Shown here in pieces: positions 1 through 43,640 of a DNA stretch of 43,640 bases. The notes under the pieces were generated by a model, which was given only the letters and a program-made list of their open reading frames with translations, was not told the DNA's origin and searched no databases. The DNA comes from Deltaproteobacteria bacterium. Lineage in GTDB: Bacteria; Desulfobacterota; Desulfarculia; Adiutricales; Adiutricaceae. A program made the position numbers and the translations under genes. The stretch is from positions 1 through 43,640 of the forward strand of contig JAISFP010000150.1 of assembly GCA_031263525.1 (NCBI GenBank). The letters are read 5' to 3'. How positions within the stretch are numbered: position 1 is the stretch's first letter; every line of letters begins with the position of its first letter.

Positions 1-181
1 CGGGGAAGGCGAGGGAAGGTGAGCAGGCCTGGCGGGGAAGGCGAGGGACGGTGAGCAGGCCTGGCGGGGACGGCGAGGGACGGTGAGCAGGCCTGGCGGG
101 GACGGCGAGGGAAGGTGAGCAGGCCTGGCGGGGAAGGCGAGGGAAGGTGAGCAGGCCTGGCGGGGAAGGTGATGGAAGGCG
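1..181. repeat. 32-bp tandem array
   Basis: Five full units and one partial unit start at 1, 33, 65, 97, 129 and 161. Each contains GTGAGCAGGCCTGG, and units differ mainly by a few A/C changes after GGGGA. The array probably continues left of the window. The units are contiguous with no spacers, so this is a minisatellite and not a CRISPR array. The period is not a multiple of three and no gene covers it. Confidence 0.93.
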
Positions 182-958
182 CGGATAATTTAGTAGACCT
201 GGCATGGAATGAGCATGGTGCCGGCAGTGAGGGCGTAGGCGAGCGGGAAGTCACGGCAGTAGGGGGGCAGGTGCCGGGGTTGCCGGGAGGGAGCGAGTCC
301 TCCGGAATTCCGGAGGGCGGCCGTCGCGGTCGGAGGCCGCGGCTGGCCTGAGCCTCCCTATGGTGAAGAACCTGAACGGCAGGCCCCGGACAGGGTCTGC
401 GGGCGAGAGGCGGTGCTGGGGGGATGACTGGGGGCGGCTGGGCCCGCGGCCACGTGCGGGGGCGCACAAGGCCGAGGGGCCCCCGCCGTCCCCGTTGGAA
501 GGTTGGCCGGAAGGCACGCCTCTGACGGGGCTGAAGAGAAGGCATGAAGGCCGGTTACGCCGCCGGAAGTTTGGAATGCGAGGCTGGGCCGGCCCGTGCG
601 AGCCTGATTCATGGAGGGTATTCCGGCAAGGCAGGCATGAGCCTTCGGTCGGGGGAGGCGTCTTGCCGTCGCAAGGCCCGAATCAGTCGCGGGCGGAAGG
701 GACGGCGGAATGCCATGGACGGGGCCTGGCGACAGACCGGGAACGCCCGGATTCTGTCTTGGGAGCGCACGCGTTAAACTTTCCTGGAAACAGAAGGTGG
801 CGGAGGGACGGCGGCCGGGCAGTCCGCCGGGTTCCCGGAGCCTGGAAATCGGAGGGGAACGGCCGTCGGCCACCGTGCGGCTCAAGGGCGGAAAGTCGCA
901 CCGGACCTGGATTTGAAGGGTCCTGAATCATGCGGGCGAAACGGCATCCGATTATGAT

Positions 959-987
959 TTGACATGGCTCACCGACGCGAGTAAAGT
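959..987 (+). promoter_or_regulatory. sigma70-type promoter candidate for the TPR cluster
   Basis: A perfect TTGACA (959-964), a 17-bp spacer and TAAAGT (982-987, four of six consensus bases). It points at the first TPR gene and would give a leader of about 250 nt. A perfect -35 box at ideal spacing is notable in such GC-rich DNA, but this is sequence inference only. Confidence 0.45.
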
Positions 988-1219
988 TTGCAAACTCACT
1001 CCAAACCGTCTGGCGCGGGCAGCGCCGGCAAGGGCCGTCGTGCCGCATTTCCGGCGTAATGCCAGGTGTTGCATGCGGGTCCGGCGTTGCCATGCAGGGC
1101 GCAGCCGCGTCCCCGTCCCGGATGCGTCAGGTGCCGGACGGTTCCCGTCTGGCGAAAGACGCTTCCCGTGGCGCGTCAGATTCCGGCACCGTGCCAGCCG
1201 CGGTGCCGGGCCATGCCAC

Positions 1220-1230
1220 CCCCGCAGGGG
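1220..1230 (+). promoter_or_regulatory. small hairpin before the SD of TPR paralogue 1
   Basis: CCCC-GCA-GGGG lies just upstream of the GGAG at 1233-1236. Equivalent hairpins precede the other three paralogues, which suggests a shared leader element. In a GC-rich genome a four-pair stem is weak evidence on its own. Confidence 0.35.
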
Positions 1231-1245
1231 ACGGAGTGAGACGCC

Positions 1246-3375
1246 TTGCACGTCGACACTTTCAACTTCACGGAAACGACAACGCTAAAGTCCCTGGACA
1301 TGCGGGCGAGAGATCTCTTCGTCAAGGGGGATTGCGCCGGCGCGCTGGCCATATTCGAGGAAGAGCACGGCAGGGCCATGGGCGCCCTGTGCGGGGACGA
1401 CTCCGCAACGCTCATGATCACGCATGACATCGGGGTATGCCTTAACCGGCTGGGAAGGCACAGGGATGCCGCGGACCGTGTCGGGCAGGAGCTGGAGAGG
1501 CTCGCGGCCGCGTTCGGGGACGGTCGCGACGACAGCCTGGAGAGCCTGCAGCTTTCGGAGTGCCTGGGCAGCTCCATCTGGGGTCTGGGAGAGCACGGCC
1601 GGGTGGAGGGCATCTTCGGGAAGGCGGCGGACGGGCGATCGAGGATTCTGGGCGGGGGGAACGCGGGGACCGTTGCCGAGACGCTCGACCTGGCCTCCGT
1701 GCTCAGGCATGCGGGGAAGAACGTCGAGGCCGGCAGGGCCTCCTTCCGGGCCCGGAAGGCGTGCGGCCTGAAACTGGGCGAATCCCACGTGCCGGCACTC
1801 CAGGCCATGTCTGGTCTGGGCGAATGCCTTTTGGGCGAGGGTGACGTGGCGGGCGCGGCACGTCGTTTCAGGCTGGTCCACGAGGCGAGAAGGACCCGCC
1901 ACTACGACGACGCCCGCATGACGTCAGCGAACCTCCTGAACCTCGCCACGGCAGTTTCCATGATTGCTGAACAGACGACGGCCGGCGACATGTTCAGGGA
2001 AGCGCTTGACGTTCCGGAGACGGAATCCGGACCGGGAGCCAGCGAGACGGTCGCGGCACTTTCTGAGCTGGGCACGGCCCTCCTGAACGACGGCCTCCGC
2101 CGCGAGGCCCTGGATCTGCTGGAGGCAAAGTTCCGCGACAGGACCGAGAAACTGGGTGCGGAGCACGAGGCCGCGCCGGTCTTCGCCCGGGACATCGGTC
2201 CGGCACGTGAACTGTCCGGCGACAGCGAGGGCGCGCTGGCCGCGTTCCGCGAGAGCTGGGACAATCTTTCCAGGATATTCGGCAGGGACGACTTCCATGC
2301 CCAGGTTGCCGCCAGCAACCTGGGAATCGCTCTCCTCGACAGGGGAGAATATGCCGAGTCGGAAAAGCTCCTGCGCGCGAGTCTTGAGGGGTTCAGGATC
2401 ACTCTGGGGCCGGGCCATCCTGTCTCCCGGCTGACGGAGGAGAACCTGGAGCGGCTCGGGCAAGCCAGCCGGTCTCCGGCATGCCTGGCTGCCGGGACGA
2501 CGGTGCCGGGCCAGGACTCGGGGCGCCAGATGCGGAACTTTTCCTCCGGGAGGCACTTCGCGGGGTACCCGATAATGCGCTTCGCCGGCGGGGCTGAGGG
2601 GGAGCGCGAGTACATGGAGGCGGGAATGAAATGGAAAGGGATGGCCGTCGAGGCCAGGAAGGCCATCCTTGGAGAGGGGCATGCCGAGACGCTGGAGGCC
2701 GCGGAACATTTCGCGCAGTCGCTGGGGGCTCTTGGTCGCTTCAGCGAGGCCTGCTCCGTCTACGGCTGGGCGATCCCTGCGGCCGGGAAGGCCCGCGGCG
2801 AGCTCGCGGACATGACGTTGAAACTCCTTGTCAAGAAAGCCGCGGCGGCTTGCGGACTTGAGGACTGCGATGCCTGGCAAGGGGCTTGCGAAGAGGCCCT
2901 GTCCCGCCACGAGCGGGCATCCGGTGCTGGTGCCGGGGAGTCTCTGGAAGTCGCGGAATCTTTCTCCTTCGCCCTCGTGATTGAAGGCGAGTATGACGTA
3001 ACGGCAGGCGTACTCCGGAAGGCCCTCTCGGCCGGCGAGGCGGCATGCGGGCACGGCCCTCCGAAGGTGGCGAGAATCGCGGCGAGACTGGGCCACGTCC
3101 TCCTGCTGCTGAACCGGCAGGAAGAGGCGGGGACGCTGCTCAGGCGGGCGCGCGAGACCATGGACCCCGATCCGTCCCCGCCGGACACCATCGCGCGGAT
3201 GGCCAGCGAGATTCTGAACACGTCGCTGGAAGAGCTCGAGACATTCGAGAAGTCCGGGAATTCCGCAGGCCCTGGGGGATCGGGCGGCCCTGGCGGATCG
3301 GGCGGCCCTTGCGGTTCGGATGGACCGGAGGGTCCCGATGGTCCGGAGGATCCGGGCTGGCCGGAGTGCCCGTGA
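1246..3375 (+). CDS. TPR repeat protein, paralogue 1 (kinesin-light-chain type)
   Basis: 709 aa of tandem helical TPR repeats of the roughly 42-residue TPR_10/TPR_12 (kinesin light chain) type, recognised by recurring A..F......LG..H.....A...LG.AL...G...EA motifs. No signal peptide, membrane helix or catalytic domain is visible, so a protein-protein scaffold role is inferred from the fold alone. Translation starts at TTG: an in-frame stop at 1237-1239 excludes anything earlier, GGAGTGAG ends five bases before the TTG, and the N-terminus (LKSLDMRARDLF) aligns with LKSLNKRATDLF of paralogue 2. The middle linker near residue 430 lacks the Met-Gly run of paralogues 2 and 3. The last 35 residues are a low-complexity Gly/Pro/Ser tail (GGSGGP units) that looks like an in-frame minisatellite. 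This is the most divergent of the four paralogues, 108 bp upstream of the next. Confidence 0.85.
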   Translation: MHVDTFNFTETTTLKSLDMRARDLFVKGDCAGALAIFEEEHGRAMGALCGDDSATLMITHDIGVCLNRLGRHRDAADRVGQELERLAAAFGDGRDDSLESLQLSECLGSSIWGLGEHGRVEGIFGKAADGRSRILGGGNAGTVAETLDLASVLRHAGKNVEAGRASFRARKACGLKLGESHVPALQAMSGLGECLLGEGDVAGAARRFRLVHEARRTRHYDDARMTSANLLNLATAVSMIAEQTTAGDMFREALDVPETESGPGASETVAALSELGTALLNDGLRREALDLLEAKFRDRTEKLGAEHEAAPVFARDIGPARELSGDSEGALAAFRESWDNLSRIFGRDDFHAQVAASNLGIALLDRGEYAESEKLLRASLEGFRITLGPGHPVSRLTEENLERLGQASRSPACLAAGTTVPGQDSGRQMRNFSSGRHFAGYPIMRFAGGAEGEREYMEAGMKWKGMAVEARKAILGEGHAETLEAAEHFAQSLGALGRFSEACSVYGWAIPAAGKARGELADMTLKLLVKKAAAACGLEDCDAWQGACEEALSRHERASGAGAGESLEVAESFSFALVIEGEYDVTAGVLRKALSAGEAACGHGPPKVARIAARLGHVLLLLNRQEEAGTLLRRARETMDPDPSPPDTIARMASEILNTSLEELETFEKSGNSAGPGGSGGPGGSGGPCGSDGPEGPDGPEDPGWPECP

Positions 3376-3450
3376 ACCCCGGCAACGAGTGAGGCCGACG
3401 GCCGTCAGGTTCCGGCCGGACAGGCAGCCGGGGACGAAGAACCATAATTC

Positions 3451-3462
3451 CCCCTCGCGGGG
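3451..3462 (+). promoter_or_regulatory. small hairpin before the SD of TPR paralogue 2
   Basis: CCCC-TCGC-GGGG follows CATAATT and lies 10 bases before the GGAG at 3473-3476. Position and flanks match the hairpins ahead of the other paralogues (ATAATTCCCC recurs at paralogue 4). Confidence 0.4.
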
Positions 3463-3483
3463 CAGGACGAACGGAGACATGCG

Positions 3484-5550
3484 ATGTCCGAAGAACAGAA
3501 GGACTTGACCGCAAGATTGATTCTTAAGTCGCTTAACAAGCGGGCCACGGATCTCTTCAGCAATGGCGACCGCGCCGGGTCGCAGGAAATTTTCAGGCGC
3601 GAGTACGAGGAGTCGTCAAGGCTTCTCGGGCCGGACGACCCGGAGACGCTGGTCAGGGTCCACGACATAGCTGCGGTCATGCACCTGGAGGGCGACCAGC
3701 GGGGCGCCGACGAGATCCTGGCCCCCGCGATCGGGAAGCTCGCCGAAAGCCTGGGGGACGGCCACGAGGATCACCTGGACTACCTCCTGCTCAGGGGCTG
3801 CCACGGGCGCGTCCTCTCTGCGATGGGGGAGCACGTGCGCGCGGAAGCCATCCTGCGTGACGTGGCGGACCGCCGCGCGGGGTTCCTGGGCGAGGGAGAC
3901 TGGAGGACAGTTGCCGGCCTGCTCGATCTTGCGGCGGCCGAGAAGGCGGCGGGTGACACGGCCGGGGCAGGAAAGACCTACGCACGTGCCCGGAAGGCCT
4001 GCGACATGGGCCTTGGCGATTTCCACGATTTCTCGTTCCAGGCGGTCTCGGGCGAGGCGTTCTGCTTTCTGGGCCTGGGAGACGTCGCGACCGCCGAAAA
4101 ACGGCTTCGGCGCGCCTGCGCGGCGAAGCGGATGCTGTTCGGGGACGGCTCGTTCGAGGCCGCGCGGAGCCAGACGAACCTCGCGGGGCTTCTCACCAAG
4201 GCCGACAAGAATGAGGAGGCGGCAGCGCTGCTGACGGACGCCCTCGGCATCCTCGAGAAGGAGCGCGGGCCCGGATTCAGCGAGGCGTCCGTGGCGCTCA
4301 CGGCGCTGGGCGCGGCGCTATCGGCCCTGGGCAGGCACGGGGAAGCCGTGGGGCTCATGAGAGAAAAGCTCGCCGACAGGGAGGAGAAGCTCGGGGGCGA
4401 ACACGAGGCGACTCTGGCGGCAGCGCACGATCTCGGCCTGGCACTGGACGCGGCAGGCGAAAGCGAGCAGGCCAGGGAGATCTTCGAGAGGACGCTGGAG
4501 ATGTCCGCGGAGATTCTCGGCCCGAACCACGTCCTCACGCTCGTCGCCGCCAACAACGTCGGGAGGGCGCTCATGAACGCGGGAGAGCTCGACCGGGCCG
4601 AGGAGCTCCTCAAGGGGTGCCTGGAGGACGTGAAGGCCTGCTTCGGGCCTGCCCACCCCAATGTCCGCCAGGTAATGGCCAACCTGAGCCAGGTTCAGGC
4701 CAAGCGCCTGCCGCCGGGGTATCTGGACGCCTTGAGGAACGCCTTCGGCGGGCGTCTGGGCATGGGCATGGGCATGGGCATGGGCAGGGGGATGGGCATG
4801 GGCATGATGCCCCCGGGCTTCCCTCCCTTTCCCGTGGCCGGGGAGGCGGCTGAGCGCCGGGCGACGCTCGAGAGGGCCAGGGCCCGGGCGGAGTTCGCCG
4901 TCCAGGCCCGGAAGGCCATCCTGGGGGAGGACGACCCGGAGACGCTTGAGGCCGCCTTCGAGCTCGCGAACGTTTTCCTGGAGCTGGGCATCCCCATGGG
5001 CGCCTGCGACGTCTGCGGCTGGGCCGTCCCCGCGGCGGAGAAGGCCCACGGCAAGACCGGCGAGACGACCCTCAAGTTCCTGAAGCTCCAGGGCATTGCG
5101 TTCCAGAGCACGGGAGGCGCGGACAAGGCGCGCCAGGCCTTCGAGAAGGCGCTTGCCGGCTACGAGCAGCTCCTCGGGCCCGGCGCCCTCCAGTCGCTCG
5201 ACACCGCCGGGAGCCTCGCCACGGTCCACATGGACTCCGGCGAGTTCCAGGCGGCGGCGGAACTGCTGTCGAAGGCGGTGGCCGCCGGGGAGACGGTCTG
5301 CGGGGCTGTCCACCCGCTGGTCGTGAACCTTTCGGCCAGCCTCGGGGAGGCCCTCCTGCGCCTGGGCCGTTCCGGCGAGGCCGAGGCGAGGCTCAGGCGG
5401 GCCCTCGAGCTCATGGAGCGCGACTCGGGCCCCGGCGGCCAGCGCAAGGAGATTGTCGCGGAACTCCTGCGCGAGGCCCGGGCAGGCCGTCCGGAGCTCA
5501 AGTTGACTTCAGGGGACGGGGGTGACGGAGGCTCCGACGTGTCCTCCTAG
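3484..5550 (+). CDS. TPR repeat protein, paralogue 2
   Basis: 688 aa. Start ATG at 3484, seven bases after GGAG (3473-3476). The N-terminal TPR array covers residues about 15-405, with the signatures LGPDDPETL, LGPNHVLTL and FGPAHPNV at repeat ends. A linker at about residues 424-445 is a Met-Gly run ending MMPPGFPPFP. A second TPR array covers about 450-670, and a short Gly/Asp-rich tail closes the protein. No signal peptide or membrane helix, so probably cytosolic. The layout (array, flexible linker, array, low-complexity tail) is shared with paralogues 3 and 4. Long open frames on the opposite strand across this gene are codon-bias shadows. No partner enzyme or cognate target can be named from the context. 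Confidence 0.9.
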   Translation: MSEEQKDLTARLILKSLNKRATDLFSNGDRAGSQEIFRREYEESSRLLGPDDPETLVRVHDIAAVMHLEGDQRGADEILAPAIGKLAESLGDGHEDHLDYLLLRGCHGRVLSAMGEHVRAEAILRDVADRRAGFLGEGDWRTVAGLLDLAAAEKAAGDTAGAGKTYARARKACDMGLGDFHDFSFQAVSGEAFCFLGLGDVATAEKRLRRACAAKRMLFGDGSFEAARSQTNLAGLLTKADKNEEAAALLTDALGILEKERGPGFSEASVALTALGAALSALGRHGEAVGLMREKLADREEKLGGEHEATLAAAHDLGLALDAAGESEQAREIFERTLEMSAEILGPNHVLTLVAANNVGRALMNAGELDRAEELLKGCLEDVKACFGPAHPNVRQVMANLSQVQAKRLPPGYLDALRNAFGGRLGMGMGMGMGRGMGMGMMPPGFPPFPVAGEAAERRATLERARARAEFAVQARKAILGEDDPETLEAAFELANVFLELGIPMGACDVCGWAVPAAEKAHGKTGETTLKFLKLQGIAFQSTGGADKARQAFEKALAGYEQLLGPGALQSLDTAGSLATVHMDSGEFQAAAELLSKAVAAGETVCGAVHPLVVNLSASLGEALLRLGRSGEAEARLRRALELMERDSGPGGQRKEIVAELLREARAGRPELKLTSGDGGDGGSDVSS
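4758..4806 (+). repeat. in-frame GGCATG hexamer run (Met-Gly linker)
   Basis: About eight copies of GGCATG with one GGCAGGGGG interruption, in frame in TPR paralogue 2. It encodes alternating Gly-Met between the two TPR arrays. Paralogue 3 keeps a shorter form (MNMGMGMMPQGF); paralogue 4 has a Pro/Gly linker instead. Confidence 0.9.
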
Positions 5551-5969
5551 GGAGAGGGGCCGGCGTGCCGGCGGATCCTCCCGGGTCGAGGGGGCCGGCG
5601 GGCCGGCGGATCCTCCCGTGTCGAGGGGCCCGGCGGATCCTCCCGTGTCGAGGGGCCCGGCGGTTCCTCCCGTGTCGAGGGGCCCGGCGGATCCTCCCGT
5701 GTCGAGGGGGCCGGCTGGCCCGGCGGATCCTTCCGTGTAGAGGGGGCCGGCGGATTCTCTCGGATCGAGGGGGCCGGCGGATCCTCCCGGATCGAGGGGG
5801 CCCGGCGGGTCCTCCCGGATCGAGGGGTCTCGGCGGGTCCGGAGGATCTTCAGGGGACCGGTGAGCAGGCTGGCCCGGCCTGTCCTCCGGGTACGAGGCT
5901 GCCGGAGGCAATGGCGGGGACAGCGAATCGACAATTGCCCATCCTGGGCATGGCGAACGGAGGTATGCA
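5551..5969. repeat. intergenic 27-bp minisatellite (core 5573-5840)
   Basis: About ten units built on GGATCCTCCCGTGTCGAGG start at 5573, right behind the stop of TPR paralogue 2. Two units carry an extra 8-9 bp (GGGCCGGC-like), and the last units change GTGTC to GGATC. Because the period is a multiple of three, all frames stay open and give artificial ORFs on both strands. The rest, to 5969, holds the leader of paralogue 3. Confidence 0.92.
5936..5950 (+). promoter_or_regulatory. small hairpin before the SD of TPR paralogue 3
   Basis: TGCCC-ATCCT-GGGCA, nine bases before the GGAGG at 5959-5963. Compared with paralogues 2 and 4, an outer C-G pair has become G-C, which would be a compensatory change if the alignment is right. 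Confidence 0.45.
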
Positions 5970-8039
5970 ATGTCGGACGATCCGAACGACTTCACCGCAA
6001 GGATCATTCTCAAGTCCCTGAACAACCGGGCCGAGGCTCTCCTGAAAGCCGGGGACCGGGCCGGGGCGCTGGAAGTTTATCAGAGCGAACACGAGGAGTC
6101 AGCAAGGCTTCTCGGTCCGGACGACCCGGAGACGCTGGCCAGGGTCCACGACATGGCGGTTGTCATGCACCTGGACGGCGACCCGCGGGGCGCAGACGAG
6201 ATCCTGGCCCCCGCGATCGAGAGGCTCGCCGCGAGCCTGGGTGACGGCCACGAGGATCACCTGGACTACCTCCAGCTCAGGGGATGCCACGGGCGCGTCC
6301 TGTCGGAGCTGGGGGAGCACGGGCGCGCGACGGACATCCTCCGGGACGTGGTGGACCGCCGAGCGCGGTTTCCGGGCGAGGGGGACTGGATGACCGTGGC
6401 GGGCTTGCTCGATCTCGCCGCGGCACAGAGGGCGGCGGGGGACCATGCCGGGGCCGGAAAGACCTACGTCCGGACGCGGAAGGCCAGCTGTCTGGAGCTT
6501 GGCGAGCAACACGAGTTCTCGCTCCAGGCGCTCACGGGCGAGGCGGGCTGCTTTCTGGGCCTGGGAGACCTCGCCATGGCAGGGAACCGGCTCCGGCGCG
6601 TCTACGAAGCGAAGCTGGCTCTCTTCGGCGAGGGCACGGTCGAGACCGCGCTGAGCAAGATGAACCTCGCCGGGCTCCTCACCAAGGACGACCAGAACGA
6701 GGAGGCGGCCGTCCTGCTGGAGGACGCCCTCGCCATCCTTGAGACGGGGCTCGGGCCCGGAGCCGGCGAGACGTCCATGACCCTCACGGGGCTGGGCGCG
6801 GCGATCTCGGCCCTGGGGCGGCACTGGGAAGCCGTGCAGCTCATGAGGGAAAAGCTCGCCGACAGGGAGGAGAAGCTGGGGGAAGACCATGAGGCGACCC
6901 TGGCTGCCGAGCACGATCTCGGCCTGGCACTGGACGCGGCAGGCGAAAGCGAGCAGGCAAGGTGGTTATTCGAGAGGACGCAGGAGAAGTGCATGGCGAT
7001 TCTCGGCCCGAACCACGTCCTCTCCCTGGTCTCCTCCATCAACGTCGGGAAGGCTCTCGCGAAAGCGGGCGAGCTCGACCGGGCCGAGGAGCTCTTCAGG
7101 GGGTGCCTGGAGGGCCTGAAGGCCTTCTTCGGCCCGGCCCACCACAACGTCCGCCTCGTCGAGGCCAACCTGAGCCAGGTTCAGAACAGGCGCCTGCCCC
7201 CCGGGCTCCTGGATTTCGCGAGAAACGCCTGGCGCGGGCGTATGAACATGGGCATGGGCATGATGCCCCAGGGCTTCCCTCCCCTTACCGGAGCCAGGGA
7301 GACGGAGGAGCGCCGCGCGAAGCTCGAGAAGGCCAGGGCCCGGGCGGCGTCCGCCGTCGATGCCAGGAAGGCCATCCTGGGGGAGGACGATCCGGCGACG
7401 GTGGAGGCCGCCCACGATCTCGCCTGCGTTTTCCTGGAACTGGGCATCCCCATGGGCGCCTGCGCAGTCTGTCTCTGGGCGGTACCCGCCTCGGAGAGGG
7501 CCCACGGCAAAAACGGCGAGATGACCATCAGGTTCCTGATGGCCCAGGGAACGGCTCATCTGAGCACTGGCGCCCCGGACAAGGCGGGCCGGGCCTTCGG
7601 GAAGGCGCTTGCAGGTGCCGAGCGGCTTTTCGGTCCGGGCTCCGAGCAGTCGCTCGACGCCGCCGGCTGCCTCGCCTCGGTCCACATCGGCTCCGGCGAG
7701 TTCCAGGCGGCTGCGGACCTCCTGTCGAAGGCGGCGGCCGCCGGGGAGGCGGTCTGCGGGCCGGTCCACCCGCTGGTCGTGAACCTCTCGGCCAGCCACG
7801 GTGAGGCCCTCCTGCGCCTGGGCCGTTTCGGCGAGGCCGAGGCGAGGCTCAGGCGGGCCCTCGAGCTCATGGAGCGCGACCCGGGTCCCGGCGGACAGCG
7901 CAGGGGGATGGTCGCGGAGCTCCTGCGCGAGGCCCGGGCAGGCCGTCCGAAGCTCAAGTTGACCTCCGGGGACGGGGGGAACGGCGGGGTCTCCGGGGAC
8001 GGGGGGAACGGTGGCGTCTCCGGGGACGTCGAGTTATAA
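5970..8039 (+). CDS. TPR repeat protein, paralogue 3
   Basis: 689 aa, the closest relative of paralogue 2. Start ATG at 5970 behind GGAGG (5959-5963, spacing six). The N-terminal motif DDPNDFTARIIL is shared with paralogue 4. The N-terminal TPR array covers residues about 15-410, a short Met-Gly linker lies near 420-432 (MNMGMGMMPQGF), and a C-terminal TPR array covers about 440-665. The Gly/Asp/Asn tail contains a perfect internal duplication of an 11-residue unit (GDGGNGGVSGD), again an in-frame minisatellite. It ends only 35 bp before paralogue 4, so the two are probably co-transcribed. No catalytic residues are recognisable; a scaffold role is inferred from the fold. Confidence 0.9.
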   Translation: MSDDPNDFTARIILKSLNNRAEALLKAGDRAGALEVYQSEHEESARLLGPDDPETLARVHDMAVVMHLDGDPRGADEILAPAIERLAASLGDGHEDHLDYLQLRGCHGRVLSELGEHGRATDILRDVVDRRARFPGEGDWMTVAGLLDLAAAQRAAGDHAGAGKTYVRTRKASCLELGEQHEFSLQALTGEAGCFLGLGDLAMAGNRLRRVYEAKLALFGEGTVETALSKMNLAGLLTKDDQNEEAAVLLEDALAILETGLGPGAGETSMTLTGLGAAISALGRHWEAVQLMREKLADREEKLGEDHEATLAAEHDLGLALDAAGESEQARWLFERTQEKCMAILGPNHVLSLVSSINVGKALAKAGELDRAEELFRGCLEGLKAFFGPAHHNVRLVEANLSQVQNRRLPPGLLDFARNAWRGRMNMGMGMMPQGFPPLTGARETEERRAKLEKARARAASAVDARKAILGEDDPATVEAAHDLACVFLELGIPMGACAVCLWAVPASERAHGKNGEMTIRFLMAQGTAHLSTGAPDKAGRAFGKALAGAERLFGPGSEQSLDAAGCLASVHIGSGEFQAAADLLSKAAAAGEAVCGPVHPLVVNLSASHGEALLRLGRFGEAEARLRRALELMERDPGPGGQRRGMVAELLREARAGRPKLKLTSGDGGNGGVSGDGGNGGVSGDVEL

Positions 8040-8041
8040 TT

Positions 8042-8052
8042 CCCCGTCGGGG
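8042..8052 (+). promoter_or_regulatory. small hairpin before the SD of TPR paralogue 4
   Basis: CCCC-GTC-GGGG right after the stop codon of paralogue 3, ten bases before AAGGAGG (8062-8068). It follows TTATAATT, which resembles a -10 box, but no good -35 box is present. Confidence 0.4.
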
Positions 8053-8074
8053 GCCTGGAGAAAGGAGGCTTGCA

Positions 8075-10123
8075 ATGTCCGACGATCCGGACGATTTCAC
8101 CGCAAGGATCATCCTCGGGTCCCTGGACAGGCAAGCCAAGGATCTCCTGGACGCCGGGGACCGCGCCGGGGCGCTGGAAATTTTACGGCGCGAGCGGGAT
8201 GAGGCCGCAAGGCTTCTCGGGCCGGACGCCCCGGAGCTCCTGAGTTCGGTCCACGACATGGCGGCGGTCATGCTCCTGGAGGGCGATCCGCAGGGAGCGG
8301 CGGAGATCCTCGCGCCCGCAATAGAGAAGCTCGCCGCAATCCTGGGGGACGGCCACGAGAATCATCCGGACTACCTGAAGTTCAGGGGATGTCACGGGAG
8401 GATTCTCTCGGCTCTTGGGGAGCACGGGCGCGCGGTGGAAATTCTCCTGGACGTGGCGGTCCGGCGTCTCGGGGTTCTGGACGAAGGAGACTTGTCGGCC
8501 CTGGGCGGCCTGCTCGATCTTGCCGCGGCTCAGAGGGCGGCCGGGGACTTGGCCGGGGCAGGAAAGACCTACGTCCGGGCGCGGCAGGCATGCTGGAAGC
8601 ACGTCGGAGCGCTCCACGAGCTCTCGTTCCAGGCAGTCGCGGGCGAGGCCGAATGTTTCCTGGCCCTGGGAGACATCGCGATCGCCGAGAAACGGTATCG
8701 GCACGTCTGCAGGCAAAAGCTTGAGCTCTTCGGTGACGGATCGGAAGAGGCCGCGCTGTGCAAGGTCAGCCTCGCGAGGATCCTCTCCTGGAACGGCAAG
8801 AAAGAGGAGGCTTCCGCGCTGCTGGAGCAGGCCCTCGGCATCCTGGAAAAGGGGCGCGGGCCCGGCTCCCCGGAGACGTCCGGTGCGCTCGCGGGACTGG
8901 CCGCGGCTCTCTCGGGCCTGGGCCGGCACGGGGAAGCCGTGGCGCTCATGAGGGAAAAGCTCGCTGACAGGGAAGGAAAGCTCGGGGCCGACCATGAGGC
9001 GACCCTGGCTGCCGCGCACTCTCTCGGCCTGACACTGGACGCGGCAGGCGAAAGCGAGCAGGCCAGGGCGATTTTCGAGAGGACGCTGGAGAGGTCGCGG
9101 GAGATTCTCGGGCCGAACCACGAGCTCGCCCTGATCGCCGCCAAAAGCTTCGGGACGGCCCTCATGGACGCGGGCGAGCTCGACCGGGCCGAGGAACTCT
9201 TCGGGATGAGCCTGGAGGGCCTGGGGGCCTTCTTCGGGCCGGACCACCCCGACGTCCGACAGGCCGGGGACAGCCTGGACGAGATTCGGCGCAGGCGCAT
9301 GCCCCGCGGGCACCCGGCCGGCAGGGGGAGCGGCATCGGCGGGACAGCGGCCATGCCGCCTCCGGGCGCGCCCCCTCCGCCCGAAGACAGGGAGGCCGCG
9401 AAGCCCCGCGCGACGGCCGAGAAGTTCAGGGCCCGGTCTGCGGCGGCCGTCGAGGCCAGGAAGGCTGTCCTGGGAGAGGATAACCCGGAGACGGTGTGGG
9501 CCGCCCTCGAGCTCTCCTGGGCCCTGATGGAACTGGGAGATCCCTTGGGAGCCGGCGACGTCTGCGCCTGGGCGGTCCCCGCGGCGGAGAAGGCCTTCGG
9601 CAGGGACAGCGAGATAACCCTCACGTTCCTGATGACCCAGGGCATGGCGCTCGGCCAAGCGCCAGATCCTGCCAGGGCGTGTCCGCCCTACGAGAAGGCT
9701 CTTGCCGGCTACGAGCGGCTTGAAGGGGCTGGCACCGAGAACTGGCTCGCGGCCGCCGGGTGCCTCGCCGCGGTCCACATGAGTACCGGCGAGTTCCAGG
9801 AGGCGGCGGACCTGCTCTCGGAGGCTGTTGCCGCCGGGGAGAAGGTCAACGGAACCGTCCATCCGCTGGTCGTGAACCTCTCGGCCAACCTCGGGGAGGC
9901 CCTCCTGCGTCTGGGCCGCCACGTCGAGGGCGCGGCGAGGCTCAGGCGGGCCCGCGAGATCATGGAGCGCGACCTGGGCCCCGGCGCCCAGCTCACGACG
10001 AGGGTCGGAGGACTCCTGGACGAGGCGCGGGCCGGTCTCCCGGAGCTCAGGCTGTCCTCCGGGGCCGAGGGGGCCGGCGGGTCTTCCGGGGAAAATGGGG
10101 ACGGCGGCCACGAGAAGTCGTGA
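8075..10123 (+). CDS. TPR repeat protein, paralogue 4
   Basis: 682 aa. Start ATG at 8075 behind a perfect AAGGAGG, spacing six. It has the same plan as paralogues 2 and 3: N-terminal TPR array (about 15-405), linker (about 408-435) and second array (about 440-660). Here the linker is Pro/Gly/Ala-rich with PPPGAPPPPE instead of Met-Gly. The tail is Gly/Glu-rich. It ends the cluster: beyond it the base composition drops sharply into AT-richer DNA. I see no terminator directly after the stop. The antisense ORF of more than 600 codons across this gene is a GC-bias shadow. Confidence 0.9.
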   Translation: MSDDPDDFTARIILGSLDRQAKDLLDAGDRAGALEILRRERDEAARLLGPDAPELLSSVHDMAAVMLLEGDPQGAAEILAPAIEKLAAILGDGHENHPDYLKFRGCHGRILSALGEHGRAVEILLDVAVRRLGVLDEGDLSALGGLLDLAAAQRAAGDLAGAGKTYVRARQACWKHVGALHELSFQAVAGEAECFLALGDIAIAEKRYRHVCRQKLELFGDGSEEAALCKVSLARILSWNGKKEEASALLEQALGILEKGRGPGSPETSGALAGLAAALSGLGRHGEAVALMREKLADREGKLGADHEATLAAAHSLGLTLDAAGESEQARAIFERTLERSREILGPNHELALIAAKSFGTALMDAGELDRAEELFGMSLEGLGAFFGPDHPDVRQAGDSLDEIRRRRMPRGHPAGRGSGIGGTAAMPPPGAPPPPEDREAAKPRATAEKFRARSAAAVEARKAVLGEDNPETVWAALELSWALMELGDPLGAGDVCAWAVPAAEKAFGRDSEITLTFLMTQGMALGQAPDPARACPPYEKALAGYERLEGAGTENWLAAAGCLAAVHMSTGEFQEAADLLSEAVAAGEKVNGTVHPLVVNLSANLGEALLRLGRHVEGAARLRRAREIMERDLGPGAQLTTRVGGLLDEARAGLPELRLSSGAEGAGGSSGENGDGGHEKS

Positions 10124-10188
10124 TGACCGGCGTCTTACGGGCGTCCAGCCGGAGAGTTCCGTAACTTGACGGTTGAAGGAGTAATAAG

Positions 10189-10524
10189 ATGATCCCCTTT
10201 AAGCATGAAGTTCAACTATATGCTGGACAAGCTGAAGCTGTCGTAAATCCTCTATTGAATTATTGCCGAAACGTCATACAATACAAGTAATATCATACAC
10301 ATCACGTTTGAGGTTCCAAAAAGGACACGGGAATTTGATGTCACTCATTTCGCATGTGAGCAGGGGCGAAATTTTTTGAACTGCCGTGTAGATTAGAATA
10401 TGGAACGTCAGATCATGCCAGTATGAGCGGACTTAATTGAACATGCTGAGTCAAATGGATACGCCGCTCTTCTTTGTGTATTCCTTGACGAAGAGGTGGT
10501 CACTGAATTCACGGAATATTTAGG
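10189..10524 (+). pseudogene. decayed coding remnant beginning with an intact 33-codon ORF
   Basis: A perfect AAGGAG (10176-10181) lies seven bases before the ATG at 10189, which opens a 33-codon ORF stopping at 10290 and starting MIPFKHEVQLYAGQAEAVV. Protein-like sequence then continues in other frames: ITFEVPKRTREFDVTHFACE in frame +1 to about 10395, and HAESNGYAALLCVFLDEEVV at about 10440-10500. This suggests one gene broken by two or three frameshifts. I do not recognise the family. The alternative is a genuine 33-aa peptide followed by non-coding DNA. It abuts the 3' end of the ATPase/nuclease gene on the other strand. Confidence 0.4.
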
Positions 10525-12348
10525 TCACTGTTTTTCAGTGTTTCCGGGTGGCAATTTGTTGGACTTCTTGCCGGAAGGGGATGGCTTTTCCTTTGCCGCC
10601 CTGTCCTCGATATTGACTGTTGTCTCTTGCCCGTCCTTTTGGAAAAGGCAGCCCACGACATTTCTCTCGGACTTGCCGATGGCGATGGACACAAGGATGG
10701 GATTTTTCGAGGCCAGCCCGCAGCCTCTGCTATGAATCTGGAGCATTCCTTCCCTGACAGCCTTGTCTGCGCCTTTTGCATTTTTAGAAATTTTTAGCTC
10801 GAAGACATAGGTAAAGTTATCGAAGAATGCTTCCAGATCGAGTATGCCAAGATTTTCCGACTTCTCGGGCGTGACTTTGGCCCCAGCCATCCACAGGCAG
10901 GATTGAAGCAGGGAACGGTAGTAGCTCTCTCCTCTCGATCTCTCAAGCTTATAAGCTAGCTTTGAAAACTGTTCATCGAGCGGAGATGCATCCAAATGAC
11001 GGCCAGTAAACGGCTGGATGATTTTCTTAAAAATTCCGACCACGACATTGCGAAACGCGTCCAGGTGATCAATGTAGCAAATCCCTGCCAACAGCCTGGA
11101 AAAGACACTTACCATACCGGAAATGTCAGCGGAAGCTAGATATCCGGCTAGTTCTTGTGCGGCAGCGTCAATGTCCCTCCGGTTGGAGTTGATGTTCAAC
11201 AGGAAAAGTTTGGAAATGGCCTCGCGGACCTCGAGGTTTGGATATTCCAATGCAAACGAATTTTCTTTGCCAATGTCTCTCAAGGTAAGATAGCCAGATT
11301 GGTAGAGGAAACCTTCAGGAGGCGTGGAATCAATTTCTCCGGGAAATCGTGCGAAAGAGCGGCTGACAGTCATGCCATGGAACTGATCCGGCGTTAATTC
11401 CTTGTCCATTAAAAATTTTCTGATGAGCGTAATTGATCCAGATTCCATCCAGAAATTTTCGAACACCTTGTCATGAAACATGCTGAGTATTGAAAAAGGA
11501 TTGTACAAGAGCTGTCTGCCATCGAAAGAAAAGCCGTTGTATCGGTCCTTGATGGTTTTTAAAAGGTTATCTTCGCTAATCTTGAGTTTGTCTGCTGTTT
11601 CAGTTATGAATGGTAAAAAATTTTCTTCCAATTCCTTCTGTGTATAGCCTATGAAAGCGCTATACTTTGACGAGAGCGATATGTCGATTAGATTGTTGAG
11701 CTTTGAAAATACACCCATCCTGTTAAATTTAGTTATGCCGGTGATGAAAGCCATCTCGATTTCGTCTTCAGCTGATTTGATTACCGAGAAAAAATCTTGC
11801 ATGATGGTTCGTCTGTCGGATATAAGTTTAGAGTCGAAAAATTCGGCAGTTTTTCCTAAAAGATCTATAACCGGAGTATCGTATTCATCAATCAGGAGTA
11901 TTACTTGTTTTCCATATAATTTGTGAACGTCTCTCAGAAGAGTGTGAAAGGCAATCGCATAATTGTCACCATGCAAGGAAACATTATGTCTTTCCGCGTT
12001 AATTTTAAGAATGAAATTGATATTTTGCAACAACATGTCTGTGCTAATCCCAGGCGCTGCAATGGAAAAATCCAGGCGAATGACAGGGCGAACAAAGAAA
12101 TCTGGGGAGCACATAAATTTTTCTGCCGCAAGTCCTCGGAAAAGATCGACTCTTCCAGAGCAGAAGGCATCGAAGGCCCTGAGCGTTAGAGATTTTCCGA
12201 AACGGCGGGGCCGGGCGTAAAAAATAAATGGACCTTCATTTAACAAATCGGGGAAATACATCGTCTTGTCGACGTAAACGAAATTTTTCTGCCTCAGAAT
12301 CTCAAAATTTGTGACTCCGACAGGAAGAGGCGGGAAATTATCAGACAT
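10525..12348 (-). CDS. AAA-ATPase-like / PD-(D/E)XK nuclease fusion protein (DUF1703 type)
   Basis: 607 aa. The N-terminal AAA-ATPase-like domain (Pfam AAA-ATPase_like) starts with LPVGVTNFEILRQ, has the family's Walker A variant ARPRRFGKSL at 45-54 and a Walker B motif ILLIDEYDTPV at about 150-160. The C-terminal third matches the PDDEXK_9 nuclease domain: an acidic residue in GILDLEAF, then ELK at 517-519 and a downstream Gln (MLQIHS). The last 30 residues are a low-complexity basic tail. The family is widespread and highly paralogous in anaerobes; its role is unknown, with mobile-element or defence-related functions suspected. Start ATG at 12348; the SD is weak (TAGGG, spacing seven). Base composition is much more AT-rich than the flanking housekeeping genes, so acquisition by transfer is likely. 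A promoter candidate lies about 105 bp upstream. Confidence 0.9.
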   Translation of the reverse strand: MSDNFPPLPVGVTNFEILRQKNFVYVDKTMYFPDLLNEGPFIFYARPRRFGKSLTLRAFDAFCSGRVDLFRGLAAEKFMCSPDFFVRPVIRLDFSIAAPGISTDMLLQNINFILKINAERHNVSLHGDNYAIAFHTLLRDVHKLYGKQVILLIDEYDTPVIDLLGKTAEFFDSKLISDRRTIMQDFFSVIKSAEDEIEMAFITGITKFNRMGVFSKLNNLIDISLSSKYSAFIGYTQKELEENFLPFITETADKLKISEDNLLKTIKDRYNGFSFDGRQLLYNPFSILSMFHDKVFENFWMESGSITLIRKFLMDKELTPDQFHGMTVSRSFARFPGEIDSTPPEGFLYQSGYLTLRDIGKENSFALEYPNLEVREAISKLFLLNINSNRRDIDAAAQELAGYLASADISGMVSVFSRLLAGICYIDHLDAFRNVVVGIFKKIIQPFTGRHLDASPLDEQFSKLAYKLERSRGESYYRSLLQSCLWMAGAKVTPEKSENLGILDLEAFFDNFTYVFELKISKNAKGADKAVREGMLQIHSRGCGLASKNPILVSIAIGKSERNVVGCLFQKDGQETTVNIEDRAAKEKPSPSGKKSNKLPPGNTEKQ

Positions 12349-12453
12349 GATATTACCCTACCTTTCAGCCATAATCCTTCCAAAAAGTCTGCGACACGTA
12401 AGGAAATTCAAGAACTGTCCAGAACAACCGGAGTCCTGTACAATACATAAATT

Positions 12454-12482
12454 AATATACAGTATTATTGAATTTAAATCAA
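12454..12482 (-). promoter_or_regulatory. sigma70-type promoter candidate for the ATPase/nuclease gene
   Basis: On the minus strand: TTGATT (12477-12482), 17-bp spacer, TATATT (12454-12459, five of six consensus bases). It points into the gene starting at 12348. The region is AT-rich, so chance matches are more likely than elsewhere in the window. Confidence 0.4.
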
Positions 12483-12946
12483 CACTTTAATTATTAGTAC
12501 ACTCAAATTGCAATAATTACATCGTCTAAAGTTCGACATCCTGTATTTTGCGATCAACAGCTACTATATAAAGTTGATACATCATCACGTCCACCTGTAA
12601 CTCTACCCCCCCTCCTCCTCCATATTTGTAAAGAGCTAGTGTGCAGCTGCAAAAGTACGTGTTGTTATAATTATGTATGATTATGCCTAGTTATATTGCT
12701 CGTTTTCCGTATCCATTCACAGTTGAAGGCTACTCAGCCCCTCTCCGGGACTTGGGCGGCCTTCGGCCACGATCAAGATGGCCTTCCTCGGGACTGGGGC
12801 GGCCCTCGACTTTTTTAGATGGATTTCCATCCGGCCAGGGGTGGGACGGTCCTCAGCTACGGTCAAAAATCCCCAGCGGGACCAGGGCGGCCTTTTGCTG
12901 GACGCATTGCAACCCTTCCCTAGGAAACGGGTGTATTTCGCCGTGA
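12483..12946. other. AT-rich spacer, then degenerate GC-rich repeats
   Basis: 12483-12720 is AT-rich with no gene. 12725-12900 has a degenerate repeat (CGGGACTTGGGCGGCC-like blocks about 45-50 bp apart). No coding sequence is supported. The GC-rich block abuts the transposase remnant and may be a former element boundary. Confidence 0.5.
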
Positions 12947-13297
12947 ACGGATACTGAACAGATACCGATATTCGTCCTCAAGGAGGACTTGAGGCAGCTC
13001 TGGACCAGGAGGTCGAAGGTGGAGGCGGAGGCGGCCCTCAAGAACTGGTTGACCACTGCCAGGGAGTCGGGAGACCCGGCAATCATAAAGCTGGCCAACA
13101 CCATTGAGAAGCACAGCGTTAACATATTGAACTTCTATGACTTCAAGATTTCCACCGGGAAGCTTGAGGGCATCAACGGCAGGATCAGGCGAAAGATCGC
13201 GCAGGCCTACGGTTACCGCGACCTGAACCTTCTGAAGAGGTTGATACTGGCCATCAGGCTATTTCAGCCGAAGAGGAACATGCCTATCCTCAGCTGA
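12947..13297 (+). pseudogene. ISL3-family transposase, C-terminal remnant
   Basis: The open frame runs from the stop at 12944-12946 to 13297, about 116 codons. The C-terminal part has the ISL3 DDE transposase signature TGKLEGINGRIRRKIAQAYG followed by YRDLNLLKRLIL, where the family has the final catalytic Glu and an R..YG.R motif. Everything upstream, including the zinc-finger/HTH region and the first two catalytic Asp residues, is missing, so it cannot be active. A TTG at 12989 is the only start codon near the beginning. It sits inside the AT-rich accessory island. Confidence 0.75.
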
Positions 13298-13800
13298 ATT
13301 TGACAATATGATTTGCCAACATTGGCAAAACCATATACTATTTGAGGTGATCCAAACTGTTCTGATACTACAATTTCAGGTTAGATAAGGATAGCTATAT
13401 ACAAAACTACAGATTTATCCATAATAATTTCAAGTCAATTTCAATCTCGTTAATTAGACTTCTAACGAAAACATGTAAATTATAAAGCTAATCACAAGAA
13501 ACTAGATATTGTGTTATGTGTTGACATTTAGTTTGAAAGATGTGTACTAGAGGCCGTTTTTCAAAAAATAATAAATTTGATAAATTTATTAAGCCAAAGA
13601 TAATAAGATGCCCAGAATATCTAAGGTGTTATGCGAAAATTTATTTAATAAATTGAATTCCCGCCCGCAGACGTCGCCCCCCCCCACCCATGCATTGTTG
13701 TGAAGACCCAGAAATTCTTGACATTCAACCATATAAAAAACACTTAACTTTCATACGTGTCATAAAGATATGTGCGTGGCGGGATGACAGAGGCAAGAAT
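13298..13800. other. AT-rich gene-less stretch with a perfect palindrome
   Basis: About 500 bp, strongly AT-rich, with no credible gene. A perfect 8-bp stem with 2-nt loop (TTTGCCAA-CA-TTGGCAAA) lies at 13312-13329, 15 bp after the transposase remnant. It has no T-run, so it could be an IS end or an operator rather than a terminator. The stretch ends in a C10 homopolymer run near 13677-13686. Confidence 0.6.
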
Positions 13801-15156
13801 TTAAGAACTGTAACTTCCGACAACGCAGAGGAAATTATCTTCAGAAACACTGGCCCTTTCTCCGCTCAGTGTGCTGTCATAAGAATAGATGCGGGAAGGA
13901 ATCTTGCTGTGGCGGACCTTCAACTTGAAGCCAGAATTGAACGTTTCGCTGTTGTAATGCTTTTCGATGGCTCCGTAGCATATGTCGTCTGAAATTGTGA
14001 GAAATCCTCCCCGGACAAGATCGATATAGGAATCCGTGTACGAGGAGTTCTTGTAATAGTAGTTAGTCTCGGCTTTGGCTACTGCTTCGTATGCCGCCTT
14101 GGCCCTGCCGTCTGCGTCAGCAGGAGACGAGGGAGTGCCTGTGCCAGAAGCGGCAGCGGAATCTGAAGGCGTTTGTGAAGCTGAAGTTCCGTCAGATGAA
14201 AACGAGCCGCCAGACGCCGGTTCAGCAGATTTAGGGGCAGTCGGTGTATCAGCTGCTGGCGAAGAAGGCGGGGCGGCAGGCGTGGCCGGGATAACCTTGG
14301 GTTTTGCTCTTTTGGAACCGTTCAAGCAGTCAATATTGATACCTCCAGATGAAATTTTAGCCCCATCTCTTGGAGCATAGACTAAGCCGTAAGGATATTC
14401 ATTCGAATTAACATGATGGAAATAAAATCTGAAAAAATTTTCGTCATTAGCGACATATTGTCTGAGTTCTATCTCAGAGTAACATATCGAATCGTAAAGA
14501 TGGGCCCCCCATTCGACAAGCTCTTCGTAACTTGTCGTGTAACGCTTGTGCTGAGCAAATATTTCATTCTCTGCATCAGCTATAGTCTGGTAGACATCTT
14601 TAAATTTTGGAATTTGAAGATTTACATTTGCAACAGTCTCTTCACTCGGTCCAGCTTCATAACTCGGCTTTCCGTTAATTGAAACGCAACCAATGCCAGA
14701 AACTTCAGCCAAGTATGGAGTGTCTTTAGTGTTGCTGTAATATGAGTAGGCTATTGGAAACCTGTCTCTGTCAGGAGAACCGACAGAGAAATGGTAACTG
14801 GTATTGGAATTTTGCAAGACAATCGGACCGTAACACAGGTCAGGATCAAGAACTAGGCCGGCTTTCGCCACAAGCGTCTGGTGACTTGTGGCGTACCGGC
14901 CATTTTGAGAAAAGAATGCGTCTTCGGCAGCGGCAATGGCTTCTGCCGAATTGAATATAGCAGTTTCCAGCATGAACACTGGCGGCTCGAAGATCGGAGA
15001 GGACACGCTGGCAGTCGGCTCCGGCGAGTATTCGTCTTCGGAAGGCATGATGTCGAATCCGAAAAAGGGCAGTATGCTCAAGAAAATCAGGGCAAGAAAC
15101 TCCAGGATGGCATAGCCTGTCCTGTTTCCGTTCAGGCGCGAAGGGTTTGCACTCAT
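13801..15156 (-). CDS. prepilin-like protein with three tandem pilin-like head domains
   Basis: 451 aa from the ATG at 15156, chosen because GAGG sits five bases upstream and it gives a class III signal: 14-residue leader ending in Gly14, then Tyr15, then Glu19 (RTG|YAILEF) followed by a hydrophobic helix (15-35). G|(F/Y)xxxE is the prepilin-peptidase rule. The rest is three copies of a pilin-like head at about 66-163, 188-282 and 352-451. Each opens with an Ala/Glu helix and a Y-T-S-L motif (AAAEDAFFSQNGRYATS; ADAENEIFAQHKRYTTS; AKAETNYYYKNSSYTDS), then a CY motif (C108, C225, C393), and ends with a second Cys (C157, C277, C444), as in the disulfide-closed D-region of type IV pilins. A Ser/Pro/Ala linker (about 285-348) precedes the third head. 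Pilins normally have one head; three in one chain is unusual. Probably one unit with the DUF4234-like gene 166 bp upstream. Confidence 0.75.
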   Translation of the reverse strand: MSANPSRLNGNRTGYAILEFLALIFLSILPFFGFDIMPSEDEYSPEPTASVSSPIFEPPVFMLETAIFNSAEAIAAAEDAFFSQNGRYATSHQTLVAKAGLVLDPDLCYGPIVLQNSNTSYHFSVGSPDRDRFPIAYSYYSNTKDTPYLAEVSGIGCVSINGKPSYEAGPSEETVANVNLQIPKFKDVYQTIADAENEIFAQHKRYTTSYEELVEWGAHLYDSICYSEIELRQYVANDENFFRFYFHHVNSNEYPYGLVYAPRDGAKISSGGINIDCLNGSKRAKPKVIPATPAAPPSSPAADTPTAPKSAEPASGGSFSSDGTSASQTPSDSAAASGTGTPSSPADADGRAKAAYEAVAKAETNYYYKNSSYTDSYIDLVRGGFLTISDDICYGAIEKHYNSETFNSGFKLKVRHSKIPSRIYSYDSTLSGERASVSEDNFLCVVGSYSS

Positions 15157-15322
15157 TTTGACCTCGCATAAAGGGTCATGACGGGTAATGCCGTTCGGAG
15201 GAGACCGGCGAAAGATTCCAGATTCCTGGCGCTGAAAACTTCCTAGCCAGGCAGGAATCTTGAAGCCGTCATTGCCAGACGGCAAGTCACATGCTTCTGC
15301 AACGCCTCAGTCGCGGAGATGG

Positions 15323-16285
15323 CTAAGAGACATCGTTCCCGCTGGAGTTCTGGCGGTGGACGGATGAGGGAGCCGACTGTTCCGTCTGCTGCTGAGGTCC
15401 CTGAACCGGGGGCTGGCCGAACGGCGCCGGGGAACCGGGCTGGGGGGGCTGGCCGAACGCCGCCGGGGAACCGGGCTGGGCGGGCTGGCCGAACGGCGAC
15501 TGGGAGCCGGCCTGGGCGGTCTGGCCGAACGGCGACTGGGAGCCGGCCTGGGGTGGCTGGCCGAACGGTGCCGGGGAACCGGGGTGGGCGGGCAGGTCGA
15601 ACGGCGACTGGGAGCCGGCCTGGGCGGGCAGGTCGAACGGCGACTGGGAGCCGGCCTGGGGTGGCTGTCCGAACCCCGCCGGTGAGCCGGCCTGGGCGGG
15701 CTGGCCGAACGGCGACTGGGAGCCGGCCTGGGGTGGCTGTCCGAACCCCGCCGATGAGCCGGCCTGGGGTGGCTGTCCGAACCCCGCCGGTGAGCCGGGT
15801 TGGGGGGACTGCATGGCGGAAAAATGAGTGCCGTGGCCCTGCCCCGTGGTTAGAATGTTGGCTTTGCGTACGAGATAGTAGGCATAGAAACCTTGGAAAA
15901 GAACCGCAAGGAGCGGATTGACCTTGACCTGCAGTCCGATGACGGAAAGATACTCCCTTATCTTTCGTCCAAGAATCACGAATGCCGTTGTCTGCCAGGC
16001 GATTGAAAGAACCAGGAGAATATTGCAGACGTAAGGGATGATGTCGCCTTCTGGGGAGGAGAGGGCTTCGGACAGGATTGTAGACCAAAAGTAAAAGGCG
16101 ACGGCCAAGACCATGATCCAGCATGGAAACCGCCTGTGAAGTCTCCCGGTCCTGTTCAGGCTTTCTCCCAGCGACAGGTTCCAGTGGAAGTAGACGAAAG
16201 AGAAAGTGAAAAAAGAGAGCAGGATGAACTTCAGCAAGCCTTTCCTGGTATCAGGGTTTTCGGGGAAGGCTGATGCCGGTGCCAT
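15323..16285 (-). CDS. DUF4234-like membrane protein with Gln/Pro/Gly repeat tail
   Basis: 320 aa from the ATG at 16285, preferred over an upstream TTG because GGAGG lies six bases before it. The N-terminal half carries four predicted membrane helices (about residues 15-35, 52-72, 80-102, 115-138) and resembles DUF4234 (GLLKFILLSFFTF at the start of helix 1). The C-terminal half is about 12 units of a 12-residue repeat (FGQPPQAGSQSP and variants such as FDLPAQAG). Such Pro/Gln/Gly tails are seen in SHOCT/DUF4234-type envelope proteins, but no function is established. A strong promoter candidate lies at 16426-16454. The prepilin-like gene follows in the same direction. Confidence 0.75.
   Translation of the reverse strand: MAPASAFPENPDTRKGLLKFILLSFFTFSFVYFHWNLSLGESLNRTGRLHRRFPCWIMVLAVAFYFWSTILSEALSSPEGDIIPYVCNILLVLSIAWQTTAFVILGRKIREYLSVIGLQVKVNPLLAVLFQGFYAYYLVRKANILTTGQGHGTHFSAMQSPQPGSPAGFGQPPQAGSSAGFGQPPQAGSQSPFGQPAQAGSPAGFGQPPQAGSQSPFDLPAQAGSQSPFDLPAHPGSPAPFGQPPQAGSQSPFGQTAQAGSQSPFGQPAQPGSPAAFGQPPQPGSPAPFGQPPVQGPQQQTEQSAPSSVHRQNSSGNDVS
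15389..15815 (-). repeat. in-frame 36-bp array encoding FGQPPQAG repeats
   Basis: About twelve 36-bp units within the DUF4234-like gene, each encoding FG(Q/L)P(P/A)(Q/H)(A/P)GS plus three variable residues. The period is a multiple of three, so copy-number change would alter tail length without a frameshift. The opposite strand is also open across it, which produces spurious ORFs. Confidence 0.93.
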
Positions 16286-16425
16286 GCAGTGCCTCCATGC
16301 TTTTGACAGATTTAGCGCTCCGACCGACAAGTCCTGATCCAGCCATGCCTTAATGCCTTCCGCAGGGCCGGGGTAAGGGGCTGAACAGAAATCGGGACCA
16401 AGCTAGACGAGTTGAGACTTTGTCA

Positions 16426-16454
16426 AATGTATCCGAACTAGTTGACTTTGTCAA
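16426..16454 (-). promoter_or_regulatory. sigma70-type promoter with duplicated box, upstream of the DUF4234-like gene
   Basis: On the minus strand: perfect TTGACA (16449-16454), 17-bp spacer, TACATT (16426-16431). The sequence GACTTTGTCAAAT occurs twice in direct orientation (16416-16428 and 16444-16456), 28 bp apart. One copy covers the -35 box and the other the -10 box, as expected of an operator pair. It would give a leader of about 135 nt. Confidence 0.5.
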
Positions 16455-16589
16455 ATAAACTTTGCCCCAGGGGTATGGATTGCGAAATCAAAACAGTCGG
16501 ATGATTCGGAGGAGATAGGAAAGGAAGGTCAACCTGTTGGCAGCGGTCACGGCAGCGGCAATACGCTCACTGTCACGTTCTTGAGCCAG

Positions 16590-16733
16590 TATTACCCGTT
16601 TAATCCAATGTCGGGATTTGGACATCAGTATAGGCGTGGAAAAGTCGGTTAACCCCCATCCCTGGCATCTGCTCGCTATGATTCTGTACTGAAATATGGA
16701 AGAAGATTCCGACATTTGGTTAAACGGGTTATA
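16590..16733 (-). mobile_element. MITE family 1, copy 1 (TA-flanked, 144 bp)
   Basis: Begins TATTACCCGTTTAA and ends with the near-complement TTAAACGGGTTATA; terminal inverted repeats of about 28 bp enclose about 90 bp. Two relatives lie at 24695-24839 and 29611-29756. Internal blocks (GGAAGAAGATTCCGACA) show that this copy is inverted relative to the other two. TA at both outer ends fits Tc1/mariner/IS630-type insertion. It encodes no protein. Confidence 0.88.
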
Positions 16734-17844
16734 TCTGGAAAGTCTCGGCCATCCCAGCCCGCTCCGGAAATCATGAAATTCCCTGTTCTCATCCCCTGGG
16801 CCTTCCTGTCTCAGGCCTACGGCCTTCGTCTTCCGGAGATCCCCGCCTACTACGCCTTCCGAGGATCCAGGCATCATCTTCCGGGGCTCCGGGTTTCCGG
16901 ACTTCAAACCTCCGAGCATCACTACTCCGGGCTTCCGACCGAGGGGGACGAGATCTCTCCGGACAGTGAAAGGATGAGCACTCCATGTTCATGAAATCTG
17001 CCATGGACGGCACTCTCCTAAAGCCGCAACTCTATTTTTAGTGTGCGAGACCGGCAAAGAAAGAAAGTGCCGGGATCGGCGCCTTCCGGCCCGCCGGAGC
17101 TCGGAAGGGCTGAAGTCGGGCAGGCTGTTCACGGCCCGGGAAAGGTCTCAGGCTTAGTCCGGCTCACTGAAGTCACATGCGGGCCACGCGTTTCCCCGAA
17201 CTTCCTGGTCACGAGCGCCAGGGCCGCCGCCTTGGTTTCGCGAAGCGCCCTCCGCCCGTGTCCTAGAGGCCGCGCAGGGTCAAGGCAGGGCATCCCTGCC
17301 ACCGGCCCTCTTAAGGTCCCGACCTTCTGTATGAATCCGCCCATCCGACGTGCGACGACGGGGCCAGGGAGCCTCCCGAGGCACGCTGGCGGAATCGGCC
17401 TACACAGCCGGCTTCCCGGCGGGGCAGTTGCCGGACATCGTCGAAATAGATCCTGGAGTATCAGTAGGTGCGGCCTCATTACTGTCCATGGCGTCCGCCA
17501 GTGGCCGGCTTTCGGGGAGTCCCCTCCAGCACCCATCCTGGGCGCCCCCGTCAAATCGACGGACTGGGCGCCCCCGCCAACATCTGTCCCGGGCGTCCCC
17601 AGCCAAACAGCCATCCAGTCCTTCCCCGTCAACAGCTTGTCCTGGGCGTCCCCCCACCCTGGCTTCTGGTCAGTTCCCAGAACCGCCACCCAACTGAAAG
17701 GCCGCCCCCTGCCCTTTGAGCTGGGAAGCGGCCCGTGAAAAGCCGGAAACTGGAGTTCGGGGCGAAGGGATGCGGGGACCGGCGGCCTGACGGGCACTTA
17801 GTGCGCGGAGGGGCGAAACCTGGCCGGAGCGCGACCCGGGCGGC
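16734..17844. other. gene-less stretch with degenerate repeats and a hydG-like scrap
   Basis: About 1.1 kb, GC-rich. 16790-16960 has degenerate TTCCGGGG-type repeats. 17197-17219 matches 17883-17905 near the 3' end of hydG at 21 of 23 bases in the same orientation, a possible duplicated fragment. 17513-17670 is a degenerate array of GGGCGCCCCC-type blocks about 26 bp apart. Open frames here lack a plausible product and ribosome-binding site. Confidence 0.55.
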
Positions 17845-19257
17845 TCAGATCCTGAAGTCCCGAGCGCCCTGCTCTATCTCCGCGAGCTTCCTGGTGACGA
17901 GCGCCCTCACCTTGGCGTTGGGGACCACCCCTATCTCGGAGTCGATGAGGGCGTTGCCCATCTCGAGGGTCCGGGGGGTGGCGTAGTCCATCAGGTACTC
18001 CTTCAGGGTCATGAGGGCGTTGGGGTGGCAGCAGTTGAGGATCTTGCCGCTCTTGCACAGGGCCATGAAGCGGTCCCCCGTGCGGCCCTCGCGGTAGCAG
18101 GCGGTGCAGAAGCTGGGGATGTGCCCCCGCTCCATGAGCCAGCCTATCACCTCGTCCAGGCACCTGTTGTCGTTCACCTCGAACTGGGCGGAGTTCTCGG
18201 TCTCCTCCTCGAAGTAGCCGCCCACGCTGGTGCGCGAGCCACCGGAGATCTGGGAGACGCCGAGCTCGAGCACCTTCTCCCGGCACTCGCGGGACTCCCG
18301 TGTGGAGACTATCATGCCGGTGTAGGGGACGGAGATGCGGATGCACGCCACTATCTTCGCGAAGGTGGCGTCCGTGATGCCGCCCCGGAAGGAGCCGGGG
18401 TCTATGTCGTCGGCCGCCCGGACCCGGGGGACGCTTATGGTGTGGGGTCCCACCCCGTGGACCGCCTCCAGGTGCTCGGCATGCATCATGAGGGCCGCGA
18501 ACTCGTAGCGGTAGTCCTCCAGGCCGAAAAGGACGCCCAGCCCCACGTCGTCGATGCCCCCGAACTGGGCCCGGTCCATTGCCTCCGTGTGCCAGTCGTA
18601 GTCGCTCTTGGGACCGTAGGGGTGGAGCTCCAGGTAGGCCTTGCGGTCGTAGGTCTCCTGGAAGAGGATGTAGGTCCCGATGCCCGCGTCCCGGAGCTTC
18701 CGGTAGTTCTCCACGGTGGTCGCGGCGATGTTGACGTTAACGCGCCTGATTGAGCCGTTCTTGTGCTTGATCGAGTAGATGGTCGCTATGGACTCGAGGA
18801 TGTACTCGATGGGGTTGAGCGACGGGTGCTCCCCGGCCTCGAGGGCGAGGCGCTTGTGGCCCATGTCCTGGAGCGCGGTCACCTCGCGGACGATGTCCTC
18901 CATCGTGAGCTTCTTGCGGGCGATGTTCTTGTTGGTGGAGTGGTAGGGGCAGTACAGGCAGCCGTTCACGCAGTGGTTGGAGAGGTACAGCGGCGCGAAC
19001 ATCACGATGCGGTTGCCGTAGTAGTCCATCTTGATCTGCTTGGCCAGCGTGAGGATCTCGGCGTTCAGCTCCGGGTCCTCGCACTCCAGGAGCGCCAGGG
19101 CCTCCCGGTGGGGGAGCCCCTTGCGGAGCCTCGCCTGCTGTATTATTGAGCGGACGGCCGCCTTGTCCTTCGCGGTCTCCGCCGCCCAGCGGAGGCTCTC
19201 CAGGACCTCTTCGTGGTCGATGAACTCGCCGGCGCGAAGGGATTTGGGATCGTACAT
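17845..19257 (-). CDS. hydG: [FeFe] hydrogenase H-cluster maturase HydG
   Basis: 470 aa, the usual HydG length. HydG is a radical SAM tyrosine lyase that cleaves Tyr to p-cresol and dehydroglycine, then makes CO and CN bound to iron for the H-cluster. The radical SAM cluster motif is C96-x3-C100-x2-C103 (NHCVNGCLYC). The C-terminal auxiliary cluster motif diagnostic of HydG, CX2CX22C, is C384, C387 and C410. ThiH-like sequence runs throughout. Start ATG at 19257 with AAGGAG six bases upstream. It is the last gene of the unit TM1266-hydE-hydG, separated from hydE by 456 bp that contain a GC-rich array. HydF and the hydrogenase are not in the window. Confidence 0.97.
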   Translation of the reverse strand: MYDPKSLRAGEFIDHEEVLESLRWAAETAKDKAAVRSIIQQARLRKGLPHREALALLECEDPELNAEILTLAKQIKMDYYGNRIVMFAPLYLSNHCVNGCLYCPYHSTNKNIARKKLTMEDIVREVTALQDMGHKRLALEAGEHPSLNPIEYILESIATIYSIKHKNGSIRRVNVNIAATTVENYRKLRDAGIGTYILFQETYDRKAYLELHPYGPKSDYDWHTEAMDRAQFGGIDDVGLGVLFGLEDYRYEFAALMMHAEHLEAVHGVGPHTISVPRVRAADDIDPGSFRGGITDATFAKIVACIRISVPYTGMIVSTRESRECREKVLELGVSQISGGSRTSVGGYFEEETENSAQFEVNDNRCLDEVIGWLMERGHIPSFCTACYREGRTGDRFMALCKSGKILNCCHPNALMTLKEYLMDYATPRTLEMGNALIDSEIGVVPNAKVRALVTRKLAEIEQGARDFRI

Positions 19258-19394
19258 GTAGGACTCCTTCCGGGTGGGACGCGCTGGTCCTCCCCGTCAG
19301 CTAGAGGTTCGGAGCGGAATCGCCGGGGCCCGGCGGCGGCCGGCCGGGCGGCGTTCAGGGGCCCTGGCACGAGGCGGCAGGGCCGGGGGCCGTC

Positions 19395-19680
19395 ACGGCA
19401 TGCGGGGCATGATGCCTGGGCCGGGGGGGCCGTGTAGCGGCCCGGGGCCGGGATGCAGGGGACGGTGGCCGTGTCCCGGCCCGGTCCGGGATGCCGGGGG
19501 GGGCGTGTCGCGGCCCGGGATGCCGGGGGGGCCGTGTCGCGGCCCGTGGCAGAGTTGCCTGGGCGGGGGGCCGTGTCACGGTCCGTGCCGGGATGCCGGG
19601 GGGGCCGTGTCGCGGCCCGGGATCGGGATGCCTTGGCCGGAGGGCCGGATCAGGGGCCGGCGAGCAGGGGCCGGCGAGCA
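19395..19680. repeat. GC-rich tandem array between hydE and hydG
   Basis: Irregular repeats of CCGGGATGCCGGGGGGGCCG followed by TGTCGCGGCC, about eight units of variable length (about 30-60 bp). The array fills most of the 456-bp gap between hydE and hydG, which are otherwise co-directional. No gene is supported. Its extreme G content on one strand could hinder transcription into hydG. Confidence 0.85.
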
Positions 19681-19713
19681 GGGGCGTCCCGATGCGGAGA
19701 AATGGCCGTCGCG

Positions 19714-20814
19714 CTACACCGCCGAGGGCGCGGGGGCCGGGGGGGTGCCGGGTGACGCCCGGAAAGCCAAATCGGGGTGGTCGCCGCGGGCGGTGTCGAT
19801 CTCGTGGCCGATGGACTCCATGCGGCGCTGGACGCACATGCGGCAGACCGAGGAGGCGTCGCCCGTGCAGATCTTGTTGTCGTATAGAAGGTACTTGTCC
19901 CTCACGCCCATGGGGGTCAGTATCGGCATGATGACGTTGGCCCCCGCCATGACCCCCTTCTCGCGGCCCGTGCCGTCCAGTGTGCCCAGCGCGGTGGTGG
20001 CCGGTATGAGAAGCGTCGGGTCCATGAGCCTCAGGATTCCCAGGAGGAAGAGCGTCTCGTCCACGTCCCCCGGGGGGGCCGAGGCGAGGGGCGTGTCCTT
20101 GTGGGGGATGAAGGGGCCTATGCCCACCATGTGAGGCTTAAGGTCCCTTATGAAGAGCAGATCCTCGGCCAGGAGCTCCGGGGTCTGCCCCGGGCTCCCC
20201 ACCATGAAGCCGCATCCCACCTGGTAGCCCAGCTCCTTCAGCGTCCGGAGGCACCTCACCCTGGAGTCTATGTTCATGTTCCTCGGGTGGAGGGTGGCGT
20301 AGTGCCCAGGGTTTCGGGTCTCGTGGCGAAGGAGGTAGCGGTCGGCGCCCGCCGCCCGCCACAGGGCGTAGGACTCGGGCGGGTGCTCCCCCAGAGAGAG
20401 GGTCACGGCCGAGTCAGGGAAGCTCGCCTTTATCCCGGAGACTATCTCCGCCACGATCCCCGGCCCGTAGAAGGGGTCCTCCCCGCTCTGCAGGACGAAG
20501 GTCCTGAACCCCAGCTCGTGGCCCGCAGAACAGGTCGCGAGGATCTCGTCGGGGGTCATGCGGTAGCGCTCGGCCTGGCGGTTCGAGCGGCGGATGCCGC
20601 AGTACAGGCAGTCGTTTCGGCAGTGGTTGGAGAACTCTATGAGCCCCCTTATGAACACGCCCTTCCCGAAGACACGGTCGCGGGCCTCGGACGCCAAGGA
20701 GAAGAGGTATTCCGCCGCCCCGGGCGTCCGTCCTCGGATGAGCTCCGCGAAGCCTGCGGCCGGGAGGGTCCCGTCACGCGCCAGAGCGTCGGTAAGCAGC
20801 TGTGTCCTGGTCAA
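19714..20814 (-). CDS. hydE: [FeFe] hydrogenase H-cluster maturase HydE
   Basis: 366 aa, slightly longer than typical. HydE is a radical SAM enzyme that acts on the Fe(CO)2CN-cysteine product of HydG on the way to the H-cluster. The radical SAM motif is C65-x3-C69-x2-C72 (NHCRNDCLYC). The second-cluster motif CX7CX2C (C316, C324, C327; ICTGDASSVCRMC) is the one found in many HydE proteins. The start is TTG at 20814, which overlaps the TM1266 stop by four bases (TTGA), with GGTGA six bases upstream, implying translational coupling. A Pro/Ala-rich tail of about 20 residues is an extra. Confidence 0.96.
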   Translation of the reverse strand: MTRTQLLTDALARDGTLPAAGFAELIRGRTPGAAEYLFSLASEARDRVFGKGVFIRGLIEFSNHCRNDCLYCGIRRSNRQAERYRMTPDEILATCSAGHELGFRTFVLQSGEDPFYGPGIVAEIVSGIKASFPDSAVTLSLGEHPPESYALWRAAGADRYLLRHETRNPGHYATLHPRNMNIDSRVRCLRTLKELGYQVGCGFMVGSPGQTPELLAEDLLFIRDLKPHMVGIGPFIPHKDTPLASAPPGDVDETLFLLGILRLMDPTLLIPATTALGTLDGTGREKGVMAGANVIMPILTPMGVRDKYLLYDNKICTGDASSVCRMCVQRRMESIGHEIDTARGDHPDLAFRASPGTPPAPAPSAV

Positions 20815-21074
20815 TTGCCGTCACCCGTCACGTTCGAGTAGGCCGTCTTGGCGCTCACGCCGGGGAGCTTGCCGATCTTGCCAGCGAGGGCGCTTATTGC
20901 GTCCAGGGGGGCGTCGACGGCCACGCTTATGAGGTTGATCTTCTTGGCGCTGTAGGGGATGCCCATGCGCCCTATGATGTACCGGGAGTACTGGTGGAGG
21001 ATCTGGTTCAGGCTCTCCACCGATTTGGGGTCGGAAACCACCACGCCCAGCACGGCCACCCTGGTTTCGGCCAT
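20811..21074 (-). CDS. TM1266-type iron-only hydrogenase system regulator, copy 1
   Basis: 87 aa. A small ACT-like protein (related to the C-terminal domain of NikR) that belongs to the TM1266 family annotated as putative [FeFe]-hydrogenase system regulator; biochemical function is unproven. Start ATG at 21074 (MAETRVAVLG), because AAGGAGG lies five bases upstream and copy 2 starts MSETRVAIVG; the longer frame starting at 21134 is rejected. Conserved core: IIGRMGIPY, KINLISVAVDAP and KLPGVSAKTAYSN. It overlaps hydE by four bases, so the two are coupled. A 10-bp phased repeat lies immediately upstream. Confidence 0.92.
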   Translation of the reverse strand: MAETRVAVLGVVVSDPKSVESLNQILHQYSRYIIGRMGIPYSAKKINLISVAVDAPLDAISALAGKIGKLPGVSAKTAYSNVTGDGN

Positions 21075-21103
21075 CAAGGCCTCCTTCTTAGGCATAAGCT
21101 TAA

Positions 21104-21310
21104 ATTTCCGGAGAATTCCGGAGTGTTGCGGCAAGTTCCGGAGGATTCCGGAGGGTTCCGGAGAGTTCTGGAGAAATCCGGGTGAATCCGGCTGTTTCCA
21201 TAGGATTCCGGAGAGTTTCGGATGTTTCCGGAGAGCCGGAGGGTTCCTGATGAAATCAGAGAATTTCGGGTGAATCCGGAGGAATCCAGAGGAATCAGGA
21301 GGGTTCGGAT
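21104..21310. repeat. 10-bp phased repeat in the leader of TM1266-hydE
   Basis: TTCCGGAG-type units start at 21106, 21116, 21126, 21136, 21146 and so on in strict 10-bp register to about 21230, then degrade to about 21310. About 20 units. The register equals one DNA helical turn. It lies between the 87-aa ORF and TM1266 copy 1, so it should be inside the transcribed leader. Confidence 0.93.
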
Positions 21311-21330
21311 GCCCGCCATGGCTCCCGAAC

Positions 21331-21594
21331 CTACGGAGTGACCCGTATGCCCTTCGACACCGTGGTCAGCACCGGCCCGGAAGGGCCGTCCTCGGGGAAA
21401 GCCGCCTGGAAGAGCCAGCCGCCCAGGCCGGGGGGCAGATTGGACATAAAAAAAGCGCCAGGCCCGACCGTTCGAGGGGCATGACGCGCGAAAGGCGTAC
21501 GGAGGACAACGGGGCTCTCCTGGAACTCCTGGATTCGCGGGTCTTCCGTCTCAGAAAGATCTTCAACGTCGGAACCGGGCGGGCAGGACCTCAT
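21331..21594 (-). CDS. hypothetical 87-aa protein at the head of the hydrogenase-maturation unit
   Basis: I do not recognise the family. It is supported as a gene by its 5' context: ATG at 21594, GGGAGG four bases upstream, and a TTGACA-17-TATCTT promoter whose -10 box ends 21 bases before the start codon. The protein starts MRSCPPGSDVEDLSE and ends VSKGIRVTP; there is no signal peptide or membrane helix. A run of seven T on the coding strand falls in the middle. The alternative is a non-coding leader for TM1266-hydE-hydG in which this frame is open by chance. Confidence 0.45.
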   Translation of the reverse strand: MRSCPPGSDVEDLSETEDPRIQEFQESPVVLRTPFARHAPRTVGPGAFFMSNLPPGLGGWLFQAAFPEDGPSGPVLTTVSKGIRVTP

Positions 21595-21614
21595 GTGACC
21601 TCCCGCCTGGAATA

Positions 21615-21643
21615 AAGATAGACCTTCCGGGATTGCCTGTCAA
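21615..21643 (-). promoter_or_regulatory. sigma70-type promoter of the TM1266-hydE-hydG unit
   Basis: On the minus strand: perfect TTGACA (21638-21643), 17-bp spacer, TATCTT (21615-21620). It resembles the promoter before TM1266 copy 2: both read TTGACAG, share CA two bases later, and end in AAGGTCTA, with 18 of the first 25 positions identical. Expected start of transcription is about 21608. Confidence 0.6.
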
Positions 21644-22537
21644 GCGGGGGCGGGATGCGGGGATGCGTATCTCAAAAGTTTCGAGCATCCGTTCACTGGT
21701 GGTTGGGCAGGGCATGATAGCTTGGCTGCAGGGGCGTGGCTGGGAGGAGGGGAGGACTTTGGGGCAGAGCTGAGGGCTGGAGCACTGAGGAGTGTGAGAG
21801 CTTAGAGGCAAGCCGCAACAGGCAAGTCCCTTCCCGTCGGAGGCCAGGCGTTGCGGGAACAGCCCGGCTCCTCGTAGGCAGGCAAGCTGCGTGGCCAGCA
21901 CGGCCCCTCCCTCGGAGACTGGGAGGCTGGTCAGCTGTGTGGCCAGCCAGGCCCCCTCGGAGGCTGGCCTGCAGCTGGGCCAGCCAGGCCCTCCCGAAGG
22001 GAGGAAGTTGCGTCTGGAGCTCAGTCAGTGCCTGACAGGGAGATTTACATGGGAGGCATCGCCGCCTGGCGGTCGTTTCGGCGCTCACGGGCCTCCGTGA
22101 TGACGGCGGCGACATGGAGCCTCGCGGCAGGCCTTCTTCCTTTTCCCGGCACGTGCCCAGTGACCGGGAGCCGCCTGTCCGTCATTCCAGTGAACCATCG
22201 CAGGGCTCAGGAGGACCGCCCTCAACGTCCCATGCTTCCGGACACTGCCTTATAGGATCCCCGTTCGCTGCCCTCCTTGATCGACCCGGTCCTCCGGGCG
22301 CAGCCTCCCGGGGTACCCCTTCAAGCCCCGTGTCTCCGGCCCGGACTGTCCGCCTTTCACGGAAGGGGGCCTCATCGTGATGTGTCGCCAGTCGGCACTC
22401 CGGTCACTTCCAGACCGAAGCGGCAATCCTGGCCACCTGCAGACAGGACTGCCGCGCCAGCGACCGGCAAGATCGTGGCGGCCGCGGCGCGTGAGGCGGA
22501 CTCAGGCGTTACCCAGGGCACGGCATCCGGACGGGGC
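21644..22537. other. gene-less GC-rich stretch
   Basis: About 0.9 kb between the hydrogenase-maturation promoter and the 3' end of the beta-propeller-like gene. 21860-22000 contains degenerate repeats (GGCCAGC/CCCTCGGAGGCTGG blocks). Short open frames on both strands have no recognisable product. No RNA gene or terminator is seen. Confidence 0.55.
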
Positions 22538-23800
22538 TCACGGGTTGAACTTCACGATCCAGGGGTCCAGGCCCTGCCGTGACCGGCCCCCCCGTCTTCT
22601 GTTGGACAGAAAGCCGTCCCAGGAGGAGGTGGACCCGGCAGCGAGGAATGTGCCGTCCCTGATGGAAGCGGCGGCCTGCGCAGTGTCGACGCCCCTCCCC
22701 CCGGCGGTGGTGCTCCACAGGGTCGCTCCGTCGGAGTCGCCCTTCAGGGCGAGCATCTCAAAGTTGCCCTCCCCTCGCCGGCCAGGGATCTCTGCGGTGC
22801 CGGCGGCGAAGAAGCCTCCGGTCCAGGACGTCATTCCGGAGACCGCGCCCTGGGGAACCCCGGACACGGCCCTCTCCCAGCCGAGCGACCCGTCCGCGCC
22901 GAGGGCGAAGATCCTGGGCCGGCCGTCGGGGGCCCTGCCGCCCCCGTAGACCCCGCCGCCGGCCGCCGGGGCCAGGGCCGCGACCTCCCCCCTGCCCATG
23001 TCCCGGCTCCAGGACTCGGAGCCGGAGGCTGAGAGCCGCGACACGCGGATCGTGCCGTCCGCCGGCCAGGCGGCGGCTGCCTCCCCGCCAGGCAGCACGG
23101 CGGCGGCGAGAGCGGGGAAGGCGTCGGGGAACGTGAAGGATATGCCGGTGCACAGCACCGTCGCCTTCCTGCCCTGGTCGGCTATCTTCCAGAGCGCCAC
23201 GGTAGCCGAGCCGGAGCAGCCCTCCCCCGTCAGGGCGGTCCCGAAGCCGACCGCGACGGCCTCCCCCGGCTCCGGAGCGTCCAGTGCCTTGACCCAGGCG
23301 CCGCCCGAACCTGTTCCGGGCAGGATCCGAGCCCAGAGGAGGCTCCCTGAGCTGTCCAGCATCGCCACCCACGGGGAGTCGGCGCGGGTGCCGCCCCTCC
23401 CGAAGTCCCCGTCACCGGACCGGGTGAACCCGCCTGCCAGGTAGCCCCCGTCCGAAGTCTGGGCAACCGCGTAGGCGATGTCCGTTTCCGAGCCGCCCAG
23501 GAGTGTCTCCCAGACGACCGTGCCGTCAGGGGCGATCTTCGCTATCAGGGCGTCGGAGTTCGTTTCCGGGGAGCCCTTGAAACGCTCGGAAGGGGCGAAT
23601 CCGGCCGCCACTGTGCCGCCGTCAGAAGTGGGGGCGAGAGCCGAAAAGCCGCTCTCCCCCTCGAAGTACAGGGTCTTGGACCACAGGCTGTGGCCCTGGG
23701 CGGCAAGCGGGGCCGCTTGCGAGAGAAAAATGCACGAGACGGCAACGAGGCAGGCGTTGCGGAGGGGGGCCGGGGCGGAGTGGAAGGTGAAGGGGTTCAT
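22538..23800 (-). CDS. secreted beta-propeller-like repeat protein
   Basis: 420 aa from the ATG at 23800; the longer frame to 23917 is rejected because the signal peptide then sits at the start. Signal peptide about residues 1-35: hydrophobic core near ACLVAVSCIFLSQ, probable cleavage APLAA|QG. The mature part is built of blade-like repeats with the pattern TSDGG(Y/T)..AG.....(F/D)......W...LGG (for example QTSDGGYLAGGFTRSGDGDF and LDSSGSLLWARILPG), as in outer-membrane or secreted 'WD/PQQ-like' propellers whose blades end in D..G...W. It closes with DPWIVKFNP, a typical last strand. Function unknown; a periplasmic or surface role is inferred from the signal peptide. The SD is weak (AAGGA about ten bases upstream). 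Confidence 0.8.
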   Translation of the reverse strand: MNPFTFHSAPAPLRNACLVAVSCIFLSQAAPLAAQGHSLWSKTLYFEGESGFSALAPTSDGGTVAAGFAPSERFKGSPETNSDALIAKIAPDGTVVWETLLGGSETDIAYAVAQTSDGGYLAGGFTRSGDGDFGRGGTRADSPWVAMLDSSGSLLWARILPGTGSGGAWVKALDAPEPGEAVAVGFGTALTGEGCSGSATVALWKIADQGRKATVLCTGISFTFPDAFPALAAAVLPGGEAAAAWPADGTIRVSRLSASGSESWSRDMGRGEVAALAPAAGGGVYGGGRAPDGRPRIFALGADGSLGWERAVSGVPQGAVSGMTSWTGGFFAAGTAEIPGRRGEGNFEMLALKGDSDGATLWSTTAGGRGVDTAQAAASIRDGTFLAAGSTSSWDGFLSNRRRGGRSRQGLDPWIVKFNP

Positions 23801-24164
23801 CGAGGGGTGTCCTTCGAGATTCAGGAGACTTCGGCGAGAAGGCAGGAGGCAGGCGTCGGCCTGCCGACTGGGCTGGAAGGGCCGGTCGGCCCTGAAGGGA
23901 CGGGGATTGGCGGTCAAGAATCCAGATTCCGTTTTGTGAAGGCACGCGGAAGCCGACCGTCAGCCGGGACAGGCAATGACGACCGATGGTGACGCGTCAG
24001 GCAGGAAGGTTCGAGATTCTTGTGACTTTGGCCCGAAGGCAGGCTGGAAACCGGCCTTCTGTCTGGACTGGAAGGAGGCGTAGCTCATGTGGGACCGGGG
24101 AAGGCCGCTTCGATAATCTGGAGGCTTGGGGGCTGAAGCAGGCGAGATCAGAAGGCAGGACTGA
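23801..24164. other. gene-less spacer
   Basis: About 360 bp without a supported gene. A TTGACC box lies on the minus strand near 23913 but has no matching -10, so I do not call a promoter for the beta-propeller-like gene. Confidence 0.5.
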
Positions 24165-24655
24165 GGCAGGCGGTCGCCCTGCGGGGCGGAGGCAGGCGGT
24201 CGGCCCGCTGGGTGGAGGCAGGCGGTCGGCCCGCGGGGCGGAGGCAGAGGGTCGGCCCGCAGGACGGAGGCAGAGGGTCTGCCCGCAGGACGGAGGCAGG
24301 CGGTCGGCCCGCAGGGCGGTGGCAAGCGGTCGGCCCGCAGGACGGAGGCAGAGGGTCGGCCCGCAGGACGGAGGCAGGCGGTCGGCCCGCAGGGCGGTGG
24401 CGGGCGCTCAGCCTCAGGGCGGTGGCAGGCGCTCAACGGGACGGAGGCAGGCAGTAGGCCGTCAGGGCGGTGGGAGGCACTCAGCCGTCAGGGAGGTGGC
24501 AGGCGCTCAACAGGACGGAGGCAGGCGGTCGGCCGTCAGGGCGGTGGGAGGCGCTCAGACGTCAGGGAGGTGGCAGGCGGTCGGCCGTCCGGGCGGAGGC
24601 AGGCGGTCGGCCCGCAGGGCGGAGGCAGGCGATCGGCAGGGCACTGGGAGGCAGA
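24165..24655. repeat. 26-bp tandem array
   Basis: About 18 units based on GGAGGCAGGCGGTCGGCCCG with the linker CAGGGC or CAGGAC. Exact 26-bp steps occur at 24241, 24267 and so on; the second half is more degenerate (AGGCGCTCA variants). The array ends 40 bp before MITE copy 2. It gives long spurious open frames on both strands. Confidence 0.92.
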
Positions 24656-24694
24656 AAGGCAGGGCAGACTGATGAGGACAGACAGCGACCAGAA

Positions 24695-24839
24695 TATTAC
24701 CCGTTTAAGCAAATGTCGGAATCTTCTTCCATATTTTAGTAGCGAATCATTACGAGCAGATACCAGGGTTGGGGGATTGACCGACCTTTCCACTCCTGGA
24801 CTAAAAGCCAAATTCCGACATTTGATTAAACGGGTAATA
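24695..24839 (+). mobile_element. MITE family 1, copy 2 (TA-flanked, 145 bp)
   Basis: TATTACCCGTTTAA at the left end and TTAAACGGGTAATA at the right end; the 28-bp inverted repeats have one mismatch, the best-preserved pair of the three copies. The interior (CTTCTTCCATATTTTAG) is in the same orientation as copy 3 and opposite to copy 1. It carries no gene. Outer TA dinucleotides fit a TA-specific DDE transposase acting in trans. Confidence 0.9.
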
Positions 24840-25849
24840 TATTCGAGATTATGGAGACTTCGGGGGGAAGGCTACAGGACAGGGGTGATCCGCCCGAACG
24901 GGCCCGGAGACAGGATGCCTCGAGAGTCTGAAGACTCAGCCCAGGAGGACGGGAAGAAGCGCCGAACAGATGCCGTCTGGGGCAACACTGACAGGTCAGG
25001 GGTGGCTTCGCCGGCCTGGGCGGGCTACGCCTGAAGGCAGAAAAACGGAGACCTTGCCGAGGCAGAGGGCGGAGCCGGACTGAAAAAGCCGCCCGCGCGG
25101 CAGGATATCACGGACCGGGCCGGACTATCCAGGCCACCTGCCTGTCCGAGGACGACCGGGGCATGTTTGCAGAATGCCCAAGATCCTAGCCACGCCGCTC
25201 GGAGGAGTCGCCGGCCTCAGGAACGGCAGCGGTCAGCGAGGTCCTGGAGCCCCGTCACCGCGTCCGAAGACGGCCAGATCGGCGCTTTTCGGCATTGCCT
25301 GGCATCCGCGGCAGTCTTGCGATCATCACGGCCTTCAGGCCGCAGGAAGGCGTGGAGCGGCACAGTCATGCCTCATGCCGCCCATGGCCGCGTCTTCGTC
25401 GGACTAAACTGCAGAAGTCGGAGCTCGCATTCGTTTCCGAAGAAACATGTTCACGGCAATGTCGTCCAGCAACCTTCAGCCACATATCTTTTTTCAAGTC
25501 AAGTAAGATGCATTGAATAAAAATTAGCTTAGATATTGAAACATCATGGGATTTCCATGAAAAATGATAAAAATTGATTTTTAAATCCATATAGTTTAGG
25601 TTGAAAAACAAGACAGCGGCAAAAAGATGGAGGAATCGAGAAATCGGTACTGACCTGCGGCCGGCACGTGTCTTGCGGCCATCACCTGAAGCTGAAAGAG
25701 CTACGTCCGGCTCTCGGGAGGCCGCTCATTGCCGGAATTTCGCATGAGTGCGAAGGTCGGGCATGGACCGCGTCGGACGGGAGGGAGCCGGGGCGAGAAA
25801 GTGCCACACCTGTGCGGGTGCCTTGCCAGAACGCCTGCAGAGACGCTGT
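24840..25849. other. gene-less stretch with an AT-rich patch
   Basis: About 1 kb. 24840-25430 is GC-rich with only shadow frames. 25470-25620 is a sharp AT-rich patch, unlike both flanks, containing the small palindrome CATGG-GATTT-CCATG; an 81-codon minus-strand frame crosses it but has no recognisable product. It could be a remnant of inserted DNA. 25630-25849 is GC-rich again with nothing supported. Confidence 0.5.
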
Positions 25850-26956
25850 CTAGGACCCTCCGGCGCGGTTGTTTAGGGTGAACGACATGGGCACAGTGAA
25901 CGTTATGGCCTTGACCTGAATTTCCGGAGGGATGGCGGGGAAAGGTGCCGATTCCCTGACGGCTTTAAGCGCCGCCTCGTCAAGGACCGGATGTCGAGAG
26001 GTTTTGACCACGCGCGGAAGCGACACCAGCTCCCCGTTGCGACCGATGGTGAAGCTGACGGAGACAACGCCCTGGCTCCTGGATTCTCGGGCGGCTGGGG
26101 GAAACACAATGTTCTGCCTGAGGCGGTTGGCCACCTGCTTCCTGAAGGCATTGATGACGGCGGAGTCATCCGCTTCCGCAACGGCGTTCGGTGCTGCGGG
26201 CAGGGCGGCCGGAGCGGGCTGAGTTGGCGGTGCGGCCGGAGCGGGCTGAGTTGGCGCTGCTGCCGGAGCGGGCTGAGTTGGCGCTGCTACCGGAGCGGGC
26301 GGTTCAGCTCGCGGCGTCCGCGCCCTGAACTCTATCGGCTCCGTCAACATCATGTATGAGTCCCTGACATCGGGTGGAAACGGAGGGAACGGCTCCAAGC
26401 GCCGCAGTACGGCTATCGCCGCGTCGTCCAGGACGCCGTGGCCAGAGCTCTTCATAACGTCGCACGATACGAGCCTTCCGTTGCGGCTGACTATGAAGCG
26501 GACGGTGGCCGTGCCTTCGAGACCGGCGTCACGTGCCCGGTCCGGGTACACCAGGCCCAGCTGGATCCTGTGGCGCACCTGCGTCATGTAGTAATCACGG
26601 GCCTTGCGGGCACCGCCGGCCCTGCCGCCGACGTCAGGGGCCGTCCGCGCTTCTCCGGATTCAGGGGACCAGGAGGCGGAGTCCGGCGAGTTCGGGGCGG
26701 CATCGCCGGCAGAGGCCGCGGCCGAAAGCGGTCCGGAGCCGATGCCGCCGGACAGGGCGACGAGGAGAGCGTTGCCCGCAGGAGCGCATGTAAGGCAGGA
26801 GGCGTGGGACGAGGCGGGCGTCGCGAGGAAGGCCGCAGAGACGGTCAAGGCGATGGCCCTGAGAATTGGCGCAAACAGCGGGGAGCTGGGGAAAGCCGAG
26901 AACAGCGAGGCGCCGCGGAACGGTTTTCCGGACGGTCCTGGGAAAAATGGATCCAT
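25850..26956 (-). CDS. protein with two TonB C-terminal domains
   Basis: 368 aa from the ATG at 26956 (GAGG nine bases upstream; an ATG at 26965 is possible but sits directly on that GAGG). The N-terminus is long and Pro/Ser-rich, with a hydrophobic segment at about 28-48 that could be a membrane anchor or signal peptide. Two TonB C-terminal domains follow: about 121-212 (VYPDRARDAGLEGTATVRF; LDDAAIAVLRRLEPFPPFP) and about 270-362 (VFPPAARESRSQGVVSVSF; LDEAALKAVRESAPFPAIP). The Pro-rich linker between them contains three copies of the nine-residue unit PTQPAPAAA. TonB normally has one such domain, placed after the Pro-rich spacer. No ExbB, ExbD or receptor gene is next to it. A weak promoter lies about 75 bp upstream. 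Confidence 0.85.
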   Translation of the reverse strand: MDPFFPGPSGKPFRGASLFSAFPSSPLFAPILRAIALTVSAAFLATPASSHASCLTCAPAGNALLVALSGGIGSGPLSAAASAGDAAPNSPDSASWSPESGEARTAPDVGGRAGGARKARDYYMTQVRHRIQLGLVYPDRARDAGLEGTATVRFIVSRNGRLVSCDVMKSSGHGVLDDAAIAVLRRLEPFPPFPPDVRDSYMMLTEPIEFRARTPRAEPPAPVAAPTQPAPAAAPTQPAPAAPPTQPAPAALPAAPNAVAEADDSAVINAFRKQVANRLRQNIVFPPAARESRSQGVVSVSFTIGRNGELVSLPRVVKTSRHPVLDEAALKAVRESAPFPAIPPEIQVKAITFTVPMSFTLNNRAGGS

Positions 26957-27204
26957 TGGCGGCATCCTCGCTGGTGAGACGTGGGCAGGGGGACGGGAGG
27001 GCCCAGATAGTCAAATATTACGAAACGACAGTGCAAGAAGGTTAACAGGGATTGTCAAGATACGGTGGGCCGTTGCCTTGGAGTGCCTTTTCCCGGCCCG
27101 AGGGGAAGGCGGTTCCGGAAGGCGGCGAGAGCCCCCGTGGCAGAAAAAGCCTGAACTCGGCCTGGAGGCTGGACCTGGCCGCCAGGCGGTGGCGGTCCGA
27201 GACA
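26957..27204 (-). promoter_or_regulatory. upstream region of the double-TonB gene, weak promoter at 27030-27058
   Basis: On the minus strand a perfect TTGACA at 27053-27058 is followed, 17 bp on, by TGCACT (27030-27035), a poor -10 box. Its position, about 75 bp before the gene, is suitable. The rest of the interval holds nothing I can support. Confidence 0.3.
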
Positions 27205-27605
27205 GAAGGGGCATGATCACCTCCTGGAGTCAGGACCGGGCAGCCAGGCGGGGCCTGGCCGAGAGGGGCATGATCTCCGGCTGGAGTCAGGACCGGGCTA
27301 GCAGGAGGCAAAGGGCAGAAGCAGGAGGGGCATGATCACGTCCTGGAGTCAGGACCGGGCAAACAGGGGCATCGGGCCGAGACAGGAGGGGCATGATCAC
27401 GTCCTGGAGTCAGGACCGGGCAAGCAGGGGCATCGGGCCGAGGCAGGAGGGGCATGATCACGTCCTGGAGTCAGGACCGGGCAAGCAGGGGCACCGGGCC
27501 GAGGCAGGATGGGCATGATCACGTCCTGGAGTCAGGACCGGGCAAGCAGGGGCATCGGGCCGAGGCAGGAGGGGCATGATCACGTCCTGGAGGCGGGACC
27601 GGGCA
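27205..27605. repeat. 61-bp tandem array
   Basis: Seven units each containing GGGGCATGATCACGTCCTGG and GTCAGGACCGGGCAAGCAGG. CATGATC starts at 27212, 27269, 27331, 27392, 27453, 27514 and 27575; the last five steps are exact or near-exact 61-bp copies. The first two units are more diverged, so the array appears to have grown towards its right end. Confidence 0.94.
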
Positions 27606-27922
27606 ATCGACCGGCAACAAGACATCTGGGTGTGAGGGCCTGAACCAGGCAAGAAGACTGGCCAAGACTGCCGGGCGGAGTGGTGTGCTCGGGTCCGGAT
27701 GAGCACGGCCCCAGTCTGGAGACAGGACAGGGCTGCCAGTAGCGGCAGTCAGGGTCCGGCTGGCACAAGCTCACGGCCAGGAGACATGACCAGCTCGCTG
27801 GTACCGGCTGACAGTGTCCAGAAAGGCATGATCGCCGCCTGAAAACGGGACTTGACAGCCGGGTTGGCTGAGCCAGGACGGGTCCGGAGACGCCCACCCC
27901 CCTCTCCAGTCCGGACGATGGC
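27606..27922. other. gene-less spacer after the 61-bp array
   Basis: About 320 bp of GC-rich DNA between the array and the stop of TM1266 copy 2. Only shadow frames; no terminator seen. Confidence 0.5.
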
Positions 27923-28192
27923 CTAGTCCTGCTCGATGACGGTGACGACGTTGGAGTAGGCCGTCTGGGAGCTGACCCCGGGGAGCTTCCCGATCCTATC
28001 CGAGAGATCGGCTATCACCTCCAGGGGGGCGTCCAAGGCCACGCTGATGAGGTTAATCTTTCTGGCACCGTAGGGGATGCCCATGCGCCCTATTATGTGC
28101 TGGGAGAACTCGTGGAGGATACGGTTCAGGCTCTCGACGGAGTCGGTGTCGGACACCACCACGCCCACGATGGCCACCCTGGTCTCGGACAT
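27923..28192 (-). CDS. TM1266-type iron-only hydrogenase system regulator, copy 2
   Basis: 89 aa. Paralogue of the protein at 20811-21074, sharing ETRVA..GVVVSD, IIGRMGIPY, KINLISVA.DAP and GKLPGVS..TAYSN. Start ATG at 28192 with GAGGAGG five bases upstream. It stands alone: no hydrogenase gene follows within the window, and an array separates it from the double-TonB gene. Its promoter resembles that of copy 1, so both copies may answer to the same signal. The C-terminus is slightly longer (VVTVIEQD). The family name predicts a role in hydrogenase regulation, but this is not experimentally settled. Confidence 0.92.
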   Translation of the reverse strand: MSETRVAIVGVVVSDTDSVESLNRILHEFSQHIIGRMGIPYGARKINLISVALDAPLEVIADLSDRIGKLPGVSSQTAYSNVVTVIEQD

Positions 28193-28375
28193 GTCAGCCT
28201 CCTCTTAAGCGGGCCCGGACAGGCCCGGATGCGGCAGTCGCCAAGGTCACGGGGCCGCACAGGGACGCCGGGAGCGCCCTTCGAAGTGCCGGGAACGCGC
28301 GGTCTTCCGGCACGGTCAGGAAATGGACGCCTGTACCGTGCGGAACGAAGCGCGAGAGGCCCCGAAACCGAAAAG

Positions 28376-28404
28376 AGTCTAGACCTTGGGATCCTGGCTG
28401 TCAA
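28376..28404 (-). promoter_or_regulatory. sigma70-type promoter of TM1266 copy 2
   Basis: On the minus strand: perfect TTGACA (28399-28404), 17-bp spacer, TAGACT (28376-28381). The leader to the start codon would be about 175 nt. Similarity to the promoter at 21615-21643 (TTGACAG and AAGGTCTA blocks at the same spacing) suggests common descent. Confidence 0.6.
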
Positions 28405-28528
28405 GTTCCGCATGGACTGGGGACTGCCGCCGAACCATCCTCGGACCCCCTTCTGGGAAAACATGTCGGCCTGCAACAGATCGCCCGTAACTTTCCGAGG
28501 GTGAGACATTTCCGTTCCCTTTCGCCCC

Positions 28529-28815
28529 GGCAAATCGTCAGTGTCACTTGTTGCCGGCAAATCGTCAGTGTCACTTGTTGCCGGCAAATCATCCGTGTCG
28601 CCTGTCGCAGGCAAATCGTCAGTGTGACTTGTTGCCGGCAAATCATCCGTGTCGCCTGTCGCAGGCAAATCGTCAGTGTGACTTGTTGCTGGCAAATCGT
28701 CAGTGTTCACTTGTTGCCGGCAAATCATCCGTGTCGCCTGTCGCAGGCAAATCATCCGTGTAGCCTGTCGCAGGCAAATCATCCGTGTAGCCTGTCGCAG
28801 GCAAATCGTACGTGT
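28529..28815. repeat. 27-bp tandem array with two alternating unit types
   Basis: Ten to eleven 27-bp units start at 28529. Type A has GGCAAATCGTCAGTGT then ACTTGTTGCC; type B has GGCAAATCATCCGTGT then GCCTGTCGCA. They alternate in part (A A B A B A A B B B). Type A units have complementary ends (GGCAA/TTGCC). The minus strand encodes nine-residue units TDDLPATG(D) or TDDLPATSH, and the plus strand is also open, so coding cannot be inferred from openness. Confidence 0.93.
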
Positions 28816-29610
28816 CGCTCCTGGAGATGCCGCCTCTGCCTGATACATGTTCCTTAACGTAGAAGCTTACATGGGTTAGATTAGATGAAAGATAATGACC
28901 CCCCTTACGAGTCATTCAAAGGGGGAGTGTCCGGGGATTGCTCCAGGACATTTCATGTGAATTAGATAATTTAAAATTTAACTGAAGCCACATCGTCAAG
29001 GATCGGACTTGAAGAATTATCTTGAAAATATTGCATTTCGGCAACAAAAATTTTAAAAATCAGGATGGAGGCGTTGGATGTCATTTGTTAAGGATATTCC
29101 AGGACCACCAAAGAATCGCTGAAGCATGTCGAGACCACGAATGGACACAGGCAGACAGAAACAATTCCTGATAGAGATCGAATTCCTTGCAAGAGCTTTG
29201 GCCAGACTGGAAGCTTCTGGAAAATAACCTGACCAGTTAAGCATTGCCGTGTCAGCCCTTTTTCACGTTGCTCTCCGACGGTAATTTCAGCACATGGGTG
29301 GAATAATGTTGAAAGAATGCTCCCCTCACATGAACCTTTCCATGTCCGTTGCATGGTGTTAGGAACCACTGACCTGACAATCAAGTCAATGCATCTTTTG
29401 ATCATGGATTGTTCAAGGATATCAACTAAAATGAAAGCAGATCTGACGGGCGGCAAGTCTCGGATCCCAGAGTCCAGGACCTTTTTGGAAGCTGGCATTC
29501 TGATCGAAGATCCGGCCAGGACCACCAAGTCACCTGCTTCACCAACTCAGGACCTTTCCAGGACCCGGGGCTTTCGTACCGAAAACCCAGCCGGCACATC
29601 CAAGTCACCA
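28816..29610. other. gene-less, partly AT-rich stretch with decayed sequence
   Basis: About 800 bp. 28898-28924 can form CCCCCTT...AAGGGGG, not followed by a T-run on either strand. 28950-29100 is AT-rich. Minus-strand frames of 63-146 codons between 29053 and 29528 overlap in different phases and look like a decayed gene, but I cannot name a family. No start with a good ribosome-binding site is seen. Confidence 0.4.
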
Positions 29611-29756
29611 TATTACCCGTTTAATTAAATGTCGGAATCTTCTTCCATGTTTTGAGAACGAATCATGGCGAGGAGATACCAAGGCTGGGAGTTTGCCCAA
29701 CCTTTCCACCCATTGGCCGAAAGCCAAAATTCCGACATTTCGCTAAACGGGTAATA
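29611..29756 (+). mobile_element. MITE family 1, copy 3 (TA-flanked, 146 bp)
   Basis: TATTACCCGTTTAA at the left; the right end reads CTAAACGGGTAATA. Same orientation as copy 2, with shared interior blocks (TCTTCTTCCAT; AAGCCAAAATTCCGACATTT). It carries no gene. The 280 bp between it and the flavoprotein stop contain nothing I can support. Confidence 0.88.
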
Positions 29757-30039
29757 CTTCAAGCCCACAGAATTTTTTTAGCCAGTTCCATTCATTCTGA
29801 AGCATCTGTCTGAACTATTTTGGCTGATGCCTCCCATGCCCCGGAACTTTACGGGAGCGGAGCATTCGGGCCGGAGCTTCCGCCAGGAAATGCAAGTCGA
29901 GGAATCCCCTTCCCCTGTAACTTCCTGCAGCGAGGCATTCAGCTCTGAACGTCTGCCATGACTTGCAGGCACGTGGCCTCACCCTTCCCCGGCCTTTTTC
30001 AGGACCGGGGAATCCGGGCAGGCTCTCCAGGACGACCCA

Positions 30040-30690
30040 TCAGACAGCTCTCTCCCCGATTCCGGCAACGGACTTCGCGACGGCCTCGCCCAGCTCCCTG
30101 GCCCGCCTCATGGCGTCCGGGTCCCTGTCCGGGTCGTAGAACTTGTCCGGGGTCACCTTGGCGCCGGGGCCGTGCTCACGGAGGAAACCGGATCCCTCGC
30201 AGTCCTCGCCGTAGCCGCAGGTCATGCAGGGGACGTTTCCGCGGAGCTTCAGCGTCCCCTGGAAGCTCATCCCGAGATAGCCCTCGTAATAGTGCCTGAA
30301 GAAGGAGTCCAGCTCGTCGAGGCAGCTGCCCCCCGCGACGACCGCCGCCCCCGTCTTGCCGCGGGTGAGAATATAGTTGTGCCTGAGAGGCCAGTTACGC
30401 TCGATGAAGACCTTCATCATGGCGTTGAGCGACCCGAAGCTCGGGTAGCCGCTCATGAGGAACGCGTCTGCGTGTTCTATCTTGTCCAGAAGCGGGTTCA
30501 CGTCGTCCTTTATGACGCACCTGTTGGTGGTGGCACACTTCTTGCAAGCCAGGCAGACCCTGACGTCCTTCATGGCCAGGCGCACGAGCTCGTTCCGCTC
30601 CGCGCCTGCGGCGTCCAGGACCATTTTCAGGCCCTTCTCTATCGTGCCTCCCTTGACCGGTGTTGCCGAAAATGCAAGTACGTAGCTCAT
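30040..30690 (-). CDS. iron-sulfur flavoprotein (flavodoxin-like NAD(P)H/FMN oxidoreductase family)
   Basis: 216 aa from the ATG at 30690 (AGGA four bases upstream; the longer frame to 30723 adds an unlikely basic extension). The flavodoxin-like fold starts with VLAFSATPVKGGTIEKGL, the phosphate-binding region for FMN. A compact cysteine motif follows at C46, C49, C52 and C58 (CLACKKCATTNRC) and then IKDD, as in iron-sulfur flavoproteins that bind FMN and a [4Fe-4S] cluster. A second Cys group (CMTCGYGEDC) is present at about 168-177. Probably a cytosolic electron-transfer protein of an anaerobe; substrate unknown. Neighbours do not identify a pathway. Confidence 0.85.
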   Translation of the reverse strand: MSYVLAFSATPVKGGTIEKGLKMVLDAAGAERNELVRLAMKDVRVCLACKKCATTNRCVIKDDVNPLLDKIEHADAFLMSGYPSFGSLNAMMKVFIERNWPLRHNYILTRGKTGAAVVAGGSCLDELDSFFRHYYEGYLGMSFQGTLKLRGNVPCMTCGYGEDCEGSGFLREHGPGAKVTPDKFYDPDRDPDAMRRARELGEAVAKSVAGIGERAV

Positions 30691-30885
30691 GTGTCCTGCG
30701 CCCTCCTCGAGACGCCTGGCCAAAGTGGCCGCACGGGCCTGGTCCCGCGGCGGAGAAAGCTGAACCCGGCGCCTCCGGAGACCGGGTCGACGTCGGGGAT
30801 CTCAAGAAACTCCCGTCAGTTCATGCAGGATTCTCGAAACGGCGGCTCACGAATCCCCTCAGATTTCATTCCGCGCCGTAACGTC

Positions 30886-31310
30886 CATGACGGTTCATCG
30901 GCATGAAGGCTCATGAACTTCGGAATCATCGGCATGAATGCTCATGAACTTCAGAATCATCGGCATGAATGCTCATGAACTTCAGAATCATCGGCATGAA
31001 GGCTCATGAACTTCGGAATCATCAGCATGAAGGCTCATGAACATCGGAATCATGGACATGAAGGCTTATGAACATCGGAATCATCTGCATGAAGGATCAT
31101 GGACATCGGAATCATGGGCACGAAGGCTTATGAACTTCGGAAGCATCTGCATGAAGGATCATGGACATAGGAATCATGGGCACGAAGGCTCATGAACTTC
31201 GGAAGCATCGGCATAAAGGCTCATGAACTTCGGAATCATCGGCATGAAGGCTCATGAACATCGGAATCATGGGCATGAAGGCTCATGAACATCGGATTCA
31301 TAGGCAAGCC
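30886..31310. repeat. 31-bp tandem array
   Basis: About 13 units with GCATGAAGGCTCATGAACTT and CGGAATCATCG. GCATGAA starts at 30901, 30932, 30963, 30994 and 31025, an exact 31-bp period. Units vary at a few positions (CTTCGG/CATCGG; ATCGGC/ATGGGC), and there are no unique spacers. Composition is more balanced than the other arrays. It lies upstream of the flavoprotein gene. Confidence 0.94.
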
Positions 31311-31859
31311 GGCTTGTGAATCTCGAAGAAATATTGTTACAAAGTCCCGAAACCCCATGTGCCGGGCGAAGCAGAGGTAAAGACAGGTTCTCCTGCCCCG
31401 GACGTCTCCATGCCTCAGCGGGGCGGGGAGATGACCGGCTTACGCCGGTCGAGCTGAAGAGAGTCCGAGGCTGGCCGCTCCCCCATAAGCCCCTCCGGGG
31501 GAGCTCCCCCCTGGAGTTCCCCCTTCGGGGCGTCCGACCGGCCTGACCGCGCGCGGCCAGCTGGGGACATCTAACCACAATGGCTCACTCAGTGCCGTAG
31601 CGAATGATACATCTGTCAAAAAAAGTTAATTTGTAGCCCCTGCTACTGACCGGCGGCAAACCGAGGAGTAAAATCATTCCGGGATCCGGGAAGGGGGGAG
31701 GGTATCGCCCAGCCGCAGGCCCGTACAACAGGTGATCTGGCGGGAGGTTCCCGGGCGAGATGCCGGGAAGGTTCCCATGCGAGCAGGCGGAAAGGTTCCC
31801 GGAAGCCCGTCACGCCGGGACAGGAAGTGACCCGCCTGAACTCAAGGAGGCATTGTAAA
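31311..31859. other. gene-less stretch upstream of the DUF1638 gene
   Basis: About 550 bp without a supported gene. A perfect 14-bp palindrome GGGGGAGCTCCCCC lies at 31497-31510. 31725-31805 has short degenerate repeats (GGTTCCCGG/GGTTCCCATG). AAGGAGG at 31844-31850 is the ribosome-binding site of the next gene. Confidence 0.55.
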
Positions 31860-32441
31860 GTGGCAAAGCGGACGCTGATAGCTTGCAACGTCCTGGAGGA
31901 CGAGATGAAGTGGGTGCTGGACAGGCACCCGGAGGTTGAGGTGGAGACCATCTGGATCGGGGCAGGCCTCCACAACGACATGGATATCCTGAAAAACCGC
32001 CTGGACGAGTGCTTCAGGGAGGTGAAGGACGGGGACGACTCCGTGAGGCTCATGATTGGCTACGGGTGCCACCCGGACCTGAAGAGCCAGGCCGCCTCGC
32101 ACGGGTTCCCAGTGCTCTCCACCAAGAACTGCCTGGGCGCGCTGGTGGGCGAGGACAGGGTGGCGGAACTGGAGAAGAACCGCACCATGCTCATCACCCC
32201 GGCCTGGATCCGCAGGACCTGGTTCGCCGACGACGGAATGAGGAAGTTGCTCGGCTGGGACGACACGGACTTCCGCATCAACTTCGGGATCTACGACCGC
32301 ATCCTCGTCATGGACTTCGGCCTCGCCCCCCTATCGGACGAGGAGATCCTCGACGCCTTCTCCATAGTCGAGGTTCCCATAGAGTGCGAGAGCTTCGGGC
32401 TGGACCACTTCGAGAAGTTCTTCATGGACTTCCTGGCGTAG
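31860..32441 (+). CDS. DUF1638 family protein
   Basis: 193 aa, starting at GTG (31860), nine bases after a perfect AAGGAGG. The longer frame from 31827 is rejected because the SD would be internal to it. DUF1638 features: Cys9 followed by Glu (ACNVLEDEM), GYGCHPDLKS with Cys70, and STKNCLGALVGED with Cys91; these conserved Cys residues suggest metal binding. Family members are common in anaerobes and often lie near corrinoid methyltransferase genes, but none is present here, so no substrate is proposed. Monocistronic: a strong terminator follows at 32563. Confidence 0.85.
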   Translation: MAKRTLIACNVLEDEMKWVLDRHPEVEVETIWIGAGLHNDMDILKNRLDECFREVKDGDDSVRLMIGYGCHPDLKSQAASHGFPVLSTKNCLGALVGEDRVAELEKNRTMLITPAWIRRTWFADDGMRKLLGWDDTDFRINFGIYDRILVMDFGLAPLSDEEILDAFSIVEVPIECESFGLDHFEKFFMDFLA

Positions 32442-32562
32442 AGGGGGAGGAGTTCCTGGAGACAGCGAGAGTCCCTGAGACTTCACTGCACTCGTGGATT
32501 TACGGACATTCAGAGCATCTTCGCAGACTGCGAGCCTGCGGATGACATGACGGCATGCGAAT

Positions 32563-32603
32563 AGGCCTCCGGAAGGCATCTGATCCTCCGGAGGCCTTTT
32601 CTT
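32563..32603 (+). terminator. rho-independent terminator after the DUF1638 gene
   Basis: A perfect 11-bp stem AGGCCTCCGGA (32563-32573) and TCCGGAGGCCT (32587-32597), 13-nt loop, followed by TTTTCTTATTT. It ends the transcript of the DUF1638 gene. It is the only clear intrinsic terminator in the window. Confidence 0.9.
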
Positions 32604-32768
32604 ATTTGACTTGAAAATTATTTGTTGAAATGCCGAACGACACTGCTTCAGGACTGCCGTCGGATATCTGAGGTCATGGTTTCCCGGTTGCGGTCATGTC
32701 CTTATGCCGCGTCTCGCTCCTTGTAAGTGCGGCCACCTCCGTCGCAAGGCCCGCCCTGCCAGAAGCGC

Positions 32769-34451
32769 CTAGACGGTGTCCTCGAGGAGGAGCCCTTTCT
32801 GCTCCTTCTCCGCCGCGTAACGCGATATGGCCTCCTCGTAGATGTTTTTCCTCTCCTGAGCTGCGAGCTCGGAGTAGCCCGGGAACTCCAACATCGTGAC
32901 GCTGGTCCTGTTCTCGATCGGCGGCATCGTTATCTTGAATATCTGGTCGCTGCCGTCCTCGTCGCCCTGGTGCATGTAGATCTTGAGCTTCTGGAGGGCG
33001 CGCTCGGCCGGGGTGGTGTCAGCCGTTCCCATGACATAGGAAACTGACACCTGTCCCATGTTGTATTTGGTCGGGAACCCGATCAGGCCGTAACTGTCGG
33101 GGACGGCGTCCGCATTCCCCTGGAAGTTCGTCGCCGCCACCTCGAGGAACCTCTCGCGGACCGCCTCGTTGTCCCTTATGACGGCGTTCACGTCGTCTAG
33201 GAGCGTGGCAGACAGGAAATTTGTCAGATCCCACTGGAAGTCGCCGATCTTCCAGTCGGTCCCGTCCATGAACCCGTAGCCGTACTCGGAATCGTAGTTG
33301 AACTGTGGGGTCTCGTAGTCCGGATCGGTGAGCCTCGCGTACTCGATCTCCCGCAGCCTGTTCAGCTCCCTCCAGTGATCCTCGTCGTCAGAAATCAGCA
33401 TCGGGCTCCCGTCAGGGTTAAGCTTCAGTTCGCCCGCCAAGATGTTGTTCGCTCCGGGATCGTGGGCCACGTACACGGCATTGATGGCGGCGAAGATGTC
33501 GTCCGTGTCTGCCAGGTTCGCGATAAGCGCCGCGCTTTCCGCGTCTCCCATCTCGTCGCGGAGGAACTGCACCAGACCGTCAAGCTTCTCCCGTCCTAGC
33601 TCTGCCACGCTCAAGGTGAAGTCGAAGCCGTACATCGAGCTCCTGTACTCGCCGTTCATGGCCTTGACGTCGGAGACGTTAGCCCACTCGAAGCGGTCAG
33701 TGAACGCGTGGCGGTCCTCCTCTTTCACGAGGATCTCGCCGTAGTAACTGTTCAGCGCCTCGGAAAGCGACGAGTGAGATATTTTCTCGCCGGAAGCGCC
33801 GGGATTGACGACAGCTCCCGAGTTCACTGTGACTCCGGAACTTCCGGCGGCGACGGCGGGGTTCACGTCGCGGCTGTTCAGGAACTCCACCATGGCCCTG
33901 AGGTTCTCGGAGTCCTTCTTGACCCTCTCAAGGACATCCTCGTCGTCCCCCAGCTCCCCGAAGTGCTTCTTGAACAGTGCCGTGTCGGCCTCCGAGGTCT
34001 TCCCGGTCATGATCCTCGTGGCCAGCCCCTCCCTCTCCCTCAGTACCTTGCCGATGGAGAATGCCAGCGTCGAGGCGTTCACCCTGTCCGAAGTGCCCTT
34101 CAGGACCTCGACCATGGTCTCGGTGGCCATCTCCTTGCCGAAGTCGGTCTCAATCCGCTCGATCACCCCCATGACGGAGTCGACCAGGGCCTCGCGCTCC
34201 TCAGCCGTCCTCTCGTTGTCCCTGTCCTCCTCCGCGATGCGCCTGGCTAACTCGGTCTCGAAGTTCTCGGCGACCTTCTTCTTCTGCACGGCCTCCTCGT
34301 CCTTGACCGTCTCTAAAATCTTCGGAGTGTCGTTTGCGATCCTCAGGCCGTGTCCGACCCTGTCCATGGACCCTGCCGAGCCGCCGGAGCCGTAGACGGA
34401 ATCGCCAATCCTCATGTAACCAGCCAGGGCGTTTCGAGTTCCCGCTATCAT
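32769..34451 (-). CDS. hypothetical 560-aa protein
   Basis: I do not recognise the family. Start ATG at 34451, with AGAGG six bases upstream. No signal peptide or membrane helix. The N-terminus is Gly/Ser-rich, followed by a strongly charged helical region (about residues 45-110, Glu/Lys/Arg-rich, likely coiled coil). A low-complexity Ser/Gly/Val stretch at about 205-225 may be a linker. The C-terminal half is acidic and aromatic with several conserved-looking blocks (DSEYGYGFMDGTDWKIGDF; GFPTKYNMGQVSVSYVMG; FPGYSELAAQERKNIYEEA). Codon use matches its GC-rich neighbours, so it is a normal resident gene, not a shadow. Upstream DNA turns AT-rich abruptly. Confidence 0.8.
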   Translation of the reverse strand: MIAGTRNALAGYMRIGDSVYGSGGSAGSMDRVGHGLRIANDTPKILETVKDEEAVQKKKVAENFETELARRIAEEDRDNERTAEEREALVDSVMGVIERIETDFGKEMATETMVEVLKGTSDRVNASTLAFSIGKVLREREGLATRIMTGKTSEADTALFKKHFGELGDDEDVLERVKKDSENLRAMVEFLNSRDVNPAVAAGSSGVTVNSGAVVNPGASGEKISHSSLSEALNSYYGEILVKEEDRHAFTDRFEWANVSDVKAMNGEYRSSMYGFDFTLSVAELGREKLDGLVQFLRDEMGDAESAALIANLADTDDIFAAINAVYVAHDPGANNILAGELKLNPDGSPMLISDDEDHWRELNRLREIEYARLTDPDYETPQFNYDSEYGYGFMDGTDWKIGDFQWDLTNFLSATLLDDVNAVIRDNEAVRERFLEVAATNFQGNADAVPDSYGLIGFPTKYNMGQVSVSYVMGTADTTPAERALQKLKIYMHQGDEDGSDQIFKITMPPIENRTSVTMLEFPGYSELAAQERKNIYEEAISRYAAEKEQKGLLLEDTV

Positions 34452-35201
34452 CCCTGACCTCTTTCAGGAGATTTGCCTCATCCACGCCTTTCGGTTTTCA
34501 GCGCTGACGAGAATCATCCTGATTCACTTATCGGCATCAGGTTAAATTCCTTTAATAAAGTTACAGAAGCCTGTAGTCTGACAAAGACATCCGATTCCTT
34601 CGGAGACGTTGCAGCCAGTCTCCCTACCCATGACAGGGCAGGCAGGCGATCGGCCTCGAATCAAATATCTCGCGTGCCATGTGCTTCCAATTTCTTGCTC
34701 CTGCCCCGCTGCACAATCGTCAGAAACATCGGAATCAGATATTCCCTGTCACCGGCTAGACAAGGCTTTGTCGGAGCAGCTTTCGATGGAACACTACAAC
34801 ATTGTCCTGTATAACAAAAGCTCAATTCAAGACAGACTTAACACAAGTTGTCAAATCAATATTTATTGCAAATATCCATGACTTCTATGAATAATCATTT
34901 AAATTAAACAGTTTTGCATGATTCATTTCACCTCAATTATAGCAAATCTTCAATTCGTTTAAAGCCAATAATCGATTCGATTAAAGCCAATCATAGATTC
35001 CATCTAAGCCAATCATAGATTCCATCTAACCCAATCATAGATTCCATCTAAGCTAACTATAAATTAATTTGCCTGAGTTAAAATTCATTTCGCTTCAACT
35101 TTACTTTTTTCGTCACATCACCCTGACTTGTTTCACATCTTCTTTTGAAAATTCTTCCGATTGACTTAAAATTTTGTCATACGTAACTTCAAGCGTATTT
35201 A
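34452..35201. other. AT-rich gene-less stretch with a 22-bp repeat
   Basis: 34452-34850 has mixed composition with only shadow frames. 34850-35200 is strongly AT-rich. 34960-35065 contains about four 22-bp units AGCCAATCATAGATTCCATC(TA), the only AT-rich array in the window. No gene is supported. Confidence 0.65.
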
Positions 35202-35401
35202 AATTATTCGTAACTGTTCAGGTGCCCCTCTATTGAGGGCCTTTTCGGAGGAATAGAGCCCAGATGAGGACATCTTAAAGCTTAAAAGTCAACAATGGAT
35301 ACTTCATGTGGAGGGAAAGAGTTGCAGTAGAGGATATTTTGGTTAAAAAGGCCCCCAGTTGAGCTCACCTTGGAGAGGCTCCTGAACAGTTACAATTATT
35401 C
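35202..35401 (+). mobile_element. IS66-type MITE (family 2), copy A, with 8-bp target duplication
   Basis: The element spans 35210-35393 (184 bp). Its ends are GTAACTGTTCAGG and CCTGAACAGTTAC. An exact 8-bp direct repeat AATTATTC flanks it (35202-35209 and 35394-35401). Ends starting GTAA plus 8-bp duplications are the hallmarks of the IS66 family. It has no coding capacity, so it is a non-autonomous derivative. A CTCTATTGAGG block follows the left end, and TATGTGGAGGG-type sequence lies inside. Confidence 0.92.
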
Positions 35402-35546
35402 CTATATTTCTTGCCGCATAACTTGTAATTTCGACAGTTATGATCAAGGCATGAGGTGAGGATAATTTCGGGCACACCCAGCCACGGGACGACATCGACC
35501 GTCCCGTAGCCCTCTTGCCGCCGTGCGCTCGTCAAAGGATAGCGGC

Positions 35547-36032
35547 TCACTTCTTGATGTACACCAGGAACTTCTCGGCCGGGGCCCCTCGGAACTTTTC
35601 CGAGAGCCTCTCGTCCGCGAACGCCTTGATCTCCTTATCCGTGACCCCCATGCTCCTGGCCTTCCTCAGCCTCCCGAGGACTCTCCTGCCCGTGTGCCAG
35701 TTTTTGGCAAACCTCCAAATGCGGATGACGAATTCGTCCAGTTCGTCCGCAAACACTTCGCAGGAAATCGCCCTGCACTCCTCCATATAGCTCTGCTGGC
35801 AGTATGCCAATTCGTATCCGTCTCTGTAATCACTCAAACCATCCAGAAGTTGCGAAAGGACGTGCAGATCCGCGTAGATGTCCTCCGGATCGCACTCTTC
35901 TCCATCCCAGGCGATGCGGCTCATGTCGAGAGCCTTCTTCACGAGGCTCACGAAGAAATAGTCAACGAGCTTTGCCGTCCTGGGGTGGTCAATCTGCTGG
36001 ATTTTCTTTCCATCGTTGCTCTTGCCAGTCAT
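35547..36032 (-). CDS. hypothetical protein, tandem paralogue A
   Basis: 161 aa, family not recognised. Start ATG at 36032 with AAGGA eight bases upstream. Predicted all-helical, soluble and charged; no signal peptide or membrane helix. Shared with paralogue B: IDHPRTAKL.DYFF, VKKA.D.SRIAWD.EEC.PEDI, VFAD.LD and ADERLSEKF.GA..EK.LV. The conserved Cys in EEC and the near-invariant C-terminal block suggest real constraint. The downstream flank is duplicated with the gene, and its promoter is not visible. Confidence 0.72.
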   Translation of the reverse strand: MTGKSNDGKKIQQIDHPRTAKLVDYFFVSLVKKALDMSRIAWDGEECDPEDIYADLHVLSQLLDGLSDYRDGYELAYCQQSYMEECRAISCEVFADELDEFVIRIWRFAKNWHTGRRVLGRLRKARSMGVTDKEIKAFADERLSEKFRGAPAEKFLVYIKK

Positions 36033-36305
36033 TCTCTAATTCCTTCCTTCTCTCCCTGTTGCCTTTTGGCTCTGTCGCTGCCCTCTTGCCTTTTGGCTTT
36101 GTCTCACTCTTTTGGCCAGGGTCCCCTTCTCCCTTGCCCAGGGTCCCCTTCTCCCTTGGCCAGGGTCCCCTCGCATCGATAAATTGCAAAGTCGTCAGTC
36201 ATGATCAAGATGAGTTCAGGCTCATTTTCGACACACCCAGCTCCGGGACGACCTCGGCCGTTCCGGAGCACCCTTGCCGCCGCGCGCTCGCCAAATGACA
36301 GCGGC

Positions 36306-36797
36306 TCACTTCTTGAGGAAGACCAGGTACTTCTCGGGCCGAGCACCGCTGAACTTTTCCGATAGCCTCTCGTCCGCGAGCGCCTTCATCTCCTTCCCAG
36401 TGATCCTCATGATCCTGGCCTTTATCAGCCTCGCGCTGACGCTCCTGCCCTTACGCCAGAGCCTGGCAGTCTCCCTGACGCCTTTGACCATGTCGTCCAG
36501 CGCGTCCGCAAACACCAAGTCGTCAATCTCCTTGCAATCCTTGAGATAGTGCCACCAAGTACCCACTTGGAATGCGTAGTCGTTTCTGAAGTCGTCCATG
36601 GCATCCAGAAGACTCACAAGAGCGTGAAACTCCGGGTTGATGTCCTCCGGAGCGCACTCTTCCAAATCCCACGCTATGCGGCTCAAGTCGCGGGCCTTCT
36701 TCACGACCGCCCTGAAGAAATAGTCAGTGAGCTTTGCCGTCCTCGGATGGTCGATCTTCTTGTTGCCCCTGTAGTCTTTTCTCTCTCCCTTCGCCAT
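36306..36797 (-). CDS. hypothetical protein, tandem paralogue B
   Basis: 163 aa, paralogue of the gene at 35547-36032 (roughly half identical by eye). Start ATG at 36797 with GGAAGGGG four bases upstream. Same helical, charged character and same conserved blocks at both ends; the middle, around the WWHYLKD segment, is diverged. It lies 273 bp upstream of paralogue A in the same direction and could be co-transcribed with it. I cannot assign a function. Confidence 0.72.
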   Translation of the reverse strand: MAKGERKDYRGNKKIDHPRTAKLTDYFFRAVVKKARDLSRIAWDLEECAPEDINPEFHALVSLLDAMDDFRNDYAFQVGTWWHYLKDCKEIDDLVFADALDDMVKGVRETARLWRKGRSVSARLIKARIMRITGKEMKALADERLSEKFSGARPEKYLVFLKK

Positions 36798-36993
36798 TGT
36801 ACCCCTTCCCTCTCTCTCTTGCCTTTTGGCTTTGTCTTAAGCTTCTTGCCTTTTTCCCTTTGGTCTTTGGTTTTGTCTCAACCTTCTTGCCTTTCGGTTC
36901 CGTCTCTGCCCTCATGCCTTTTTGCGATACCTTGACCCATTCGTCATAAGAGTTTCGGTCACGCGGCTTTCGTTTCGCCGTCCGCTTCCGCTC

Positions 36994-37875
36994 TCAGATC
37001 TCGGCGGCAATGGCGGACAGATACTCCCCGTAGGGGTTGCCTGGCATCTTCTCCCCAAGGACCCGTAGCTCCGACCGCCCTATCCAGCCGTTCCGGAAGG
37101 CCGCCTCCTCGGGGCAGGCGATCTTGAGCCCCTGGCGCTTCTCAATGGTCTGTATGAACTGAGATGCCTCCAGGAGGCTCTCGTGGGTGCCGGTGTCAAG
37201 CCAGGCGAAGCCCCTGCCCATTACCTTCACCTTCAACATGCCCTTCAGGAGGTAGAGCCTGTTCAGATCGGTAATCTCCAGCTCTCCCCTGGGCGATGGG
37301 GCAAGCGTGTGCGCCAGCCCGGGGGCCATGGGGTCGTAGAAGTAGAGTCCCGTCACGGCGTAGTTGGAGCGGGGGCTCTCGGGCTTCTCGGCCAGATCCA
37401 CAGCCCTCCCGTCCGTGCCGAACTCTACCACCCCGTAGCGCCTGGGGTCGTTCACCCGGTACGCGAATACCGAGGCCCCCTCCTCCTGGGCGGCTGCATC
37501 TTTCAGGAGCGATATCATCTCGTGGCCGTAGAAGATGTTGTCACCGAGGATGAGGGCCGATGGCCCGCGATTCAGGAAGCCCTCGGCTATGATCATGGCC
37601 TGCGCGAGGCCGCCCGGACGGGCCTGGGCGGCGTAGGCTAGCTCAATGCCCCACTCCCGTCCCGTCCCCAGAAGCTCCTCGAAGACCGGGGTGTCCCGGG
37701 GGGTGGAGATGACAAGTATCTCCCGTATGCCCGCGAGCATCAGGGTGGATAGGGGGTAGTATATCATGGGCTTGTCGTAGACGGGCAGGATCTGCTTCGA
37801 GACAGCCAGGGTGGCGGGATAGAGCCGGGTGCCCAGCCCACCTGCAAGAATTATGCCTTTTCGCTTCGTCTGCAA
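36994..37875 (-). CDS. rfbA: glucose-1-phosphate thymidylyltransferase RfbA
   Basis: 293 aa, the normal length. It makes dTDP-glucose from dTTP and glucose-1-phosphate, the first step of dTDP-deoxysugar (for example L-rhamnose) synthesis in the cytosol. Nucleotide-binding motif GGLGTRLYP at residues 12-20, then [41 protein letters not shown] and [10 protein letters not shown], all typical of RfbA/RmlA. The start is TTG at 37875, with AAGGAG eight bases upstream; no in-frame ATG with an SD exists nearby. It lies 213 bp downstream of rfbB, with a short 26-bp repeat between. RfbC and RfbD are not in the window. Confidence 0.97.
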
Positions 37876-37950
37876 GTGAGATTCTCCTTTTGACGCCAGG
37901 CGGGCCTGCGCTTCCAGGCCGCCTGAAAGCGCCTGGCATGAGCTAAGCTG

Positions 37951-38011
37951 CCGGCTTCCCTGGCCATCTTCCCAGGCCGGCTTCCCTGGCCATCATACCA
38001 GGCCGGCTTCC
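37951..38011. repeat. short 26-bp repeat between rfbB and rfbA
   Basis: CCGGCTTCCCTGGCCAT units start at 37951, 37977 and 38003 (two full units and a partial one), an exact 26-bp period. Even this short gap inside a metabolic gene pair carries an array. Confidence 0.88.
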
Positions 38012-38088
38012 AACATGAGCCCCAATCATCGTTTCGTCGCCATAGGCACTTCACGGCAACCTCCTGAGCGCGACTCATGATGATGGCC

Positions 38089-39153
38089 TCAGCCCTCCAT
38101 GCCGTAATGCTCCCTTATCCACTCCCGGTATGACCCGGAAGTGACGGATTTGACCCACGTCTGGTTCGCGCGGTACCAGTGGACCGTGGCCTCCAGGCCG
38201 TCGGGGAAGCTGTAGCAGGGCATGAAGCCCAGCTCTTCCTCCAGCTTAGTGGAGTTCACGGCATAGCGGCGGTCGTGGCCGGGACGGTCGGTCACGTGGA
38301 CGGCCAGATCCATGTGCCCGCTCTCCCCCTCGCGGGGGGCCAGCCCGTCCAGGACAGAGCAGATCCCTGTGAGGACCTCCATGTTGGTCCGCTCGGAACG
38401 GCCGCCTATGTTATAGCATTCGCCGGGGATTCCCTTCTCCAGCACCAGGGAGAGCGCCCGTGCGTGATCCTCCACGTGGATCCAGTCGCGTACCTGGCGA
38501 CCGTCCCCGTAGACGGGGAGAGGCTTCTCCGAAAGCGCGTTTATGATCATTAGAGGTATGAACTTCTCCGGGAACTGGTAGGGACCGTAGTTGTTGGAGC
38601 AGTGGGTGGTTATCGCCGGGAAGCCGTAGGTCCTGAAATACGCCCTGGCCAGGTGGTCGCCGGCGGCCTTGGATGCCGAGTAGGGGCTGTTGGGCAGGAC
38701 GGGGGAGTCCTCGGTGAAGGGGGGATCGCCGGGGCCGAGGCTCCCGAAGACCTCGTCGGTGGACACGTAGAGGAACCTGAAGGCGTCCCTTTCCGCGCCC
38801 GTGAGCCCCTCCCAGTGGGCCCTGGCGGCGTCCAGGAGGGTGAAGGTGCCTACCACGTTGGTCTCTATGAAGGCCCCGGGCCCCGTGATGGAGCGGTCCA
38901 CGTGGCTTTCCGCAGCAAGATGCACCACCGCCCTGGGGGAATGCTCCTGAAGCAGGCGCTCGACCAGTGCACGGTCGCGGATGTCCCCCCTGACCAGGAG
39001 GTGCGCCTCCTCCGGGAGGTGGGCCAGGTTGGCCGGGTTGCCCGCGTAGGTGGCGAGATCAAGGTCCACCACCCGGTCGCCCCCTTCCGCCAGGTGACCC
39101 AGGACGAAGTTGGTGCCGATGAAACCCAGGCCGCCGGTGACTAGGATGGTCAT
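38089..39153 (-). CDS. rfbB: dTDP-glucose 4,6-dehydratase RfbB
   Basis: 354 aa, the normal length. It converts dTDP-glucose to dTDP-4-keto-6-deoxyglucose using bound NAD, the step after RfbA. Extended short-chain dehydrogenase: Rossmann motif GGLGFIGTNF at 7-16, catalytic Asp-Glu in STDEVFG (131-137) and YSASK with Tyr158 and Lys162. SNNYGPYQFPEKFIPLMI and GDGRQVRDWIHVEDHA are family signatures. Start ATG at 39153 with GAGGA three bases upstream. First gene of the rfbB-rfbA pair; a promoter candidate lies about 190 bp upstream. Confidence 0.97.
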   Translation of the reverse strand: MTILVTGGLGFIGTNFVLGHLAEGGDRVVDLDLATYAGNPANLAHLPEEAHLLVRGDIRDRALVERLLQEHSPRAVVHLAAESHVDRSITGPGAFIETNVVGTFTLLDAARAHWEGLTGAERDAFRFLYVSTDEVFGSLGPGDPPFTEDSPVLPNSPYSASKAAGDHLARAYFRTYGFPAITTHCSNNYGPYQFPEKFIPLMIINALSEKPLPVYGDGRQVRDWIHVEDHARALSLVLEKGIPGECYNIGGRSERTNMEVLTGICSVLDGLAPREGESGHMDLAVHVTDRPGHDRRYAVNSTKLEEELGFMPCYSFPDGLEATVHWYRANQTWVKSVTSGSYREWIREHYGMEG

Positions 39154-39345
39154 AGGTCCTCATGAGGGGTGCCGGCACGGCTTCCGGCCCGGAGACATCG
39201 GACCTCCGGCACCGAGGCACCGCCCCCGCAATCTTCACGGACGCCGGGCCGGAAGCCGGACGGAGGCCGGAGGAATGAGGCATCTGCGCTCGGAGGCGGG
39301 CCTCCCTGCAGGCACAGCACGGTCCCGTGAACGTGTGAACGACCC

Positions 39346-39374
39346 ATTATATATTTTAAGGACTCTGTTTTACA
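39346..39374 (-). promoter_or_regulatory. promoter candidate for rfbB-rfbA
   Basis: On the minus strand: perfect TATAAT (39346-39351), 17-bp spacer, TGTAAA (39369-39374, three of six consensus bases). It is a short AT-rich patch in GC-rich DNA, about 190 bp before rfbB. Confidence 0.4.
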
Positions 39375-40017
39375 GGGGGGAAGCGGTGGCCATGCCTCGC
39401 GCAGATCCCCTGTTCCGCGTACGCCGCCTTGCAGGCACCCTTCACCGTCCAGGTCGCCCTCGGACTCCGCCTCGACGGCACTCTCCATTGCCCTCCACCT
39501 TGTCCACCGGAAGTCTGGATGTCCGGGTCACCATGAAAGAGGATTGAGGAGGCTGACGCCTTGCCAGTGCCCCTGGCATCGGACCAATGCCAGGACCCGG
39601 CCCAGCTCCCTTACGGAAGTACCCTCCCTCAGGACACACCACCTTCTCCAGGAAGGGGACGCCAAGTTAAAGATATGTCGCCCCGTCAGAATTCTGGTCC
39701 TCCCAGTCCACCCGAACTTCCCCCCGGTCTCGGTTCCTGTCCCTGGGCTCCTCCAGTGAACCACCTGCCCTCTCCGTTCAGTCCATGGCGTAGGGCGGTT
39801 CTGCCGGGTTGCCCGACCGACCTCCTGACCTTCTGACCTTTCCGAGGCCTCCCCGGGGATAGGCCCGTGGCTTCCCGTCAGGGAGAGCGAGCCGCCGCCG
39901 GCATCTTACCGGGTCCGAGGGACCGTCCCGGAAGTCTTCGACTCGGGAAGTCGTCCTCCTCCGGGCTCTTCACGAACCAAGCCGCCTGTCCCCTCCCCCC
40001 CCCGATGCTGGTTGCAG
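39375..40017. other. gene-less spacer between rfbB and the 63-bp array
   Basis: About 640 bp of GC-rich, C-rich DNA. Short frames on both strands have no recognisable product. I see no terminator, RNA gene or mobile element. Confidence 0.5.
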
Positions 40018-41180
40018 GCCTCTGGCACCCTCTTCAGGCTCCGTCAGAGCCGTCCCGAGGCTCCCGGTCGCGGGGCCTTGGGCTCCGGCGGCATCTTCAG
40101 AGGCAGTCAGGACTGTCCCCTGGCTCCCGGTCTCGGGGACTTGGCCTCCGGCGGCATCTTCACGGGGCAGTCAGGACCTTCCCGAGGCTTCCAGTCACGT
40201 GGACAGGGCCTCCAACGGCTTCTTCCGGGGCCGTCAGGGCCGTCCCGAGGCTTCCGGTCACGGGGACTTGGCATCCGTCTGCCTCTTCCGGGGCCCTCAC
40301 TACCGTCCCGAGGCTCTTGGACTCGGAGGCTTGGCCTCCAGTGGTCTTTTCCGGGTAAGTCAGGACCGTCCCCTGGCTCCCGGTCTCTGGGACTTGGCCT
40401 CCGGCGGCCTCTTCCGGGGCCATCTGGACCGTCCCTAGGCTTCCGGTCGCGGGGACTTGGCCTCCGCCATCCTCTTCCGGGGCCCTCACTAACGTCCCGA
40501 GGCTCTCGGACTCGGAGGCTTGGCCTCCGGCAATATCACCCGGGACCCTCACTGCCGTCCCGTGCCTCCCGGTCTCGGGGACTTGGCCTCCGGCGGCATC
40601 TTCAGAGGCAGTCAGGACTGTCTCCTGGCTCCCGGGCACGGGGACTTGGCCTCCGGCGGCATCTTCAGAGACAGTTAGGACTGGCCCCTGGCTCCAGGAC
40701 TCGGGGCCTTGGCCTCCGGCGGCATCTTCCGGGGCAGTCAGGACCTTCCCGAGGCTTCCAGTCACGTGGACAGGTCCTCCAACGGCTTCTTCCGGGGCCG
40801 TCAGGGCCGTCCCGAGGCTTCCGGTCACGGGGACTTGGCATCCCTCTGCCTCTTCCGGGGCCCTCGCTACAGTCCCGAGGCTCTAGGACTCGGAGGCTTG
40901 GCCTCCAGTGGTCTTTTCCGGGTAAGTCAGGACCGTCCCCTGGCTCCCGGTCTCTGGGACTTGGCCTCCGGCGGCCTCTTCTGGGGCCATCTGGACCGTC
41001 CCGAGGCTTCCGGTCGCGGGGACTTGGCCTCCGCCGTCCTCTTCCGGGGCTCTCACTGCCGTCCCGAGGCTCCCGGACTCGGAGGCTTGGCCTCCGGCAA
41101 TATCATCCGGGGCCCTCACTGCCGTCCCGTGGCTCCCGGTCTCTGGGACTTGGTCTCCGGCGGCCTCGTCGGGGGCTGCC
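40018..41180. repeat. 63-bp array with 567-bp higher-order structure, partly coding
   Basis: About 18 units of 63 bp. On the minus strand each unit encodes 21 residues of the type GGQVPETGSQGTVLTAPEEA. Units fall into several types whose order repeats: sequence from about 40168 recurs nearly identically at about 40735, a distance of 567 bp, exactly nine units. So a block of nine was duplicated as a whole. The right third is the in-frame 3' end of dinB. Both strands are open over most of its length because the period is a multiple of three. Confidence 0.94.
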
Positions 41181-42622
41181 GCAACTTCCAGGACCCCCGG
41201 TGCCGTCACTGGGAGCTGGCCCGGAGGGCCGGACACGAAGCCTACCGTCCTGCGGGACAATGCAGGCCCCGCCGGCGGCGGGTAGCCCGGGCTTCCCGCA
41301 CCCCGGCCCGAAAGGGACGAGGCCGGTCCCCGGGCACACCCTACGCCCGATCCCGGTCCTCCCGCTCCCCCGGCGGCGGGCGGGACCCCGTACGCCGGCA
41401 GGGTCTCGGGCACGCGGTGGCGGCGCGGCTTGTCCAGAAGGGTCGCGGGCATGAGTGACCACTCGCCGAAACGGCGGTTTATGTCGTCAATGGCGGTGAC
41501 CAGCCTGGGGTCGGAGCGGGGAAGCGTCACGGGGGGATCGCCCGTGTCGAAAAGGGGCGTCATCTTCGGGGGCGGGGGCGGCAGCTCCTCCGGCCTCACC
41601 AGCCCGGACACCTGGATCCCCAGGAGCCTGAAGGGCCCCCAGGCCCCCCTCGGCCTGAGCTTCTCGGCAAGGGCCAGGATCGGCACGTGATCGTCTAACA
41701 GATCGTCCTGGGTCCTTGAGCGGGTGATGGTCTTGAAGGAGGGGTCCCGGAGCTTCAGCGTGAGGGTGGTCCCGGCCACGCCGGCGTTCCTGAGCCTGGC
41801 CGCGACCCTCACGGAAAGGTGGAGAAGCTCCCTTCGGACTGCCGTCTCGCCCCGGATGTCCTCGTCGTAGGTGTCCTCCGCGCCTATGCTCTTGGCCTCC
41901 CTCTCAGGCTCGACCTCCCTGGGGTCCCGGCCCCAGGCGAGGTTCCAGAGCCGCGAGCCTCCGTTCGCGCCAAGGGCGTCGATCATGCGCCCCTCTGGGA
42001 GGGCGGCGACGTCCCCGATGGTGGCGAGCCCCAGGCCCTCCAGGCGCCTTACGGTCACCTCGCCCGCGCCCCAGAGCTTCCTAACCGGGAGCGGCCACAG
42101 GAAGTCGGTCTCGCCGCCCTCGGGGACCACGGTCATGGCGTCAGGCTTCTTGAAGCCCGACGCCACCTTGGCGACGTACTTCACGGCGGACACCCCTGCG
42201 GAGACTGTCAGTCCCGTCTCGGCCCTCACCTCCCGGCGGATTCTGGCGGCTATGTCCTCGGCCGGGCCGAAGATCTCCTGGGAAAGCGTCACGTCCAGGA
42301 AGGCCTCGTCCAGGGACAGGGGCTCCACCAGGGGGGTGTAGCGGCGGAACACCGCCATCACCATCTCCGACAGCTCCCTGTAGCGGTGGTAGCGCCCCGG
42401 CAGGTAGATCCCCTCCGGACACAGGAACCTCGCCCTCCCCATGGGCATCCCGGAACGCACCCCGAAGGCCCTGGCCTCGTAGGAGGCCGTGGACACCACC
42501 CCCCGGGGCCCCAGACCCCCCACTATGAGCGGGAGGCCGCGGAGGGCCGGGTTGTCCAGTGCCTCGGCCGCCGCGAAGAAGCTGTCGAGGTCCAGATGCA
42601 CTATTCGTCTGGGAGATCCCAC
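40883..42622 (-). CDS. dinB: DNA polymerase IV (DinB) with minisatellite-encoded C-terminal tail
   Basis: 579 aa; ordinary DinB is about 350-400. Y-family translesion polymerase. Catalytic acidic residues in HLDLDSFFAAAEAL (Asp11 region) and SLDEAFLDV (103-111, Asp105-Glu106). Thumb and little-finger regions follow (GVSAVKYVAKVASGFKKPD; WGAGEVTVRRLEGLGLATIG) to about residue 385. Residues about 385-480 are a Gly/Pro/Ala linker, and residues about 481-579 are 21-residue repeats from the 63-bp array. The TAG stop at 40883 lies within the array, where sibling units have a sense codon (CTAGGACTCGG versus CTCGGACTCGG on the + strand); the frame stays open beyond it to at least 40160. Start GTG at 42622, GAGG six bases upstream. 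The polymerase core looks intact. Confidence 0.92.
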   Translation of the reverse strand: MGSPRRIVHLDLDSFFAAAEALDNPALRGLPLIVGGLGPRGVVSTASYEARAFGVRSGMPMGRARFLCPEGIYLPGRYHRYRELSEMVMAVFRRYTPLVEPLSLDEAFLDVTLSQEIFGPAEDIAARIRREVRAETGLTVSAGVSAVKYVAKVASGFKKPDAMTVVPEGGETDFLWPLPVRKLWGAGEVTVRRLEGLGLATIGDVAALPEGRMIDALGANGGSRLWNLAWGRDPREVEPEREAKSIGAEDTYDEDIRGETAVRRELLHLSVRVAARLRNAGVAGTTLTLKLRDPSFKTITRSRTQDDLLDDHVPILALAEKLRPRGAWGPFRLLGIQVSGLVRPEELPPPPPKMTPLFDTGDPPVTLPRSDPRLVTAIDDINRRFGEWSLMPATLLDKPRRHRVPETLPAYGVPPAAGGAGGPGSGVGCARGPASSLSGRGAGSPGYPPPAGPALSRRTVGFVSGPPGQLPVTAPGVLEVAAAPDEAAGDQVPETGSHGTAVRAPDDIAGGQASESGSLGTAVRAPEEDGGGQVPATGSLGTVQMAPEEAAGGQVPETGSQGTVLTYPEKTTGGQASES

Positions 42623-42959
42623 AGTGCGCCTCGGGGAACTCCGGCCCTTCGGAGGCCGGGGCAGGGTTCGGGACGGTCCCTGCAGGCAGGGAGGGCAGGC
42701 CGGCAGGACCGGCAGGGCTGAGTTCGGCCAGGAAAGTCAGGAGGCGGCTCCTGGAATGGTGCCATCCGCGTATCCGCAAGTCGAATTCTAGACCATAGCA
42801 GGGAACCGCTCAAGGCATACAGCAGGCTTGGCCCCGACACGGCCGGACGCGTACGGAGCTGGTACAGGCACTTTTGGATGGGAGCCTGGCAATGCCGGAC
42901 GATGGTCCGGTACCGACGGGCGGATGGGAGCCGTCGACGGACGGAGACTTGAACAGCAG
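42623..42959. other. gene-less spacer upstream of dinB
   Basis: About 340 bp, GC-rich, no supported gene. I find no LexA-type operator or good sigma70 boxes before dinB. Confidence 0.5.
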
Positions 42960-43200
42960 GACGGGGCCTGGATCAGCAGTACGGTGGCTTTGCAACGCCG
43001 GAGAGGGCCTGAAGCAGCCGTACGGTGGCTTGGCAACGCCGGACGGAGGCATGGAAAAGCCGTACGGAGACTTGGCCACGCCGGAAGGGGCATGGAAAAG
43101 CCGTACGGAGGCTTGGCCACGCCGGACGGGGCATGGAAAAGCTGTACGGAGGCTTGGCCACGCCGGACGGGGGGCCGGAGCATCCGGACGGGGGCCTGGA
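42960..43200. repeat. 41-bp tandem array
   Basis: About six units containing GTACGGAGGCTTGGCCACGC and GCCGGACGGGGCATGGAAAA. TACGG starts at 42980, 43021, 43063, 43104 and 43145, so the steps are 41, 42, 41 and 41. Units in the middle are nearly identical and the outer ones diverged. The period is not a multiple of three; no gene covers it. Confidence 0.93.
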
Positions 43201-43370
43201 GGAGGAAGACGGGTGGCTTCCGGCTTCGGATGGAGACCTGACCGGCCGTAAGGGGGACTGGAGCTCCTAGACGGGGACTTGAGCAGCCGGACGAGGCCAG
43301 TATAAGCCTGACGGATGCTTGGCACCGACGGATAGGAGCTTGACGTCGGCGGATGATGTCAAGCCAGGTG

Positions 43371-43640
43371 GTACCTGTTCAGGTGCCCCTCTATTGAGGG
43401 CCTTTTTGGAGTAAGAGAGCCCAGAGGAAGAACCTTTGCAACTGTTCATGCGCCACTCCAATGGGAGTTCAACAGGGGGCCTTTATCAACAAAATGCCCT
43501 CCATAGAAACTCTTCCCCTCCACATAAAGTATCCATTATTGACTTTTAAGCGTTAAGGTGTCCTCATCTGGGCTCTATTCCTCCATAAAGGTCCTCAATA
43601 GAGGACACCTGAACAGTTACGAACCTTTGACGTTGAAGAG
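43371..43640 (+). mobile_element. IS66-type MITE (family 2), copy C, interrupted and cut by the window end
   Basis: 43371-43437 matches the left end of copy A (GTACCTGTTCAGG, CTCTATTGAGGGCC, AGAGCCCAGA). Its continuation (GACGTTGAAGAG) resumes at 43629 after copy B and runs off the window. Joining the two sides restores the colinear sequence of copy A. So it is the host element into which copy B inserted. Confidence 0.85.
43430..43628 (-). mobile_element. IS66-type MITE (family 2), copy B, nested in copy C, with 8-bp target duplication
   Basis: The element spans 43438-43620 (183 bp), in reverse orientation to copies A and C. Its right end is CCTGAACAGTTAC; the left end is slightly decayed (GCAACTGTTCATG). 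An exact 8-bp direct repeat GAACCTTT flanks it (43430-43437 and 43621-43628). Reverse-complemented, it aligns with copy A over its full length. No coding capacity. Confidence 0.92.

Follow-up and report, generated by a model that had tools for sequence, protein, structure and literature searches.

Tandem pilin-like heads behind an apparently degenerate prepilin signal in a member of the Adiutricaceae

Pilins normally combine one head with one polymerising stalk. The protein described here carries three such heads in tandem, and several known systems resemble it in part. The modular pilins PilB and PilC of S. sanguinis (PMC8179133, PMC9934059) are likewise large, pilin-related and built with C-terminal modules on linkers, but their class III signal is recognised and they join a single pilin module to an unrelated domain, whereas here the signal is not recognised and the extra domains are themselves pilin heads. 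The published survey of modular pilins looked for extra domains that are not specific to pilus biology, so tandem pilin heads would fall outside it. In the split pilins of Geobacter (PMC10191384) the head is separated from the prepilin stalk, as it is in our protein, but that head is single and part of a filament, whereas ours are several and any assembly of them is hypothetical. PilA4 of Thermus thermophilus (6xxd), the solved structure whose fold is nearest to that of heads 1 and 3 (Z 10.6-10.7, at no more than 13% identity), is a one-headed filament subunit, unlike the three-headed protein. The canonical type IV pilins of the bacterial family itself (G000:C60, L037 and L018) have a homologous head, found by the same profile and expected to share its fold, but they possess one head each, a GFTLIE signal, a continuous alpha-1 stalk and no Cys pair.

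The literature searched held no description of tandem pilin heads, in agreement with the earlier note on this DNA, which had called the architecture undescribed. Nor did we find any work combining pilin, TM2 domain and zinc ribbon, and papers worded in terms of tandem, fused, double or duplicated pilins were, judging by their titles and abstracts, not concerned with such an architecture.

The three-headed gene and its heads

The gene (Table 1) lies in a window of 43,640 nucleotides, this being the whole stretch of DNA analysed, from a source genome (G000) whose assembly is 74% complete. A ribosome-site-like GAGGT is found immediately 5' of its ATG. The earlier note had placed it in an AT-rich island with no other pilus gene nearby and both points hold: the island, at about 11-15 kb, has 42-47% G+C against 65-70% in most of the surrounding DNA, the third-position G+C of the gene is 0.47 compared with 0.75-0.94 in four native genes, and beyond this gene the contig has no match to a prepilin, a prepilin peptidase or a PilB-type protein. 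Its neighbours are an AAA-ATPase-like/PDDEXK gene and a terminal piece of an ISL3 transposase, the latter being a sign of earlier mobility of the island. Elsewhere in the window (27149-27611) there is a tandem repeat of several 61-bp copies with 89-94% identity; as 61 is not a multiple of three, this repeat is probably non-coding.

Table 1. Positions of the features in the window
Feature	Position	Strand	Basis
Pilin-related protein with three heads (451 aa; start codon ATG at 15156, stop at 13801; stop included in coordinates)	13801..15156	(-)	single ORF
Residues 1-34: short hydrophilic leader, G14/Y15/E19 core and hydrophobic helix (putative degenerate class III signal / membrane anchor)	15055..15156	(-)	sequence
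Residues 35-60: Pro-rich linker interrupting the pilin alpha-1 stalk	14977..15054	(-)	sequence
Head 1, residues 61-163, type I Cys pair	14668..14976	(-)	homology, model
Head 2, residues 181-285, type I Cys pair; the most divergent of the three	14302..14616	(-)	homology, tree
Pro/Ser/Ala-rich linker between heads 2 and 3	14122..14301	(-)	sequence
Head 3, residues 346-451, type I Cys pair; tree partner is head 4 of four-headed relative	13804..14121	(-)	model, tree
ISL3 transposase, C-terminal piece, between head gene and AAA-ATPase gene	12989-13297		
Upstream gene: small multi-span membrane domain and Pro/Gln/Gly-rich repeats	15323..16285	(-)	homology
Promoter-like site 5' of upstream gene	16426..16454	(-)	consensus match only

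In all three modules a helix rich in Ala and Glu is accompanied by the motifs Y-[AT]-x-S and CY[GS] and by a closing Cys. That these are homologous modules of about 100 residues, as the earlier note proposed, is borne out by shuffle controls, with z values of 9.7-12.7 for the modules compared with one another and 8.9-21.9 for the modules compared with C60, a canonical prepilin of the source genome; in neither comparison did any of 1000 shuffles reach the observed similarity. The same controls rule out a chance repeat, and a frameshift artefact is ruled out by the single intact frame and by the existence of relatives with 2-6 heads.

The heads are also predicted to fold as pilins do. An AlphaFold model of head 3, built with 54 aligned heads (pLDDT 91.5, pTM 0.84), consists of a single long helix, a loop containing a short helix, and an antiparallel sheet, and its best match when compared with solved structures by VIA-align is PilA4 (Z 10.7, 2.3 A over 90 residues), the best four matches all being type IV pilins. 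Heads 1 and 2 were modelled together (pLDDT 77.9). Head 1 matches the same PilA4 chain (Z 10.6), and the best eleven matches of this model are pilins or a pseudopilin. Head 2 shows the same order of elements as head 1 and has no separate pilin match among the matches listed; homology and predicted secondary structure point to its being a pilin head. With Foldseek by itself a single weak pilin match was obtained (E 0.015), VIA-align making the likeness clear, and a search of PDB sequences with the head profile gave no match; it is thus structure that connects the heads with solved pilins. Of the three, head 2 has the lowest G+C (38%) and the longest branch, indicating that the heads have evolved at different rates.

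The closing Cys and CY motif, which the earlier note had seen in each head, belong to one of two kinds of Cys pair. Type I, made up of CY[GS] and a Cys close to the C-terminus, has both members in 18 heads and one in 5, whilst type II (C[YF]xF plus DSC) has both in 16 heads and one in a single head. The members of a pair co-occur far beyond expectation (p 5e-15 for type I and 9e-18 for type II, values inflated by the relatedness of the sequences). The two types are mutually exclusive, and most non-canonical heads have one of them, whereas neither is seen in any of 57 canonical pilins. All three heads of the window protein are type I.

Relatives and the upstream gene

Across 37 genomes of the family, 126 loci reduce to 90 distinct head-bearing ORFs with 107 heads. 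The head profile finds matches in 29 of these genomes and in all 11 genera; in the class outside the family it gives one weak match. The named relatives recovered with the head are Deltaproteobacteria MAGs. We infer that the head-bearing relatives are termite-gut genomes of the family Adiutricaceae, and the host of the three-headed protein is probably a gut bacterium from termites. The family includes Candidatus Adiutrix (PMC9137090).

The window protein is not unique: 83 of the 90 ORFs have a single head but seven have more (6, 4, 3, 3, 3, 3 and 2), giving six further multi-headed ORFs with up to six heads. Each of the 57 ORFs that open with a canonical prepilin start has just one head, whereas 7 of the 31 others are multi-headed (Fisher p=4e-4, leaving aside two ORFs cut at contig ends and with related sequences that are not phylogenetically independent). 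In these other ORFs, heads follow Sec-like signals, as judged by eye (L036, L039, L041, L119), TM2 or zinc-ribbon/Pro-Gln-rich modules (L013, L017, L020, L106, L114, L117, L118), a DUF4234-like protein (L014) or degenerate class III helices. The genomes are nearly all draft assemblies and assembly error is in principle a possible source of multi-headed or fused ORFs; it is disfavoured because the seven multi-headed ORFs span three genera.

In a tree of 102 heads, head 3 of the window protein pairs with head 4 of a four-headed protein from G005 (100/98) and head 2 groups with the other heads of that protein (99/87), so that the genus is likely to have had a multi-headed ancestor. In L022, from another genus, the six heads form one group (98/99) and represent a separate multiplication, and L042, from a third genus and with low tree support, may be another. 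The L022 gene (1021-2961 in G023:C117) has its heads at a period of 98 residues and a G+C content of 31%, far below that of the other multi-headed genes; its array is probably a recent amplification. The densest cluster of head genes seen is at L039 (G005:C168), where four genes with 3, 1, 3 and 4 heads follow one another on the same strand between 7453 and 13718.

A second gene lies 166 bp upstream of the three-headed gene on the same strand, and no terminator-like site was found between the two on the minus strand. The C-terminal half of its product (window 15323-15860) is an imperfect Pro/Gln/Gly/Ser repeat (of the type GQPPQAGS), similar in composition to the PQ-rich stretches of the zinc-ribbon/TM2 head proteins of relatives. 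PF14018 (DUF4234) does not match this protein, and its homologue at L039:2457-3494 scores 21.4 bits against the same model, below the 25.3 cut-off. The upstream protein is homologous to the N-terminal half of L014 (E 1e-19), a protein of a third species (G004) in which the homologue and a head share a single open frame. In L014 (3-1808 in G004:C211) a prepilin-like helix, GYALTELL, occurs at codon 405, after the multi-span domain and a Pro-rich stretch, and there are no ATG, GTG or TTG codons between codons 343 and 442, an interval that spans the helix. In G003, a second species, a homologue of the upstream gene directly precedes a single-head gene with a G-Y-x-x-x-E helix, whilst in G005 one shares a contig with four head genes. 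Taken together, the linkage and the fusion suggest that the head and upstream proteins work together. A similar layout is seen in other genera, where a TM2 module is fused to the head.

The N-terminus and the competing explanations

The three-headed protein begins with the leader MSANPSRLNGNRTG, followed by YAILEFLALIFLSILPFFGF. The earlier note had read a class III signal here, and G14, Y15, E19 and a hydrophobic helix are indeed present, but the claim was overstated: neither PF07963 nor TIGR02532 matches the N-terminus at E<=1, whereas both recognise the true pilin of the source genome, and searching Pfam and NCBIfam with the protein gave nothing meaningful. All that is kept of the signal is Gly-1 and Glu+5 before the hydrophobic helix (G14 and E19). 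Of 229 control transmembrane segments, a set that includes true prepilins, 4 have this G-x4-E core preceding a hydrophobic stretch. The core is shared by L012, L014 and the four-headed protein of L039, all otherwise diverged in this region, and is absent from those paralogues with Sec-like signals that were tested. Scored with a prepilin N-terminal matrix trained on the family, the protein does not rise above background, but that matrix is unable to tell degenerate signals from background and the G-x4-E core was therefore used instead. Prolines at residues 30, 38, 45, 47, 54, 58 and 59, together with Asp35, break the stalk: the alpha-1 helix does not run on continuously into the head, with six prolines in residues 35-60 and the helix of head 1 starting at about residue 60. 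On these residues, the N-terminal signal reads as a worn prepilin signal.

The pilus assembly machine, predicted by the earlier note to be elsewhere in the genome, is represented there by PilB-type ATPases, a prepilin peptidase and a minor-pilin/PilY1-like cluster, and the source genome also encodes at least two canonical pilins with the same head (C60 and C475, one of them cut by a contig end). Thus neither a non-pilin fold nor a genome lacking a prepilin peptidase, the two outcomes that the note had named as counting against its proposal, was found. Its suggested search for pilB, pilC and pilD succeeded for the ATPase and the peptidase but not for the PilC platform protein, which was not found in this 74%-complete genome. 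As PilC is present in relatives (22 of 25 genomes searched; 4 of 5 others from the same genus), we do not take its absence as evidence against pili.

These data bear on the main rival to the reading that we favour, namely that the three-headed protein is a real minor pilin, cut by the peptidase after G14 and guided by Glu+5 into the pilus, where the three heads would form a bulky adhesin at, or close to, the tip. Keeping a Glu in a membrane helix carries a cost unless the filament makes use of it, and the survival of Gly-1 and Glu+5, like the presence of pilus machinery, counts against a role outside the pilus; moreover, bulky pilins are tolerated at the tip in the case of S. sanguinis PilB and PilC (PMC8179133, PMC9934059). 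Set against this are the failure of both signal models and the background matrix score, the interruption of the stalk by Pro30, Asp35 and the Pro-rich linker, the Sec-like signals on multi-headed relatives and the position of the L014 helix, some 400 codons inside an open frame. We consider a minor pilin unlikely, and the bulky tip subunit envisaged in the earlier note is left unsupported by the degenerate signal, the Pro-broken stalk and the confinement of multiple heads to ORFs without a canonical start.

It is improbable that the gene is decaying and functionless within a mobile AT-rich island. The transposase remnant, the low third-position G+C and the long branches of heads 1 and 2 would all suit decay, but the 451-codon frame is intact and preceded by GAGGT, all three Cys pairs are retained, head 3 gives a rough dN/dS of ~0.24 with its closest relative (dS being near saturation), and a multi-headed relative has been kept in another species. 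Least probable is a split-pilin design in which detached heads join stalk-only pilins in the filament: stick and head are two proteins in the Geobacter major pilins (PMC10191384) and several heads of the family have no pilin stalk of their own, but no stalk-only pilin was seen beside the head genes (the source genome being 74% complete), the canonical pilins of that genome, complete or contig-cut, already carry the same head (C60, C475), and multiple heads per chain do not match one stalk each.

Pilin heads at the cell envelope

The reading that we favour, with a modest degree of confidence, is that the three-headed protein is pilin-derived but probably no longer a filament subunit, serving instead for the membrane-anchored display of disulfide-locked heads outside a filament. 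It draws on the homology and fold of the heads, their number, their linkage and fusion to the upstream protein, the co-occurrence of their Cys and the lack of a canonical signal. The worn prepilin helix would anchor the protein in the cytoplasmic membrane with its leader inside, and the Pro-rich linker would present the three type IV pilin heads, each locked by a putative disulfide, outside that membrane. The protein is probably co-produced with the upstream multi-span protein, a homologue of which forms a fusion with a head in a relative. In origin, a pilin head would have been uncoupled from its canonical prepilin stalk, have acquired a stabilising Cys pair and have been multiplied; most likely, the protein would act at the cell envelope as a multivalent module for binding or interaction.

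For the family as a whole, we regard as evenly poised the broader proposal that heads have repeatedly left the filament for Sec-like signals or membrane scaffolds, gaining two new kinds of disulfide and tandem arrays of 2-6 heads to become multivalent envelope proteins. The detached heads are perhaps adhesins or soluble competitors of the pilus.

If this is correct, a filament subunit has been recruited for another job, with one and the same head occurring as a canonical pilin, in a scaffold fusion, in an apparently secreted form and in a tandem array. The idea of the modular pilin would be broadened to include grafted modules that are pilin heads themselves, and it would become testable which features of a pilin, be it signal, stalk or disulfide, serve assembly and which serve folding alone.
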